This document shows positions 1 to 64,000 of a stretch of 64,000 nt of DNA, piece by piece. The translations under genes and the position numbers were made by a program. Source of the DNA: Listeria cossartiae subsp. cayugensis (lineage in GTDB: Bacteria > Bacillota > Bacilli > Lactobacillales > Listeriaceae); assembly GCF_014229095.1 (NCBI RefSeq), contig NZ_JAARZC010000003.1:248001-312000 (forward strand). The letters are read 5' to 3'. The notes beneath the pieces are model-generated. The model was not told where the DNA came from. It saw only the letters and a program-made list of their open reading frames with translations, and did no database searches. The first letter of the stretch is position 1. Every line of letters starts with the position of its first letter.

Positions 1-613
1 TCGCAGTGAAAATTCCTTTCTCGTTCACTTTTGTTGCTACTGTAATTCGCTGTTTGCTCTCGATTGTTTCGTATCCGCCGACCATCAACTCTTCGTCAAA
101 AATCCGCAAACTCGACTCCGCTAGCTGCTGCGTTCCAAAATTGGTTTGTTGCGCATCAATACCAGTCTTTACTTTCACTTTCATATTGGCGCTTAAAGGT
201 GTGATCTCCACTTTAGCCGCGATAACATGTTTTATTGCTTTTGAAACAAATCGGTGAAAATTCAGTTGGTATTTTTTGCCCGCGCTACTTTCCCAAGTGA
301 TTTTGCGAATTAATTCTCCTGTGTCCATATCTAAAAAACGTTCGTATGCGTGGACTTTTCCCGCTTGCATCGAAAAAACTTCGCCATCAAGCGTCACTTG
401 GAATCGCGTCACATCCGGCAAATTCACTAGCTCCGAACTCATCGAACCGCTCGGACGATTGTAAATTCCCGCCACATACATACCGCGAACTTGCTCCGGA
501 TACTCTTCTTCAAGAGCACCGCGCACACCCAAATAACCGTTTCCCACAGTCATTTGGCTTCCATATTTATTTAGATAATTTAATGCAAATTCCTTCTCAA
601 TTATTTTCCTCAT
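1..613 (-). CDS. Glycoside hydrolase family 65 sugar phosphorylase, N-terminal part (cut by window edge)
   Basis: The reverse strand reads open from ATG at 613 to base 1 (about 204 codons, no stop), so the gene continues outside the window. The start reads MRKIIEKEFALNYLNKYGSQ and is followed by VGNGYLGVRG, the typical N-terminal motif of GH65 phosphorylases (maltose, trehalose, kojibiose phosphorylases). Only the N-terminal beta-sandwich domain is visible; the catalytic barrel is missing. The start codon overlaps the stop of the upstream dehydrogenase gene as ATGA, so it is translationally coupled in the same operon. By position it corresponds to E. coli ycjT (kojibiose phosphorylase). The family is well supported; the exact disaccharide is inference. 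Confidence 0.88.
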   Translation of the reverse strand, partial: MRKIIEKEFALNYLNKYGSQMTVGNGYLGVRGALEEEYPEQVRGMYVAGIYNRPSGSMSSELVNLPDVTRFQVTLDGEVFSMQAGKVHAYERFLDMDTGELIRKITWESSAGKKYQLNFHRFVSKAIKHVIAAKVEITPLSANMKVKVKTGIDAQQTNFGTQQLAESSLRIFDEELMVGGYETIESKQRITVATKVNEKGIFTA

Positions 614-1641
614 AAAGAAACACTCTCACCTTTTTCTGCCGATTCGTATAAGCTTTCAACGATTTTTTGGATGATATAGCCTTGTTCTGCGCCGGCAAGC
701 TCCACTTTTCCATCACCAAGAACACTATCAACAAAGGCTTTCATGCTATTTTCGTGTTTATTTTCATCCAGTTGACCAAGGCTCTCCAATAACTCAAATG
801 CACCTGCATTATCTGTATAAATTTCAGCCGGGTATAAACTCCCTCCAGCTAAGTCACCGAAAAAGTCGACATTTAGCATGTTTTCCGGTTTAATATGTAG
901 CGCAAAAGAAGTATCCAGCTCAATCAATCCGCCATTTTCCAGTTCAATAAAGCCAAATAAAGAATCTTCTACGGTATATTTTTTCGGATCCCATGAACCA
1001 AATGTCCCAGCACTTTTCTTCGTACCGATTTTTTGGAAACTTTTTGCCGTTACTTTCTTCACTTTTGGAAAGCCGAGGACGAACATCGCCGCATCAAGCA
1101 TATGAATCCCCATATCAATCAACGGACCGCCACCTTGCATTTCTTTGTTCGTAAACGTTCCCCAACCCGGGACACCAGAACGACGAAGCGCAGTAGCCTT
1201 CACACAATAAATCTCACCTAAAAGCGCCGAATTTCCTTTTAAAAACTGTGCTTCACTAGAAAAACGATGGTGGAAATCATATGCCAAAATCGCACCCTTT
1301 TCCTCAGCCAGCTCCCACATCGCTTTCGCTTCTGCCGCACTCATTGCGGGTGGTTTTTCACACATAACGGCTGCCCCATGCGCTAATGAAAGCATCACAT
1401 TGTCAAAATGGAACCGATTAGGCGTATAAATACTCACAATATCAATTTTTTCTGTAGCAAACATTTCTTCTGCTGTAGCATAATGCTTCTCAAAACCATT
1501 GTTCACGCGGAACTCTTCGCCTCGTTCCATACTTGGATCGCAAACAGCCACTAGCTCTAGTTCATTTCTTGTCTTATAATATGCAGCGTGAACCTTCTCA
1601 GCGACTTGTCCGGCGCCTATAATTGCAACTCTTTTTTTCAT
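610..1641 (-). CDS. Gfo/Idh/MocA-family NAD(P)-dependent sugar dehydrogenase (YcjS-like)
   Basis: 343 aa. The N-terminal Rossmann fold has the glycine motif IIGAGQVAEKVH (residues 7-18). EKPPAMS is the conserved EKP motif, and DMGIHMLDAA carries the conserved active-site His/Asp pair of this family. These enzymes oxidise a ring hydroxyl of a sugar. In E. coli the positional equivalent YcjS oxidises C3 of D-glucosides to 3-keto-glucosides; I transfer this by gene order only. It overlaps the GH65 gene by 4 bp and lies 57 bp downstream of the TIM-barrel gene, with a terminator-like hairpin in that gap. Confidence 0.9.
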   Translation of the reverse strand: MKKRVAIIGAGQVAEKVHAAYYKTRNELELVAVCDPSMERGEEFRVNNGFEKHYATAEEMFATEKIDIVSIYTPNRFHFDNVMLSLAHGAAVMCEKPPAMSAAEAKAMWELAEEKGAILAYDFHHRFSSEAQFLKGNSALLGEIYCVKATALRRSGVPGWGTFTNKEMQGGGPLIDMGIHMLDAAMFVLGFPKVKKVTAKSFQKIGTKKSAGTFGSWDPKKYTVEDSLFGFIELENGGLIELDTSFALHIKPENMLNVDFFGDLAGGSLYPAEIYTDNAGAFELLESLGQLDENKHENSMKAFVDSVLGDGKVELAGAEQGYIIQKIVESLYESAEKGESVSL

Positions 1642-1660
1642 TATCCGAAACTCCTTTTAG

Positions 1661-1694
1661 AAAAATCCGTCCGCTTTGAATGGGACGGATTTTC
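1661..1694 (-). terminator. Terminator-like hairpin inside the ycj-like operon
   Basis: On the minus strand AAAATCCGTCC pairs with GGACGGATTTTT around a short loop, and the 3' arm runs into T residues. It lies between the TIM-barrel isomerase and the dehydrogenase genes. It probably reduces read-through or stabilises the upstream mRNA, because the operon clearly continues to the GH65 gene. Confidence 0.6.
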
Positions 1695-1698
1695 TATT

Positions 1699-2493
1699 TT
1701 AAATTAAACAGCTTTTTAAATGCGCTAATGCATCTTTATAAGCTTGTTCAGGATTTTCACTACGAACACGACATTCAAAAGTTAAAAATCCGTTGTAACC
1801 GTTCTTTTTCAGTTGATCAAAACTTGTTTTAAAATCAAGGCTGCCGCTTCCTGGTTGGTAGCGATGATTATCAGCAACATGAATGTGACCAATTGATGCT
1901 TTATACGTCTCAAGTGCAGCTGGAATGCTATCTTCTTCAATGTTCATATGATAAAAGTCAGCGATAATTTCTACATTTTTGAGATTATTTTCATCAATAT
2001 ACTTCTGCGCATCCCCCAGCAAATTAATCATGTGATCTTGGTATCTGTTAAGCGGCTCAAGGTAAACTTTTGTGCCAGTCTCCTCAGCAATTTTATCCAA
2101 GTAAACTAATGACTCGCTCACTGCTTTGAAATCTCCGGCTTGGCTACGTGGTGAAGTCATTGGTGGAAGGCGATACGTGAACATTCCCCACGCCGCTGGA
2201 ACAACAATCCCTTGTCCGCCAACTTCTGCTAAAGCTTCTAAAATCGCCTTAATTTCTTCTAAACCGTTCAGTCTGCGCTCTTCAATGAAGTCACCAATCC
2301 AACCATCATAACCGCCACATGCAGTACTAACAGGTAGCCCAGTTTTTTCGATAGCCTTCTTTACTTCATCCAAATTTTCCACAAGTAATTTACCATCAAT
2401 TTCAAAACCTTCAAAGCCCATTTCTTTTACATAAGCAAATTTTTCTTCAATATTTTCCGGGAAAAATGCTTGGTTTTGTGTGCCTAATTTCAT
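1699..2493 (-). CDS. TIM-barrel sugar isomerase/epimerase (AP endonuclease 2 family, YcjR-like)
   Basis: 264 aa, the usual length for xylose-isomerase-like TIM-barrel epimerases. Metal-ligand motifs typical of the fold appear in order: YLEPLNRYQ (Glu), IADFYHMNIEE (Asp, His), GHIHVADNHR (His) and FLTFECRV (Glu). E. coli YcjR, in the same operon slot, epimerises C4 of 3-keto sugars between the gluco and gulo forms. The gene starts 12 bp after the MDR dehydrogenase stop, so the two are co-transcribed. Family certain; substrate inferred from synteny. Confidence 0.88.
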   Translation of the reverse strand: MKLGTQNQAFFPENIEEKFAYVKEMGFEGFEIDGKLLVENLDEVKKAIEKTGLPVSTACGGYDGWIGDFIEERRLNGLEEIKAILEALAEVGGQGIVVPAAWGMFTYRLPPMTSPRSQAGDFKAVSESLVYLDKIAEETGTKVYLEPLNRYQDHMINLLGDAQKYIDENNLKNVEIIADFYHMNIEEDSIPAALETYKASIGHIHVADNHRYQPGSGSLDFKTSFDQLKKNGYNGFLTFECRVRSENPEQAYKDALAHLKSCLI

Positions 2494-2505
2494 TATTATC
2501 GCTCC

Positions 2506-3558
2506 TTAAAGGGTAATCCCCATTTTAATACTTAAATCAGGTTGTTGATCGACATATTTCATGTAGCTCTCAGCAGAATCAGCGAATGGAACAACTGGAT
2601 CAATAATATCCGAACAATCTAAGTAGCCATTCATCAGTAATTCCCAACAAGTTTCCTCAATGCGCTTACGATCCCAACGCGGATAATCCGGATTTGGTTC
2701 ACTAGCCGCACGGGAAAAGACGATTTTCGCATTGTTGAAATGAGCTTCACGTCCAAGGTTAAATCCTTCTGGGAAAGGTTTCGCGAATGCTACGTAAGAA
2801 ATTGTTCCGCCATAAGCTATTCCGCGCAACGCAGCTTGAAGCGCCGCCGCATTCCCGCTTGTTTCAATAATAGAATCCGCACCAAGTTTACCAGTAAGAC
2901 GTTTCACTTCTAAGCCAACATCTGTCGTAATCGGATCAAATGTAGCATCTGCTCCATGTTTTTCAGCGATTTCACGACGATGACTAAGTGGATCGACCCC
3001 GATAACAACACTTGCGCCAGCTTTTTTCGCTAGTTGAATCGCAATTTGACCAATCGCACCAAGTCCGACAACAACAACGTAATCGCCCGCACGAACATGT
3101 GCATCACGCACGCCACTCATTGCAAATTGAGCCGGATCGTAGCAAACCGCATTTTTCCAATTAGCGCCTTTTGGTAATTTGCGTAATTTATAATTATCGA
3201 CAGCTTTTACAATAACGGTTTCCATAATCGGTCCATAAGAACAAACAATGTCGCCAAGCGCATATTCTGTCACTTTGCTCCCGCGTTCAACTACTTCACC
3301 AACGACCATGTTACCTAGCTGAAACTCGCCAAATACAATGCCTCGCGCACTATTTGTTTCACGTGAAACAAATAGATTCCATTCTGGTGAAAATTCTTCA
3401 TCAATAAAAGGACTAATTCCTCTAAAATCAACTACTTCAGTACCATGTTTTGGAGAAGCGAATTGCACTTTAATTTTTACTTCATCTTCTAAAACTTCAC
3501 GATCATGATATTCTACTAATGCCGCCACACGAGGCGCTGTCGCTACTAATTTTTTCAT
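2506..3558 (-). CDS. MDR-superfamily (alcohol dehydrogenase-like) dehydrogenase, YcjQ-like
   Basis: 350 aa. It has a GroES-like N-terminal domain and a Rossmann domain with VVVVGLGAIGQIAIQLAKKAGA at about residues 160-181. The segment normally carrying the first zinc Cys reads FASPKHGTEVVDFRG without Cys, the usual GHE motif is replaced by GNMVVGEVVE, and the four-Cys structural zinc loop is not apparent. It may therefore not be a classical zinc alcohol dehydrogenase. As I remember YcjQ of E. coli, the KHGTEVVDF and YDPAQFAMSGVRDA segments are shared. YcjQ interconverts D-gulosides and 3-keto-gulosides. A perfect parS site lies inside this gene at 3355-3370. Confidence 0.87.
   Translation of the reverse strand: MKKLVATAPRVAALVEYHDREVLEDEVKIKVQFASPKHGTEVVDFRGISPFIDEEFSPEWNLFVSRETNSARGIVFGEFQLGNMVVGEVVERGSKVTEYALGDIVCSYGPIMETVIVKAVDNYKLRKLPKGANWKNAVCYDPAQFAMSGVRDAHVRAGDYVVVVGLGAIGQIAIQLAKKAGASVVIGVDPLSHRREIAEKHGADATFDPITTDVGLEVKRLTGKLGADSIIETSGNAAALQAALRGIAYGGTISYVAFAKPFPEGFNLGREAHFNNAKIVFSRAASEPNPDYPRWDRKRIEETCWELLMNGYLDCSDIIDPVVPFADSAESYMKYVDQQPDLSIKMGITL
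3355..3370. other. parS site (ParB/Spo0J binding), copy 1, inside the MDR dehydrogenase gene
   Basis: The 16-bp palindrome TGTTTCACGTGAAACA fits the parS consensus TGTTNCACGTGAAACA at every position. It lies about 14 kb left of dnaA, where parS sites cluster in Firmicutes, and is embedded in coding sequence, so it is kept despite codon constraints. Confidence 0.93.
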
Positions 3559-3576
3559 TTTAAATTACTTCCTTTC

Positions 3577-4428
3577 TTATCCTTTAACTCCACCATCAGT
3601 TAAGTTTCCTTTGATAAATCGTTCTGAAATTGCGTACATAATAACGACTGGAAGCGCCGTAACAAGCGATGCCGCCATCATTCTGCCCCAAATATAATCT
3701 GGTGTACTAAATAGTGTATTCAAGCCAATCGGTAACGTGAATTTCTCTGAGCTAGATAGGAAAATCGAAGCAAACAGATAATCATTCCAAGCTACCATGA
3801 AGCAATATACGAACACGGAGACAATACCCGAAATCGCAAGCGGAACAATAATTCGTAAAATAATCTGGAAGCGATTTAGCCCGTCCATCATTGCGGCTTC
3901 TTCAATATCAGTTGGAATCGTGTCAAAATAACTTTTTAGCATAAATACCGCGGTTGGCAGTGTTTGTACAACCATCGTGATAATTAAAGCCGTTTCCGTA
4001 TCATATAATCCCAAACTCGAAATTATTTTGAACAACGGAACGATTAACAAAATTCCAGAGAACATGTAAACCGTATAAAAACTTGCATTAATCGTCATTC
4101 GCCCTTTAAAGCGTAATTTCGACAACGCATAAGCGCCTAAAATCCCCAAAACAACCGCAATTCCGGCCGCAAAAACCGAAACAACCAAGCTATTTTTAAA
4201 GTACGTTAAAAACGGGAAAATATCCGGATTAAAAATATCGATATAATGCTGGAAAGTGAAATCTTTCGGGAAAAACGTCGGATTCGTGGAAATGGCTTCT
4301 TTACTGCTCTTAAATGAAGTCATTAACATAATCGCAAATGGGAACAATGTAATACATAAAAATGCTACCATCGTCACATAAAATGCGATTTTCTTCGTTC
4401 TTTTTGACTTTTTACTACTTACCGCCAT
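3577..4428 (-). CDS. ABC sugar transporter permease (MalG/CUT1 type)
   Basis: 283 aa, about six hydrophobic segments. The cytoplasmic EAA loop reads EEAAMMDGLNRFQIILRIIVPL near residues 177-198, which docks the ATPase. The C-terminus ends with the basic tail usual for CUT1 partners. Its start overlaps the end of the other permease gene by 14 bp, so they are translationally coupled. It corresponds to ycjP. No ATP-binding subunit is encoded in the window, so the importer must use a shared ATPase (MsiK/MsmK type) encoded elsewhere or beyond the left edge. Confidence 0.93.
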   Translation of the reverse strand: MAVSSKKSKRTKKIAFYVTMVAFLCITLFPFAIMLMTSFKSSKEAISTNPTFFPKDFTFQHYIDIFNPDIFPFLTYFKNSLVVSVFAAGIAVVLGILGAYALSKLRFKGRMTINASFYTVYMFSGILLIVPLFKIISSLGLYDTETALIITMVVQTLPTAVFMLKSYFDTIPTDIEEAAMMDGLNRFQIILRIIVPLAISGIVSVFVYCFMVAWNDYLFASIFLSSSEKFTLPIGLNTLFSTPDYIWGRMMAASLVTALPVVIMYAISERFIKGNLTDGGVKG

Positions 4429-5296
4429 TCAAGTCCACCCGCTTTCTTGCAAAAATAATAACAACAAAAATAATGACAAATAATATCACAGAAATCGCTG
4501 CTGCTTTTCCTAAATCATTGAATGCAAATGCTGTTTTATATAAATAAACTCCAAGGATATTTACTTTATTCGTGAGTAAGTATACATCGGTGAACATATA
4601 GAACATCCAAATCGCACGAAGCGTAATAACTGTCGCAAGTACCGGCATAATCGCTGGTAAAGTAACAATTTTGAATTTATCCCAAATGTTCGCTCCGTCC
4701 ATATCAGCCGCCTCATAAAGCGACTTATCAACCGTTTGCAAAATCGCCAAAAACGAAATAAATGCATACGGGAAATAACGCCATATCGCAAAAAATGTTA
4801 CTAAAAAGAAACTGGAAACGGGATTATCAAACCATAGTGGGGCTTCTTTGAACATATGAAGCACATCCACTGTCATAAAATTAATTACGCCATAACCATT
4901 ATTAAACATATACTTCCATGCAAAAATAAGAGAAATAGATGGTGTTACATACGACAAAATAATAAGCGACCGAGCCGTTCTTCTGAAACGAAACTCGCGG
5001 TTAAAGAATATCGCCACAAGTAGCCCCATCCCAGTACTCCCAATCACTACAAGCGCTGTATAAGCCACCGTAAGACCTAGTGATTTATAAAACTCTGGAT
5101 CCTTCAAAATATCTATATAGTTTTGTAAACCGATAAAGACCGATTTAATATTCGGATTTAGTGGCATATCTAAAAAACTAATCTGGATATTTGAAATCAT
5201 CGGATATAAAACCAGTGCTGCCAGTAAAACAAAACTTGGTGCAAGTAAAATCATTGCTAACTTAAAGTCGGACCTTTTATATACTTTTGTTTTCAT
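4415..5296 (-). CDS. ABC sugar transporter permease (MalF/CUT1 type)
   Basis: 293 aa with about six membrane segments; the first is near residues 11-33. The EAA motif reads YEAADMDGANIWDKFKIVTLP near residues 208-228. It corresponds to ycjO and forms the membrane channel with the following permease. It is 74 bp downstream of the binding-protein gene; that gap contains a GC-rich terminator-like hairpin, a common arrangement allowing more binding protein than permease. Confidence 0.93.
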   Translation of the reverse strand: MKTKVYKRSDFKLAMILLAPSFVLLAALVLYPMISNIQISFLDMPLNPNIKSVFIGLQNYIDILKDPEFYKSLGLTVAYTALVVIGSTGMGLLVAIFFNREFRFRRTARSLIILSYVTPSISLIFAWKYMFNNGYGVINFMTVDVLHMFKEAPLWFDNPVSSFFLVTFFAIWRYFPYAFISFLAILQTVDKSLYEAADMDGANIWDKFKIVTLPAIMPVLATVITLRAIWMFYMFTDVYLLTNKVNILGVYLYKTAFAFNDLGKAAAISVILFVIIFVVIIFARKRVDLNGGK

Positions 5297-5334
5297 AATG
5301 CCTCCTTAAATCAAAAAGCGACGTGCTAAACTGT

Positions 5335-5363
5335 TAAAAAAGGCGGGGAGACTCACTCCCCGC
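5335..5363 (-). terminator. Intra-operon hairpin with T-run between binding protein and permease genes
   Basis: On the minus strand GCGGGGAG pairs with CTCCCCGC around a 5-nt loop, followed by CCTTTTTT. This is a good rho-independent terminator shape placed after the binding-protein gene. Partial termination would lower permease expression relative to the binding protein. Confidence 0.72.
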
Positions 5364-5370
5364 TATTTGA

Positions 5371-6663
5371 TTATTTACCTTCTTCAGCTTTTTTCTGTGC
5401 AGCTTTTAAGTCCGCTGATACATCGCCACCACCAACAGTTACGTTATTAACCATCTGTGCGATAATGCCTGAGCTAGTAATATCTCCCATTTTTGTAAGG
5501 TTTTTACCGTCAACAAGTCCGAAAACTTGGATGTCATTGAATGATGCTGCGATTTCATTTGGAAGTTCACCAAACGATTTAATTACTTCATTTTCTTTGT
5601 AAGCTTTTTGTTCTACTACTTCTTTATTTACTGGTTGCGCCCCGCCTGGAGACATTAATACCCAAGTTGCCATGTTTTTCGGTTGAGACAAGTATTCAAC
5701 AAATTTCTTCGTTGCTTTCTTTTGCTCATCATCAAGTCCTGCTGAAATAGTTAAACCAGAAACTGTTCCATAAACTGCTTTTTCTTTTTCTTCTGGAATT
5801 GCGAAACCGATATTTTTTGGATCGCCTTCTTCATAAACGGATGGAAGGATATACGTAGAGTACATCGCCATTGGAACAGTTCCATTCATAAATGCATCTT
5901 TAATTTCAGTTACATCATTTGAACCAGGCATCGTGTATGCTGACAAATCTTTGTAGTATTGAAGCGCTTCTTTCATTTCTGGTGTATCGATGGTTACATT
6001 ACCTTTTGCATCTAGAACGTTTGCTTTGTTAGACAGCGCGAATTGGGAGAATGCTTGCTCACTCATAGTGCTTTCTGCTGTTGGAATTGCAATACCGTAT
6101 TTTTTATCTGCTTTATTCGTGAATTTTTTAGCTACTTTTTCAATATCCGCCCAGTTTTTCGGTTCTTCAAAACCAGCATCGGCTAACGCTTTTTTGTTGT
6201 ACCAAATACCTTGAACCCAACCGCTTAATGGGGCTGCGATAAAGCTTTTACCATCTTCAGAGCGTACTAAATTTGTTGCACCTTCATAGTATTTATCTTC
6301 TCCAATTGAATCAATAACTTCTTTTACTGCATCTTGGTCAATCAACTGATCTTTATCCATTACTTTGGCAAAATCTTGGCTTACTTCCATAACTGCTGGA
6401 AGTTTACCAGAACGAGCAAGTGTGACAACTTTTGTATTAAAAGCATCTTCCTCAACTGGAATTTGTTTGATTTTAATTGTTGGATTTTCTTTTTCAAAAT
6501 CAGCAATTAATTGATTAATAACATCTAAACGTTCTTTTTCAACGGATGAATGCATAAATTCGATTGTTACTTCCTCACTACTAGAACCTTTTCCTCCACA
6601 TGCAGCTAAAACCGCACTTAGAACCAACACAACAACAAGTAATACAAGACTCTTTTTCTTCAT
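5371..6663 (-). CDS. Sugar ABC transporter substrate-binding lipoprotein (CUT1 type)
   Basis: 430 aa. A lipoprotein signal peptide ends in LAAC with Cys22 as the lipidation site, followed by a low-complexity GGKGSSSEE linker. The rest is a type-1 extracellular solute-binding fold (SBP_bac family) with EFMHSSVEKERLDVINQLI near the N-terminus. It captures the sugar outside the cell and delivers it to the two permeases. It overlaps the phosphorylase gene by 4 bp (ATGA) and corresponds to ycjN. The ligand is probably a glucosyl-glycerate-like or alpha-glucoside compound, by context only. Confidence 0.93.
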   Translation of the reverse strand: MKKKSLVLLVVVLVLSAVLAACGGKGSSSEEVTIEFMHSSVEKERLDVINQLIADFEKENPTIKIKQIPVEEDAFNTKVVTLARSGKLPAVMEVSQDFAKVMDKDQLIDQDAVKEVIDSIGEDKYYEGATNLVRSEDGKSFIAAPLSGWVQGIWYNKKALADAGFEEPKNWADIEKVAKKFTNKADKKYGIAIPTAESTMSEQAFSQFALSNKANVLDAKGNVTIDTPEMKEALQYYKDLSAYTMPGSNDVTEIKDAFMNGTVPMAMYSTYILPSVYEEGDPKNIGFAIPEEKEKAVYGTVSGLTISAGLDDEQKKATKKFVEYLSQPKNMATWVLMSPGGAQPVNKEVVEQKAYKENEVIKSFGELPNEIAASFNDIQVFGLVDGKNLTKMGDITSSGIIAQMVNNVTVGGGDVSADLKAAQKKAEEGK

Positions 6664-8360
6664 TTTTGTTCCTCCCTGTAATTTTTGGTTTTTAGCCAGC
6701 AGAATTCATAGCCACTAAGCTTTATGGAATCGCTCCCAGTTATAGTGGAGCCCGTATAAAGATTTGTATAAACACCGCTGTCTAGTGAATAACTCACTTC
6801 TTTTTCTGATAAATTATGAATCAATATAATCGATTCTGCGTCGGATGCGCGTTTAACAACAAACAATTCCGCCGTAGATTCTAAAACTTCCATCGGGATT
6901 TCTGGATGGAAAAGTGATTCCGCTTTTCGTGTGCTAATTAATTTCGTTAGCGCATCATACGTTTCTTTTCGTAAGGAGCCAGCTTGTTCTAACTCAGCAG
7001 TAATTTCCGCCAAGTCGTATTTTTTTCGATTAATAGAGCGATTGTGACTTGTTGCTTCTACGCCTAAATAATCATTGCGGCTTCCTAAAATACTTTGAAC
7101 ATAAACGGCTGGAACGCCTGGGATAGACATCAATACTGCATGAGCCACAAGGAATCTTGCAAGTCGCAAATCATCTGTATCCGCTTGTTTACTTAACGCA
7201 TCCATGTACGTCACGTTAATTTCATAAGGACTCTTAGAACCATCTGGATTCTGCTTATAAGAAACGAGCGCGCCTTCTTTCTCCAAATCATCCACTAGCG
7301 CCAAAATTTCCGCTTCCGGAATAATTCCACGCACTGGATTTAACCCAATCCCATCATGTGAGGCAAGGAAATTAAAGAATGTCCGCTTGCCTTCTGGTAA
7401 CTCTAAATTTTCCGCCCAATTGCGGAGGAACGCTGCATTGCCATGATGTATCGCATGGAGCACAAGTGGCGGAAGCGGGAATTGATAAACCATATGCGCT
7501 TCTTTTTCACCATTTCCAAAGTAACTAATATTATCAACATGCGGCACATTGGTTTCGGTTATAATAATCGTCCCTGGTGCTGCAATGTCTACTAAATCTC
7601 TAAATAATTTTACGATTTCATGTGTCTCTTCCAAGTGAATCGAGCTCGTTCCCGGCACTTTCCACATAAAGCCAACCGCATCAAGTCGCACATATTCCGC
7701 ACCTTCTTCTAAATAGAACATCAAGACATCAATCATCTTATAAAGCACTTCTGGGTTAGCAAAGTTCAAATCAATCTGATCTTCACTAAACGTCGTCCAA
7801 ATATGCCCTACTTTCCCTGACTCAAACTCAAATGGCGTAAGTACTGGTGTCGCACGTGGTCTCGTTACCGAACTAAGGTCTGTTTCTGGATCCATCTCCA
7901 CAAAGAAATTCTGAAACTCCTCATCACCCGCCAAATATCTCTTAAACCAGTCACTTTTCGCCGACATATGATTACAAACAAAATCAAACATCAAGCGTGC
8001 CGACTGCTCCATTTCCTTAATATCCGTCCAATCACCAAGCTCCGGATTCACCGCTTTATAATCAATGACCGAAAACCCATCATCCGAAGAATAAGGATAA
8101 AAAGGCAAGAAATGAACTACCTCAAAAGTCGATTTTAAATAACTATCATACATTTTCTTAAAAGTTGTTAACGTTTTTTTGGATTCCTCTTTAAACTGGT
8201 CCCCATATGTAATTAAAACAATATCTTTCTCGTCCCACTTATCTTTTCGTGTTAATTTTCGTTGTTGCGTTTGCTGTACCCGTGCTTCGATTCTTGTTGC
8301 CAAACTTTCCACTACATCTTCGCTATATAACCGCGAAAGTCGTTTTCTTAAATTCGTCAT
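6660..8360 (-). CDS. GH13 subfamily 18 phosphorylase (annotated class: sucrose phosphorylase; YcjM-like)
   Basis: About 566 aa. GH13 motifs are visible: FDFVCNHMSAKSDWF, VRLDAVGFMWK (nucleophile Asp), IITETNVPH (acid/base Glu) and FNFLASHDGIGLNPVRGI (transition-state Asp). Such enzymes phosphorolyse an alpha-glucoside to glucose 1-phosphate and an acceptor. Typical sucrose phosphorylases are shorter (about 490-505 aa). The length and the ycj-like gene order favour a glucosylglycerate phosphorylase like E. coli YcjM. Two ATG codons occur at 8363 and 8360; the second has the better spacing from AGGAGG. It is the first gene of the operon. Substrate not provable by eye. Confidence 0.88.
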   Translation of the reverse strand: MTNLRKRLSRLYSEDVVESLATRIEARVQQTQQRKLTRKDKWDEKDIVLITYGDQFKEESKKTLTTFKKMYDSYLKSTFEVVHFLPFYPYSSDDGFSVIDYKAVNPELGDWTDIKEMEQSARLMFDFVCNHMSAKSDWFKRYLAGDEEFQNFFVEMDPETDLSSVTRPRATPVLTPFEFESGKVGHIWTTFSEDQIDLNFANPEVLYKMIDVLMFYLEEGAEYVRLDAVGFMWKVPGTSSIHLEETHEIVKLFRDLVDIAAPGTIIITETNVPHVDNISYFGNGEKEAHMVYQFPLPPLVLHAIHHGNAAFLRNWAENLELPEGKRTFFNFLASHDGIGLNPVRGIIPEAEILALVDDLEKEGALVSYKQNPDGSKSPYEINVTYMDALSKQADTDDLRLARFLVAHAVLMSIPGVPAVYVQSILGSRNDYLGVEATSHNRSINRKKYDLAEITAELEQAGSLRKETYDALTKLISTRKAESLFHPEIPMEVLESTAELFVVKRASDAESIILIHNLSEKEVSYSLDSGVYTNLYTGSTITGSDSIKLSGYEFCWLKTKNYREEQK

Positions 8361-8376
8361 CATTTACCTCCTAACC

Positions 8377-8388
8377 GGGAGCGCTCCC
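8377..8388. promoter_or_regulatory. Operator palindrome downstream of the ycj-like operon promoter
   Basis: GGGAGCGCTCCC is a perfect 12-bp palindrome with the central CG typical of LacI-family operators. It lies just downstream of the predicted transcription start and upstream of the ribosome binding site. It is the best candidate site for the divergent LacI regulator at 8585. Confidence 0.72.
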
Positions 8389-8397
8389 ACAAGAAGA

Positions 8398-8426
8398 ATT
8401 ATAGTATGGAAAGCGCTTTCTGTCAA
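8398..8426 (-). promoter_or_regulatory. Sigma-A promoter of the ycj-like operon with an embedded cre site
   Basis: On the minus strand TTGACA (8426-8421) and TATAAT (8403-8398) are separated by exactly 17 bp. The spacer contains the perfect palindrome GAAAGCGCTTTC (8409-8420), which fits the CcpA cre consensus. CcpA binding would occlude the promoter, giving carbon catabolite repression on top of specific control by the LacI protein. Confidence 0.88.
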
Positions 8427-8493
8427 ACACAATTTTAAATGTTTTTTCTAACATGTTGGTAAGAGTGTGTTTTCATGCATGCGCACCATCTAG

Positions 8494-8523
8494 TTGGACA
8501 TTTAGCAAAAAATTGAGTAATAT
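8494..8523 (+). promoter_or_regulatory. Probable promoter of the LacI regulator gene
   Basis: TTGGAC and TAATAT are separated by 18 bp, about 60 bp before the TTG start codon. It is divergent from the operon promoter, so the roughly 220-bp interval serves both genes. Confidence 0.5.
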
Positions 8524-8584
8524 AAACATGGATGATAATGACCGGAACCGATACCGGAAACAATAGAGAGAAAGGAAGATTACC

Positions 8585-9610
8585 TTGGCATCGACCATAT
8601 ACGACATAGCAAAACACGCGGGAGTTTCAAAATCAACGGTATCCAGAGTACTAAATAACCAAGCCAACATCTCCGAAGAATCACGCAAAAAAGTACTAGA
8701 AGCAATTGACGAACTAAATTATCAACCAAGCAAACTAGCACGCGCACTTACTTCTTCGGGTTTTGATGCTATTATGGTTATCTCAAATCGCTCTACTACA
8801 ACCACAACTGGAAATCCATTTTTTTCCGAAATAATTCAATCGATTTCCACTCAAGCTGAGTTGGAAAATTTTGACCTAATCCTTCAAACTGCCAAAAACA
8901 GCGAAGATGAACTTAAAAAATGCCTCTCCAAAATTCAAGAAAAAATGATTAAAGGTATTATCATGCTAAGTTCACCAGCCGATGAAGATTTTTTCCATCA
9001 ATTAGATCCCTATAACATCCCTATTGTTGTTACTGGAAAAGTCGAAGGACATTACAAAAACATCTATTCAGTCGACACAGACAATTTTGGCGACAGTTAT
9101 GCTCTAACCAAACATTTAATCAAACAAGGTCATCAAAAAATTGCTTGTATCCATGCTCCACTTGATTATCACGTGTCAATTGATCGTCTTGCCGGTTTCC
9201 GTAGTTGCCTATTTGACCATCAACTAGACCTGCGTAACGACTGGATTATTGATAGTGGCTATAGCATAGAAGATAGCTACAAAGCCGCACTACGCCTAAT
9301 GGCAGGCCCTGACAAACCAACAGCAGTTTTCGCAACCGACGACCTAAAAGTACTTAGCATTTACAAAATGGCAGCCGATAAAAACTTACAAATCCCAACA
9401 GATTTTTCCGTCATCGGCTATAACGATAAAATAGCATCTTCATTCCTATCGCCGCCGCTAACGTCTATCGATATTCCTATTAACAAACTAGGAAAAAAAG
9501 CAACGAACCTATTGTTCCGCCTAATCCATCAAGACAAAAACGTACCAAAAACTACCATTATCAAAACCGAAATGATTGAACGCGAATCCATTCAGAAAAT
9601 AAACGCCTAA
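8585..9610 (+). CDS. LacI-family transcriptional regulator of the ycj-like operon
   Basis: 341 aa from a TTG start at 8585, which gives the canonical N-terminus [20 protein letters not shown], a LacI helix-turn-helix plus hinge (residues 3-50). The rest is a periplasmic-binding-protein-like effector domain ending in the usual [13 protein letters not shown] strand. It is divergent from the phosphorylase operon and very likely represses it through GGGAGCGCTCCC at 8377. The effector is unknown; a sugar from the operon pathway is likely. The gene is followed by a tRNA only 21 bp downstream. Confidence 0.92.
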
Positions 9611-9631
9611 GCTTGTTTTCTGAATCCCCTT

Positions 9632-9704
9632 GGTCCTGTAGCTCAGTTGGGAGAGTATCACCTTGACATGGTGGGGGTCGCTGGTTCGAGACCAGTCGGG
9701 ACCA
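9632..9704 (+). tRNA. tRNA-Val (anticodon GAC)
   Basis: A full cloverleaf can be drawn: acceptor GGTCCTG with CGGGACC, D arm GCTC...GAGT, anticodon stem TCACC/GGTGG with loop TTGACAT (anticodon GAC), and T arm with loop TTCGAGA. The discriminator is A and the CCA end is not encoded. No integrase or duplicated 3' end is present nearby, so there is no sign of use as an attachment site. Confidence 0.95.
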
Positions 9705-9710
9705 TTTATC

Positions 9711-9747
9711 AAAAAAGCATCCCTTTTATAAAGGATGCTTTTTTTAA
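9711..9747. terminator. Bidirectional terminator between tRNA-Val and the transglutaminase-like gene
   Basis: AAAAAAGCATCC and GGATGCTTTTTTT form a hairpin with A-run and T-run on both sides, so it can stop transcription of the tRNA (plus) and of the convergent gene ending at 9750 (minus). Confidence 0.85.
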
Positions 9748-9749
9748 TT

Positions 9750-11744
9750 TTATTTAAATAACTTACCTAATTTCTTAAACAATCCATCCTCAATGATATC
9801 AATGCCGATACCCCAATTGCTATCAAGCACTTGTTTATTAGTTTTAACATATTCTTCCAAATCTTTCCCTTTAATAGCAAGGTTGTGATATGGACGATAC
9901 TCGATATAACAAGAAGCACCGTTTTTATGAAGTTTCTTAGTCATGCGATGTTTCAAGTACTTAGACTTGATGTCACATTCTTGGCGCGTGTAAGAATCTT
10001 GCTGATCGATAGCATGATCTGTCGTTAAATGAATCTCTGTTTTGATAACATTTCGATCAATCCAATATGGGTAATCCTTATGGAAATGCTTCTCCGCACC
10101 ATCATCGATAAAGTTGCCATAGTTCCAGAAGTGTAAATAACGTTTTTTATTTTCAACTTCATATGGATCCGTAATAGTCGCTTTATACACTACCGAAAGC
10201 TCATTTAAATCCTTGTTATCTTCAATTATTTGAACAGAAGCATTACTAAAATGCTGCTCAATTTCATTCTCTTCAAAGCCTTTATACAACGTCATGCACT
10301 TATATGTTGTATAGTTGTAACGGCTAAGAATCTCTTTATTAGACTCATTTTTAAACATATCACGCGATCCGTTCGCCATTCCTCCGCGTAACTTTCTCTC
10401 AAAGATAACCTCAGCCACATTCCCTTTCACATCACAACGGAAATTTTCTTCCGCAGCTGGCTCTTCATCTTCAAATGGTTCTTGTTTTTGTAATTCCGTG
10501 CCAGCTTTAATTTCTAAATAATACATAAAGCTATTTTTTTGACGATTAGCTAAAAATCCTTGGTCATTACTCATTGTAGCATCAACAAAGTAAACTTGAC
10601 CTTCATGTGTTATTTTTAAAATCGCATGGTTAAAGTTGAACGGTGACGGTGTATAAACTGGTAGGAATATATCACTACCATAGTTAACTAGGATAAGCTC
10701 TGAATCCACTCCTAAATAATCTAAAATCACTTTCAAAAGAACTGTTTTCGCTTTGCAATCCCCTTGTTTTGTATTAAAAGTGACTTCAGCAGCTTGCGGC
10801 TCGTGTCCATCCATTTCTGTTTCATTGTATAAATAGTATACTTCTTTTTGAACAAAATCGATTGCATGCTTAATTTTGTGGTCTAAAGACGGTAACGCAT
10901 CTAACTCAGCCACTAAATCAGCCGCAAATCCAGCAAGCTCTACTTGATAGAATTTTTGATAAATGTCGCTAATTGTTTTGGTGATTTCCGGATACGTCTG
11001 CTCCGTCACAAAATCAATAAATGGCGTAAGTTCAAGTTCTTTCGCATCTTCACCAATATAATTTTCTTTTTCGATTGTATAAGATTCGTTATGCGGAACC
11101 ATCACTTTGTCTTTTTCTAAAATTGCTCCCGCTTCGTCTCGGAAATAATGGAAGTTCGTTTCTAATTTCTTCTCTGTTTCATTTTTCAATTCAAAACGAT
11201 ATTTCCCATAAGCCCAGTAAGAGTTTGGCGCTGAATAAATCCAGCGGAAAAATTGATTACGAATGCTGCTCTCTTCATATTTGCGCTCAATAGAAGTTTC
11301 AATGACGAAAATATCATTCAAATGCAAATCACGAATAAGTACGGTTACCTTTTTCTCGTCGTTAAAGCTCGCTTGATTTTCATCACGCACATAGTCCAAC
11401 ACTTTTACATTAATATCATTTAATTTATCAATCACTTTCCCATCACGAACAACGGATAAAGTGTGAATATATAATACTTCTTCTTCAGATAAAATAAAGC
11501 TAGTTTTACCAGCAGAGTTAAGCATATTCGGCTCATTTAACGTATAAGCCATCGAAGTATAACTCGTGCGAGAATTTGGTTTAGCCGTTTCTACAATATT
11601 ACACCAGAAGCAATAATCACGTTCTTGCGCGATTTGGGCATCATAAAAAGCTTCATCTTGTGTGTTTAACCAAGAAGCAATGTTTTCTTGGTTTGTTTCA
11701 GGAGAGCTTAATTCTGGTTTTATAAAATAATATTCTTTTGACAT
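9750..11744 (-). CDS. Cytosolic DUF3857/transglutaminase-like domain protein
   Basis: 664 aa, no signal peptide and no clear membrane segment. The N-terminal half looks like a DUF3857 beta-rich domain. The central part has a transglutaminase-like catalytic triad: Cys330 in KQGDCKAKT, His373 in FNFNHAILK and Asp388 in YFVDATMSN. The C-terminal third is another beta-rich domain. Most DUF3857/transglutaminase proteins I know are Bacteroidetes or exported proteins, so a secretion-less Listeria version is unusual. It is a single-gene unit flanked by a terminator and an intergenic gap. The cellular role is unknown to me. Confidence 0.8.
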   Translation of the reverse strand: MSKEYYFIKPELSSPETNQENIASWLNTQDEAFYDAQIAQERDYCFWCNIVETAKPNSRTSYTSMAYTLNEPNMLNSAGKTSFILSEEEVLYIHTLSVVRDGKVIDKLNDINVKVLDYVRDENQASFNDEKKVTVLIRDLHLNDIFVIETSIERKYEESSIRNQFFRWIYSAPNSYWAYGKYRFELKNETEKKLETNFHYFRDEAGAILEKDKVMVPHNESYTIEKENYIGEDAKELELTPFIDFVTEQTYPEITKTISDIYQKFYQVELAGFAADLVAELDALPSLDHKIKHAIDFVQKEVYYLYNETEMDGHEPQAAEVTFNTKQGDCKAKTVLLKVILDYLGVDSELILVNYGSDIFLPVYTPSPFNFNHAILKITHEGQVYFVDATMSNDQGFLANRQKNSFMYYLEIKAGTELQKQEPFEDEEPAAEENFRCDVKGNVAEVIFERKLRGGMANGSRDMFKNESNKEILSRYNYTTYKCMTLYKGFEENEIEQHFSNASVQIIEDNKDLNELSVVYKATITDPYEVENKKRYLHFWNYGNFIDDGAEKHFHKDYPYWIDRNVIKTEIHLTTDHAIDQQDSYTRQECDIKSKYLKHRMTKKLHKNGASCYIEYRPYHNLAIKGKDLEEYVKTNKQVLDSNWGIGIDIIEDGLFKKLGKLFK

Positions 11745-11880
11745 TTGGTAATCTCCTTAAATTTTTTTAGATACCCCTATTTTAGCAATAAGTAAATAGA
11801 ACAAACAAGGCAAAATCTTTATGAGATAGCAACTGTCGGTTTATCTACACTATTTAGTAAAAAATTAGACACAATTGCTG

Positions 11881-12420
11881 CTAATTTTCATCTATCCACG
11901 AGAACAATTTCACATCTTGGTATACTTCGCCAATTTTTTCATAATCTCGAAGTAGCCCTTCCTCTGAAAAACCAAGCTTATCCAATAATACTATAGAAGC
12001 TGTATTTCTCGGGTCCACTTTTGCTTCAATCCGGTGCAGTTCAAACGATTCTTTTCCCCACTCCATCAACGCTTTCACAGCTTCCGTCGCGTAACCTCGT
12101 TTCCAAAAACGAGTACCTAAATCATACGCAATTTCTGCACGCCGGTTTTCATGATCAATATAATTAAAGCCACATGTCCCAATAATTTCCCCAGTTGCCT
12201 GCAAAATAATGACACATCTGAGCGCTTTTCCCTCGATTTCCAATTGTCTTAACATCCGAATCATTTCTTCCACCGGTTGTAAACTTTGGAAAGGCTCAAT
12301 ATTCATATATCTAGTAACCGAATCATCTGACCAATAACCAAACAAAATCTCGGTATCCGCCAGCGTCATTTCACTTAAAAAAAGTCGTTCTGTTTTTAGC
12401 ATTTGCTTTCGATTTTCCAT
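11881..12420 (-). CDS. GNAT N-acetyltransferase, RimJ/RimL type
   Basis: 179 aa. It starts LKTERLFLSEMTLADTEILFGYW, as RimJ/RimL-like enzymes do. The acetyl-CoA pyrophosphate loop is near GTRFWKRGYATEAVKALMEW, and it ends with the usual RIEAKVDPRNTASIVLLDKLGF motif. These enzymes acetylate amino groups of proteins or small molecules; the substrate cannot be told. It is a monocistronic gene transcribed away from the MFS gene. Confidence 0.88.
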   Translation of the reverse strand: MENRKQMLKTERLFLSEMTLADTEILFGYWSDDSVTRYMNIEPFQSLQPVEEMIRMLRQLEIEGKALRCVIILQATGEIIGTCGFNYIDHENRRAEIAYDLGTRFWKRGYATEAVKALMEWGKESFELHRIEAKVDPRNTASIVLLDKLGFSEEGLLRDYEKIGEVYQDVKLFSWIDEN

Positions 12421-12479
12421 AGATTTACCCCCGCCTTCTTAATAGAAAAAGCTTATCAAATCTCACTCGTAAAGTAAAA

Positions 12480-12495
12480 TGTTTCACGTGAAACA
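12480..12495. other. parS site, copy 2, between GNAT and MFS genes
   Basis: TGTTTCACGTGAAACA matches the parS consensus at all 16 positions. It lies in the divergent intergenic region about 5.3 kb left of dnaA. Confidence 0.95.
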
Positions 12496-12572
12496 TTTGC
12501 ACCTTCTTTATTCGTAGTAGTTTTTAGCATTTAGGTTTATAATGAAAAATATCTCAAAAAGGAGAATGATTT

Positions 12573-13985
12573 ATGGAACAAACAGATAGACGTAAGACTT
12601 TAGCACTTATTTCGATTATGCTTGGCGCTTTTATTTCATTACTAGATACAACGATTGTCAACGTTGCCTTACCAGATATTACAACAGCACTTCATGCCAC
12701 CAGCGAAACAATTGAGTGGGTTATTTCAGGCTATGCACTCGCTTTTGGACTTGTCCTTATTTTAGCTGGCCGCCTCGGTGACAAATATGGTAGAAAAAAT
12801 ATCTATATTATCGGTATTACCTTATTTCTAATAATGAGTGTGACGGCTGGTTTTGCAGATTCAGAAAATAGCTTAATTATTTCCCGGGTAATACAAGGAC
12901 TTGCTGCTGGACTATTTTTCCCACAAATCAATGCAACGATTATGGATATGTATTCTGGAAAAAGCCTTGGGAAAATCTTCGGTATTCTTGGTTCTGTTAT
13001 TGGCGTTGGAACCGCGATTGGACCGCTTACCGGCGGACTTTTAATTGAACTTTTTGGCGCTACAAACGGTTGGCGCGCAGTCTTCTTTGTTAATGTCCCC
13101 TTTGTCTTAGTCACGCTCGTACTAGCAATGCTTTATCTCCCAAAAAGAACTATCTCCACGAAAAAAATCAGCTTCGATTTGCCTGGCGTTGGGTTACTTA
13201 CAATTGCACTTTTACTATTACTATTCCCACTTATTTCAAATGGAGCAAATGATTTCAAACCAATTGATTACCTTTTAATGGCGCTATCTATCCCGCTCTT
13301 TATCATTCTTTATAAATGGAGCGTCTATCAAGAAAAGAAAGGCAATCAACCATTAATTGCGCCTAACTTACTTAAAAACAACCAATTTGTATCCGGCATG
13401 CTCTTATCACTAGTATATTTTGCTGCCTTTACAAGCATCTTTTTCGTCCTATCGCTCACTTGGCAAACTGGTTTCAGTCGATCCGCTATTTTATCCGGGC
13501 TGGCAATTAGTCCTTTTGCGTTAGGTAGTGTCCTTGCTGCTTCGAATAGTTATCGCCTCATTCCTATGCTTGGAAGAAAACTTTTAATGCTTGGTGTAAC
13601 TCTAGTTATCGTTGGTCTTGGAACCGTCTCGATTGTATTTCACCTCCATGATGGTGCTTTTTCTGCTTGGTTGCTTTTCCTGCCATTGTTTATTGCGGGT
13701 ATTGGTAGTGGTTTGATTATTGCACCTTTAAATAGCTTCACACTTTCCACCGTCCACGGAATAGAACGCGGCGGAGCAAGTGGCATGTTTAATACGGCAC
13801 AACGAATTGGTTCATCTTTTGGTATTGCTGTTGTCGGATCTGTATTTTTCCGCACACTAGGAAATACCACTGCCACCTCTAAAGCAAGTGCATTTTCAGA
13901 TAGCTTACAGATGAGTATGTACGTTAATATAGCTCTTCTCATTGTTTGTTTCTTACTAATATTCCGTTTGCCAAAAAATATCTAA
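12573..13985 (+). CDS. MFS multidrug exporter, DHA2 (14-helix) type
   Basis: 470 aa with about 14 hydrophobic segments, as in EmrB/QacA-type drug:proton antiporters. Motif A reads GRLGDKYGRKNIYI after the second helix, and motif C-like GSVIGVGTAIGPLTGGLLI follows near helix 5. The start at 12573 follows AAAAAGGAG with good spacing. It is a single-gene unit with its own terminator, flanked by parS sites on both sides. The drug is unknown. Confidence 0.9.
   Translation: MEQTDRRKTLALISIMLGAFISLLDTTIVNVALPDITTALHATSETIEWVISGYALAFGLVLILAGRLGDKYGRKNIYIIGITLFLIMSVTAGFADSENSLIISRVIQGLAAGLFFPQINATIMDMYSGKSLGKIFGILGSVIGVGTAIGPLTGGLLIELFGATNGWRAVFFVNVPFVLVTLVLAMLYLPKRTISTKKISFDLPGVGLLTIALLLLLFPLISNGANDFKPIDYLLMALSIPLFIILYKWSVYQEKKGNQPLIAPNLLKNNQFVSGMLLSLVYFAAFTSIFFVLSLTWQTGFSRSAILSGLAISPFALGSVLAASNSYRLIPMLGRKLLMLGVTLVIVGLGTVSIVFHLHDGAFSAWLLFLPLFIAGIGSGLIIAPLNSFTLSTVHGIERGGASGMFNTAQRIGSSFGIAVVGSVFFRTLGNTTATSKASAFSDSLQMSMYVNIALLIVCFLLIFRLPKNI
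12879..12892. other. Near-match Noc binding sequence inside the MFS gene
   Basis: ATTTCCCGGGTAAT differs at one position from ATTTCCCGGGAAAT, the Noc nucleoid-occlusion site of Bacillus. It lies in coding sequence. A function is uncertain without binding data. Confidence 0.45.
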
Positions 13986-14014
13986 AAAAAAGAGCCTTAT
14001 ATAGGGCTCTTTTT
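13986..14014. terminator. Terminator of the MFS gene
   Basis: AAAAGAGCC and GGGCTCTTTTT form a stem directly after the stop codon, with T-run downstream and A-run upstream, so it may also end the convergent ASCH gene. Confidence 0.85.
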
Positions 14015-14017
14015 ATA

Positions 14018-14033
14018 TGTTTCACGTGAAACA
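14018..14033. other. parS site, copy 3, between MFS and ASCH genes
   Basis: TGTTTCACGTGAAACA again matches parS at every position. It is in the convergent gap just after the MFS terminator, about 3.8 kb left of dnaA. Confidence 0.95.
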
Positions 14034-14035
14034 TT

Positions 14036-14497
14036 CTATTTAAATACTACCTCAAACTCTTCGCAAACCACTAAAGCATCTTCTTCAAACGATATGCCAA
14101 GCTCCATGCATTCATTCGTGAAAAAAGAAGTATGGACTTTCCGCCAATAATCCAACGTCCGGTCTCCTTCTCCTTCTAAATAAGCAAATGTCTCCGGAAC
14201 TTCATTAAATGGCATAATCGTTACACCAACCAACTTAATAATCCCCATTGCCTCTTCTTTCCCATCCAAAAGAACAACATGCGAACCAACTGACGGCATC
14301 GTTTCCCCGCCCTGGTCATACCAATAGAACAGGCTACTCGTTCCAGTTTTCACCCCGTTCATCACAAGCTCGCCTAGTTCATTCGCCATCCGCGCAGAAT
14401 TACCGAATGCCCAAGCTTCAAATTTATTAGAAATCATCGGATTGGCAGATCGATATTTTTGCCACATTTCATTAACCGAATCTTTATAAACTACCAC
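14036..14497 (-). CDS. ASCH domain protein
   Basis: 153 aa from GTG at 14497, chosen because GGAGG lies 7 nt upstream. The centre (GELVMNGVKTGTSSLFYWYD, GSHVVLLDGKEEAMGIIKL, PETFAYLEGEGDRTLDYWRK) fits the ASCH beta-barrel fold, related to PUA and thought to bind RNA or nucleotides. The conserved G-x-K-x-x-T motif is present as NGVKTGTS. No enzyme partner is encoded nearby; its biological role is unknown. Confidence 0.85.
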   Translation of the reverse strand: MVVYKDSVNEMWQKYRSANPMISNKFEAWAFGNSARMANELGELVMNGVKTGTSSLFYWYDQGGETMPSVGSHVVLLDGKEEAMGIIKLVGVTIMPFNEVPETFAYLEGEGDRTLDYWRKVHTSFFTNECMELGISFEEDALVVCEEFEVVFK

Positions 14498-14510
14498 TTA
14501 AATCCCTCCT

Positions 14511-14545
14511 AAAAAAAAGACTGAGGTTCCTAAAAACCTCAGTCT
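14511..14545 (-). terminator. Terminator of the rpmH-rnpA-yidC-jag operon
   Basis: On the minus strand GACTGAGGTT pairs with AACCTCAGTC and is followed by TTTTTTTT. It lies just after the jag stop and before the ASCH gene, which overlaps its T-run region with its own ribosome binding site. Confidence 0.9.
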
Positions 14546-14552
14546 CCAAAAT

Positions 14553-15173
14553 TTATTTTCGAACTGGCTTAATCACAATATAACGATAAGGATCGCGTCC
14601 TTCAGAATGCGTTTCAATTTGTTCATTCTCACTTAAAATAGCATGAATAATTTTTCTTTCAAATGAAGGCATTGGTTCTAAATGAACAGCGCGCTTCGTT
14701 TTAAGAGCTTTATCTGCCATTTTGTTTGCTAAAATTACTAACGTTTCGTGACGTCTTTCACGGTAATCCCCTACATTAACAATAATGTTTTTGTATTGGC
14801 TCGTTGTTTTATTAGCAATTAATTGTGTTAAGTATTGAAGAGCATTAAGGGTTTGGCCGTGTTTGCCGATTAGCATGCCTAAGCTGTCACCTTTAATTTG
14901 CAACTTCACATCTTTACCAACTTCTTCTACATCGATAGTGATTACTGCACCCATCTTGGTAGCAACATCTAAAAGATAATCAATCGCTACTTGGATACCA
15001 TCTTCTTTTTCAATTACTTTTACCATAGCCAGTCTTGAACCAATTCCGAAAATACCTTTTTTACCTTCGTCTAGAACTTCTACTTCGACCTTGTCGCGTG
15101 TTGTTTCTAAAGTGGCTAATGCATTTTGGATAGCTTCTTCAACGTTTGAGCCTTGCGCAGTTAAATCTCTCAC
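14553..15173 (-). CDS. jag: Jag/KhpB RNA-binding protein
   Basis: 206 aa with three recognisable parts. The Jag_N domain comes first (VEEAIQNALATLETTRDKVEVEVLDEGKKGIFGIG). A KH domain follows (LGMLIGKHGQTLNALQYLTQL, with the GKHG loop). Last is an R3H domain (EPMPSFERKIIHAILSENEQIETHSEGRDPYR). It binds RNA and works with KhpA in cell-wall and division control in Gram-positives. It overlaps yidC by ATGA and keeps the conserved order rpmH-rnpA-yidC-jag. Confidence 0.96.
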   Translation of the reverse strand: MRDLTAQGSNVEEAIQNALATLETTRDKVEVEVLDEGKKGIFGIGSRLAMVKVIEKEDGIQVAIDYLLDVATKMGAVITIDVEEVGKDVKLQIKGDSLGMLIGKHGQTLNALQYLTQLIANKTTSQYKNIIVNVGDYRERRHETLVILANKMADKALKTKRAVHLEPMPSFERKIIHAILSENEQIETHSEGRDPYRYIVIKPVRK

Positions 15174-16033
15174 TTTCTTTTCTTACCTCCTTTTTTGGAA
15201 GCTTTCATGTTAGCTGCTTTTTTCTTCAAGCGATCTTCCGCAAGTTGAGCAGCAGCCAGCGCCTCCTGTTCGCGTTTGTTTTTAAAAGGATTATTAATTA
15301 AAAGTGTTTGGAATACGGTGAAAATGTTACCGATAATCCAGTATAGAGCAAGTGCAGACGGTAATGTAATACCCATAAATAGAATCATTACTGGCATGAT
15401 GTAAACAATCATTGCCATTGATTTATTTTGCTGTGTTTGCCCCATCATAGAAATTTTTGATGATAAGAATGTTGTTAGTGCTGCAACGATTGGCAAAATG
15501 TAATATGGATCCGGATTTCCCAGTTGCATCCATAAGAATGAATCTGTTTTGATTTCTGCTGTTCTACTAATCGCTTGGTAAAATCCTAGTAGAATTGGCA
15601 TTTGAATTAATAATGGTAAACAACCCATCATTGGATTTACGCTATTTTCTTGATATAGACGCATTGTTTCTTGTTGTAATTTTTGTTTTGTTTCATTATC
15701 TTTGGATGAGTATTTTTCTTGTAGTTCTTTGATTTTCGGTTGTAAGCTTGTCATGGCTTTTTGGCTTTTCAGCTGTTTGATCATTAAAGGCATGATAAGT
15801 AGACGAATTAAAATTGTAACAACAATAATTCCGACTGCGTAACTTCCCCCGAATAAATCGGAAAACCATGTAATAGTCCAGGATAATGGGAACACGATAT
15901 AATGGCTCCAAAATCCAGTTGATTCTGATGTAATTGGATCAGTTGAATAGCCACAACCCGAAAGTACAGCCATTAATCCGATTACAAGACTTGCGATGAG
16001 CAACTTCTGTTTGAATCGCTTTTTCTTCTTCAA
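15170..16033 (-). CDS. yidC: Membrane protein insertase YidC/SpoIIIJ
   Basis: 287 aa. The lipoprotein-type signal has lipobox LSGC with Cys27, followed by about five membrane segments. The family signature appears as ITILIRLLIMPLMIKQLKSQKAM, whose Arg in the groove contacts substrates, then PMMGCLPLLIQMPILLGFYQAI. The C-terminus is strongly basic (KKKAANMKASKKGGKKRK), as expected for ribosome contact. It inserts membrane proteins with or without SecYEG. It lies 40 bp downstream of rnpA. Confidence 0.96.
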   Translation of the reverse strand: MKKKKRFKQKLLIASLVIGLMAVLSGCGYSTDPITSESTGFWSHYIVFPLSWTITWFSDLFGGSYAVGIIVVTILIRLLIMPLMIKQLKSQKAMTSLQPKIKELQEKYSSKDNETKQKLQQETMRLYQENSVNPMMGCLPLLIQMPILLGFYQAISRTAEIKTDSFLWMQLGNPDPYYILPIVAALTTFLSSKISMMGQTQQNKSMAMIVYIMPVMILFMGITLPSALALYWIIGNIFTVFQTLLINNPFKNKREQEALAAAQLAEDRLKKKAANMKASKKGGKKRK

Positions 16034-16073
16034 ATTGATGTAACCTCCAATTTCGCCTTTTTCAAATTTCCAC

Positions 16074-16433
16074 TCACTTTGAATTGTTTGGTTTTTGCTT
16101 TAAAACACGCCCCACTTTTAAAACATGAATCAAACTTTTCTTTACTTCATGAAAATCCATATTGGCCGCCGGTTTTCTGGCGATGATAATATATTCATTT
16201 TCAGGATTGATTTGGTCTTCTAATTCATGGAATGATTGTCTTATGTAACGTTTAATCCGATTTCGGCAGACAGCGTTTCCAATTTTTTTACTAACCGATA
16301 AACCAATGCGAAAATGATTCGATCCTTCTTGCTTTAAAGTATAAACAACAAATTGACGGTTAGCAAAAGATTTTCCTCTTCGGAATACTTTTTGAAAATC
16401 GTCATTTTTTTTAATTCTATATTTTTTTTTCAT
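16074..16433 (-). CDS. rnpA: Ribonuclease P protein component
   Basis: 119 aa, the normal length. It starts [22 protein letters not shown] and has the RNR signature [15 protein letters not shown] near residues 55-69. The protein helps the RNase P RNA mature tRNA 5' ends. It is the second gene of the rpmH operon, with a terminator-like hairpin between it and rpmH. Confidence 0.97.
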
Positions 16434-16490
16434 ACATTCTCCATCTTCTTACATATCTTAGTATAAGGCCGTTTGACTCAGCGATTTTTC

Positions 16491-16521
16491 AAAAAAAAAA
16501 CCACTGAGTCGTTTTCAGTGG
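16491..16521 (-). terminator. Terminator/attenuator between rpmH and rnpA
   Basis: On the minus strand CCACTGA and TCAGTGG form a stem followed by ten T residues. It begins right after the rpmH stop. Since rnpA has no clear separate promoter here, it probably acts as a partial terminator that keeps L34 expression well above RnpA. Confidence 0.85.
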
Positions 16522-16522
16522 T

Positions 16523-16657
16523 CTACGCAGATAAAACTTTTCTTCCTTTACGACGACGACTTGCTAAAACTCTACGTCCGTTTTTAGTACTCATACGCGT
16601 ACGGAAACCATGCACTTTTTTTCTTTTACGTTTACTTGGTTGATATGTTCTTTTCAT
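16523..16657 (-). CDS. rpmH: 50S ribosomal protein L34
   Basis: 44 aa, start ATG 16657 and stop TAG 16525-16523. The sequence begins [20 protein letters not shown] and continues [20 protein letters not shown], the nearly invariant L34 sequence. GGAGGTGTAA precedes the start. It is the first gene of the minus-strand operon leaving the origin leftwards. Confidence 0.98.
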
Positions 16658-16714
16658 TAATTACACCTCCCATGAAAGGGTCCAATCGAATTTATCTATT
16701 AGACAGTCTTAGAT

Positions 16715-16743
16715 ATTGTACGTGAACTGGTCTTTTTTGTCAA
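16715..16743 (-). promoter_or_regulatory. Promoter of the rpmH-rnpA-yidC-jag operon
   Basis: On the minus strand TTGACA (16743-16738) and TACAAT (16720-16715) are 17 bp apart, close to the sigma-A consensus. The predicted start lies about 50 bp upstream of rpmH. Confidence 0.88.
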
Positions 16744-16824
16744 TACTATTTAGACGAATTTCTATTTAGACTCCGTTCACTATCATACCATATTTTTATA
16801 GAGAGAAAAACCATTTTTCAAAAA

Positions 16825-17295
16825 TTATTGTGTTAAATAGATATATTTTTCTCTAGTAGTGTCCGGGATTTCGATTTTTCGGCCGGAAATCTCTACTAAA
16901 TATTGTGCAAATTCCCCGATTTTCTCAAATTCAGCCGGATATTCAAAAATAAGTTTTTCCTTTATTAAATAGTTATCCACATAATGACTTGTTTCTGGCT
17001 GAAAAGATAATAAACCTTCTATAAAACGAATTACTTTTGTAAATTTTGGAATTTCCTGTTCTTCTTCTAAATCTGTAAAGTGAAAAAACATCGTGTAAAA
17101 ATGATTCTTCTTGATATTCACTGAAAAAGCTTCTTTGTTTATATTACTTTTTGCAAATACCGTAAAATCGTCAATCTCTGCCGGTTCCCGTTTGTCGTGA
17201 ATTAATAAGTAACCAAACACGTCGTCAATATTCCCGTTTTGTATAACCCGATAAAATTCTGTATCTCTAGTTTTCAAAAGCCGTTGAAATATCAT
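16825..17295 (-). CDS. Unrecognised 156-aa protein in the origin region
   Basis: 156 aa from ATG 17295, preceded by GAGGT with about 8 nt spacing, so it is likely translated. It is rich in Phe, Glu and Lys, with no signal peptide or membrane helix. I recognise no domain. It sits between the rpmH promoter and the DnaA-box cluster, transcribed leftwards, with about 80 bp to the rpmH promoter and no terminator I can see. Its place inside the origin is notable but suggests no function on its own. Confidence 0.68.
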   Translation of the reverse strand: MIFQRLLKTRDTEFYRVIQNGNIDDVFGYLLIHDKREPAEIDDFTVFAKSNINKEAFSVNIKKNHFYTMFFHFTDLEEEQEIPKFTKVIRFIEGLLSFQPETSHYVDNYLIKEKLIFEYPAEFEKIGEFAQYLVEISGRKIEIPDTTREKYIYLTQ

Positions 17296-17381
17296 TTTTC
17301 ACAACCTCATTTTTTTGTCTTTTTTTTAGTATTCGGTAAATAGTTTAACACATTGTCGCGATGAAATCCTTTCCCAAAAAA

Positions 17382-17757
17382 TGTGGATAACTCCTGAATA
17401 ACGCCTTTTTACTGTGGATAACCTTTTGATTCATTTCAAACTTATACACAATTAGTGGTTATTTACACACAATGCCTTGTGGATAATTAATTTTAACAAT
17501 TTCGTTACAGATTTCTTTACACACAAGTTATACACAAGTTAACTGGCTGTGGACAACCGTTTTTCACATCTGGACAGTTTTGTGGATAGATTTGGTAAGT
17601 CCTTGCTATCAGAGTGATTTTCTGATATTATAATTCCTATCGAATAGAAATATAGCTGGGGAAAACTAAAGTTATCCACAATACATTTTTACTTTGTGGA
17701 TAATTTTTTAACAGTGTTTGGATAACCTTATCCATAGCTTTTTCTATCTGTGGATAA
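17382..17757. other. oriC part 1: DnaA-box cluster upstream of dnaA
   Basis: Perfect TTATCCACA boxes (either strand) lie at 17382, 17413, 17478, 17672, 17695 and 17749. Near matches are TTATACACA at 17442 and 17528, TGTGGACAA at 17548, TGTGGATAG at 17581 and TTATCCATA at 17728. This density in about 375 bp just before dnaA corresponds to the upstream box cluster (incA/incB type) of Bacillus oriC and also allows autoregulation of dnaA. Confidence 0.95.
17603..17631 (+). promoter_or_regulatory. Probable dnaA promoter
   Basis: TTGCTA and TATTAT are separated by 17 bp, and TATAAT overlaps the second hexamer. It lies within the DnaA-box cluster, so DnaA can repress its own gene. The leader would be about 165 nt. 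Confidence 0.6.
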
Positions 17758-17801
17758 CTTTATAGCATCCATTTACATTACATAAAAAAGGGGGGTTACT
17801 A

Positions 17802-19157
17802 GTGCAATCAATTGAAGACATCTGGCAGGAAACACTGCAAATCGTTAAAAAAAATATGAGTAAACCTAGTTACGATACATGGATGAAATCAACAACAGCT
17901 CATTCATTAGAAGGTAATACGTTTATTATTTCAGCGCCCAATAATTTTGTTCGCGATTGGTTAGAGAAAAGCTACACGCAATTTATCGCTAACATTTTGC
18001 AAGAAATAACTGGTCGCTTATTTGATGTCCGCTTTATTGATGGCGAGCAGGAAGAAAACTTTGAATACACTGTGATTAAACCAAATCCAGCGTTAGATGA
18101 AGATGGCATTGAAATTGGAAAACATATGCTTAATCCGCGTTATGTTTTTGATACTTTTGTCATTGGTTCAGGGAACAGATTCGCCCACGCAGCATCACTT
18201 GCAGTAGCCGAAGCACCAGCGAAAGCATATAATCCACTCTTCATTTATGGAGGAGTTGGCCTCGGCAAAACACATTTAATGCACGCAGTTGGCCACTATG
18301 TTCAACAACATAAAGATAATGCGAAAGTAATGTACCTTTCCAGCGAAAAATTCACGAATGAGTTTATTAGCTCTATTCGTGATAACAAAACCGAAGAATT
18401 CCGCACAAAATACCGGAATGTCGATGTTTTACTTATTGATGATATTCAATTTTTAGCCGGTAAAGAAGGAACACAAGAGGAATTTTTCCATACATTTAAC
18501 ACGCTTTATGATGAACAAAAGCAAATTATTATTTCCAGTGACCGACCACCAAAAGAAATTCCTACACTGGAAGATCGACTTAGATCCCGCTTTGAATGGG
18601 GCTTAATCACTGATATTACGCCACCAGACTTAGAAACACGGATCGCTATTTTACGTAAAAAAGCAAAAGCAGATGGATTAGATATTCCTAATGAAGTCAT
18701 GCTTTATATCGCAAACCAAATTGATTCGAATATTCGCGAGCTAGAAGGCGCACTCATCCGAGTAGTTGCTTATTCTTCCCTCGTTAATAAAGATATAACA
18801 GCTGGTCTTGCAGCAGAAGCACTAAAAGATATTATCCCCTCTTCTAAATCACAAGTTATTACGATTAGTGGTATTCAAGAAGCAGTCGGTGAATATTTCC
18901 ATGTGCGTTTAGAAGATTTCAAAGCAAAAAAACGGACGAAAAGTATCGCATTCCCGCGCCAAATCGCTATGTATCTTTCAAGAGAGCTTACAGACGCCTC
19001 ATTACCAAAAATCGGTGATGAATTTGGTGGCCGAGATCATACAACTGTCATTCATGCACATGAAAAAATATCGCAACTACTAAAAACCGATCAAGTATTG
19101 AAAAATGACCTTGCTGAAATTGAAAAAAATTTAAGAAAAGCACAAAATATGTTTTAA
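17802..19157 (+). CDS. dnaA: Chromosomal replication initiator DnaA
   Basis: 451 aa from a GTG start after AAAGGGGGG. Domain I (residues 1-80) carries the DnaB/DnaD interaction surface. The AAA+ domain III has Walker [11 protein letters not shown] near residue 150, Walker [11 protein letters not shown], and the box VII arginine region. Domain IV has the signature [16 protein letters not shown] that reads DnaA boxes. It opens oriC and loads helicase. DnaA boxes lie on both sides of the gene. Confidence 0.99.
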
Positions 19158-19172
19158 TAGACCTGTGTACAA

Positions 19173-19306
19173 TGTGGATAACTGAAACATACTTACCCAC
19201 AAGTTATCAACATGTGGAAAACTTTATATCGCATGACTTGCAACCTACTTATCCACAAATCCACAGCGCCTATTACTATTACTACGATTTTTTATTAATT
19301 AATTAA
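19173..19306. other. oriC part 2: DnaA boxes, DnaA-trios and AT-rich unwinding element
   Basis: Boxes are TGTGGATAA at 19173, TTACCCACA at 19193, TTATCAACA at 19204, TGTGGAAAA at 19213, TTATCCACA at 19249 and AAATCCACA at 19257. The last is followed by GC-rich GCGC and then five repeating triplets CTA TTA CTA TTA CTA at 19270-19284. Their complement matches the DnaA-trio pattern 3'-[G/A]AT-5'. An AT-only run follows at 19287-19306. This is the layout of the Bacillus basal unwinding system, where DnaA loads on one strand and melts the origin. Confidence 0.93.
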
Positions 19307-19350
19307 AGGTTTTTGAGGTTTTACAAAATATAAAAAAATGGGGGATACTC

Positions 19351-20496
19351 ATGAAATTTGTTATCGAACGTGATCGTCTTGTCCAAGCAGTCAATGAAGT
19401 TACTCGTGCCATCTCTGCAAGAACAACGATTCCAATATTAACGGGAATAAAAATTGTCGTAAATGATGAAGGTGTAACACTAACTGGTAGTGATTCCGAT
19501 ATTTCCATCGAAGCATTTATTCCATTAGTTGAAAATGATGAAGTAATTGTAGAAGTGGAAAGTTTTGGTGGCATTGTTCTTCAATCCAAATACTTCGGAG
19601 ATATCGTTCGTCGTTTACCAGAAGAAAATGTAGAAATTGAAGTTACTTCTAATTACCAAACCAACATTAGTTCTGGCCAAGCATCCTTTACATTAAACGG
19701 CTTAGATCCAATGGAATATCCTAAATTACCAGAAGTTACTGATGGTAAAACTATCAAAATTCCAATTAATGTACTAAAAAATATCGTTCGCCAAACAGTA
19801 TTTGCGGTTTCAGCGATTGAAGTTCGCCCAGTACTTACCGGTGTTAACTGGATTATTAAAGATAATAAGCTTAGCGCAGTCGCAACCGATAGTCACCGTC
19901 TAGCTTTACGTGAAATTCCACTAGAAACAAACATTGACGAAGAATACAACATTGTTATTCCAGGAAAAAGCTTATCCGAACTAAATAAAATTCTAGACGA
20001 TGCAAGCGAATCAATTGAAATGACACTTGCAAACAATCAAATTCTCTTTAAATTAAAAGATTTACTATTCTACTCTCGTTTACTTGAAGGTAGTTACCCA
20101 GATACATCTCGTCTAATTCCAACTGATACTAAATCAGAATTAGTCATTAATTCCAAAGCATTTTTACAAGCAATTGACCGTGCGTCCCTACTTGCTCGCG
20201 AAAATCGTAATAACGTTATTAAATTAATGACACTGGAAAATGGCCAAGTAGAAGTATCTTCCAATTCTCCGGAAGTTGGAAATGTTTCTGAAAATGTCTT
20301 CAGCCAAAGCTTTACTGGCGAAGAAATAAAAATATCTTTTAACGGTAAATACATGATGGATGCTCTGCGTGCTTTCGAAGGTGATGATATTCAAATTTCC
20401 TTCTCCGGTACTATGCGACCATTCGTACTTCGACCAAAAGATGCAGCTAATCCAAATGAAATTTTACAATTAATCACGCCGGTTAGAACTTACTAA
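19351..20496 (+). CDS. dnaN: DNA polymerase III beta sliding clamp
   Basis: 381 aa, normal clamp length with three repeated domains. It starts MKFVIERDRLVQAVNEVTRAIS and ends in ELLQLITPVRTY-type sequence (ILQLITPVRTY), as clamps do. The ring tethers polymerase and recruits MutS, LigA and others. It lies 193 bp after dnaA, with oriC part 2 in the gap, and has a terminator after the stop. Confidence 0.98.
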   Translation: MKFVIERDRLVQAVNEVTRAISARTTIPILTGIKIVVNDEGVTLTGSDSDISIEAFIPLVENDEVIVEVESFGGIVLQSKYFGDIVRRLPEENVEIEVTSNYQTNISSGQASFTLNGLDPMEYPKLPEVTDGKTIKIPINVLKNIVRQTVFAVSAIEVRPVLTGVNWIIKDNKLSAVATDSHRLALREIPLETNIDEEYNIVIPGKSLSELNKILDDASESIEMTLANNQILFKLKDLLFYSRLLEGSYPDTSRLIPTDTKSELVINSKAFLQAIDRASLLARENRNNVIKLMTLENGQVEVSSNSPEVGNVSENVFSQSFTGEEIKISFNGKYMMDALRAFEGDDIQISFSGTMRPFVLRPKDAANPNEILQLITPVRTY

Positions 20497-20510
20497 TCTC
20501 GCAAAAAGCA

Positions 20511-20545
20511 CATCCGTCTTGGTTTCAAGGCGGATTCTTTTTTTG
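20511..20545 (+). terminator. Terminator after dnaN
   Basis: ATCCGTCTTG and CAAGGCGGAT (one G-T pair) form a stem with a 4-nt loop, followed by CTTTTTTT. Confidence 0.85.
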
Positions 20546-20603
20546 TTATAGTACAGTTTTTGGTTAAAAATGTATATTTATGCAAATGGAGGTAATTCTT
20601 AGC

Positions 20604-21947
20604 ATGATGAAAGATATGACAACAGGTAATCCGACAAAATTAATTTTTTTATTCGCGATGCCAATGTTGATTGGAAACTTATTTCAGCAATTTTATACGA
20701 TGATTGATGCGGTTATTGTTGGGAAATTCGTCAGTGTCGATGCGCTTGCTGCTGTTGGAGCAACAAACTCGGTCAATTTTTTTATGATTTCTTTGATTAT
20801 TGGACTTATGAGCGGGATTTCTGTCGTAGTTGCGCAGTATTTTGGCTTTAAAGATTATGATCGTTTAAAAGATGTTATTGCTACGGCGACTTATGCGGTG
20901 GTTTTTTCGGCGATTATTTTGACGGTTGCGGGCGTTTTGCTTGCGAAGCCATTACTTGTGTTGCTTAGAACGCCAGCGAATATTTTGGATGATTCGACCA
21001 TCTTTTTAACCACCCTATTTATCGGGATTTTGCCGATGAGTTTGTATAACGGGATGGCGGCGATTCTTCGGGCGCTCGGAAATTCGATTACGCCACTGAT
21101 TTTTTTGATTTTATCGTCTTTAATGAATATTGCACTTGATTTTTTATTTGTTGTTTATATGGATATGGGCGTTCGCGGGGCTGCAATTGCGACGGTTTTA
21201 TCCCAAACAGCTGCAGCAATCGCCGTTATTTACTATGCTTATCGCCACGTGCCGTTTATGCGGATAGAACGTGCGAAATTCAAGTTATCCACCCCACTTC
21301 TTAAAGAAATGGTGCGCATTGGGTTGCCTTCTGGACTACAAGGATCCTTTATTTCTATCGGGAATATGGCTCTTCAAAGTTTAATAAATGGATTCGGTTC
21401 ATCGGTCGTTGCAGCTTATACGGCGGCGAGTCGAATTGATTCACTTACATATCAACCCGGAATTGCTTTCGGAGCCGCGTCCTCGATGTTTGCTGGACAA
21501 AATATCGGTGCTGGAAAAATTGACCGCGTTCGCGAAGGATTTTGGTCGGGAATCAAAGTAGTTACTGCTATAAGTATTGGCATAACAATTTTAGTGCAAC
21601 TTTTCGCTCGGCAGTTTTTATTACTATTTGTAGATTCCAGCGAGACAGAAGTTATTAATATTGGTGTGAGCTATTTACTTATTGTGTCGTTATTTTATGT
21701 TGTAGTCGGAATTTTGTTTGTCGTTCGGGAGACTTTGCGAGGTACCGGAGATGCGATGGTTCCCTTAGCCATGGGGATTTTCGAGTTAGTATCACGACTT
21801 GTTATCGGATTTGTTTTGTCGCTTTATATTGGCTATGTAGGGCTTTGGTGGGCTACTCCAGTTGCATGGATAACCGCAACAATGCTTGGCGTTTGGAGAT
21901 ATAAATCAGGAGCATGGCAGAAAAAGGCAGTTATCAGGCGAAAATAA
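20604..21947 (+). CDS. MATE-family multidrug/organic cation efflux transporter
   Basis: About 447 aa from ATG 20604, chosen because GGAGG lies at 20588. Twelve hydrophobic segments form two related halves, typical of MATE/NorM exporters driven by sodium or protons. Recognisable segments are LIFLFAMPMLIGNLFQQFY and ALAAVGATNSVNFF near the N-terminus, and the second-half counterpart VAAYTAASRIDSLTYQPG. It is a single-gene unit between dnaN and yaaA, the usual Listeria order. Substrate unknown. Confidence 0.93.
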   Translation: MMKDMTTGNPTKLIFLFAMPMLIGNLFQQFYTMIDAVIVGKFVSVDALAAVGATNSVNFFMISLIIGLMSGISVVVAQYFGFKDYDRLKDVIATATYAVVFSAIILTVAGVLLAKPLLVLLRTPANILDDSTIFLTTLFIGILPMSLYNGMAAILRALGNSITPLIFLILSSLMNIALDFLFVVYMDMGVRGAAIATVLSQTAAAIAVIYYAYRHVPFMRIERAKFKLSTPLLKEMVRIGLPSGLQGSFISIGNMALQSLINGFGSSVVAAYTAASRIDSLTYQPGIAFGAASSMFAGQNIGAGKIDRVREGFWSGIKVVTAISIGITILVQLFARQFLLLFVDSSETEVINIGVSYLLIVSLFYVVVGILFVVRETLRGTGDAMVPLAMGIFELVSRLVIGFVLSLYIGYVGLWWATPVAWITATMLGVWRYKSGAWQKKAVIRRK

Positions 21948-22060
21948 CCATTTTAGTAAAAAAACGCCAGAGAAGCTCATATTTTCTTTTTTTGAATAAA
22001 TAATATCCCCCCATTAGTTTTGCTAAAAAAAGCTGAAAAACGAATATATGAAAATATTCT

Positions 22061-22089
22061 TTGTATTATTGGCAAAACTTTAGTAAAAT
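22061..22089 (+). promoter_or_regulatory. Promoter of the yaaA-recF-gyrB segment
   Basis: TTGTAT and TAAAAT are 17 bp apart. The predicted start near 22096 rules out a translation start at 22061 and supports one at 22118 or 22127. Confidence 0.65.
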
Positions 22090-22117
22090 AGAAGGTAGTG
22101 ATAAAAAAAGATTGGGC

Positions 22118-22348
22118 GTGAAATTTTTGGCTGAAACAGTGAAGATAAATAGCGAGTTCGTAACGCTTGGTCAACTTTTACAAATGATTGATGTAGTTTC
22201 GACTGGTGGAATGGCGAAAGCATACCTTAGTGAAAATACGATTTACATCAACGGAGAGCAAGACAATCGCCGGGGGAAAAAGCTTCGTAATGGCGATGTT
22301 ATCTTAGTTCCCGGTGTTGGAAAAGTGAAAATTGAGCAAGGAAAATAG
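22118..22348 (+). CDS. yaaA: S4-domain RNA-binding protein YaaA
   Basis: 73-76 aa depending on start (GTG 22118 or TTG 22127; the promoter position excludes earlier codons). The body EFVTLGQLLQMIDVVSTGGM followed by AKAYLSENTIYINGEQDNRR is an S4-like RNA-binding fold and resembles B. subtilis YaaA, a ribosome-assembly-linked protein conserved next to recF. The stop lies 3 bp before the recF start, so the two are coupled. The start choice is uncertain because no strong Shine-Dalgarno sequence is visible. Confidence 0.88.
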   Translation: MKFLAETVKINSEFVTLGQLLQMIDVVSTGGMAKAYLSENTIYINGEQDNRRGKKLRNGDVILVPGVGKVKIEQGK

Positions 22349-22351
22349 CAG

Positions 22352-23464
22352 ATGCATTTAGAAAGTATTGTTTTAAGAAATTTCCGCAATTACGAAAACT
22401 TAGAACTAGAATTTTCCCCATCTGTAAATGTTTTTCTTGGCGAGAATGCACAAGGTAAAACCAATCTTTTGGAAGCCGTATTGATGCTTGCGCTAGCAAA
22501 ATCACATCGGACAACGAATGATAAAGATTTTATTATGTGGGAAAAAGAAGAAGCCAAGATGGAAGGTCGGATAGCGAAGCACGGGCAATCAGTGCCTTTA
22601 GAGCTAGCTATCACCCAAAAAGGCAAGCGAGCTAAAGTAAATCATTTGGAACAAAAGAAACTGAGCCAATATGTTGGCAACTTGAACGTGGTTATTTTTG
22701 CCCCAGAAGATTTGTCGCTTGTTAAAGGTGCGCCAGGAGTTAGACGTCGCTTTTTAAATATGGAAATTGGGCAAATGCAGCCGATTTATTTGCATAATTT
22801 AAGTGAATATCAGCGAATTTTACAGCAACGGAACCAATATTTGAAGATGTTGCAAATGAAACGCAAAGTAGATCCGATGTTGCTTGATATTTTGACAGAA
22901 CAGTTCGCGGATGTCGCCATTAATTTGACGAAAAGACGAGCTGATTTCATTCAAAAATTAGAAGCATATGCGGCGCCGATTCATCACCAAATTTCCCGAG
23001 GCTTGGAAACGCTAAAAATCGAGTATAAAGCTTCCGTCACGCTGAATGGAGACGATCCTGAAGTGTGGAAAGCTGATTTACTCCAAAAAATGGAATCAAT
23101 CAAACAAAGAGAAATCGACCGTGGTGTCACACTTATTGGGCCACATCGGGATGATTCTCTGTTTTATATTAATGGGCAAAATGTGCAAGATTTTGGTTCA
23201 CAAGGCCAGCAGCGGACAACGGCACTTTCTGTAAAACTAGCAGAAATTGACTTAATCCACGAAGAAACTGGAGAATATCCGGTTCTTCTTCTTGATGATG
23301 TGCTAAGTGAACTCGACGATTACCGTCAATCACATTTGCTCGGAGCTATTGAAGGAAAAGTACAAACCTTTGTAACGACAACAAGTACGAGCGGGATCGA
23401 CCATGAAACGCTCAAACAAGCAACAACTTTCTATGTAGAAAAAGGTACGGTAAAAAAATCCTAA
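22352..23464 (+). CDS. recF: DNA repair and recombination ATPase RecF
   Basis: 370 aa, normal length. Walker A is [14 protein letters not shown] near residue 30. The ABC-type signature region is [18 protein letters not shown], and Walker B is [13 protein letters not shown]. RecF binds DNA gaps and loads RecA with RecO and RecR. It keeps the conserved order yaaA-recF-gyrB-gyrA. Confidence 0.97.
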
Positions 23465-23509
23465 TCTAGGTTAATATAATTTGATGAAAAAGAAAGTGCG
23501 GTGGAATAA

Positions 23510-25453
<1,944 letters not shown>

Positions 25454-25458
25454 TAAAT

Positions 25459-25472
25459 ATTTCCCGGGTAAT
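25459..25472. other. Near-match Noc binding sequence between gyrB and gyrA
   Basis: ATTTCCCGGGTAAT differs from the Noc consensus ATTTCCCGGGAAAT at one position. It is intergenic and has exactly the same sequence as the near match in the MFS gene. Confidence 0.5.
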
Positions 25473-25547
25473 ACTTGGGATATTAATTGTTTTTAAAAGG
25501 TTTGAACTAGATTCAGCCTTACTTTGGAAAGGGAGGTTTCTCTAACA

Positions 25548-28076
25548 ATGGCAGAAACACCAAATCAACGAATAACAGAGATAAACTTAAATAAAGAAAT
25601 GCGGACTTCATTTTTAGATTACGCGATGAGCGTAATTGTTGCCCGTGCCCTACCAGATGTTCGTGACGGATTAAAACCAGTTCACCGTCGTATTTTATAT
25701 GCGATGAATGACTTAGGTATGACTTCTGATAAAGCCTATAAGAAATCGGCTCGTATCGTAGGGGAAGTTATTGGTAAGTATCACCCCCACGGCGATACAG
25801 CTGTTTATTTTACAATGGTTCGGATGGCGCAAGATTTTAGTTATCGTAATATGCTTGTTGACGGACACGGTAACTTTGGTTCGGTCGATGGAGATATGGC
25901 GGCAGCGATGCGTTATACAGAAGCACGTATGTCAAAAATTTCGATGGAACTACTGCGCGATATTAACAAAGATACGATTGATTACGCGGATAACTATGAT
26001 GGTTCCGAGCGTGAGCCAGTTATTTTGCCAGCGCGTTTCCCTAACTTACTAGTCAATGGTTCGTCAGGTATCGCGGTTGGTATGGCAACGAATATTCCTA
26101 CCCACCATCTTGGTGAAGTTATTGACGGCGTTTTGGCGCTTAGTCGTGACCCGGAAATTACGATTCGTGATTTAATGGAATATATCCCAGGTCCTGACTT
26201 CCCTACTGCTGGGATGATTATGGGACGTAGCGGAATTCGTCGCGCTTACGAAAGTGGTCGTGGTTCGATTACCGTTCGTGGTCGTGTCGATATTGAAGAA
26301 AAGAAAAATGGTAAAGAAACTATCGTTATTACCGAAATTCCTTACCAAGTAAATAAAGCGCGCCTAGTTGAACGTATTGCCGAACTAGCTCGTGAGAAGA
26401 AAATTGACGGCATTACTTCCCTAAATGATGAGTCTGACCGTTCCGGAATGCGCATCGTTATTGAGGTTCGTCGTGATATTAGCGCAAGTGTTATTGTGAA
26501 TAATTTATTCAAAATGACAGCTCTTCAAACTACTTTTGGTATTAATATGCTGGCACTTGTCGACAATCATCCAAAAGTGCTTAATTTAAAAGAAATTCTT
26601 TATTATTATTTGGAACATCAAAAAGTAGTTATTCGTCGCCGTACTGAATTTGAGCTTCGTAAAGCAGAAGCACGCGCTCATATTTTAGAAGGTTTACGAA
26701 TCGCCCTTGATAACATTGATGCGATTATTAAATTAATTCGTGGATCAAAAACTTCTGATGTTGCTAAAGAAGGATTGATGACACAATTCAACCTTTCTGA
26801 TAAACAAGCGCAAGCCATTCTGGATATGCGTTTGCAACGTTTAACAGGTTTAGAACGCGAAAAAATTGAAGAAGAATATCAAAATTTAGTGGCATTAATT
26901 AACGATTTAAAAGCCATTTTAGCTGATGATGAACGTATTCTTGAAATTATTCGTGAAGAATTAGAAGAAATCAAAGTTAAATATGCGGATAAACGTCGTA
27001 CAGAAATCTTGGCTGGTGATTTAGTAAGCCTTGAAGATGAAGACTTAATCCCAGAAGAAGAAGTAGCAATCACGTTAACTAAACGCGGCTATATTAAACG
27101 TCTACCATTATCGACTTATCGTAGTCAGCGTCGTGGTGGTCGTGGTATTCAAGGTATGTCTACACATGAAGATGACTTCGTAGAACACCTTGTTGCAACG
27201 AGCACGCATGATACGTTACTATTCTTCACTAACACTGGTAAAGTTTACCGTTCGAAAGGTTATGAAGTGCCTGAATACGGTCGTACCGCCAAAGGTATCC
27301 CAATCATCAACTTGCTTGGAATCGAAAGCCAAGAACAAGTGAATGCCGTGATAAATCTATCCGAATTCACCGATGATAGCTACCTATTCTTCACGACGAA
27401 ACATGGTGTCGTGAAGCGTACAACCCTTTCTCAATTTGCGAAAATTCGTCAAAGCGGCCTTCGTGCAGTTGAACTTCGCGAAAACGATGAACTTATTTCC
27501 GTTCAAATGACAGATGGTAGCAAAAACATGATTATCGCAACGAAACATGGACAATCTATCTACTTCCCAGAAGAAAATATCCGCGTAATGGGCCGTACAG
27601 CTGCTGGTGTTCGTGGTATTAGACTTCGTGAAGACGATGAAGTTATCGGCATGGAAGTACTAGAAGACGATGAAAAAGTACTCGTTGTTACGGAAAAAGG
27701 TTATGGTAAACAAACGCCAGCTTCCCAGTATCCGCTTCGTAATCGTGGTGGTATGGGTGTTAAAACCGTTACAATCACCGAGAAAAATGGTAACTTGGTA
27801 GCAATGAAAACTGTTACTGGTGAAGAGGACTTAATGCTAATGACTGTGAGCGGTGTCTTAATTCGTTTTGAAATCGAAACCGTATCACAAACAGGTCGTA
27901 GCGCAATGGGTGTTAAACTAATTCGTCTTGATGAAGATGAAAAAGTAGCCACTGTTGCAAAAGTTCCAAAAGAAGAAGATGAAGTTGAGCTAGAGGAAGA
28001 AATCGACGAAACATTAATCACGCAAGTTCCTGATGAAAGTTTTGAAGATGCTCCTGGAAGCGACATAGAAGAATAA
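25548..28076 (+). CDS. gyrA: DNA gyrase subunit A
   Basis: 842 aa from ATG 25548, preceded by AAGGGAGG; a TTG 24 bp upstream lies before the ribosome binding site and is rejected. The breakage-reunion domain contains the catalytic Tyr in [13 protein letters not shown]. The quinolone region reads [15 protein letters not shown], giving Thr84 and Phe88 where most bacteria have Ser and an acidic residue. The C-terminal beta-pinwheel has the GyrA box [10 protein letters not shown]. It ends in an acidic tail. A strong terminator follows. Confidence 0.98.
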
Positions 28077-28080
28077 AACC

Positions 28081-28132
28081 AAGCTGGAAATGACTCTAAT
28101 TTGCGAATTAGAACGATTTTCCAGCTTTTTTT
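28081..28132 (+). terminator. Terminator after gyrA
   Basis: AAGCTGGAAA pairs with TTTTCCAGCTT, enclosing a second small hairpin (CTAATTTGCGAATTAG), and ends in a T-run. Confidence 0.9.
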
Positions 28133-28211
28133 CGGTATTAAAAAGCGCTTTTTGGTCGCATTTTATGTATAATATCTTTAATACGTCTAAAAAAGGGAAG
28201 AGTTGAAAAAA

Positions 28212-29726
28212 ATGCGCAAACTGATCCAATTTCTGTTTATAGCAGTAGTTTTATTTTTAGTGGAATACGTTTTAATTAATCAAGCAGCCATACTTTTCTT
28301 AGTAACAAGTGCGATTATTCAATTATGCGGGGTTGTTATTACGGTTCGGCTACTCCTATTTGATCAGCGGAATACTAGCTCAAAAGTCGCCTGGATTGCG
28401 GTTATTTTCATTTTACCTGTGCTTGGAACGATTAGTTACCTTGTGTTCGGTAGAAATCCAGCAACTAGAAAATTCAGCACAGCTCAAGTAACAGAAAAAG
28501 CTAAATTAATAAATGCAGTTCATGCAATTCCAAACAACACCAATGAAAAATTACCAAGACTATCTAAAAGAATTGCTCATTTAACGTCCATAGAGCCGAT
28601 TAAGGGAAATAAAATCGAAATACTGACAAATGGTGAGGAAACTTTCCCAGTGCTCTTAGACGCGCTTAGAAAAGCAGAAAACCATATCCATATTCAATAC
28701 TATATTTTCAAAACGGATGAAATTTCTACCGAGATTCGCGATATTTTGGTCGAAAAAGCAAAAGCTGGTGTCGAAGTTAGATTTATGTTTGATGGACTAG
28801 GTTCAAGCAAGCTCCATAAAGCCTTTCTAGCTCCTCTAAAAGAAGCTGGCGTTAGTATTCACGCATTTGATCCGATTTCTTCACCGTGGATTGTAAGAAC
28901 AGCTAATTTAAGAAATCATCGCAAAATTGTCGTGATTGATGGGCAAATCGGCTTCACAGGTGGACTTAATATTGGAGAAGAATATCGTTCCAATACGCCA
29001 GATTTCCGTGTTTGGCGTGATACGCATATTAAAATTACCGGTCAAGCCGTAATCGAACTCCAAGAATCTTTTCTAAACGATTGGATTTACATGGAAAACC
29101 GAGCTGGAGCTGCCGACGAGTTTATTAGCGAAACCGGATTAAAACAGTATTTCTCACCAGTTGATATGGGTGATGAATGGGCTCAAGTTATTTACGGTGG
29201 ACCATATGATAAAGAAAAATGGGTGCGTGATTCAATGCTTGATTTAATTGATTCCGCTAAAGAATCAGTTTGGATTGTGTCGCCCTACTTTGTTCCTGAC
29301 GAGGAGTCGCTTGCGGTTATCCGCCGGGTTGCAATGAGCGGCGTTGACGTACGGGTTATTATTCCCGGAAAAGGTGATCGCGGGATTTCATTCCACGGAA
29401 GTAATGCTTATGTGAAAACAATGATTGAGGCAGGCGCGAAAATGTATGCCTACGCCGATGATTCTTTTGTTCATGCGAAGGCAATGTTAGTGGATGGAAC
29501 GCGAGCAGCTATCGGAACTGCGAATTTTGATGTGCGTAGTTTTAGATTGAATCACGAATTAATGGTATTCTTATATGATGAAAGTGAGGCTATGCACCAT
29601 TTAAAACGCGATTTCAAGAAAGATTTTGAAGATAGCCGACTATTTACGATGAAAGATATGGAAAGTAAACCATTATTGACTCGTATAAAAGAAGTTCTAT
29701 CCAGTTTATTATCACCAATTTTATAA
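28212..29726 (+). CDS. cls: Cardiolipin synthase
   Basis: About 504 aa. The start at ATG 28212 gives 11 nt to GGGAAG; an in-frame TTG at 28203 is too close to it. Two N-terminal membrane helices are followed by two phospholipase-D HKD motifs: [16 protein letters not shown] and [20 protein letters not shown]. The enzyme joins phosphatidylglycerol molecules into cardiolipin in the membrane. It probably forms an operon with the acetyltransferase 16 bp downstream. Confidence 0.95.
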
Positions 29727-29742
29727 TTTTAGGAGTGGAAAA

Positions 29743-30261
29743 ATGAGTGGAGATTTAAAACTTAGACCGCTTGAACGAGAAGATTTAAAATTTGTTCACC
29801 GGTTAAATAATGATGCGAAAATAATGTCTTATTGGTTTGAAGAGCCATATGAGGCGTTTGTCGAGCTTCAGGAGTTATATGATAAGCACATTCACGATCA
29901 GTCAGAACGCCGTTTTATTTTAGAATTAGATGGCCAAATGGTTGGGTTAGTCGAGTTGATGGAAATTGATTATATTCACCGAAGAGCGGAATTTCAAATT
30001 ATTATTGATCCTAAGTTTCAGGGACACGGTTACGCCGTTTCTGCCACAAAACTCGCAATGAAATATGCTTTTCATGTACTAAATTTGCATAAATTATATT
30101 TAGTCGTTGATAAAGTAAATGAAAAAGCAATTCACATCTATGAAAAAGTTGGTTTTATTCGTGAAGGCGAACTAATTGATGAATTTTTTGTTGATGGAAC
30201 TTACCATGATGCGATTCGAATGTGTATTTTCCAACAACAATATCAAGAAATGGATATTTAA
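29743..30261 (+). CDS. GNAT acetyltransferase, SpeG-like (spermidine acetyltransferase family)
   Basis: 172 aa. It begins [20 protein letters not shown] and contains [40 protein letters not shown] (acetyl-CoA loop) and [20 protein letters not shown], a pattern I associate with SpeG spermidine N-acetyltransferases. A role in polyamine detoxification is therefore likely but unproven. It starts 16 bp after cls. Confidence 0.87.
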
Positions 30262-30402
30262 AAGGTGATTGGCGCGGGAAAAGTTGCGCCAGTCATTGTT
30301 TTGGGTCAAAAAAAGTTCTATAATAAGGTTTTAGTGAAAAAATTATGGTATCATGAAGTATTAAAGTTTGTATTATTTTGATGGAGAAAGGATTGGCGTG
30401 CA

Positions 30403-31371
30403 TTGGCTACAGGCATTGGGACAGCTAAAATGATATTATGCGGAGAACATGCAGTTGTATACGGAGAACCGGCAATTTCAGTCCCATTTACACAAGCAGT
30501 AGTAACGACAAATGTAGAAACTTCTACAAAGACCAAATTCTCTTCGGCATTTTTTACAGGTGATTTAGAAGATATGCCTGATTTCTTAGCGGGAATCAAA
30601 GCATTAGTTGTAGATGTTTTAAACAAAATTGGTAATGGTGAATGTGTTTCTATTCATGTTATGTCAGGCGTTCCAATTGGACGAGGATTAGGCTCAAGTG
30701 CCGCAGTAGCAACAAGTATTGCGCGCGGCTTATATAAATATTTCAATCAAGAATTAGACTCGAAAAAACTATTAGCAATCGTTAATGCGGCAGAAAAAAT
30801 TGCTCACGGTAATGCCAGTGGCGTTGATGCCATTACAGTTGTGAGTGAAAAGCCAGTTTGGTACGAGCGAGATCGAAAACTAGAAATTATGCACTTTCCT
30901 AAAAAAATCACGTTCGTTGTAGCGGATACAGGTGTTCCAAGCGAAACGAGAGACGCGGTTAAGGATGTTCAAGTATTATACAAAGAAAACGAAGCCGAAA
31001 TCAGTAAAATAATTAAACAACTCGGCGATATTTCCCGGGAAATAAAGACGCATTTAGAAGGCGATGCAGACACTGTGAAGATTGGTGCTGCAATGAATCA
31101 AGCACAAACTTATTTGGAAACTTTGACAGTAAGCGATAGCAGTTTAGAGAAATTAATTAAAGTAGCTAGAAGTAGTGGCGCAGATGGGGCCAAACTGACA
31201 GGCGGTGGTCGTGGTGGATGTATTATCGCTGTAGCAAAAAATCAAGAAATCGCTGAAAAAATAACGAAGGCACTTCATGATGCTGGAGCTGCACAAGAAT
31301 GGATTTTTACGATTGGAGAAGGTAGTTATGAGAGCGACAGCCATCGCACACACGAATGTGGCGCTAATTAA
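30403..31371 (+). CDS. mvk: Mevalonate kinase
   Basis: 322 aa from TTG 30403 (ATGIGTAKMILCGEHAVVYG). GHMP-kinase motifs are PIGRGLGSSAAVATSIARG (ATP loop) and KLTGGGRGGCIIAVA near the C-terminus. It phosphorylates mevalonate in the isoprenoid pathway. Its 3' end runs past the mvaD start codon by 44 bp, an unusually long overlap, giving the C-terminal tail SDSHRTHECGAN. It is the first gene of the mvk-mvaD-pmk operon. Confidence 0.96.
   Translation: MATGIGTAKMILCGEHAVVYGEPAISVPFTQAVVTTNVETSTKTKFSSAFFTGDLEDMPDFLAGIKALVVDVLNKIGNGECVSIHVMSGVPIGRGLGSSAAVATSIARGLYKYFNQELDSKKLLAIVNAAEKIAHGNASGVDAITVVSEKPVWYERDRKLEIMHFPKKITFVVADTGVPSETRDAVKDVQVLYKENEAEISKIIKQLGDISREIKTHLEGDADTVKIGAAMNQAQTYLETLTVSDSSLEKLIKVARSSGADGAKLTGGGRGGCIIAVAKNQEIAEKITKALHDAGAAQEWIFTIGEGSYESDSHRTHECGAN
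31030..31043. other. Noc binding sequence (perfect), inside mvk
   Basis: ATTTCCCGGGAAAT is a perfect 14-bp palindrome identical to the Bacillus Noc site. It lies in mvk coding sequence, about 13 kb right of dnaA. Confidence 0.8.
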
Positions 31372-32299
31372 ATACTGGGGAAAACGCGATGAACACTTGA
31401 TTCTACCTGCAAACAGTAGTTTATCCTTCACGGTAGATAAATTTTATACAAAAACAACCGTAGAATGGGACGAAAATCTCTCCCAAGATACATTTATTCT
31501 TAACGATGAACAAAAAACGGATGCAAAAGTAGCTCGTTTTATAGATAAAATGCGTGAAGAGTTTGGCTTAACAGCAAAAGCAAAAATCATTTCCGAAAAT
31601 CACGTACCAACTGCGGCCGGACTTGCTTCATCGGCATCGGCATTTGCGGCTCTTGCGCTTGCAGGGTCGAGCGCAGCAGGCAGAAACGATACAAAAGAAT
31701 ATATTTCCAGACTGGCTCGTTTCGGATCTGGATCTGCTTCTCGTTCTGTTTTTGGCGATTTCGTTATTTGGGAAAAAGGCGAGCTAGCTGATGGCAGTGA
31801 TTCATGCGCGGTGCCTTTTACTAACAAATTATGTGATAAAATGTCGCTTGTAGTCGCAGTTGTTTCAGACAAAGAAAAGAAAGTTTCTAGCCGAGATGGC
31901 ATGCGTCTAACCGTTGAAACATCCCCGTTTTTCGAAAACTGGGTAGCTGCTGCTAAGACGGATTTGGAAGAAATGAAACAAGCTATTTTGGACGAAGATT
32001 TCATCAAAGTTGGCGAAATCACAGAGCGAAACGGCATGAAAATGCATGCGACAACACTTGGCGCAGAGCCACCCTTCACTTATTTTCAACCACAGTCACT
32101 TGAAATAATGGACGCCGTTAGAGAATTGCGCGAAGATGGCATACCAGCCTATTTTACAATGGATGCCGGCCCTAATGTGAAAGTGATTTGTGAACGTGAA
32201 AATGAAGATATCGTAGCAGAGAAGTTGTCAGGTTTGGCTAAAAACGTTCTAATTTGCCACGCTGGTAAGGAAGCGAGTGTTGTATCAGATGAAAAATAA
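31328..32299 (+). CDS. mvaD: Mevalonate diphosphate decarboxylase
   Basis: 323 aa from ATG 31328 (RATAIAHTNVALIKYWGKRD), preceded by GGAGAAGG. The signature PTAAGLASSASAFAALALA is the GHMP ATP-binding loop of this enzyme, and FGSGSASRSVFGDFV carries active-site residues. It makes isopentenyl diphosphate from mevalonate diphosphate. It overlaps mvk by 44 bp and pmk by 11 bp. Confidence 0.96.
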   Translation: MRATAIAHTNVALIKYWGKRDEHLILPANSSLSFTVDKFYTKTTVEWDENLSQDTFILNDEQKTDAKVARFIDKMREEFGLTAKAKIISENHVPTAAGLASSASAFAALALAGSSAAGRNDTKEYISRLARFGSGSASRSVFGDFVIWEKGELADGSDSCAVPFTNKLCDKMSLVVAVVSDKEKKVSSRDGMRLTVETSPFFENWVAAAKTDLEEMKQAILDEDFIKVGEITERNGMKMHATTLGAEPPFTYFQPQSLEIMDAVRELREDGIPAYFTMDAGPNVKVICERENEDIVAEKLSGLAKNVLICHAGKEASVVSDEK

Positions 32300-33359
32300 A
32301 CTACAGGTTAAAATACCCGGAAAATTATATGTTGCTGGTGAATATGCAGTTGTAGAATCTGGTCATACAGCAATTCTAACTGCAGTTAACCGTTATATAA
32401 CGCTGACTCTTGAAGATAGTGAGCGCAATGAATTATGGATTCCACATTATGAAAATCCAGTTTCATGGCCAGTTGGCGGCGAACTTAAACCAGACGGGGA
32501 ACATTGGACTTTTACAGCGGAAGCAATTAATATTGCGACAACTTTCCTGAAATCAGAAGGCATCGAGCTTACTCCTGTGAAAATGGTCATCGAAACAGAA
32601 TTAATTGACCAATCAGGTGCAAAATATGGACTAGGTTCAAGCGCAGCCGCAACGGTAGCTGTAATTAACGCGTTGATGACGAAATTTCATCCCGAGATTT
32701 CCATGCTGAAAAAATTCAAACTAGCTGCACTTTCCCATTTAGTCGTTCAAGGAAACGGCTCATGTGGCGATATTGCATCTTGTATGTATGGTGGATGGAT
32801 TGCTTATACGACATTTGATCAAGAATGGGTGAAGCATCGTTTAGCATATAAATCACTGGAATGGTTTATGAAAGAACCATGGCCGATGTTACAAATCGAA
32901 ACATTAGAAGAACCAGTTTCAGCATTTTCAGTTGGTTGGACTGGAACGCCAGTAAGTACGGGCAAACTTGTTTCGCAAATTCACGCGTTTAAACAAGAAG
33001 ATAGCAAAAATTATCAACATTTCTTAACTAGAAATAACGAAATCATGAAGCAAATGATTCAAGCGTTCCACACGAAAGACGAAGAACTGCTCTACGCCTC
33101 TATCAAAGAAAATCGTCGCATTCTTCAAGAACTTGGAACAAAAGCTGGCGTCAATATTGAAACGAGCTTGCTAAAAGAACTAGCGGATTCAGCCGAAAAT
33201 ATGGGCGGTGCAGGAAAATCTTCCGGTTCTGGTGGCGGAGATTGCGGAATAGCTTTCTCAAAAACAAAAGAACTCGCCGAAAAACTAGTTCAAGAGTGGG
33301 AATCGCTTGGTATTAAACATTTACCTTTCCATACAGGGAGAGTTCAAATTACTGAATAA
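32289..33359 (+). CDS. pmk: Phosphomevalonate kinase
   Basis: 356 aa from ATG 32289 (MKNKLQVKIPGKLYVAGEYA); a GTG at 32277 is an alternative. Motifs are KYGLGSSAAATVAVINALM (ATP loop) and GAGKSSGSGGGDCGIAF near the end. It phosphorylates mevalonate 5-phosphate, between Mvk and MvaD in the pathway. It is the last gene of the operon, closed by a strong terminator. Confidence 0.95.
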   Translation: MKNKLQVKIPGKLYVAGEYAVVESGHTAILTAVNRYITLTLEDSERNELWIPHYENPVSWPVGGELKPDGEHWTFTAEAINIATTFLKSEGIELTPVKMVIETELIDQSGAKYGLGSSAAATVAVINALMTKFHPEISMLKKFKLAALSHLVVQGNGSCGDIASCMYGGWIAYTTFDQEWVKHRLAYKSLEWFMKEPWPMLQIETLEEPVSAFSVGWTGTPVSTGKLVSQIHAFKQEDSKNYQHFLTRNNEIMKQMIQAFHTKDEELLYASIKENRRILQELGTKAGVNIETSLLKELADSAENMGGAGKSSGSGGGDCGIAFSKTKELAEKLVQEWESLGIKHLPFHTGRVQITE

Positions 33360-33375
33360 TGGAGATATCACTAAT

Positions 33376-33414
33376 AAAGCCGAACAACTTTTACATAAAA
33401 GTTGTTCGGCTTTT
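33376..33414. terminator. Bidirectional terminator between pmk and a small membrane protein gene
   Basis: AAAGCCGAACAACTTTT and its complement AAAAGTTGTTCGGCTTT form a 17-bp stem with a 4-nt loop and runs of A and T on either side. Confidence 0.93.
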
Positions 33415-33424
33415 AGTTTGATTA

Positions 33425-33622
33425 CTAAATTTTTTTTTCAGTTTTATTATCTTTATTAGATAAATCAGTTGCATGATTAAAAATAACCACACCAACAACT
33501 GTCAAAATGCCAGATTCTGCACCAGAAAGAATATCCATGAAATATAATATAGATGGTAAAACAAAACCTATAACTCCAATTATTAATTCAATCATTCGAA
33601 ATATCTTTAATTTTTTACTCAC
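33425..33622 (-). CDS. Small two-helix membrane protein, unknown function
   Basis: 65 aa from GTG 33622, preceded by AGGGAG with good spacing. Two hydrophobic segments (about residues 10-28 and 34-50) are joined by a short acidic loop, and the C-terminus is charged (NKDNKTEKKI). I recognise no family; the shape recalls holin-like or toxin-like small membrane proteins, but that is not evidence of function. It is convergent with pmk and divergent from qoxA. Confidence 0.6.
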   Translation of the reverse strand: MSKKLKIFRMIELIIGVIGFVLPSILYFMDILSGAESGILTVVGVVIFNHATDLSNKDNKTEKKI

Positions 33623-33779
33623 GTAACCACTCCCTGTGGAATTAAAGTATGCGACAAAACTAATATATCATGAAAAACAACTTTTCATATAAAAACCAGC
33701 TGCAATTTGTTTCAAATTTCACAATCAAGGGAATAGTGAACAGAATAAAAGTTTGTGAAATATTTAATATATCAGGTTT

Positions 33780-33808
33780 TTGAACTAAGATATCAAATCA
33801 GATATAAT
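33780..33808 (+). promoter_or_regulatory. qoxABCD promoter
   Basis: TTGAAC and TATAAT are exactly 17 bp apart. Transcription would start near 33815, leaving about 195 nt of 5' untranslated leader before the GTG of qoxA. Confidence 0.82.
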
Positions 33809-33952
33809 GAGTTAGAGTATGAACATAGTGATTTTAAAAATGCGGAACAATTTTAAAAAAGTTTGTGAGTTTTTTTCAAAGAATTAAATAGTAAAAGCAT
33901 TTTTTCAGTTACATAGGAGTTCTAAAAAGCTTCTTTCAGCACTCCGGTAATG

Positions 33953-33972
33953 GTATTTTTGCGCAAAAATAC
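33953..33972. repeat. 20-bp perfect palindrome in the qoxA leader
   Basis: GTATTTTTGCGCAAAAATAC is fully self-complementary and ends about 37 bp upstream of the qoxA start. There is no T-run after it, so it is not a standard terminator. It could be a protein operator or an mRNA hairpin. Confidence 0.75.
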
Positions 33973-34009
33973 ACATTAGAAAACATCAAAAGGAAAAGAG
34001 GGGATTCGG

Positions 34010-35116
34010 GTGTCAAAGGTACTTAAATCTTTGCTACTCACGGCACTACTTGGGGTTACCGGCCTTATAAGTGGTTGTGGTGACTTGACGGTACTTAATC
34101 CAAAAGGGCCAGTTGCTAAAGGTCAGTCGGACTTAATTATTTATTCGATTATATTTATGCTGGTTATTGTTTTGACGATTTTTGTATTGTTTACGATTAT
34201 GTTGGTTAAATACCGCGAACGGAAAGACATTTCAAACTACGAGCCAGATATGCATGGTAGTAAAAAACTAGAAATTTTTTGGACATTGATTCCAGTTGCT
34301 ATCGTTATTGCTCTAGCTATTCCGACGGTAAAAACAATTTATGCAGGGGAAGAAGCACCAAAAGTGACTTCGCATAAAGATCCAATTGTTATTTACGCAA
34401 CAAGTGCAGACTGGAAATGGATTTTTAGTTATCCAGATGAGTCGATTGAAACGGTGAACTATGTAAACATTCCAACCGACCGTCCTGTATTATTCAAATT
34501 AACTTCCGCAGATACGATGACAAGCTTTTGGGTGCCGCAATTAGGCGGACAAAAATATGCGATGTCTGGCATGACGATGAATTTATATTTACAAGCAGAT
34601 GAAGTTGGTACATACAAAGGTCGTAACGCAAACTTCAACGGCGAAGGTTTTGCAGATCAACGCTTTGATGTAGTAGCTCAATCTGAAAAAGATTTCAAAA
34701 AATGGGCAAAAGAAACAAAAGCTAGCTCACCAGTTATTACGCAAGACATCTATGACCGTCTGTTAATTCCTGGAAGCTCGAAGCAAAAATCTTATTCTGG
34801 TACGCATTTAGCATTTGTTGATGTTGCAGCTGATCCAGAGTATGTTTTCTATGCCTACAAACGTTTTGGTTATGAGATGACAAATCCACATAATCCAAAC
34901 ACAAAATCGACCATTTCTGACAAACCAATGCTTCCGGTTCGTCCTGTAACAGTAACTAATCCGCAATTTGAGCGTCATGATATGAAGCCGCAAATTATTA
35001 AAAATGGTGAAGGTTACCACGAGGATAAACACCGCGAAGACGAAATGAAGAAAATGGAAGAAGACATCCAAACAAATGAATTCAATAAAAAAGAATCGGA
35101 TGACGCAGGGAAGTAA
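34010..35116 (+). CDS. qoxA: Cytochrome aa3 quinol oxidase subunit II
   Basis: 368 aa from GTG after AAAAGAGGGG. A lipoprotein signal has lipobox ISGC (Cys23), then two membrane helices (about 43-70 and 95-115) and an extracytoplasmic cupredoxin-like domain. The CuA copper ligands of cytochrome c oxidases are not seen, as expected for a quinol oxidase. The C-terminus is highly charged. It is the first gene of qoxABCD, which reduces oxygen with menaquinol electrons. Confidence 0.96.
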   Translation: MSKVLKSLLLTALLGVTGLISGCGDLTVLNPKGPVAKGQSDLIIYSIIFMLVIVLTIFVLFTIMLVKYRERKDISNYEPDMHGSKKLEIFWTLIPVAIVIALAIPTVKTIYAGEEAPKVTSHKDPIVIYATSADWKWIFSYPDESIETVNYVNIPTDRPVLFKLTSADTMTSFWVPQLGGQKYAMSGMTMNLYLQADEVGTYKGRNANFNGEGFADQRFDVVAQSEKDFKKWAKETKASSPVITQDIYDRLLIPGSSKQKSYSGTHLAFVDVAADPEYVFYAYKRFGYEMTNPHNPNTKSTISDKPMLPVRPVTVTNPQFERHDMKPQIIKNGEGYHEDKHREDEMKKMEEDIQTNEFNKKESDDAGK

Positions 35117-35134
35117 AAAGGGGGGACATAAGGC

Positions 35135-37114
35135 ATGAAATGGAATGAGTTTATCGTAACTGGCGACCCAATGATTTTAGGCGCGCAGATTTCTATCGTA
35201 CTTGTAAGTATTGGTGTTGTTGCGTTACTAACTTATACAAAAAAATGGAAGTGGCTCATGAAAGAGTGGATTTCTTCCGTTGATCATAAAAAAATAGGTA
35301 TTATGTATTTGCTTGCTGCTGTCTTAATGTTTTTCCGTGGTGGTGTGGATGCGCTAATGATGCGTACCCAGCTCGCTTTACCGGATATGAAATTTTTAGA
35401 CGCACAGCATTACAATGAAGTATTTTCTACGCACGGAACGATTATGATTTTATTTATGGCGATGCCGTTTATCATCGGGTTGATGAACATTGCCGTACCA
35501 CTTCAAATTGGTGCGCGTGATGTAGCATTTCCATTTTTAAACAACTTAAGTTTTTGGACGTTCTTTATGGGAGCGATGCTATTTAACTTATCATTCGTAA
35601 TTGGTGGTTCGCCAGATGCTGGTTGGACAAACTATGCGCCACTTGCGACAGATTTTAGCGCTGGATATGGAATTAACTTCTATCTTCTAGGTGTTCAAAT
35701 CGCTGGTATTGGTACGCTGATGACGGGGATTAACTTCTTCGTGACGATTTTAAGAATGCGTACAAAAGGTATGACATTAATGAAAATGCCGATGTTTACT
35801 TGGTCTTCATTAATTACAAGTTTGATTATTATTTTCGCTTTCCCAGTTTTAACAGTGGCGCTTGCTTTGATGTCATTTGACCGACTGTTTGGAACAGCAT
35901 TCTTCACACTCACGAATGGCGGACTCCCAATGATGTGGGCTAACTTGTTCTGGGTTTGGGGACATCCGGAAGTATATATTGTTATTTTGCCAGCTTTCGG
36001 TATTTTCTCAGAGATTATTTCTACTTTCTCGAGAAAAAAATTATTCGGTTATCCGGCGATGGTTGCCGCGATGGCAGTTATTTCTTTACTAAGTTTCCTA
36101 GTTTGGGTCCATCACTTCTTTACAATGGGATCAGGGGCGCTTGTTAACTCCTTCTTCTCCATTACAACGATGATGATTGCGATTCCGACCGGGATTAAGA
36201 TATTCAACTGGCTCTTTACGATGTACAAAGGGCGAATAACCTTTACAACGCCAATGCTTTGGTCGCTTGCCTTTATCCCTAACTTTGTTGTCGGTGGGGT
36301 AACTGGGGTTATGCTTGCGATGGCTGCGGCCGATTATCAATATCACAATACGTATTTCTTAGTATCCCATTTCCACTACGTATTAATTGCCGGAACCGTG
36401 TTCTCCTGCTTTGCCGGGCTTACATACTGGTATCCAAAAATGGTCGGTTACAGACTGAATGAAAAAATTGGTAAATGGTTCTTCTGGATTTTCGTTGTTG
36501 GATTTAACGTTTGTTTCTTCCCGCAATATTTCCTAGGACTAGATGGTATGCCGCGTCGTATTTACACTTACGTACAAGGTGATGGCTGGACAACGCTTAA
36601 CTTTATCTCTACAGTGGGCGGATTCTTGATGGGTGTAGCATTCTTAGTTCTTTGCTACAACATCTACTACAGCTATAAAAACTCTAAACGTGAAGTTACT
36701 GGTGACCCGTGGGATGCTCGTACGCTTGAATGGGCTACAAGTTCCGCAGTTCCTCCAAAATATAACTTTGCTGTTTTACCGGAATGGAATGACTTGGATG
36801 ATTTCTGGAATAGAAAACAAAAAGGCGATCCATATGTAAATGATAAAAATTATAAACCAATCCATATGCCAAGTAATACGATGGTCGGATTTGTGATGTC
36901 GGTCTTCTTCTTCATTGCCGGTTTTGGACTAGTATTTTACTGGTACTGGATGGGAATTATTGGTCTTGTTGGTATTTTAGGATGTATGATTTATCGTTCA
37001 TTCCAAAATAACGACGGTTACCATGTGGAAGTGGATGAAATTAAAGCAACAGAAGAACATAATGCGCGCGAACTTGCGACTGGTGTGAAGGAGGGGAACC
37101 CATGGAATCTGTAG
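35135..37114 (+). CDS. qoxB: Cytochrome aa3 quinol oxidase subunit I
   Basis: 659 aa with about 14-15 membrane helices. The catalytic motif [17 protein letters not shown] carries the CuB His and cross-linked Tyr. VHHFFTMG holds further CuB ligands, and [10 protein letters not shown] the heme ligands. This is the proton-pumping oxygen-reducing subunit. It overlaps qoxC by 13 bp. Confidence 0.98.
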
Positions 37115-37713
37115 AAACAAATAAAAATCTGCCAATTGAATATAGGTCAGAACAAGGTCGATTAAATATTCTTGGTTTCTGGATTTTCCTTGGCGCCGAA
37201 ATTGCGCTGTTTGCAACACTTTTCGCGACTTACTTTGTTATGAGAAAGGCTGGCTCGAATGCGGGTCATCCGCCAGCAGAAATGTTCGAACTTTGGCTTG
37301 TCCTAATAATGACATTTTTACTATTAACAAGTAGTTTCACGTGCGGTCTTGCAATTGGTGAGATGCGTAAAGGCAATGTGAAAATGTTGACGATTTACTC
37401 GATTATCACATTAATTCTTGGTGCGGGATTTGTTGGCTTTGAGCTTTATGAATTTGCACACTATGTGACAGAAGGAGTTACGATGCAAGTTGGTTCTTAC
37501 TGGTCTGCCTTCTTCGTACTACTAGGGACGCATGGTCTTCACGTAACGGTCGGGATTTTCTGGATTAGTTTTATTCTGATTCAAATTAAAATGCATGGTT
37601 TGACGCCAAAAACAGCATCAAAAGTATTTATTTCCAGTTTGTACTGGCATTTCCTTGATGTTGTGTGGATTTTCATTTTCACCGGTGTCTATTTGCTAGG
37701 GATGGTGAACTAA
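37102..37713 (+). CDS. qoxC: Cytochrome aa3 quinol oxidase subunit III
   Basis: 203 aa with five membrane helices, the typical short subunit III of quinol oxidases. Recognisable stretches are [20 protein letters not shown] and [19 protein letters not shown] with [15 protein letters not shown]. The start overlaps the end of qoxB and is preceded by GGAGGGG. Confidence 0.97.
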
Positions 37714-37714
37714 T

Positions 37715-38047
37715 ATGACACAAAATAATAAATCAAATGCAGCACATGCAGAAGGTGGCATTCCTTGGAAACATATTGTTGGCTTTGCATTGTCAGTTAT
37801 TTTGACGCTTCTAGCAGTCTGGGTAGCTCTTTATTCAACACTAACAACAAATGTTAAGGTAGTTATTATTTTCATCTTTGCGTTCATTCAGGCAGCCCTA
37901 CAGCTTCTGATGTTCATGCACATGACAGAAGGCCGTGATGGTAAAATCCAAATCGGTAACATTTTATTCGCCGCATTTATTGCGATTGTCGTAGTTATTG
38001 GTTCTTATTGGGTAATGGAAATTGGCCATATGAATCATTTGTTATAA
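37715..38047 (+). CDS. qoxD: Cytochrome aa3 quinol oxidase subunit IV
   Basis: 110 aa with three membrane helices. IPWKHIVGFALSVILTLLAV and QLLMFMHMTEGRDGKIQIGN are characteristic of QoxD/CyoD. It begins 1 bp after qoxC and closes the operon, followed by a strong terminator. Confidence 0.96.
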   Translation: MTQNNKSNAAHAEGGIPWKHIVGFALSVILTLLAVWVALYSTLTTNVKVVIIFIFAFIQAALQLLMFMHMTEGRDGKIQIGNILFAAFIAIVVVIGSYWVMEIGHMNHLL

Positions 38048-38051
38048 AAAT

Positions 38052-38099
38052 AAGCTGATGCATGGAACGGTTTAAACCGAACTAGCATCAGCTTTTTTT
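38052..38099. terminator. Terminator between qoxD and the convergent capA-like gene
   Basis: AAGCTGATGC pairs with GCATCAGCTT around a region containing a second palindrome (CGGTTTAAACCG), and a T-run follows. The A-run on the left lets it serve the minus-strand gene as well. Confidence 0.9.
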
Positions 38100-39216
38100 A
38101 TTTTGCGGATATATCACCATTACTATTAATAGTTGCATTTGGAGAAATGGATTGGAGATAATTTAATTGTGCTGTCTTGGAAGAGCCTTCAAGCATATTA
38201 ATTTGATTGCCTGAAATAATACCTGGATCAAAATGGGCGGTTACTTTTCCTTGATTGAAATTCAATTTATAAATCCCTGTTTCTGCCGAATGACCCGAAA
38301 CATAGTCAGGAAATAAGAAATTACCTAATGAATAAGCAATTGGAACATCTTTGTATACTTCAAAACTTTGGAGCCAGTGTGGATGGCTGGCAACAATCGC
38401 ATCAACTAAATTATCATCCACTAGTTTTTTCATATATTGGGTTTGATAATCAACTGGTGTATTCGTCTTTTCAACTCCCCAGTGAAAATAAACGACCATA
38501 TAATCAATATCTTTATTTTTTGCGCGTTCTTCTTTGATTTTTTCTTCGACAAGGTTTAAATCATAACCATTAGTAACCCCTGGAGTATCTTCGTCGGCAA
38601 TCCAACCCGTATTCGGGAAAAAGTGGCAAAATGACATGAAACCAACTTTATTTCCTTTGATGTCAGCTACTTTCAGTTGATAAGCCTCATCTTCATTTTT
38701 ACCAGCCCCAACATAGGCTAAATTATTGGCGCGTAAAGCAGCCGTTGTGTCGAGTAATCCATCTTCGTAATAGTCTAAAATGTGGTTATTACTAATATTA
38801 ACCATATCAACCCCAGCATTTTTCAAAGCGGTTAAAGAACTAGGATCACTTTTAATCCAAAATTCTTGGTACGGGACTTTTTTTGTTCGAGTTGTAATAG
38901 CTGTTTCTAAATCAACAAATGTATAGTCGCTAGATTTCAGTTCCTCGCGAACGTTATTAAAAGGATAATCCATTCCCTTCTCTGCTAAAATTGGTCGTAA
39001 ATCCCAATCAAACATAATATCACCTGTAAAATCAATGTTAAATGGTTCTTTTGGTTTTGGCGGTGTCTCTTTTTTCTTTTTAACAGCAACGACGGTTTTC
39101 TTTTTTGGCTTAGCGGTTTCTTTGTTGTTTGTCATGAGGTTGTTCACTAATAAACCAATGGAAAAAATTAAAATAATTGAGACTATCAGTATAATCCCCT
39201 TTTTTCTTGATTTCAT
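38098..39216 (-). CDS. CapA-family (PGA_cap) membrane-anchored metallophosphatase-like protein
   Basis: 372 aa. It has an N-terminal membrane anchor (about residues 8-28), then a Lys/Pro-rich linker, then a calcineurin-like CapA fold. Motifs are FNIDFTGDIMFDW, TFVDLETAIT, VDMVNISNNHILDYYEDGLL, YMVVYFHWGVEKTN and DAIVASHPHWLQSFEVY, with the Asp/His/Asn metal ligands. CapA proteins take part in poly-gamma-glutamate capsule making in Bacillus, but no capBC is present, so the role here is unknown. Single-gene unit convergent with qoxD. Confidence 0.9.
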   Translation of the reverse strand: MKSRKKGIILIVSIILIFSIGLLVNNLMTNNKETAKPKKKTVVAVKKKKETPPKPKEPFNIDFTGDIMFDWDLRPILAEKGMDYPFNNVREELKSSDYTFVDLETAITTRTKKVPYQEFWIKSDPSSLTALKNAGVDMVNISNNHILDYYEDGLLDTTAALRANNLAYVGAGKNEDEAYQLKVADIKGNKVGFMSFCHFFPNTGWIADEDTPGVTNGYDLNLVEEKIKEERAKNKDIDYMVVYFHWGVEKTNTPVDYQTQYMKKLVDDNLVDAIVASHPHWLQSFEVYKDVPIAYSLGNFLFPDYVSGHSAETGIYKLNFNQGKVTAHFDPGIISGNQINMLEGSSKTAQLNYLQSISPNATINSNGDISAK

Positions 39217-39374
39217 TTTTTCTCCTCCTAATTTAAAAGTTAACTAATTCTATCAGTGTGGAGAAAAAGACTTTTATCAAAAACAGGCTCTTTTGTGGAA
39301 AATGATGGCTAAATTGTGAACTTTGAAATCATAAAAAATAAGACGAATTAAAAAAATTTAAATTATTGCTTGCT

Positions 39375-39390
39375 ATGTAATGCATTACAT
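39375..39390. promoter_or_regulatory. 16-bp palindromic operator upstream of the GH1 gene
   Basis: ATGTAATGCATTACAT is perfectly self-complementary. It lies just upstream of TATAGT (39395-39400), a likely -10 element for the GH1 gene, so a bound protein would block the promoter. It does not fit cre, and no regulator gene is adjacent, so the binding protein is unknown. Confidence 0.65.
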
Positions 39391-39423
39391 ATTTTATAGT
39401 GGAGAAGTAAATTATATTCGTGA

Positions 39424-40872
<1,449 letters not shown>

Positions 40873-40880
40873 AATATAGG

Positions 40881-40918
40881 AAACCCCCACTTTCGGTGAT
40901 GAAGGTGGGGGTTTTGTT
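40881..40918. terminator. Terminator after the GH1 gene
   Basis: AACCCCCAC pairs with GTGGGGGTT and is followed by a T-rich run; it can also close the convergent gene ending at 40919. Confidence 0.9.
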
Positions 40919-41317
40919 TTATTGGTTTTTTGAGTTTTCTTGTTGTTGGATTTCAGAAACTGTTTTTATATTTTCTTCGTTTTCAGTTTTCAGAAACTTT
41001 TCATCTACTTCTTTTGCAGAATTTACTATCTCTACTCCAGCTGAATCAAAGAGTCCAGCATCTATCCATAAATCTTCATCCCCATTTAGATAACCTTTAA
41101 TGTGAACTACACCAGTTGGATTTTCCTGTAAACTAGTTAAAGTAATTTCATTAATACCATTGTAATTATAATCGAAAAACGCTTCAATTCTTGGTTTTTG
41201 TTGAGTGAATATCTTGTTAGTATTTTGAATTTCATATTTTTTCCAAAATAAAAATCCACATAACAAACATAGCACTATGATTAAAATAGAGATGAGAATA
41301 ATAGGCTGTTTTTTCAA
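40919..41317 (-). CDS. Small membrane-anchored DUF1433-like protein
   Basis: 132 aa from TTG 41317, preceded by GAGGTGAAC. One N-terminal membrane helix (about residues 5-25) is followed by a compact domain beginning QKPRIEAFFDYNYNGINEIT. It contains PTGVVHIKGYLNGDEDLWID and ends in TVSEIQQQ. It resembles the DUF1433 family of small Gram-positive surface proteins as I remember it; function unknown. It is a tandem paralogue of the interrupted gene just upstream (41329-41697), with the same PRIE...YNYN core and the same C-terminal TVSEIQQQ. Confidence 0.78.
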   Translation of the reverse strand: MKKQPIILISILIIVLCLLCGFLFWKKYEIQNTNKIFTQQKPRIEAFFDYNYNGINEITLTSLQENPTGVVHIKGYLNGDEDLWIDAGLFDSAGVEIVNSAKEVDEKFLKTENEENIKTVSEIQQQENSKNQ

Positions 41318-41328
41318 AGAAGTTCACC

Positions 41329-41697
41329 TCAAGGATTTTTGTTTTTTTCTTGTTGTTGGATTTCAGAAACAGTTTTATTTATTTCGTTTTTACGCCAATT
41401 GCTAACATCTTTAGGGACACTAATGCTATTTTCAAAATGTTCATCATAAATAGTAGCACTGAAAAATAGATTTTCGTCATTATTGATAAACCCTTCTATG
41501 TATGGAATCCCCATAGGAGAAACTTTAACATGAGTAAAGCTCAATTTGTTAATATTGTTATAGTTATACTTCAAAAATTGTTCAATTCTAGGGGCTTCTT
41601 TTTCTATGATTTCTTGATGTTTTTTCAAAATTATTTATCCACCAATGCAACTAAGTATTATAATAATGAAAAAAATTATAATATTTCTTTTTTTCAT
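41329..41697 (-). pseudogene. DUF1433-like lipoprotein gene interrupted by an in-frame TAA
   Basis: ATG 41697 follows a strong GAGGTG and starts MKKRNIIIFFIIIILSCIGG, a lipoprotein signal with lipobox-like ILSC. It meets TAA at 41637-41635. The same frame then reads on from TTG 41628 as MKKHQEIIEKEAPRIEQFLK, a 99-aa body paralogous to the next gene. A single base change therefore separates the export signal from the mature domain. Reinitiation at TTG (GGTGG lies 10 nt upstream) could make a cytosolic form. Either a recent nonsense mutation or a sequence error. Confidence 0.75.
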
Positions 41698-41814
41698 ATG
41701 TTCACCTCATAAAAATAATAACATAGAAAAGGTCTGGATGTGAGTGGAATTAAAAGATGATACAAATTGAAAATTTAATCTATGACTGCAAAGCGTCTCT
41801 AAAATTAGATAAAT

Positions 41815-41851
41815 AAAAAACCTGCTACCATAATCGGATAGCAGGTTTTTC
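41815..41851. terminator. Terminator of the C39-like peptidase gene
   Basis: CCTGCTA and TAGCAGG form a stem flanked by A-run and T-run; it lies just beyond the stop of the minus-strand gene at 41853. Confidence 0.87.
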
Positions 41852-41852
41852 C

Positions 41853-42680
41853 TCAATAAGAAATCGCGCGTTTTGCTTGTTTGCTCCAACAAGTATTAAA
41901 ATAACTTTGCGAAATTCGGGCGTTTTTTTGGCCAGACCAGCTGTCGTTGTAGTAAAAATTATTCTTATCATACCCGGTAATAGTGATTGCGTGGACAGAA
42001 AAGCCGTGGAAATTACTAACCCAAGCCACAACGGGACGTTTTTTATTCAACTGATTTTTAATGCCGCCTAAATTCGTACCAGTCATATTTTTCGCAGTGC
42101 CGGTATATTTTTTCACTTGATTCACCAAAGCGGGAGGATAAATTGTCCAGCCACTTTTAGAAAAAGGATTTCCAACGAAACCATAATTCGGATTGGATTT
42201 ATGTCGTTTCATTTCTTTCGCGAGTTTGACTTTATCGACATTTTTCCCAGCATAGCGCAGCATCATCGCAATGTTTGTGATTTCGCAGCCAGTTGGTAAT
42301 TGCGGGCGCTGAACGATTAGAGGTACGTTCATTTGTACAATTTTTGGCGTTGACGGTGCTGGTGTGGGAGCTGGTGCGGCGGTTGCAACTTTTACATATT
42401 TCCCAGATACGTAGCCGTTTTTCCCTTTAAAACTAAAGCGATACCAGTTATTGGATGTTTTGGCGATCGCTTTGAATTTTGTATTATTTTTAAGCCAGCC
42501 GACAACTTTTCCTGATGTGGCGTTGGTTGAACGAACATTAAGGCGTGCGGTTGTTACCATTTGCTTGTTTATTACCGTTTCCTTTGCCGCCGCCTGACTC
42601 GTTGTAGAAACACTAAATACACTTAAAACTAATCCCAAGACGAGTATCCATTTCCCCCATTTTCCCAAAAAAGTCCCCAT
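41853..42680 (-). CDS. Secreted SH3b plus C39-like peptidase protein
   Basis: 275 aa. A signal peptide ends near SQAAA (residue 32). Residues 42-98 form a bacterial SH3b domain (ARLNVRSTNATSGKVVGWLK), a cell-wall binding module. A Pro/Ala linker follows, then a C39-like papain-fold domain with Cys132 (LPTGCEITN), His230 (FSVHAITITGY) and Asn245/Asp246 (FYYNDSW). It is probably a wall-associated cysteine peptidase. Single-gene unit; the target is unknown. Confidence 0.88.
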   Translation of the reverse strand: MGTFLGKWGKWILVLGLVLSVFSVSTTSQAAAKETVINKQMVTTARLNVRSTNATSGKVVGWLKNNTKFKAIAKTSNNWYRFSFKGKNGYVSGKYVKVATAAPAPTPAPSTPKIVQMNVPLIVQRPQLPTGCEITNIAMMLRYAGKNVDKVKLAKEMKRHKSNPNYGFVGNPFSKSGWTIYPPALVNQVKKYTGTAKNMTGTNLGGIKNQLNKKRPVVAWVSNFHGFSVHAITITGYDKNNFYYNDSWSGQKNARISQSYFNTCWSKQAKRAISY

Positions 42681-42735
42681 AATTTCCCCCTTTGATACAG
42701 ATTACTTATGTATACCCTGTTTTTGAAAAATAAAA

Positions 42736-42773
42736 AGAAAACGCTTGCATAAATGAAATACCCGTGTTACTAT
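42736..42773 (+). promoter_or_regulatory. Promoter with overlapping cre upstream of the GntR gene
   Basis: TTGCAT (42745) and TACTAT (42768) are 17 bp apart. AGAAAACGCTTGCA at 42736-42749 fits the CcpA cre pattern and covers the -35 hexamer, so glucose should repress this PTS region. Confidence 0.8.
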
Positions 42774-42780
42774 AAAAATG

Positions 42781-42796
42781 AACTTAACGTGTTAAC
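42781..42796. promoter_or_regulatory. GntR operator, copy 1
   Basis: AACTTAACGTGTTAAC occurs here right after the predicted transcription start and again at 42877. The core TTAACGTGTTAA is a near-perfect inverted repeat, as expected for a HutC-type GntR site. Confidence 0.8.
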
Positions 42797-42876
42797 CGGT
42801 TATTAATAAAAAGTTCAGTGATAGCAACCGAATTCAAGTTTGCAATCAAAAAATTATCATGGTACCATTAACCTAA

Positions 42877-42892
42877 AACTTAACGTGTTAAC
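42877..42892. promoter_or_regulatory. GntR operator, copy 2
   Basis: An exact repeat of the 16-bp AACTTAACGTGTTAAC, 96 bp after the first copy and about 28 bp before the regulator gene. The 96-bp separation is compatible with looping. Supports autoregulation. Confidence 0.8.
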
Positions 42893-42920
42893 GCGCGGGA
42901 TGCTTTAGGGGGAAATTGTT

Positions 42921-43661
42921 ATGGCAGAACCAAAATACTCTATTATAATCAATGATATTAAGCGATTAATTAGTGATGGAACTTTTAAGCCTGGGGAAAA
43001 AATTTATTCAGAAGATGAACTGAAAAAGAAATATAATGTTAGTAATACGACGGTTGTGCGCGCATTACACGAATTAGTACGAGCTGGGATTTTAGCGCGT
43101 TATCAAGGAAAAGGCACCTATGTCAGTAAATCGATTATTAACGAAGAAGTTATTTTTAATGAGTATACAACAGTGCCGAACGGAAGATTCAATCGTAAAA
43201 CAAAAATTGCTAATGAGCACACAAGAGTTGTAGCAATTAATGAAATTCAGGATGCGCGAATCGCTAAAAAATTACAAATCCCACCTGAAAATATGATTGT
43301 TCATTTTCAACGAATCCGCCTTATTGATGATTTACCTTGGACTGTTCAAAACAACTATATGGCAAAATCTAATTTGATCAATGTCGATTTAACAAATTTT
43401 GAAAAGTTTAATTCTTTATCTGAAGTGATTAAAGAGCTTTATGACATTAATATTTTGCACGAAGCGATGAAAGAGAGAATTGAAGTCGAATTTCCAGTAA
43501 AAGATAAAAATAATTTCAAATTACTCGAAATTGATACCGAATTACCACTTTATCATATTGAAAGAATAACTTATGTGCCAGAGGGGCAACCCTATGAATA
43601 TATTGAAAGTTATTTACGGCATAATTTTTACTCTATTGAAATTGAAAAGAAAAAACAATAG
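42921..43661 (+). CDS. GntR/HutC-family transcriptional regulator
   Basis: 246 aa. N-terminal winged helix (residues 8-75: GTFKPGEKIYSEDELKKKYN, VSNTTVVRALHELVRAGIL), then a UTRA effector domain with MIVHFQRIRLIDDLPWTVQN and PLYHIERITYVPEGQPYEYIE. UTRA domains usually bind a phosphosugar. It heads the mannose-type PTS operon, with two operators in front and the EIIA gene 15 bp behind. Confidence 0.93.
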   Translation: MAEPKYSIIINDIKRLISDGTFKPGEKIYSEDELKKKYNVSNTTVVRALHELVRAGILARYQGKGTYVSKSIINEEVIFNEYTTVPNGRFNRKTKIANEHTRVVAINEIQDARIAKKLQIPPENMIVHFQRIRLIDDLPWTVQNNYMAKSNLINVDLTNFEKFNSLSEVIKELYDINILHEAMKERIEVEFPVKDKNNFKLLEIDTELPLYHIERITYVPEGQPYEYIESYLRHNFYSIEIEKKKQ

Positions 43662-43676
43662 AAGGGGGTTAATTAC

Positions 43677-44078
43677 TTGGATTATATTATCGCAGCACAT
43701 GGCCGGTATGCGCAGGAAGTGAAAAATAGCTGCCAAATGATTACTGGCCAAACAACCAATATTTATGCAGTTACTTTTACCGAAGAAATGGGGGTGACAG
43801 ATGTAATAGATGCCTACACGGCAGTTTATTCACCTACAAATGAAACCGCTATCATTGTCGATATTGTTGGTGGAACTCCGTGTAATGCAGCTCAAATGTT
43901 TCGTGCAAAAAATCCAGAAGTTAAAGTCGTATCAGGTTTGTCGTTAGGATTAATCATTCCACTTAGCCTTGGAGAAAGTTTAGAAGGGGCAATGCTTGGA
44001 GCGAAAGAAAATATTCAATTTGTAGAGCAGAAAGCAAATAATACAACAGTAACCGATGATGGGGAGGAAGAGGACTAA
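43677..44078 (+). CDS. PTS mannose/fructose/sorbose family EIIA component
   Basis: 133 aa from TTG after GAAGGGGGT. The fold start MDYIIAAHGRYAQEVKNSCQ puts the phosphorylated His at residue 8, and VDIVGGTPCNAAQMF is the typical second motif. It accepts phosphate from HPr and passes it to EIIB. Its stop overlaps the EIIB ATG. Confidence 0.94.
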   Translation: MDYIIAAHGRYAQEVKNSCQMITGQTTNIYAVTFTEEMGVTDVIDAYTAVYSPTNETAIIVDIVGGTPCNAAQMFRAKNPEVKVVSGLSLGLIIPLSLGESLEGAMLGAKENIQFVEQKANNTTVTDDGEEED

Positions 44079-44566
44079 TGGGAAGTAACGGAATTAAACA
44101 CGTACGCGTAGATGAAAGACTGATTCACGGGCAAGTAGCAACAATGTGGACAAATACTATAAAAGCAACGCGAATCATGATTGTTGATGATGCTGTTGTG
44201 AAAAATGATATGGAAAAAATTGCCCTAAAAACCGCAGTGCCGGCTGGTGTTAAATTAAGCATTTTGACAGTCAAAGGTGCAGCAACTAATATCAATAATG
44301 ATAAATACGCAGGGCAGCAAGTTTTCTTAATCGTAAAATCACCTCATGCTCTTCGCGGTTTAGTGGATGCGGGCGTAGAACTCCCCCAAATCAATGTTGG
44401 TAATATGTCGACGAAAGCAGGAAGTCGCCAAATCAAAAAATCAGTAAGCGTGACGGATGAAAATTTGGAAGATTTTGATTACTTATCTCAAAAAGGCATT
44501 AAAATCACTGCTCAAATGGTTCCAAGTGAAGATGCAGTTGAATTTGCAAGTTTATTAAAAAAATAA
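44078..44566 (+). CDS. PTS mannose/fructose/sorbose family EIIB component
   Basis: 162 aa. The phosphorylation motif VRVDERLIHGQVATMW puts His at residue 17, and RIMIVDDAVVKNDMEKIALK follows, both typical of this family. It phosphorylates the sugar as it passes EIIC/EIID. It overlaps EIIA by 1 bp and lies 22 bp before EIIC. Confidence 0.95.
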   Translation: MGSNGIKHVRVDERLIHGQVATMWTNTIKATRIMIVDDAVVKNDMEKIALKTAVPAGVKLSILTVKGAATNINNDKYAGQQVFLIVKSPHALRGLVDAGVELPQINVGNMSTKAGSRQIKKSVSVTDENLEDFDYLSQKGIKITAQMVPSEDAVEFASLLKK

Positions 44567-44588
44567 GTAGTAAGAAGGGAGAACTACA

Positions 44589-45392
44589 ATGGATTTAGCA
44601 GTTTGGCAGATTATATTGTTAGTTATACTTGCAGCTTGTACCATTCTTGATGCTTTAACTTTAGTAATAGGACTTAATTTCCCTGTAATAACAGGAACGC
44701 TTGCTGGACTCATTATGGGTGATATGGTGCTCGGACTTGCGATTGGGGCAACGTTACAGCTGATGGTTCTAGGTGTTGGTACATACGGAGGCGCGTCGAT
44801 TCCTGACTTTACAACTGGAGCAATCGTAGGGACAGTATTTGCCGTTTTATCCGGTCAGGATGCGGAATTTGCGATTGGGCTTGCGATTCCAGTGGGGCTT
44901 TTAATGGTTCAATTAGATATTTTAGCAAGATTTACCAATACATTTTTCTTGCACCGGATTGATACTAACATCGCTTCGGGAAATATCTCGGCGGTTAAAC
45001 GGAATATTTGGTACGGAGCATTACCATGGGCTTTATCACGTGCGGTTCCAGTATTTATCATGCTGACTTTCGGACAAAGCGTGGTTGATTTTATTCTTAA
45101 TGAAATTCCAGAATGGCTGATGGGCGGACTTCGTGTAGCTGGTGGCATTCTTCCAGTAGTTGGTATCGCGATTCTCCTTCGTTATTTACCAACAAACAAA
45201 TTCGTTGCCTATTTGATCATTGGTTTTGTAGCCGCGGCCTATCTAAAAGTACCGATGCTAGGCGTAGCGCTAATTGGTGTGGCTTTAGCAATCATTTACT
45301 TCAAACAAAATTTCAAAAATCCAGTAGCTGTAGGAGCAAATGGCGCAGCGCTAGTTGGGGAGGAGAATGAAGATGGCGAATACGAAGACTGA
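44589..45392 (+). CDS. PTS mannose/fructose/sorbose family EIIC component
   Basis: 267 aa with several membrane segments; GLAIGATLQLMVLGVGTYGG and IPDFTTGAIVGTVFAVLSGQ are typical. It forms the translocation channel with EIID. The tail is acidic (GEENEDGEYED) and overlaps the EIID start. Confidence 0.94.
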   Translation: MDLAVWQIILLVILAACTILDALTLVIGLNFPVITGTLAGLIMGDMVLGLAIGATLQLMVLGVGTYGGASIPDFTTGAIVGTVFAVLSGQDAEFAIGLAIPVGLLMVQLDILARFTNTFFLHRIDTNIASGNISAVKRNIWYGALPWALSRAVPVFIMLTFGQSVVDFILNEIPEWLMGGLRVAGGILPVVGIAILLRYLPTNKFVAYLIIGFVAAAYLKVPMLGVALIGVALAIIYFKQNFKNPVAVGANGAALVGEENEDGEYED

Positions 45393-46194
45393 GCAGGATT
45401 TTGAGAAAGTACTCAAGAGACGCGATTTAATAGCAGCAAACTTTCGTTGGTTGTTTGCCAGCCAAATCTGTTGGAACTATGAGCGAATGATGTCGACGGG
45501 TTATCTTTATAGTATTATGCCAACACTTCGGAAGCTTTACAAAACAGACGACGATTTAAAAGATATGATGAATATGCACAACCAATTTTTCAATACGAAT
45601 CCTATGGTCGGCGGTCTGATTCTAGGGATGGATATGGCGATTGAAGAACGAGAAAAGAAAGCTTCAAAAGAAGTCGTAACTGGTTTGAAAACTGGTTTAA
45701 TGGGACCGTTTGCTGGTGTTGGGGATACGATTTTCGGGGTAATTTTACCGACGATTTTTGGATCCATTGCCGCATATATGGGCCTTCAAGGTAATGTAAC
45801 AGGTGTGGTTATCTGGGTATTAGTTAATATTTTGGTTGTTGGAGCTAGATTTACCTTACTTCCACTAGGATATAAGCAAGGCGCGAAACTGGTAACGGAA
45901 TTTGCAGACAGACTTAACGCGTTAACCGATGCAGCTATTTTACTTGGGGTCACGGTCGTCGGGGCTTTAATACCAACCGTAATCAAAGCAACCGTGCCAT
46001 TTGTTTATAAATCAGGAAAAGTAGAACTGAAAATGCAAGACATGCTCGATCAAATCATGCCTTCACTCGTTCCAGTCTTACTCGTGGCGCTAATCTATGC
46101 ACTTTTAGGCCATAAAAAAATGACATCTACGAAAGCAATTTTATTAGTAATGGTTATTGCGATTATTTTATTCAACCTAAAAATTCTAGGTTAA
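45373..46194 (+). CDS. PTS mannose/fructose/sorbose family EIID component
   Basis: 273 aa from ATG 45373, 9 nt after GGGGAGG; an ATG at 45367 is too close. Family motifs include RWLFASQICWNYERMMSTGY, HNQFFNTNPMVGGLILGMDM and MGPFAGVGDTIFGVILPTIF. It completes the four-component permease. A perfect palindrome resembling the upstream GntR operators lies inside the gene at 45914-45925. Confidence 0.94.
   Translation: MANTKTEQDFEKVLKRRDLIAANFRWLFASQICWNYERMMSTGYLYSIMPTLRKLYKTDDDLKDMMNMHNQFFNTNPMVGGLILGMDMAIEEREKKASKEVVTGLKTGLMGPFAGVGDTIFGVILPTIFGSIAAYMGLQGNVTGVVIWVLVNILVVGARFTLLPLGYKQGAKLVTEFADRLNALTDAAILLGVTVVGALIPTVIKATVPFVYKSGKVELKMQDMLDQIMPSLVPVLLVALIYALLGHKKMTSTKAILLVMVIAIILFNLKILG
45914..45925. 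promoter_or_regulatory. Possible intragenic GntR operator in the EIID gene
   Basis: TTAACGCGTTAA is a perfect palindrome differing at one central base from the core TTAACGTGTTAA of the two upstream operators. It also shares the leading CT and the trailing C. It may be chance, or an auxiliary site about 3 kb downstream. Confidence 0.4.
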
Positions 46195-46221
46195 AATATG
46201 AAAATTGGAGGAATAGACAAA

Positions 46222-46926
46222 ATGGGATTAACATTTTTTGACAAAGCGCGTGAATTAACGGAGGAACTAGAAAAAACACAGGCGGAAAGTATTCATCAAG
46301 CAGCAAAATTGGTGGCAGACAGCATTATGAATGACGGGATTATTCAAGCATTCGGTAGCGGGCACTCTTATGCGGCGGCCATTGAAGTATGCGGGAGAGC
46401 GGGCGGACTTATTCCATCGAAGGTTATTATGGACCCGGCTGGCGGATACTATGAATCTATTGAGGGCGTTGGTTCCTTGCTGACTCATAGATTACAAGCG
46501 AAACCAAATGATATCTTCTTCCTTATATCTAATTCAGGTCGTAATCCGATGGGAATTGAGCTTGCGGAATGGATTAAATCGCAAGGTTGCAAATTGATAG
46601 TTGTAACAGCGCTAGATGCCTCGCAAACAGCCGCTTCTAGACATTCTTCTGGAAAACTGTTGTATGAATTTGCGGATGTTATTTTAGATAATCGTTCAAT
46701 CCAAGGGGATGCGGCACTTGAATTAGATGGATTAGAAGGAAAAGTTTGCGGAACTTCTTCATTCTCAGCCGTTCTACTTCTCCAACAAACAATCTATGAA
46801 GCAGTAGAACTTATGCTTGCAAAAGGCTATACACCGCCAGTTTATCGTAGTGCTAATATTGATGGCGGCTACGAATACAATTTTGCGATTGAAGATAAAT
46901 TCGCTGATCGGATTTTCCACTTATAA
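46222..46926 (+). CDS. SIS-domain phosphosugar-binding protein
   Basis: 234 aa from ATG 46222 after GGAGG. The SIS fold shows [20 protein letters not shown] and [20 protein letters not shown], resembling the UPF0309/GmhA-like group. Such proteins isomerise or sense phosphorylated sugars. It closes the PTS part of the operon, so its ligand is probably the phosphorylated PTS product, perhaps an amino sugar. Confidence 0.88.
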
Positions 46927-46981
46927 TAAAAACGGGCGCGAAAATGAACGTTGTTTTTGCGCTTTTTTTGGAGGCTAGACG

Positions 46982-47623
46982 ATGGTTTTAAAAGAAGCGT
47001 GTATTGAAAATACTACTAACTTGGCAAAGGTTATTGCTGCTGGAGCTAATCGAGTGGAGCTTTGTGATAATCTGGCGGAGGGCGGGACTTCTGTTAGTTA
47101 CGGGGTTGCGAACTATGTGGTACGAGTTTGCCATGAACAAAATGTGAGCGTAATGGCGATGGTTCGTCCTCGAAAAGGTAATTTCAGCTATACAAAAGAA
47201 GAAATTGCGATTATGCGCGAGGATATTTTGATGTATAAGAAAATAGCGGTTGATGGTGTGGTTTTTGGCTGTATTACGGATGCAGGATTACTAGATAAAC
47301 CAGCCATAAATGAGTTGATAAAGGCGGCGAGAGGTGTCGAAGTGACTTTTCATATGGCATTTGATGAGTTAATAGAAACGGAAAAATTACCGGCGATTGA
47401 TTGGCTAGCAGAGCAAGGTGTCACGCGAATTCTTACGCACGGCGGGGACGGGGCAAAACTTCCAGAAGAAACCTTTGTCAATTGGCGAAAATACATCGAT
47501 TACGCAGCGGACCGAATAATTATTTTACCCGGTGGCGGGATTAAATCACACAATATAAAATGGATTTTAAAAGAAACCGGAGCAGCTGAAATCCATGGCA
47601 CTGACTTGTTTGGGGAGCACTAA
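46982..47623 (+). CDS. cutC: CutC family protein
   Basis: 213 aa, TIM-barrel fold typical of CutC: KEACIENTTNLAKVIAAGAN, RVELCDNLAEGGTSVSYG, VMAMVRPRKGNF and RILTHGGDGAKLPE. The family was linked to copper tolerance, but the evidence is weak and other roles are likely. It lies 55 bp after the SIS gene with no terminator between, so it may belong to the PTS operon and act on its sugar. Confidence 0.9.
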   Translation: MVLKEACIENTTNLAKVIAAGANRVELCDNLAEGGTSVSYGVANYVVRVCHEQNVSVMAMVRPRKGNFSYTKEEIAIMREDILMYKKIAVDGVVFGCITDAGLLDKPAINELIKAARGVEVTFHMAFDELIETEKLPAIDWLAEQGVTRILTHGGDGAKLPEETFVNWRKYIDYAADRIIILPGGGIKSHNIKWILKETGAAEIHGTDLFGEH

Positions 47624-47656
47624 AACTCCCCAAATAAATTTATTTTAAAAAAAGGG

Positions 47657-47685
47657 TTGCAACCGTTTTCTTTATATGATATATT
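47657..47685 (+). promoter_or_regulatory. Promoter with embedded cre for the beta-glucoside PTS gene
   Basis: TTGCAA and TATATT are 17 bp apart. TGCAACCGTTTTCT at 47658-47671 fits the cre consensus and overlaps the -35 box. Confidence 0.75.
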
Positions 47686-47699
47686 TATCTCATCACAAA

Positions 47700-47728
47700 G
47701 GATTGTTACCAATTCATTGGGCAAAACC
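47700..47728 (+). promoter_or_regulatory. Ribonucleic antiterminator (RAT) site for a BglG/LicT-type regulator
   Basis: The stretch begins GGATTGTTACCAATTC, continues ATTGGGCAAAACC and matches the RAT consensus for BglG/LicT/SacT regulators nearly throughout. Its 3' end overlaps the 5' arm of the following terminator, exactly as the mechanism requires. The antiterminator gene is not in this window. Confidence 0.9.
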
Positions 47729-47786
47729 TAAGCTGATTTGAAGGACACGTATATACGTGGAGTCCTCGAATGAGCTTAGGTTTTTC
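47725..47786 (+). terminator. Leader terminator controlled by the RAT
   Basis: AACCTAAGCT (47725-47734) pairs with AGCTTAGGTT (47773-47782), with an inner hairpin around ACGTATATACGT, then TTTTTC. It stops transcription about 40 bp before the PTS gene unless the RAT is bound. Confidence 0.92.
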
Positions 47787-47827
47787 TTTTTGCCCAAAAA
47801 ACCAAAAAGAGGAAGGAAGTCGTCAAA

Positions 47828-49729
47828 ATGAAATATGAACAGTTAGCAAAAGACATCCTGAAAAATGTCGGCGGTAAAGAAAATATCAACAGTGTTTTCC
47901 ATTGTATTACCAGACTTCGGTTTAAACTGAAAGATGAGAACATTGCGAACACAAAAGAAATTGAAAAACTTGATGGAGTAATTTCTGTCATTAAAAGTGG
48001 TGGTCAATACCAAGTAGTTATTGGTAACCATGTACCAGACGTATTTAAAGCAGTATTAGAAGTTGGTGGGATTTCAGCTGAAGGAGAAGAAGAAAGCGCT
48101 CCTGCAAGTGGTAACCTATTCAACCGCTTCATCGATATGATTTCTGGCGTATTTACACCAGTTCTAGGTGTATTAGCCGCAACAGGTATGATTAAAGGTT
48201 TCACAGCAATGTTTGCAGCATTTGGTTGGATTACAGTTACTTCAGGTACTTACCAACTACTTTATGCAATTGGGGATTGTTTATTCTACTTCTTCCCAAT
48301 TTTCCTAGGTTACACAGCAATGAAAAAATTCGGCGGAAACATATTTATCGGGATGGCAATTGGTGGTTCTCTAGTTTATCCAGCTCTTGCAGGTATTTCA
48401 GCAGGCGACCCAATTTACACACTTTTCGCAGGAACAATTTTTGAATCTCCAATTCACGTAACATTCTTAGGAATTCCAGTTATCTTGATGTCTTATGCAT
48501 CTTCTGTTATTCCGATTATTTTAGCAACATACTTCGGTGCAAAAGTAGAAAAAGGCTTCAAGAAAATCATTCCAGATGTAATCAAAACTTTCGTAGTTCC
48601 ATTCTGTACACTATTAGTAGTAGTTCCACTTACTTTCCTTGTAATCGGACCAATCGCAACTTGGGCTGGACAATTACTTGGAGCAGGAACAATTTGGATT
48701 TATAACTTAAGCCCAATCGTTGCTGGTTTAATCTTAGGTGGTTTCTGGCAAGTATTCGTTATCTTTGGACTTCACTGGGGTCTTGTTCCAGTGGCAATCA
48801 ACAACTTAACAACACTTGGAGCAGATCCAATTCTTGCAATGATGTTTGGTGCTTCTTTTGCCCAAATCGGTGCAGTATTAGCAGTATTCTTCAAAACTAA
48901 AAATACAAAAATTAAATCTCTTAGTATTCCAGCATTTATTTCCGGTATCTTTGGTGTAACTGAGCCAGCGATTTACGGGGTTACTTTACCACTGAAAAAA
49001 CCATTTATCATGAGCTGTATCGCTGGTGGTATTGGTGGCGGAATCATTGGCTTTGCAAGTGCAAAAGCTTATATCATGGGTGGACTTGGAATCTTCGGTC
49101 TTCCTAACTTCATCCAACCAGGCGCTGGTATTACAAGCGCATTCTGGTGGGTAATTATCGCAATGGTTATCAGCTTCATCCTTGGTTTCATCTTAACTTA
49201 TGTAGCAGGATTCAAAGATCCAGCTGAAACAGTTGTAGAAGAATCTAACACAGTTGAAGGCGAAACTTTAATCGAACGTGAAACAATTCCAGCTCCAGTA
49301 GTTGGCGAAATCGTAACTTTAGCAGAAGTAAAAGACGAAGCATTTTCATCCGGTGCACTTGGAAAAGGTGTTGCAATCATCCCAACTGTTGGACGTGTAG
49401 TAGCTCCAGCAGCAGGAACAGTAACAACTATCTTCCCAACTGGTCATGCAATCGGTATTACAACTAAAGACGGTGCAGAAGTATTAATCCACATCGGTAT
49501 GGACACAGTTCAACTAGAAGGTAAATTCTTCACAGCACACGTTAAACAAGGCGATACAATCGAAAAAGGTCAATTACTAACTGAATTTGATATTGAAGGC
49601 ATTAAAGCTGCTGGATATGACGTTACAACTCCAGTGGTAGTAACAAACTCTAACCAATATTTAGACGTAATGATCACAGATGCAAAAGAAGCGAAACTTG
49701 AAGAACGTTTAATCACATTAGTAATTTAA
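47828..49729 (+). CDS. PTS beta-glucoside family EIIBCA component
   Basis: 633 aa with all three domains. EIIB (residues 1-90) has Cys26 in FHCITRLRFKL. EIIC (about 105-460) has about ten helices and the glucose-family motif ISGIFGVTEPAIYGVTLPLK. EIIA (about 495-625) has His555 in EVLIHIGMDTVQLEGK. It imports and phosphorylates beta-glucosides such as cellobiose, salicin or arbutin. Expression is set by a promoter with cre and by the RAT/terminator leader. It is a single-gene unit; the GH1 enzyme 7 kb upstream could hydrolyse the product. Confidence 0.95.
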   Translation: MKYEQLAKDILKNVGGKENINSVFHCITRLRFKLKDENIANTKEIEKLDGVISVIKSGGQYQVVIGNHVPDVFKAVLEVGGISAEGEEESAPASGNLFNRFIDMISGVFTPVLGVLAATGMIKGFTAMFAAFGWITVTSGTYQLLYAIGDCLFYFFPIFLGYTAMKKFGGNIFIGMAIGGSLVYPALAGISAGDPIYTLFAGTIFESPIHVTFLGIPVILMSYASSVIPIILATYFGAKVEKGFKKIIPDVIKTFVVPFCTLLVVVPLTFLVIGPIATWAGQLLGAGTIWIYNLSPIVAGLILGGFWQVFVIFGLHWGLVPVAINNLTTLGADPILAMMFGASFAQIGAVLAVFFKTKNTKIKSLSIPAFISGIFGVTEPAIYGVTLPLKKPFIMSCIAGGIGGGIIGFASAKAYIMGGLGIFGLPNFIQPGAGITSAFWWVIIAMVISFILGFILTYVAGFKDPAETVVEESNTVEGETLIERETIPAPVVGEIVTLAEVKDEAFSSGALGKGVAIIPTVGRVVAPAAGTVTTIFPTGHAIGITTKDGAEVLIHIGMDTVQLEGKFFTAHVKQGDTIEKGQLLTEFDIEGIKAAGYDVTTPVVVTNSNQYLDVMITDAKEAKLEERLITLVI

Positions 49730-49740
49730 GACTTCTAAAT

Positions 49741-49776
49741 AAACAGCTTGGGCGCTATCTTGCTCAAGCTGTTTTT
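49741..49776 (+). terminator. Terminator after the EIIBCA gene
   Basis: AACAGCTTG and CAAGCTGTT form a stem followed by TTTT. Confidence 0.88.
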
Positions 49777-49810
49777 GTGTTATACTGGGGAAAAATAGGC
49801 GGTGAAGCAT

Positions 49811-50686
49811 GTGTTAGTAAAAGGTGATTCAGTGGGAATTATTTGTTGTTCTGACGGGCGGAAAGCGGAAGATAAGTTGCGAATTGAGCGGCTCGAGGAA
49901 GTTTTGAGAACAGAATTTGGTTTGCGAGTCATATTTGCTCAGACCATTTTTCAAATTGAAGCCTCACCATATAGTGGCTCTGCCAAAGAACGGGCAGCAG
50001 AACTGATGAAATTGTATCAAAACGCAGAGGTGAAAGTGATATTTGATATTTCTGGCGGAGATGCGGCGAATCAAGTGTTGCCTTATCTCGATTTTGATAT
50101 TATTCGAACTGCACGAAAACCGTTTGTTGGCTACAGTGACTTAACGGTAATTCTGAATGCTATTTATGCGAAAACGGGGCAGTCTGGTTTTAATTATCAA
50201 CTATTACATTTAGTTGGTGTAGATAGCGAGTTACAGCAAAGTCAGTTTAGAAGAACATTTTTTGAAAATCGCGTATTAATTAATGGGGAGCAGCTCAATG
50301 ATTTTGAATGGCGCGCTGGAGAAGTTATTGGCGGAAATATTCGTTGCTTTTTGAAATTGGCAGGAACGGAATTTATGCCAGATTTTACTAATAAGATAAT
50401 TTTGCTAGAAAGTTTGGGTGGAAAAGAGGCGAAAATAGCTTCTTATGTGGCGCAATTAGAGCAGTTAGGTGCGTTTTCTAGCTGTTTGGGGATAATTGTG
50501 GGACAACATTCAGAGGCGGAGGAAAGTGGCGAGTTTGATAGGATAGGCTTCTTATATCAACAGATTGGACGAGAATATAAGGTGCCGATTTTCCGAACGA
50601 ACGAAATTGGGCATGGTAGAGATGCGAAACCATGCTGTATTGGAGAGGAAATTAGCATCTCAAGAGAAACATTAACAAATTTTTAA
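49811..50686 (+). CDS. LD-carboxypeptidase family protein (S66, LdcA/MccF-like)
   Basis: 291 aa from GTG 49811, preceded by AGGCGGTG; GTG 49802 is an alternative but lies inside the ribosome binding site. Family motifs: VKGDSVGIICCSDG, IFDISGGDAANQVLPYLDFD, KPFVGYSDLTVIL (catalytic Ser) and GVDSELQQSQFRRTFF. S66 enzymes are cytosolic serine peptidases with a Ser-Glu-His triad that remove the terminal D-residue of murein tetrapeptides or cleave amide-linked antibiotics. No signal peptide, consistent with muropeptide recycling. Single gene. Confidence 0.9.
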   Translation: MLVKGDSVGIICCSDGRKAEDKLRIERLEEVLRTEFGLRVIFAQTIFQIEASPYSGSAKERAAELMKLYQNAEVKVIFDISGGDAANQVLPYLDFDIIRTARKPFVGYSDLTVILNAIYAKTGQSGFNYQLLHLVGVDSELQQSQFRRTFFENRVLINGEQLNDFEWRAGEVIGGNIRCFLKLAGTEFMPDFTNKIILLESLGGKEAKIASYVAQLEQLGAFSSCLGIIVGQHSEAEESGEFDRIGFLYQQIGREYKVPIFRTNEIGHGRDAKPCCIGEEISISRETLTNF

Positions 50687-50810
50687 TATTTTTATTGCGA
50701 AATGTTCATAATTAACCTTTAATATAGAATTTGTAAGCAAGGAATACAATTAGTTTTACTCCCTTTTTGCTAATTGTAAACTTCCTTAAAATCCTAAACT
50801 CCCTTTTTTG

Positions 50811-50838
50811 GACCGACTTGATTGTCGGTCTTTTTTTA
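50811..50838 (+). terminator. Terminator downstream of the S66 peptidase gene
   Basis: GACCGAC and GTCGGTC form a stem with a 6-nt loop followed by TTTTTTT. It lies about 125 bp after the stop codon, so the transcript has a long untranslated tail or the hairpin ends another short RNA. Confidence 0.85.
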
Positions 50839-50918
50839 TTTTCCAAGCTGATAACTATTCAATTTTTTGTTAAAATGATAACATAAAAGAAAACGCGTAT
50901 GAAAAAGGAGTTTTTATC

Positions 50919-51257
50919 ATGAAAGTTGAAGGATTGCTTGGATTTTTAGGGGCGGCATTGGGGATTGGATTTAGTTTGATGGTTCTTGTTATTCCTGATA
51001 TTTCACAGGCTTTAGAAGAGGAATCGTTTTTCTTCTATATGCTAACAATTGGTTCGCTTGTACTTTCAGGGGTTGGGCTTGCAGGATCGTTTGTTGTTTC
51101 GCATAAGCCGCGTCTTGGTGGAGCAATGATGGTTGCAGCTGCAATCGGTTGTACAATGTCGATTTCGATTATGTTCTTACTACCAATCGTATTACTTGCT
51201 GTTGGTGGATTAATCGCACTAATTAACTATGAAGAAGCTGCGTCAATAGAAGAATAA
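50919..51257 (+). CDS. Small membrane protein, DUF4064-like
   Basis: 112 aa with four hydrophobic segments (about 5-25, 38-60, 66-85, 88-106) joined by short loops; AAAAAGGAG precedes the start. The shape fits DUF4064-type proteins. No catalytic motif is visible and the function is unknown. Monocistronic with a strong terminator. Confidence 0.8.
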   Translation: MKVEGLLGFLGAALGIGFSLMVLVIPDISQALEEESFFFYMLTIGSLVLSGVGLAGSFVVSHKPRLGGAMMVAAAIGCTMSISIMFLLPIVLLAVGGLIALINYEEAASIEE

Positions 51258-51260
51258 AAC

Positions 51261-51290
51261 AAAAACGCTGTCCGCGGACAGCGTTTTTTT
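51261..51290. terminator. Bidirectional terminator between the DUF4064-like and HAD genes
   Basis: AAAACGCTGTCC and GGACAGCGTTTT form a long perfect stem with A-run and T-run; it serves both converging genes. Confidence 0.93.
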
Positions 51291-51291
51291 A

Positions 51292-52101
51292 TTAACGATG
51301 AAGATATTTTTTCAAAAAGTAGTAAATTCCGTCGGCGTCATTTGCAGCAGTAACAAAATCAGCGCTTTGTTTCACTAGATCGCTTGCGTTTTCCATCGCA
51401 ACTCCTGCGCCAGCTACTTCAAGCATACCGATATCATTTTCACCATCGCCAAAAGTAATGATATTCTCTGGCTTAATATTTAAATGCGCGGCGAGATTTT
51501 TCACGGCATATTTTTTATCCATATCTTTTGGCAAAATTTCAATGTTATTTGCATGCGATGAAAGAATAGAAACGTCAGCTAATTTTTCTAATTCGCTTCG
51601 TAGGACAGCTAGTTTATCGAAATCTTCTTCTTCAATGACGATGCCATTAATAAATTGATCCGCATGTTGTAGGAACGCTTCTTTTGTTTTAATGGCAACG
51701 AGTTTTGTCGCGTTAACCCGGCCTTTATCTTCTTCGTCAGTAAAATAATAAGGTGGATTTTTCGTATAGTAAACTGTATCCGTTGAGAAGAAAAACACTG
51801 GTAAATCATGAGCTTGGCACAACGAAAATGTTTCGAGTAACGCAGATTGCTTCATTTTTTCTTGTTGGATGATTTCACCGGATACTGCGACCACACCGCC
51901 GTTCGAAGCGATAATATCTGCTTTTGGGTGGACAAGTTTGGCGAAATCCGTTGCGGAATTGTACATGCGACCAGTAGAAACGGCGAAATGATGCCCTTCT
52001 TCTATTAATTGTTGCAAGATAGTTAATGTTTTTTCAGAAATTGTTTGATTTTTGAGTAGTAATGTTCCGTCTAAATCGGAGCAAATTAAGTATTTTTCCA
52101 A
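51292..52101 (-). CDS. HAD superfamily phosphatase, Cof type
   Basis: 269 aa. The catalytic motif CSDLDGTLL has nucleophile Asp9 and Asp11; the C-terminal GDGENDIGML holds the metal-binding Asp residues, as in Cof/YidA-type sugar phosphatases. An a/b cap domain lies between. It lies 16 bp downstream of the LacI gene on the same strand, so it is co-transcribed and probably dephosphorylates a sugar phosphate of the neighbouring pathway. Confidence 0.92.
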   Translation of the reverse strand: MEKYLICSDLDGTLLLKNQTISEKTLTILQQLIEEGHHFAVSTGRMYNSATDFAKLVHPKADIIASNGGVVAVSGEIIQQEKMKQSALLETFSLCQAHDLPVFFFSTDTVYYTKNPPYYFTDEEDKGRVNATKLVAIKTKEAFLQHADQFINGIVIEEEDFDKLAVLRSELEKLADVSILSSHANNIEILPKDMDKKYAVKNLAAHLNIKPENIITFGDGENDIGMLEVAGAGVAMENASDLVKQSADFVTAANDADGIYYFLKKYLHR

Positions 52102-52117
52102 GTAAACCTTCCTTTCG

Positions 52118-53173
52118 TTATAGCTTAGAGCCGCATGATTCGCGGATAATTAATTCTGGATTATGGTTAATAATCATTGGTTCTACTTGGCCATTAATTG
52201 CGCTAATTAGTTGTAAAATGGCCATTTTGCCAAGGTATTCATTGTGTTGGTCCATCGAAGTTAGGCGAGGAGTTTGGTAATCTCCATTCATAAATTGGTC
52301 GCAGCTGACAATAGCAATGTCTTCCGGGCAGGACAAATTGGCATCATTAATCGCCCGAATCGCCCCGATAGCAACATTATCATTGATTGCAACGAGTGCT
52401 GTCGGCAAAGTAGCGTTATTTTCTAAAAGTTGAGTCATAGCTGCATAACCATCTGCCGTATAGTAGTCAGAAAGTACAACCCAGTCCTCATTTAGCGGAT
52501 GTTGATAGCTAGCCATCGCTTCTTTAAAAGATTCTAGTCGATAACTGGTAATTTTTACGCCAGCTTCCCCACCGATAAAACCGATATTGTTATGACCGAG
52601 TGCTGTCAGATGGCTGACTAAAGTTGTAACACCTTTTTTCAAATTACGTTCAATAAATAAACAGTTGAGCTCGGGGATTTTTGACCCGATAACAACTACT
52701 GGAATAGCTTTATTTAACTGATTCAAAGCAGAAATATAATCTGCCGGGACGATTTCTTTGTCAATTTCGCCACCTAAAATAAGAAGCCCGTCAACTTGCT
52801 TTTCCAAGATGATTTTCAAGTAATCTTCTTCAGTTAGCGAATGTTTATTGTTCTTATTATTTGGTTCGGCAAGCATAGTATTGAACAAAATCGTTGAAAA
52901 CATATAATCTAGCGCGAATTTTTGAATTTGCGTTATTAGTGAAATGAAATAGGGATTGGAAATATCTGGTAAAATTACGCCGATATTTTTGGTTTGCTTA
53001 TTAACCATTCCACGAGCAAATACGCTAGGTGTGTAGTTATGTTCGTCGATGACAGCTTGGATTTTTTGGCGTTTTGCAGCTGAAACGGAGGGGCTGTTAT
53101 TGATAACCCGTGAAACAGTGGAAACAGAAACACCGCTAAGTTTAGCTATTTCTTGTATAGTTATTTTTTTCAT
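52118..53173 (-). CDS. LacI-family regulator of the ROK-GH9-EIIC-SIS operon
   Basis: 351 aa. Helix-turn-helix TIQEIAKLSGVSVSTVSRVI at residues 4-23 and hinge NNSPSVSAAKRQKIQAVIDE, then an effector domain with the usual LIGGEID...VVIGSKIP strands. It is divergent from the GH9 operon. TTTGGTAACGTTACCAAA palindromes in the shared intergenic region are its likely operators and allow autoregulation. It forms an operon with the HAD gene. Confidence 0.93.
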   Translation of the reverse strand: MKKITIQEIAKLSGVSVSTVSRVINNSPSVSAAKRQKIQAVIDEHNYTPSVFARGMVNKQTKNIGVILPDISNPYFISLITQIQKFALDYMFSTILFNTMLAEPNNKNNKHSLTEEDYLKIILEKQVDGLLILGGEIDKEIVPADYISALNQLNKAIPVVVIGSKIPELNCLFIERNLKKGVTTLVSHLTALGHNNIGFIGGEAGVKITSYRLESFKEAMASYQHPLNEDWVVLSDYYTADGYAAMTQLLENNATLPTALVAINDNVAIGAIRAINDANLSCPEDIAIVSCDQFMNGDYQTPRLTSMDQHNEYLGKMAILQLISAINGQVEPMIINHNPELIIRESCGSKL

Positions 53174-53221
53174 TAGGAATGTTCACCTCATAAGCATTTT
53201 TAACTATTTCAAGTGTAGCTT

Positions 53222-53235
53222 ATTTACCGGGAAAT
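53222..53235. other. Near-match Noc binding sequence
   Basis: ATTTACCGGGAAAT differs by one base from ATTTCCCGGGAAAT. It lies in the divergent intergenic region near a LacI operator, so it could equally be unrelated. Confidence 0.35.
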
Positions 53236-53246
53236 AACAAGCGTAA

Positions 53247-53264
53247 TTTGGTAACGTTATCAAA
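53247..53264. promoter_or_regulatory. LacI operator, copy 1 (intergenic)
   Basis: TTTGGTAACGTTATCAAA matches the perfect copy at 53342 in 17 of 18 positions. It lies nearer the regulator gene and may serve its own promoter. Confidence 0.78.
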
Positions 53265-53280
53265 AATATGTGAAAAAGGG

Positions 53281-53309
53281 TTGACATATTAAAAATATCC
53301 GGTTATTCT
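53281..53309 (+). promoter_or_regulatory. Promoter of the ROK-GH9-EIIC-SIS operon
   Basis: TTGACA and TATTCT are 17 bp apart. A cre site follows at once (AGAAAGCGCTATCA, 53315-53328) near the transcription start, then the operator at 53342. Confidence 0.85.
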
Positions 53310-53314
53310 ATGTT

Positions 53315-53328
53315 AGAAAGCGCTATCA
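53315..53328 (+). promoter_or_regulatory. cre site (CcpA) at the start of the GH9 operon
   Basis: AGAAAGCGCTATCA fits the cre consensus WTGNAANCGNWNNCA closely except at the first bases; it lies at about +1 to +14. Confidence 0.75.
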
Positions 53329-53341
53329 ACAAATGGTTTAA

Positions 53342-53359
53342 TTTGGTAACGTTACCAAA
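53342..53359. promoter_or_regulatory. LacI operator, copy 2 (perfect palindrome)
   Basis: TTTGGTAACGTTACCAAA is an 18-bp perfect palindrome downstream of the promoter and just before the ROK ribosome binding site, an ideal repression site. Confidence 0.88.
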
Positions 53360-53374
53360 AATGAGGTGGAATAG

Positions 53375-54340
53375 TTGAACATACAAGAATCTGTCATCGG
53401 CATTGATCTAGGTGGCACTAAAATTTTAATCGGTGAAGTAACGAGAAGCGGGGAGGTGCTAAATTCCAAAAGCTACCCAAGCGACACAGAGAACCAAACT
53501 AAAGCAGTAGAAGTTTTGCTGGAAGCGTTAGATGATTATACGCGAACTATCGGTTTCGTAGCCGAAAAACAAATCGGCATTGGCGTTGGTCTAGTCGGAC
53601 GAGTGGATTATAAGTCAGGCATCTGGCTAGAAATCGAACCAGGAAAAACAAACCCAACCCCACTTGCGGAAATTTTAGAAGCAAAAACGGGTTTACCTGT
53701 CAGCCTTGGCAATGATGTCGTTTGCGCAACAATGGCTGAAAAACAATTTGGCTGGGGACGAGAAACAAACGATTTTATTTATTTAAATGTTGGTACTGGT
53801 CTTGCTGCTGGATTTGTAGTAGATGGACGCATTACACAAGGCGGGCATTTTAACGCTGGTGAAATTGGCCACGCGGTGATTGATATTCATAGCAATGTGG
53901 TTTGTGGCTGTGGTAGACGTGGATGCGTGGAGCGACTTGCTTCTGGCCTTGGGATAAAAGAAGAAGCACTTAGACATATCAATGATTACCCAACATCCGT
54001 ACTTGCCGAAAACCCTGCCGAACTAACTGGGAAAATGGTTCTTCATGCAGCGGAACAAAAAGATGAACTTGCGGAGAAAATTGTTGATAATGCGACGCTT
54101 CAATTAGCCAATTTGATTATGAATCTGGTTCGTACAACGGATCCAGAATGCGTCATTCTTGGTGGCGGCGTGACGAGAAATGAGCGTTTTTTCCAAAAGA
54201 TAATGGATAATCTTCAAAGTAATACAATTCGTTTCGTTACAAAAGGCGTTGTTCGCTCTAAGCTCGAGAAAGATAAAGTTGGCTTAATTGGCGCGGCGGT
54301 TGTTGGGATGAAACTAGGAGATGAAGGAGGAAAAGAATGA
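53375..54340 (+). CDS. ROK-family sugar kinase
   Basis: 321 aa from TTG after ATGAGGTGG. The ATP motif IGIDLGGTKILIGEV lies near residues 8-22; LGNDVVCATMAEK precedes the zinc motif CGCGRRGCVERLASG. There is no N-terminal helix-turn-helix, so it is a kinase rather than a NagC-type repressor. It probably phosphorylates the unphosphorylated sugar released by the GH9 enzyme. ATGA overlap with the GH9 gene. Confidence 0.93.
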   Translation: MNIQESVIGIDLGGTKILIGEVTRSGEVLNSKSYPSDTENQTKAVEVLLEALDDYTRTIGFVAEKQIGIGVGLVGRVDYKSGIWLEIEPGKTNPTPLAEILEAKTGLPVSLGNDVVCATMAEKQFGWGRETNDFIYLNVGTGLAAGFVVDGRITQGGHFNAGEIGHAVIDIHSNVVCGCGRRGCVERLASGLGIKEEALRHINDYPTSVLAENPAELTGKMVLHAAEQKDELAEKIVDNATLQLANLIMNLVRTTDPECVILGGGVTRNERFFQKIMDNLQSNTIRFVTKGVVRSKLEKDKVGLIGAAVVGMKLGDEGGKE

Positions 54341-56739
54341 AGCCAAGTATGAAACGACAAATTGCGCAAACTGGTATTATTCATCGGCCACTCCCTATTG
54401 AAACAGAACATGCGCTAGAAACATTGGCGAAAAGGAAACAAGTCTTATCAAGTAGAACACTATTTAGCGTGGAACAACAAGTTTCCTTGGATTTTACACA
54501 TCAAGGTGCAGGAGATTTTACTATTTCAGAACAAGGTGAGATTAAGCTTACTTCACCAGTTGTTATGCCACATTGGCCTGCTGGAGCGCCGGATGACGGT
54601 GACTACACCAATTTTGGTAACGTTACCATATATGCGCCGCTCAAAAATGAGGACTGGAGCGGCTTTAACCGCGTGCGAATTCAAGTTTTACCTGATTTTC
54701 CTGGAGTAACGAATCCGTATTTAATGATCAGTTTTAAAAATGATGGAACCGTGAAAGTGCCTGATATATATGGTCGTGAAGGCGTTCATGGCGTGAATTT
54801 GATTAACCATGAATGGAATGATGTCATTTTTGAAATTGAAGGTTTGCCGCGCGATAGCATGACGGAAATTAGTTTTATCTATTATTTGAATGGCCCAGAG
54901 CGGCTAACGGCTGGAACGATGGAATTGTTTATTAATGAAATTAAATTAGAGCAAATCAGCGAGCCGGAAATCTCGAAAGGCTGGGTGCCGCAAGATAACA
55001 CGCTAATTTATTCCCACAATGGTTATTCCAAAGATATGCCAAAAGTGGCGTTTTGCGCGAATAAGCTTGCAACGACTTCTTTTACCATTCACGAAAAAGA
55101 AACAGACAAAGTTGTCTTCACTGGAAAAAGTTACCAAAATACGACGGAAACTGGCAACTTCATTATTCTTGATTTTTCCGAGTTGCAGACAGTTGGCGAA
55201 TATTACTTGAAATTTGCTGATATGCAGTCGGAAATTTTCCAAATTGGGACTTCCGAAGTGATTTGGGAATCGTCTATCTGGAAATCACTCAATTTTATTT
55301 TCTGCGAACGTTGCGGTTGTCCGATTTTTGGGAAACATACGACTTGTCATGCGGATATTATTGCTGAACATGATGGGAAACAGCTGTCATTTAATGGTGG
55401 TTGGCATGACGCGGGAGATGTTTCGCAGCAGCTCATTCAAACAGCGGAAGTAACGATGGCTTTATACGAAATGGCAGCAAGTTTATCTGAAAAAGATGAA
55501 ACGTTACGGATGCGCCTTTTAGAAGAAGGCGAATGGGGACTGGATTTCATTTTGAAAACGCGCTTTGGGGATGGATTTAGGGCGACTAGTGCTGGTATGA
55601 CGAGATGGACGGATGGTCTTGTTGGTGGCATGGATGACGCCGTCGCGCGAGTTCATAATCAAGCGTACGAGAATTTTTATTGCGCGGGGATTGAAGCATA
55701 TATTGGTAGCCAAATCACTGATAACTCAACTATGCAGAATCATTTACTAAGAATTGCAGAAGAGGATTTACTTTTTGCAATAGCGGAACTGGAAAAACAC
55801 GGAACGAGTCAAAAACCAATTTTCTGGGAGCATACGTATCAAACCTCAGAAAGTTTATATTATGCAACAGCTTCTTGGGCGGCTTCGATGGTTTATCAAC
55901 TGACAAATAAACAAATTTATGCTGAAAAAGCGCTCGAGTGGTTAGATTTGATGCTAGAAGCTCAGGAAAAAGCAGGAATTAAAGACAGCGAAACTAGCGA
56001 GCTTTATAAAGGATTTTTCTATCGCGATAAAACGCACAGTGTTATTCAGCATTTTAATCATCAAGCGCGCGAACATCTTTATTTAATGGCACTTGAGGCG
56101 GCTCTTGAAACGCAACCAAATCATGCTGAAAAACAAGCTTGGCTGCAAGCGGTCGAAATGTACGGAGATTATTTGAAAAAAGTAACACGATTTACTAAAC
56201 CGTATCCGCTCATTCCAGCAGGACTTTACAAAAAAGACGAGTATTTAGACGAAGCGAGTTTCAACTTACAACATCTACTCATTGATGAACGAGCAATAGA
56301 AGAATACCAACTGCAATTCGAGCAAGGTATCAAAATAAACGACAAGGTAGCATTGCGGAAATTCCCAATTTGGTTCTCGTTTAGAGGAAATAATGCCATT
56401 TTACTTTCAGCTGGAAAAGCGGCATCGATTGCTGGGGAAATTTTGCAAGATAAGGCGCTTTTGGATATTGCGGAAGGTCAATTGCAGTGGGTAATTGGAA
56501 TGAACCCGTTTGGTCAATCAATGATGCACGGCGAAGGTTACCGTTACGCACAGCAATACAGTGTGCTGAACGGCGAAATTACAGGGGAAATCCCAGTCGG
56601 AATGGAAACGTTTAGAAATGAAGATGAACCATACTGGCCGGAGTTTAATAATGCAACATATAAGGAAGTTTGGGTCGGGAATGCCGGCAAATGGATGTCA
56701 ATTGTAGCAGATTTAAACAAAATAACAGGAAAGTCATAG
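54337..56739 (+). CDS. Cytosolic GH9 glycosidase with N-terminal beta-domain and Ig-like domain
   Basis: 800 aa, no signal peptide. Residues about 60-215 look like a carbohydrate-binding jelly roll (GFNRVRIQVLPDFPG...FINEIKLEQI). About 225-310 is the cellulase N-terminal Ig-like domain (KMPKVAFCAN-type strand, VGEYYLKF). The GH9 (alpha/alpha)6 barrel starts near 315 with GGWHDAGDVSQQ (catalytic Asp pair, about 358-361) and ends in YKEVWVGNAGKW (general acid Glu, about 778). Secreted GH9 enzymes cut cellulose; an intracellular one in a PTS operon must act on imported short sugars. A LacI operator lies inside it at 54615. Confidence 0.9.
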   Translation: MKPSMKRQIAQTGIIHRPLPIETEHALETLAKRKQVLSSRTLFSVEQQVSLDFTHQGAGDFTISEQGEIKLTSPVVMPHWPAGAPDDGDYTNFGNVTIYAPLKNEDWSGFNRVRIQVLPDFPGVTNPYLMISFKNDGTVKVPDIYGREGVHGVNLINHEWNDVIFEIEGLPRDSMTEISFIYYLNGPERLTAGTMELFINEIKLEQISEPEISKGWVPQDNTLIYSHNGYSKDMPKVAFCANKLATTSFTIHEKETDKVVFTGKSYQNTTETGNFIILDFSELQTVGEYYLKFADMQSEIFQIGTSEVIWESSIWKSLNFIFCERCGCPIFGKHTTCHADIIAEHDGKQLSFNGGWHDAGDVSQQLIQTAEVTMALYEMAASLSEKDETLRMRLLEEGEWGLDFILKTRFGDGFRATSAGMTRWTDGLVGGMDDAVARVHNQAYENFYCAGIEAYIGSQITDNSTMQNHLLRIAEEDLLFAIAELEKHGTSQKPIFWEHTYQTSESLYYATASWAASMVYQLTNKQIYAEKALEWLDLMLEAQEKAGIKDSETSELYKGFFYRDKTHSVIQHFNHQAREHLYLMALEAALETQPNHAEKQAWLQAVEMYGDYLKKVTRFTKPYPLIPAGLYKKDEYLDEASFNLQHLLIDERAIEEYQLQFEQGIKINDKVALRKFPIWFSFRGNNAILLSAGKAASIAGEILQDKALLDIAEGQLQWVIGMNPFGQSMMHGEGYRYAQQYSVLNGEITGEIPVGMETFRNEDEPYWPEFNNATYKEVWVGNAGKWMSIVADLNKITGKS
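54615..54628. promoter_or_regulatory. LacI operator, copy 3, inside the GH9 gene
   Basis: TGGTAACGTTACCA is a perfect 14-bp palindrome identical to the core of the 53342 operator, with matching TT on the left. It lies about 280 bp into the GH9 coding region, about 1.27 kb from the intergenic operator. Confidence 0.72.
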
Positions 56740-56751
56740 GAGGACAAAAAA

Positions 56752-58110
56752 ATGAATTCAGAGAGAACTTTATCTAGCCGATTTATTGAAGGATTATCAA
56801 TTTTTGCCCAAAAAATTTCATCGCAAAAGCATATCATGGCAATTCGTGATGGCTTTGCAGCAATGATTCCGATTACAATCATTGCAGCATTTTTCTTACT
56901 TGTAAATAATGTTTTGCTTCAACCACAAAACGGTCTGCTTAAATTCATTCCAAATGTGGAAAATTATTTAGGTGTTGGTGTGCAAGTTTACAACGCGACA
57001 CTAGGTATTATGGCGATTTTAGCGGCATTCCTAATCGGGAACTTTTTAGCTAAATCATACGGAATGGAAGGTCGTACGGAAGGGATAGTTGCAGTTGCAG
57101 CTTATGTCGTTTTAATCCCAGCATCTTCTCATTTAATGTCGGTTGACGGCAAGGCTTTTGAGGCTGGCGGCGTTTTAACTCAAGAAATGACAAGCTCGAC
57201 AGGAATGTTCCTTGCGATTATTGCTTCTTTAGTCAGTATCACTATGCTTGCGAAATTCTCAAGAAGTAAAAAATTAAAGATTTCCATGCCTGAAAGTGTA
57301 CCACCAGCAATTGCGAAATCATTTAACATTTTAATTCCATCTTTCTTAGTTTTAAGTATTTTAGCCATTATTGAAGTACTTGTAGTTAGTTTTGTATCAA
57401 TGAGTATTCCAGAAATTATCGTAAAAGTATTGCAAATTCCTTTAGTTGGTGGATTCCAAACGCTACCAGGGATTCTACTTTATGTGTTCTTAGCGGGATT
57501 CTTATGGGTATTTGGTATTCACGGCGCGTTCGTACTAGGCGCAATTTCCGGACCAGTACTTTTAACTTCCTTGCAACAAAATATTGATGCAGTAAATGCA
57601 GGAACAGCTTTACCAAACATTGTTACACAACCATTTTTAGATGCTTTCGTATACATGGGCGGCGGCGGAACAATTATCTGTTTAGTTATCGCGATTTTCA
57701 TAGCTTCGAAACGACCAGATCACCGCATGGTCACAAAATTCGGCTTAATCCCTAGTATTTTCAACGTCAGTGAGCCACTTATGTTTGGTTTGCCAGTTGT
57801 ATTCAACCCGATTTACGGTATTCCATTAGTTATTGCTCCACTTGCTTCAACTGCAATGGCATACTTCGCAACATCATGGGGCTGGATTAGCCAAACATAC
57901 ATCTTGATTCCTTGGGTAACACCACCAGTGCTTTCAGGTTATCTTGCAACGGGCGGAGACATTCGCGCTTCCATCTTGCAAATCGCTATTATTGTCGTTG
58001 GAACGCTGATTTACCTTCCATTTGTACTCGTAGCTAACCGCGCATATGTTTTAGAACAAAAAGCTGCTGGAGAAGTTGAAGCAGAAGCAGTAACGAATGG
58101 AGAAGTTTAA
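56752..58110 (+). CDS. PTS lactose/cellobiose family EIIC component (CelB type)
   Basis: 452 aa with about ten helices. Typical stretches: AIRDGFAAMIPITIIAAFFL near the N-terminus, FGIHGAFVLGAISGPVLLTS, and PSIFNVSEPLMFGLPVVFNP as the substrate-binding signature. No EIIA or EIIB gene of this family lies in the window, so phosphoryl transfer must use partners encoded elsewhere. Starts 12 bp after the GH9 gene after AGGAGG. Confidence 0.94.
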   Translation: MNSERTLSSRFIEGLSIFAQKISSQKHIMAIRDGFAAMIPITIIAAFFLLVNNVLLQPQNGLLKFIPNVENYLGVGVQVYNATLGIMAILAAFLIGNFLAKSYGMEGRTEGIVAVAAYVVLIPASSHLMSVDGKAFEAGGVLTQEMTSSTGMFLAIIASLVSITMLAKFSRSKKLKISMPESVPPAIAKSFNILIPSFLVLSILAIIEVLVVSFVSMSIPEIIVKVLQIPLVGGFQTLPGILLYVFLAGFLWVFGIHGAFVLGAISGPVLLTSLQQNIDAVNAGTALPNIVTQPFLDAFVYMGGGGTIICLVIAIFIASKRPDHRMVTKFGLIPSIFNVSEPLMFGLPVVFNPIYGIPLVIAPLASTAMAYFATSWGWISQTYILIPWVTPPVLSGYLATGGDIRASILQIAIIVVGTLIYLPFVLVANRAYVLEQKAAGEVEAEAVTNGEV

Positions 58111-58111
58111 A

Positions 58112-59197
58112 ATGAAACCAACAATGATGACTTATATCAATGAAGAAGAGGAAATGTGTCGCTCAATTTTAGCTGATTTCCAAACAAATGCAGAAAAACT
58201 AGAATCACTTGTAAAAAATGGCGCAAAAGAATGGTTGATTTTAGCAACCGGATCGAGCTTAAATGCAGCCCTAAGTGCCAAATATTACATTGAAAATATC
58301 GCGGATGTCCGAATTACCGTTGAAGAACCTTTCAATCATTTATACTATGAAAAATTATCAAGTCATCTTGATCTAGTTATCGGAATCTCACAAAGTGGTC
58401 AAAGTACCTCAACCATTTCTGCGCTAGAACGAGTGAAAAAAGAAGCTTCCGTATCAGTGGTTGCGCTAACGAGCGATGTAACCAGTGAAATTGCCGATTT
58501 TGCGGATATTACACTGGATATCGGCTGCGGGAAAGAACGCGTTGGCTACGTAACAAAAGGCTTCACGGCAACAGTTTTAACATTAATGCTGACAGGACTT
58601 CATTTTGCATTCAAAACAGGGCAAATTGAGGAAACACGGTTCAATAACGAAATCAGCGCATTCAGCCGGGCAACCGATGCAATTCCAGCAACAATCGCCC
58701 AAACCGAAGCATTTTATGAAAAATGGCAGGATGAATTCGCTACGGCACCGAAATTTACCGCGATTGGTTATGGTCCGACAGTTGGAACATGCAAAGAATT
58801 TGAAACGAAATTCTCAGAAACGGTCCGCGTACCATCGCAAGGCCTTGATTTAGAGGCGTTTATGCACGGTCCTTATTTAGAAGTGAACCCACAGCATAGA
58901 ATTTTCTTCTTGGAGACAGAAAGCGCTGTTACAGAGCGTTTAGTACTGTTGCGCAATTATGAATCTAAGTACACACCATTTACGTATACGGTTAAATTTG
59001 GTACAGCAGAGAACGACCGCACATTAGCAATTTCAGCGGATCTCGACGAATACCAAGCGCCATTCCTAATGATTCTTCCTTTCCAAATCTTAGCGCATCA
59101 TATTGCGGAGTTGAAAGGAAATAAATTAACAGAACGCATCTACACAGACTTTGGTGTAGCAATGAAAAGTAAAACAAAACCTGGTGACTACGCTTAA
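58112..59197 (+). CDS. SIS-domain sugar isomerase/deaminase (GlmS C-domain-like)
   Basis: 361 aa from ATG 58112, eight bases after GGAG; an ATG at 58097 overlaps EIIC. Two SIS domains: EWLILATGSSLNAALSAKYY and VIGISQSGQSTSTISALERV (first), FTAIGYGPTVGTCKEFETKF (second). FEAFMHGPYLEV-like LEAFMHGPYLEVNPQHRIF is typical. It lacks the glutaminase domain of true GlmS, so it resembles AgaS/FrlB-type enzymes that deaminate or deglycate amino-sugar phosphates. This makes an amino-sugar or fructosamine-type compound a plausible end product of the operon. Confidence 0.92.
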   Translation: MKPTMMTYINEEEEMCRSILADFQTNAEKLESLVKNGAKEWLILATGSSLNAALSAKYYIENIADVRITVEEPFNHLYYEKLSSHLDLVIGISQSGQSTSTISALERVKKEASVSVVALTSDVTSEIADFADITLDIGCGKERVGYVTKGFTATVLTLMLTGLHFAFKTGQIEETRFNNEISAFSRATDAIPATIAQTEAFYEKWQDEFATAPKFTAIGYGPTVGTCKEFETKFSETVRVPSQGLDLEAFMHGPYLEVNPQHRIFFLETESAVTERLVLLRNYESKYTPFTYTVKFGTAENDRTLAISADLDEYQAPFLMILPFQILAHHIAELKGNKLTERIYTDFGVAMKSKTKPGDYA

Positions 59198-59206
59198 AAG
59201 TTACTA

Positions 59207-59253
59207 AAAGGCTGGGAAATCCCAAATAAGTGGGGTTTTCCCAGCCTTTTTTT
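59207..59253 (+). terminator. Terminator of the ROK-GH9-EIIC-SIS operon
   Basis: AAAGGCTGGGAAA pairs with TTTCCCAGCCTTT, followed by a T-run. Confidence 0.92.
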
Positions 59254-59384
59254 GCTTAAACTTTCAATATGTACCAATTAATGGTTAAATGTTGATAAAT
59301 AAGTCACAAGTCTGATACAAGGAAAGTTAATTTGTGGTAAAATGAACTTTGACTTTTAAAAAAAGAAGAGGAAGTGAGTGCCTG

Positions 59385-60044
59385 GTGGATTTTATTACCT
59401 ACATCATTGATTTTATTTTACACATTGACCAACATTTAGTGGAGATTATAAATAATTTTGGGATTTGGACTTACATCATTTTGTTCTTGATTGTTTTTAT
59501 AGAAACTGGATTGGTAGTATTTCCGTTTTTACCAGGAGATTCATTACTTTTTGCGGCCGGAGCGTTATCTGTATTAGATGGTTCAATTTTACATATTGTT
59601 CCGCTAATCATCACTTTGTGGCTAGCTGCGGTTTTAGGCGACACCGTCAACTACCATATCGGTAAAAAAATCGGCACATCGATACCGGAAGATAGCTGGT
59701 TTGGAAAACTAATAAACAAAGAAAAGATGGAAAAAGCAGAAGCATTCTTTAATAAACATGGCGGAAAAACCATTTTTATTGCTAGATTTATGCCATTCAT
59801 TCGTACGTTTGCCCCGTTTGTAGCTGGAGCAAGCCGCATGAACTATCGCTATTTCTTAAATTACAATATTTTAGGAGCAACTGTCTGGGTATTACTTTGT
59901 ACGCTTGCAGGTTACTTCTTCGGGAATTTCCCAATCGTAAAAGACAACTTCTCATTAGTAGTTATCGGAATTATCGTAGTTTCCGTTATCCCAATGGTAG
60001 TTTCGTTCATTAAAAGTAAAATGGACAAAAAAAGCGCAGAATAA
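59385..60044 (+). CDS. DedA-family membrane protein
   Basis: About 219 aa from GTG 59385, 10 nt after AGAGGAAG; a TTG at 59349 lacks a binding site. Features: VFIETGLVVFPFLPGDSLLF, FNKHGGKTIFIARFMPFIRT (conserved Arg/Pro) and FAPFVAGASRMNYRYFLNYN. DedA proteins are undecaprenyl-phosphate or lipid recyclers (flippase-like) needed for envelope homeostasis. Single gene; a perfect Noc-type site follows at 60061. Confidence 0.93.
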   Translation: MDFITYIIDFILHIDQHLVEIINNFGIWTYIILFLIVFIETGLVVFPFLPGDSLLFAAGALSVLDGSILHIVPLIITLWLAAVLGDTVNYHIGKKIGTSIPEDSWFGKLINKEKMEKAEAFFNKHGGKTIFIARFMPFIRTFAPFVAGASRMNYRYFLNYNILGATVWVLLCTLAGYFFGNFPIVKDNFSLVVIGIIVVSVIPMVVSFIKSKMDKKSAE

Positions 60045-60060
60045 TTTCTGTGCTTTTTTT

Positions 60061-60074
60061 ATTTCCCGGGAAAT
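60061..60074. other. Noc binding sequence (perfect), intergenic
   Basis: ATTTCCCGGGAAAT is identical to the Bacillus Noc site and to the copy at 31030. It lies directly after the DedA gene. Confidence 0.85.
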
Positions 60075-60149
60075 TATGACAAGTTGCTGTTGGTTAAGTT
60101 AAGCTAAGTTTAGTAAAATATATAATATTAGGTGTAAGGAGAGGTAGCG

Positions 60150-61058
60150 ATGGAAATGTATTACAAGCGATTGATAGAAGGGACAGCGATTCCTGCTATT
60201 ATTCATAATATGGAGTATTATTATATATCTATGCCAGTTTTTGAAGATGGATCAATGGATTGCTGGGAACGAATCAATTTAAAAGAGTTACAAAATAAAT
60301 TAGCAATAAATAAACTAGTAACCGCTATTCCTGATGGCAAAAACATTAACATTCATGGCTTGGGAACGTATGTTATTCACAGTGCAAAATGGCAACATAC
60401 ACCAAAAACTTACTATGAATATGTATACAAAAATGTGCAAAATATGAACCATGAAATGATTAATTTGTTTAATGAAACGAAAGAACAACAACGAAAATGG
60501 GAATCACATAATGTTGCGTGGTCAACTGGTGCTACTCCGTATAAAGTGGAGGGTGAGTTTGGCTACGATTTGATAGATGGAGCTTCCACCAGTGTGTTTT
60601 ACCATTCAGAAGGCAAAATGATTCTGACGTCAATGGTTATTTATGAAGATGGGACGTTCTTTTTAGAAGAAACAAAAACCACGCATTCTTTAGAAGAAAT
60701 CGAAAAAATGCTTTCATCTGGTGTGTTAGTTAGTAAAGTTTCTGGAGAATTTACAATGGTAATTCCCAATTTTGCAACATTGACAGTTTCTGGAGATTAC
60801 CAAACATCATCCTACAGTAAGTTCAAAGAAATAAAAGACTTAGCCGCAAAAGTAACTAAATCTAAAACATCCTTAGAAATCTGCCGAGAATCCTATTACC
60901 ACTATTTGGTACATCCTTCTGAGATAACGCGTGAAAGCTTGCGGAAAGCATATGAAGCCGTTCCAGAACATCAACGAATATACCTTGGGGACATGGATGC
61001 AAGAGATACAGATTATCGTCGAATTATATATAACCCAAATGAGAAAAGAGAAATATAG
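60150..61058 (+). CDS. Unrecognised 302-aa protein
   Basis: 302 aa after GGAGAGG. No signal peptide, no clear membrane helix. It is Tyr- and Glu-rich; the N-terminal half carries YYYISMPVFEDGSMDCWERI and the middle TYYEYVYKNVQNMNHEMINL. I know no family for it. The order DedA, this gene, then a frameshifted small ORF suggests an insertion between conserved genes (DedA and arcA), possibly a cargo or toxin-immunity-like pair; this is speculation. Confidence 0.8.
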   Translation: MEMYYKRLIEGTAIPAIIHNMEYYYISMPVFEDGSMDCWERINLKELQNKLAINKLVTAIPDGKNINIHGLGTYVIHSAKWQHTPKTYYEYVYKNVQNMNHEMINLFNETKEQQRKWESHNVAWSTGATPYKVEGEFGYDLIDGASTSVFYHSEGKMILTSMVIYEDGTFFLEETKTTHSLEEIEKMLSSGVLVSKVSGEFTMVIPNFATLTVSGDYQTSSYSKFKEIKDLAAKVTKSKTSLEICRESYYHYLVHPSEITRESLRKAYEAVPEHQRIYLGDMDARDTDYRRIIYNPNEKREI

Positions 61059-61110
61059 ATGTTTTTAGTAATAACATAAAATAATAAGTTTCATAAAGGG
61101 GAAATAATAA

Positions 61111-61261
61111 ATGGAAAATATGTATACAGGATACTATATTTTTTTCCGCTGATAATAAAACAAATTTTGGTGGTGTGGCAGCAAATATTACCAATGAACA
61201 AACAATGGTGAAGTTAACCTTAAAAGATAAAGAAAAGTTTTTTCATGAATCGGTCGAATAA
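61111..61261 (+). pseudogene. Small ORF disrupted by a T-run frameshift
   Basis: ATG 61111 follows AAAGGGG with good spacing. The frame ends in TGA at 61150 after a 7-T run (61139-61145). Shifting one base joins it to a long open frame ending TAA 61259-61261. With six T the product would be about 49 aa, MENMYTGYYIFSADNK and then a tail ending KEKFFHESVE. Homopolymer length makes this a mutation hotspot. Possible meanings are a decayed gene, phase variation, transcriptional slippage or a sequencing error. Confidence 0.6.
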
Positions 61262-61303
61262 TTAACAACCATTTAGGGTAACTAGTTATCAAGAGGTGAT
61301 GAA

Positions 61304-62527
61304 ATGGAAAAAACATTGAACATTACATCCGAAATTGGCAAACTCCAAACAGTACTTGTAAAAAGGCCGGGTTCTGAACTCGAAAATATCACACCAGAGT
61401 ATCTAGAATCTTTATTATTCGACGATATCCCTTACTTAAAAATGATGCAAAAAGAACATGACTTTTTTGTCAAAACAATGCAAGACGCAAACATTGAGGT
61501 ACTTTACTTAGAAAAATTAGCAGCAGAGGCATTGCGAACCGCTAATAATAAAGAAGCCTTTTTAACAAAAATGATTAAAGAATCCAATCAAATGGACGAA
61601 AGCGCGCTATATGTGCGAGATTATTTGATGTCCTTTGATGAGGAAGAAATGATTCGAAAACTGATGTCGGGGTTAAAAAAATCAGAAATTCCAGAGCGGA
61701 AAAAGAAACATTTAAATGAAATGATGGATGAACAATATCCATTTTTCTTAGACCCGTTACCTAATTTGTATTTCACCCGAGATCCGGCAGCAGTTATTGG
61801 GAATGGCGTGACGATTAATAAAATGTTCCAGCCGGCTAGAAGGCGAGAATCCATTTTTATTGAGCTGATTTTGAAACAGCATCCTCGTTTTAGTGAGCAA
61901 GCGGTCCCGGTATGGTCAGGTCGCGAAGAACCGTTTTCTTTAGAGGGTGGAGACGAATTAGTTTTAAATGAAGAAACTGTTCTTGTTGGCGTATCTGAGC
62001 GGACGGATGCACGAGCGGTCGAGCGTCTTGCGGAAAGTTTATTTAGTCGTGCTCCAAAAATTAAACGAGTTTTAGCAGTTGAAATTCCGGAAACTAGGTC
62101 ATTTATGCATTTGGACACTGTTTTCACCATGGTTAATTTTGCGCAGTTCACCATTCACCCAGCTATTCAAAATCAACAAGGTGAGCTTAATGTTTATATT
62201 TTAGAAAAAAGTGAGAATGGACTGGAAATTACGCCGCGCAGAGACTTTCAGCGAGTGATTGCGGAAGTTTTAGGCGAGCCGGAAGTTGATTTTATTCCTT
62301 GTGGTGGGGAAGATGTGATTGTTTCAGCACGAGAACAGTGGAATGACGGGGCAAATACACTTGCGATTGCGCCGGGGGAAGTAATTACATATGATCGAAA
62401 TCATGTCTCTAATAACCTTTTAAGAAGTGCTGGTATTAAGGTTCATGAAGTGATTAGTTCGGAGCTTTCTAGGGGGCGTGGTGGGCCTAGATGTATGACG
62501 ATGCCGCTTGTTAGAGAAAATTTATAA
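61304..62527 (+). CDS. arcA: Arginine deiminase
   Basis: 407 aa after AAGAGGTG. Guanidino-modifying enzyme motifs: [32 protein letters not shown] (catalytic His), [20 protein letters not shown] and [15 protein letters not shown] with the nucleophile Cys397. It converts arginine to citrulline and ammonia, raising cytoplasmic pH. No arcB, arcC or arcD is adjacent, so downstream steps need genes elsewhere. No clear terminator before the rpsF promoters. Confidence 0.96.
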
Positions 62528-62580
62528 TAAGCCTTGAAAAACTGGGATTTTCCTGCAAAATACAACTTTCACAAAAAGTA

Positions 62581-62609
62581 TTGTCGGCGATTTTGAGATG
62601 TGCTATAGT
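62581..62609 (+). promoter_or_regulatory. Upstream promoter of rpsF-ssb-rpsR
   Basis: TTGTCG and TATAGT are 17 bp apart, 60 bp before the second promoter. Confidence 0.65.
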
Positions 62610-62640
62610 GTTTTCAAACCAGAAACTTTCGAGAAATATC

Positions 62641-62669
62641 TTGCTGGTTAGTTTGCGCTATGATATAAT
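62641..62669 (+). promoter_or_regulatory. Downstream promoter of rpsF-ssb-rpsR
   Basis: TTGCTG and TATAAT are 17 bp apart, preceding a leader of about 135 nt. The leader (62676-62809) has complementary segments and a GCCGC/ACCACAAGG region before the ribosome binding site, and could be the S6:S18 autoregulatory leader, not proven. Confidence 0.75.
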
Positions 62670-62809
62670 ATTTTATTGTGAGTAATTATAAATTATTCCT
62701 TGCTCGCTCTTGATTTTAAGGCTTGCTAAAGGCAGTCTGAATTTCAGGGATATGGTGTGGTTTCATGCTATATCAGAGCCGCTTAAGACCACAAGGAGGT
62801 GTAGAGTAG

Positions 62810-63103
62810 ATGGCTAGAAAGTACGAAATTATGTACATCATTCGCCCAAACATTGAAGAAGATGAGAAAAAAGCTGTTGTAGAACGCTTTGACGGAATCT
62901 TAACTGAAAATGGTGCGGAGATCATCGAATCAAAAGAATGGGGTAAACGTCGCTTAGCATACGAAATCAATGACTATCGTGATGGTTTTTACCACATCGT
63001 GAAATTAAACGCTGATAAAGCAGATTCTATCAACGAATTTGACCGTTTAGCTAAAATTTCTGATGATATCATTCGTCATATGGTAATTAAAGAAGAAGCA
63101 TAA
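62810..63103 (+). CDS. rpsF: 30S ribosomal protein S6
   Basis: 97 aa after AAGGAGGTG. The family start [20 protein letters not shown] and the [20 protein letters not shown] segment identify S6, which pairs with S18 on the platform of the small subunit. First gene of the rpsF-ssb-rpsR operon. Confidence 0.98.
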
Positions 63104-63158
63104 GAATTTATTCAAGGCTAGGACCTTGATTTACTAAACGAGAGGAGGTTGGTTTTGC

Positions 63159-63695
63159 ATGATGAATCGTGTAGTACTTGTAGGACGCTTAACAAAAGAT
63201 CCTGAATTACGTTACACTCCAGCTGGTGTGGCTGTTGCGACTTTTACATTAGCTGTAAATCGTACGTTCACTAACCAACAAGGAGAACGAGAAGCTGACT
63301 TTATTAATTGTGTTGTTTGGCGTAAACCGGCAGAAAACGTTGCTAATTTCCTGAAGAAGGGAAGCATGGCAGGCGTTGATGGCCGTGTTCAAACTCGTAA
63401 TTACGAGGGGAACGACGGTAAACGTGTTTATGTGACAGAAATTGTAGCGGAGAGCGTTCAATTCCTTGAACCGCGTAATTCTAATGGCGGTGGCGGAAAT
63501 AACTATCAAAGTGGCAATAACAACAATAATTATAATAGCGGTGGTAATAACTTCGGACAAGCGCCTACAAATAACGGTGGATTCGGACAGGACCAGCAAC
63601 AATCTCAAAATCAAAATTATCAATCCACTAACAATGATCCTTTTGCAAGTGATGGTAAGCCAATCGACATTTCTGATGACGATTTGCCATTCTAA
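63159..63695 (+). CDS. ssb: Single-stranded DNA-binding protein
   Basis: 178 aa after GAGGAGG. OB fold at residues 1-105 ([38 protein letters not shown]), then a Gly/Asn/Gln-rich linker and the acidic tip DISDDDLPF that recruits repair proteins. Typical SsbA, always between rpsF and rpsR. Confidence 0.98.
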
Positions 63696-63738
63696 TTTCA
63701 TTTTAGCGGTTTGAACTTTAAGATAGGAGGAACTTTCA

Positions 63739-63978
63739 ATGGCTGGAGGACGCAGAGGCGGACGCCGTCGGAAAAAAGTATGTTACTTTACTTCCAATGG
63801 TATTACGCATATCGACTATAAAGATGTAGAACTTCTTAAAAAATTCGTTTCCGAACGTGGTAAAATTTTACCTCGTCGTGTAACTGGAACAAGCGCTAAA
63901 TATCAACGTAAACTTACTGTTGCTATCAAACGCTCTCGCCAAATGGCATTACTACCATTTGTTGCTGAAGAAAAATAA
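63739..63978 (+). CDS. rpsR: 30S ribosomal protein S18
   Basis: 79 aa after AGGAGGAA. The sequence [20 protein letters not shown] and the ending [17 protein letters not shown] identify S18. The gene is complete; no terminator is seen in the few bases left of the window. Confidence 0.98.
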
Positions 63979-64000
63979 AAATAATTTTAACAGTCTAGAA

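Follow-up and report, generated by a model that had tools for sequence, protein, structure and literature searches.

A ycj-type operon of Listeria containing a glycerate kinase suggests a rare sugar attached to glycerate as its natural substrate

Which compound is taken up and degraded through a Listeria locus that shares the gene order of the E. coli ycj operon? The locus occupies the left end of a 64,000-nucleotide stretch of Listeria cossartiae subsp. cayugensis DNA (the window) and runs past its left edge. The first-pass annotation had described eight genes there in a ycj-like order, and this order was confirmed with families assigned by Pfam and NCBIfam, all open reading frames lying on the minus strand. 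They encode a GH13_18 phosphorylase of YcjM type with glucosylglycerate-phosphorylase marks (ITETN, PYEIN; 6660..8363, 55% identical to YcjM), a YcjN-type solute-binding lipoprotein-like protein (5371..6663, 58%, PF01547), two PF00528 ABC permeases of YcjO type (4415..5296, 74%) and YcjP type (3577..4428, 78%), a zinc-type MDR dehydrogenase of YcjQ type (2506..3558, 77%; D-guloside 3-dehydrogenase in the E. coli annotation), a TIM-barrel epimerase of YcjR type (3-keto-glycoside C4 epimerase; 1699..2493, 71%), a Gfo/Idh/MocA dehydrogenase of YcjS type (610..1641, 56%; D-glucoside 3-dehydrogenase in the E. coli annotation) and a GH65 alpha-1,2-glucoside phosphorylase of YcjT type (1..613, 50%), of which the window holds only the N-terminal 204 codons. 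The junctions had been described as ATGA or short overlaps, which is only partly right because at four of the seven the genes are separated by 12 to 74 bases; at the other three they overlap on the same strand, GH13 with the binding protein by 4 bases, one permease with the other by 14 and Gfo with GH65 by 4.

The complete GH65 gene (725 aa, L003:8437-10614) is followed, left of the window, by a glycerate kinase (373 aa) and then by a beta-phosphoglucomutase (220 aa counted from an inner ATG, 50% identical to YcjU), each with a 4-base overlap. The ycjU counterpart that had been predicted past the left edge is found there, behind GH65 and the kinase. Divergent from the operon lies a LacI-family regulator of YcjW type (8585..9610, plus strand, TTG start as listed, 60% identical to YcjW). 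A YcjV-like ATPase gene is located elsewhere in the same genome (70% identical).

Low identity to the Ycj proteins would have spoken against this kinship, and it was not observed: the ten Listeria proteins, from the operon and the LacI regulator, are 50-78% identical to their E. coli K-12 counterparts. Orthologues of YcjM, N, O, P, Q, R, S, T and U follow one another in order, with a YcjW-type repressor and a predicted operator upstream of the GH13 gene. E. coli K-12 ycjMNOPQRSTU and ycjW share with Listeria the gene order, the LacI regulator and a 14-bp operator, but the E. coli operon has no glycerate kinase within it, includes ompG and the ATPase gene ycjV (a pseudogene in K-12) and carries a second operator between ycjT and ycjU. 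In E. coli, ycjR is present in 4951 of 5426 complete genomes. The Listeria epimerase aligns over residues 1-262 with the solved YcjR structure 6wn6, and the columns E146, D179, H205 and E240, which we take to be the metal site, are invariant in all 84 aligned sequences; orthology and these residues point to a 3-keto-D-glucoside 4-epimerase. The chemistry of the YcjQ, R and S reactions is taken from the K-12 annotation, passages of other papers and general background.

L. monocytogenes has the same operon in the annotated order, glycerate kinase included, with about 93.8% DNA identity and no notable difference; it probably corresponds to lmo2831-lmo2840. That ycj genes are conserved in Listeria has already been published, lmo2834-2837 being called YcjS, R, Q and P in a passage of PMC5808219. 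We found no description in the literature of a glycerate kinase within a ycj module. A Priestia megaterium plasmid typed as mobilizable has the nine genes and LacI arranged likewise, in a cluster without the kinase.

The predicted operator (8376..8389, minus strand) reads TGGGAGCGCTCCCG toward GH13, with one mismatch to TGGKASCGSTMCCA, a consensus that includes both E. coli sites. Such a 14-bp site was found near the GH13 start in all 79 loci scanned, E. coli among them, in a scan that is post hoc since the consensus was drawn from sites already seen in these loci, and whose shuffled controls preserve base content only. Under a strict threshold, a search for palindromes did not pick up the E. 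coli sites, and in an earlier scan a consensus with full symmetry gave poor matches in Enterobacterales, since there the site is downstream of the predicted starts. The promoter (8398..8426, minus strand) consists of TATAAT at 8398-8403, a 17-base spacer and TTGACA at 8421-8426. Within its spacer, with a one-base overlap with the -35 box, lies the palindrome AGAAAGCGCTTTCC (8408-8421), presumably a cre-like site.

Transfer of a whole module across the Gram-positive/Gram-negative gap had been suggested from the gene order, and sequence comparison supports it. Each of ten gene trees separates Bacillota from Enterobacterales in one change, the module identities between Listeria and E. coli nearly match those between Listeria and Bacillus while RpoB, used as a yardstick, behaves otherwise, and the operator is common to both. 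The trees are midpoint-rooted and therefore give no direction of transfer. In thin samples, the epimerase was found in 1 of 398 Bacillota genomes (phylum sample), that one being the window itself, and in 9 of 394 genomes (order sample).

The GH65 enzyme was compared with the kojibiose-phosphorylase fingerprint in CsKP numbering (PMC8537180). The Listeria enzyme has E, E, A and P at positions 64, 392, 394 and 402, as expected of a kojibiose phosphorylase by sequence, and matches W391-E392-T417 only in part, having S at 417 and A at 416. Counted from the alignment (a regular-expression motif count missed many rows), W391, E392, A394 and P402 are present in 81/81 sequences and position 64 is E in 68 and D in 13. 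Positions 416 and 417 are A and S instead of W and T in all 81, so the acceptor may not be plain glucose.

The glycerate kinase scores well above the curated cut-offs (PF02595, 451 bits vs 23.3; TIGR00045, 460 vs 168) and this genome has no other PF02595 gene. Among the best 80 of 139 relatives in GTDB, a selection that places distant clusters outside the survey, 27 clusters contain such a kinase (Listeria 11/13, other Bacillota 15/19, remaining 1/48) and 53 lack it, including 47 of 48 Enterobacterales-type clusters. At least one glycerate kinase is encoded somewhere in each of 28 genomes checked, which is compatible with loss from the cluster and proves nothing. One clade (support 100/100, likewise when 27 background kinases are included) unites the kinases placed from the clusters of Listeria and 12 further Bacillota and from that of Limnobaculum, and a grouping of the Limnobaculum kinase with enterobacterial kinases was rejected (p-AU 3.5e-10). 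Given this single clade, the ycj operon of E. coli may represent a reduced version of the module. Outside this clade, two close relatives (L025, L031) have a kinase of a further clade directly after the phosphoglucomutase, at most one separate recruitment, and one locus (L023) has a kinase of another clade beyond four opposite-strand ORFs, which may be coincidence.

With the kinase past the window edge, glycerate has to be added to the expected products, and the extra gene suggests that the natural substrate of the operon is a glycerate-linked rare sugar. On the sequence evidence we consider it probable that the locus is a complete catabolic operon of the ycj type, which would import and phosphorolyse an alpha-1,2-linked glucoside or guloside capped with glycerate. 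We infer that the enzymes act in series on one such substrate, e.g. (Gul or Glc)-alpha-1,2-Glc-alpha-1,2-glycerate, a kind of compound of which we know no example. The binding protein and the two permeases would import the glycoside with a shared ATPase encoded elsewhere, and the YcjQ-, R- and S-type enzymes would convert its D-gulosyl unit to a D-glucosyl unit through 3-keto intermediates. GH65 would then phosphorolyse the alpha-1,2 bond, releasing beta-glucose 1-phosphate, which the beta-phosphoglucomutase would turn into glucose 6-phosphate. GH13_18 would split the remaining 2-O-alpha-glucosyl-D-glycerate by phosphorolysis into alpha-glucose 1-phosphate and D-glycerate, the latter passing into glycolysis through the kinase, and the LacI/YcjW-type repressor would act on the operator at 8376-8389. 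In this scheme orthology, markers, operator and kinase come from sequence and the reactions from E. coli work.

The reading hardest to sustain is that of the older annotation, a GH13 that is mainly a sucrose phosphorylase in an operon for sucrose. The best NCBIfam model for the enzyme is indeed sucrose phosphorylase (TIGR03852), though at 217 bits against a cut-off of 334, and lmo2840 is so named in a passage of PMC8190317. The passages of PMC7178133 give as marks of glucosylglycerate phosphorylases (T/S)ETN after strand beta5 and a glutamate in loop A, and report YcjM as a strict glucosylglycerate phosphorylase. The Listeria GH13, at 55% identity to YcjM, carries TETN and the loop-A glutamate, as do 82/82 aligned GH13 proteins, so that the claim of the first-pass annotation that this is "not a simple sucrose system" holds at the sequence level; moreover, the operon encodes a glycerate kinase but no fructose kinase. 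Very improbable, if a little less so, is a passenger role for the glycerate kinase, as a housekeeping gene of this locus beside which the ycj module came to lie by chance. Glycerate kinases are common in Bacillota (218 of 398 genomes match at 1e-60), most of the surveyed clusters elsewhere lack one, and five of the nine Listeriaceae that lack the operon (L117-L121), as well as L220 and L221 from other families, keep a kinase of the same clade, which so appears to have some use of its own. Against mere chance, the kinase lies inside the operon with 4-base overlaps, between GH65 and the phosphoglucomutase, several Bacillaceae and the Gram-negative Limnobaculum have it in the same position, with kinases of one clade, and L117 and L220 hold kinase and phosphoglucomutase as a pair without the other genes.

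A less remote, still rather unlikely alternative is that one transporter and one regulator serve two substrates, with QRS and GH65 handling kojibiose-type glucosides or gulosides, and GH13_18 and the kinase handling glucosylglycerate that other microbes release as an osmolyte. A stand-alone substrate is known for each E. coli phosphorylase (annotation; table in PMC8950772), and glucosylglycerate phosphorylase genes often travel with a glycerate kinase (passages of PMC7178133). In the pairs described in those passages a TETN-bearing GH13_18 likewise adjoins the kinase, but they are tied to osmolyte metabolism, whereas the Listeria pair is embedded in an operon for transport, guloside conversion and GH65. 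A second Listeria operon (L126, L127), apparently lmo2733-2736 (from part of PMC2996996) and absent from the genome of this window, combines a GH13_18 with the same marks, a glycerate kinase and LacI (L126) with a PTS and a GH38 in place of ABC import, QRS and GH65; the PTS and hydrolase are nearest to mannosylglycerate models, with scores under the models' cut-offs. This second operon counts in favour of the glycerate-capped reading. Two separate substrates fit poorly with the epimerase, GH65 and GH13_18 being all present in the same 27 of 36 Listeriaceae and all absent in the others, with their common operator, and with two clusters (L041, L052) that replaced the GH13 gene rather than losing it, by one from another GH13_18 branch (43% to references) that keeps the same marks.

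The regulator and binding protein of E. coli give evidence on both sides of the glycerate-capped reading. In its favour, according to passages of PMC6599011, YcjW is released from DNA by kojibiose, E. coli fails to grow when kojibiose is the only carbon source, and the inducer proposed by the authors is "some derivative of kojibiose". Against it, in the part of PMC11543891 concerned, YcjN bound no sugar tested, kojibiose included. The 53 of 80 clusters that lack the kinase, its persistence in Listeriaceae that have no such operon, the frequency of glycerate kinases in Bacillota and the GH65 residues at 416 and 417 likewise count against it. As a tentative extension, which we hold with less than even confidence, the natural ycj substrate, in E. 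coli as well, might be (D-gulosyl or D-glucosyl)-alpha-1,2-glucosyl-alpha-1,2-D-glycerate, the ancestral module with its kinase having been kept by Listeria, Bacillaceae and Limnobaculum and reduced in E. coli and its relatives. Nearly every E. coli carries the ycj operon, and its enzymes have each been given a function separately, yet kojibiose fits only partly as inducer on the evidence of those passages. A glycerate kinase in a related operon would narrow the substrate question to a few compounds, which may be made with the operon's own phosphorylases.

All eight genes named in the first-pass annotation were found in the operon (1..8426) and in the order given there: GH13_18 phosphorylase, binding protein, two permeases, dehydrogenase, epimerase, Gfo/Idh dehydrogenase and GH65 phosphorylase. 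Their protein families were borne out by Pfam and NCBIfam. The stretch is chromosomal (C3:248001-312000 of the assembly), and the gene order is common to the L. monocytogenes operon, the operon DNA being 93-94% identical. In the flanking sequence left of the window, the remainder of the GH65 gene is followed by a glycerate kinase gene and then by the beta-phosphoglucomutase gene (ycjU) that had been anticipated there, with 4-base overlaps. A LacI-type regulator gene (8585-9610) diverges from the operon. The E. coli ycj operon encodes orthologues of all nine Listeria structural proteins and of the regulator in the same order, at 50 to 78% identity, which upholds the earlier comparison with the Ycj proteins. 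Solved relatives of the GH65 protein, the epimerase and the kinase include kojibiose phosphorylase, YcjR and glycerate kinase 1to6, respectively. In the literature, lmo2834-2837 have been named as Ycj proteins (PMC5808219), and a YcjN cluster with ycj-like neighbourhoods includes Listeria fleischmannii (PMC11543891).

The enzymes were examined for diagnostic residues in alignments of the cluster proteins. Strict glucosylglycerate phosphorylases are described as marked by (T/S)ETN and a loop-A glutamate (PMC7178133); ITETN and PYEIN are present in the Listeria GH13 enzyme, and both marks occur in 82/82 GH13 proteins. Applying to GH65 the kojibiose-phosphorylase fingerprint taken from PMC8537180, we found W, E, A and P at columns 391, 392, 394 and 402 in 81/81 proteins. 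Position 64 is E in 68/81 and D in 13/81; at 416 and 417, the 81 proteins have A and S in place of the W and T of the solved enzyme. The epimerase columns E146, D179, H205 and E240 are invariant (84/84). In two loci, L041 and L052, the orthologous GH13 gene is missing, and a GH13_18 from a different branch, likewise bearing TETN and the loop-A Glu, lies after a phosphoglucomutase or ATPase gene.

A GTDB genome scan with the epimerase yielded 139 relatives, the best 80 of which were kept with their flanks. Listeria account for 13 of these and other Bacillota for 19; the remaining 48 are Enterobacterales, apart from one contig titled Chryseobacterium. Among these best 80, nearly all complete clusters follow the ycj gene order. 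The Chryseobacterium-titled locus (L079) groups with Enterobacter, has E. coli-like psp and ycjXF neighbours, and is probably a mislabelled or contaminated assembly. Epimerase, GH65 and GH13_18 were detected in the same 27/36 Listeriaceae genomes, with epimerase identities of at least 76%. One Listeria genome, 83% complete (G017, locus L113), has its epimerase and dehydrogenase in pieces, perhaps through assembly errors.

The tree of the eight joined proteins (40 selected loci) split Enterobacterales from Bacillota and followed host families within each, and in ten single-gene trees (33 to 37 selected rows each) one change each suffices for this split. RpoB identity is 55% for Listeria-E. coli and 85% for Listeria-Bacillus. 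The corresponding values are 77% and 78% for the YcjQ-type dehydrogenase, 74 vs 72% and 78 vs 80% for the permeases, 71% and 77% for the epimerase, and 50% and 58% for GH65. Together, the trees and the near-equal module identities set against the RpoB gap indicate that the module passed between the phyla as a unit, long after these had parted, in agreement with the whole-module transfer suggested at first reading. Vehicles for the module exist today, since a Priestia plasmid carries one copy and 56 of the 63 plasmid records with the epimerase are typed conjugative. Two conjugative IncHI2A plasmids from Enterobacter and Citrobacter (L188, L189) carry a chromosome-like psp-ycj-tyrR segment beside qnrB6; one lacks an annotation of the GH13 gene and the other has a shortened one.

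Within the best 80 of 139 relatives, the kinase occurs in 27/80 clusters (Listeria 11/13, other Bacillota 15/19, others 1/48, namely Limnobaculum). Its slot between GH65 and phosphoglucomutase is common to Listeria, several Bacillaceae and Limnobaculum; in Gottfriedia-type clusters it follows GH65 and the phosphoglucomutase lies elsewhere. Glycerate kinase is reported often to accompany glucosylglycerate phosphorylase genes (PMC7178133), and our literature search, with partial coverage of open-licence papers, found no report of it inside the ycj module. Leaving aside three of a divergent kind, 24/27 cluster kinases remain, and the 22 long enough to place form one clade, recovered at 100/100 under a mixture model (33 selected rows) and again with 56 rows including 27 background kinases. 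The Limnobaculum kinase shares up to 56% identity with kinases from Bacillaceae clusters, its nearest relatives by this measure, and 47% with the second kinase that the Limnobaculum genome encodes. Its grouping with enterobacterial kinases was rejected (p-AU 3.5e-10), a value to be read with caution given the long Limnobaculum branch. The kinases near L023, L025 and L031 belong to other clades, non-contiguously in L023. Same-clade kinases are retained in 5/9 Listeriaceae without the operon, one with phosphoglucomutase alongside, and were found in two genomes of other families, one adjoining a phosphoglucomutase-like gene, which argues against a strict link between kinase and operon. Kinase and phosphoglucomutase are adjacent, the rest of the operon being absent, at L117:9768-11548 (the syntenic place in a Listeria) and L220:8709-10515 (another family of the order). 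The operon kinase is the sole PF02595 gene in the genome of the window, and all 28 cluster-bearing genomes checked among the 80 hold at least one kinase.

Upstream, the promoter consists of TTGACA, 17 bases and TATAAT, the spacer containing a palindrome that we take to be cre-like. A second palindrome, TGGGAGCGCTCCCG, lies directly ahead of the ribosome-binding site. In E. coli, the 14-mer TGGGACCGCTACCA occurs both ahead of ycjM and in the ycjT-ycjU interval, the two places where the strongest YcjW ChIP peaks are reported (PMC6599011). The consensus TGGKASCGSTMCCA covers both E. coli sites. With 4/83 loci left out as lacking an orthologous GH13, a site differing from the consensus in no more than one position was found near the GH13 start in 79/79 loci (73 exact) and in 0/3950 base-shuffled windows. 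The consensus being derived from the same loci, 79/79 describes conservation and is no independent test.

A second Listeria operon (L126:8034-15515 and L127:2433-9899) comprises PTS, GH38, GH13_18 and glycerate kinase genes and is adjoined by a LacI gene in L126. It apparently corresponds to lmo2733-2736, described as PTS, sugar hydrolase, sucrose phosphorylase and hypothetical protein (PMC2996996). Its GH13_18 bears the glucosylglycerate-phosphorylase marks, and the best models for its PTS and GH38 are the mannosylglycerate PTS/transporter and hydrolase, with scores below cut-off. This coupling to proteins nearest to mannosylglycerate models indicates that the GH13_18-kinase pairing goes with glycerate glycosides in Listeria.

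The E. coli reactions (K-12 annotation; PMC8950772, PMC11543891) and the kinase would fit in series: a guloside would be converted to a glucoside via 3-keto intermediates, GH65 would cut an alpha-1,2 bond, GH13_18 would cut glucosylglycerate and the kinase would capture glycerate. From this putative serial order, we infer that the simplest single substrate would be a glycerate-capped, alpha-1,2-linked compound. Kojibiose is reported to disrupt YcjW binding, with the remark that the true inducer may be some kojibiose derivative (PMC6599011), and such a compound fits this remark.
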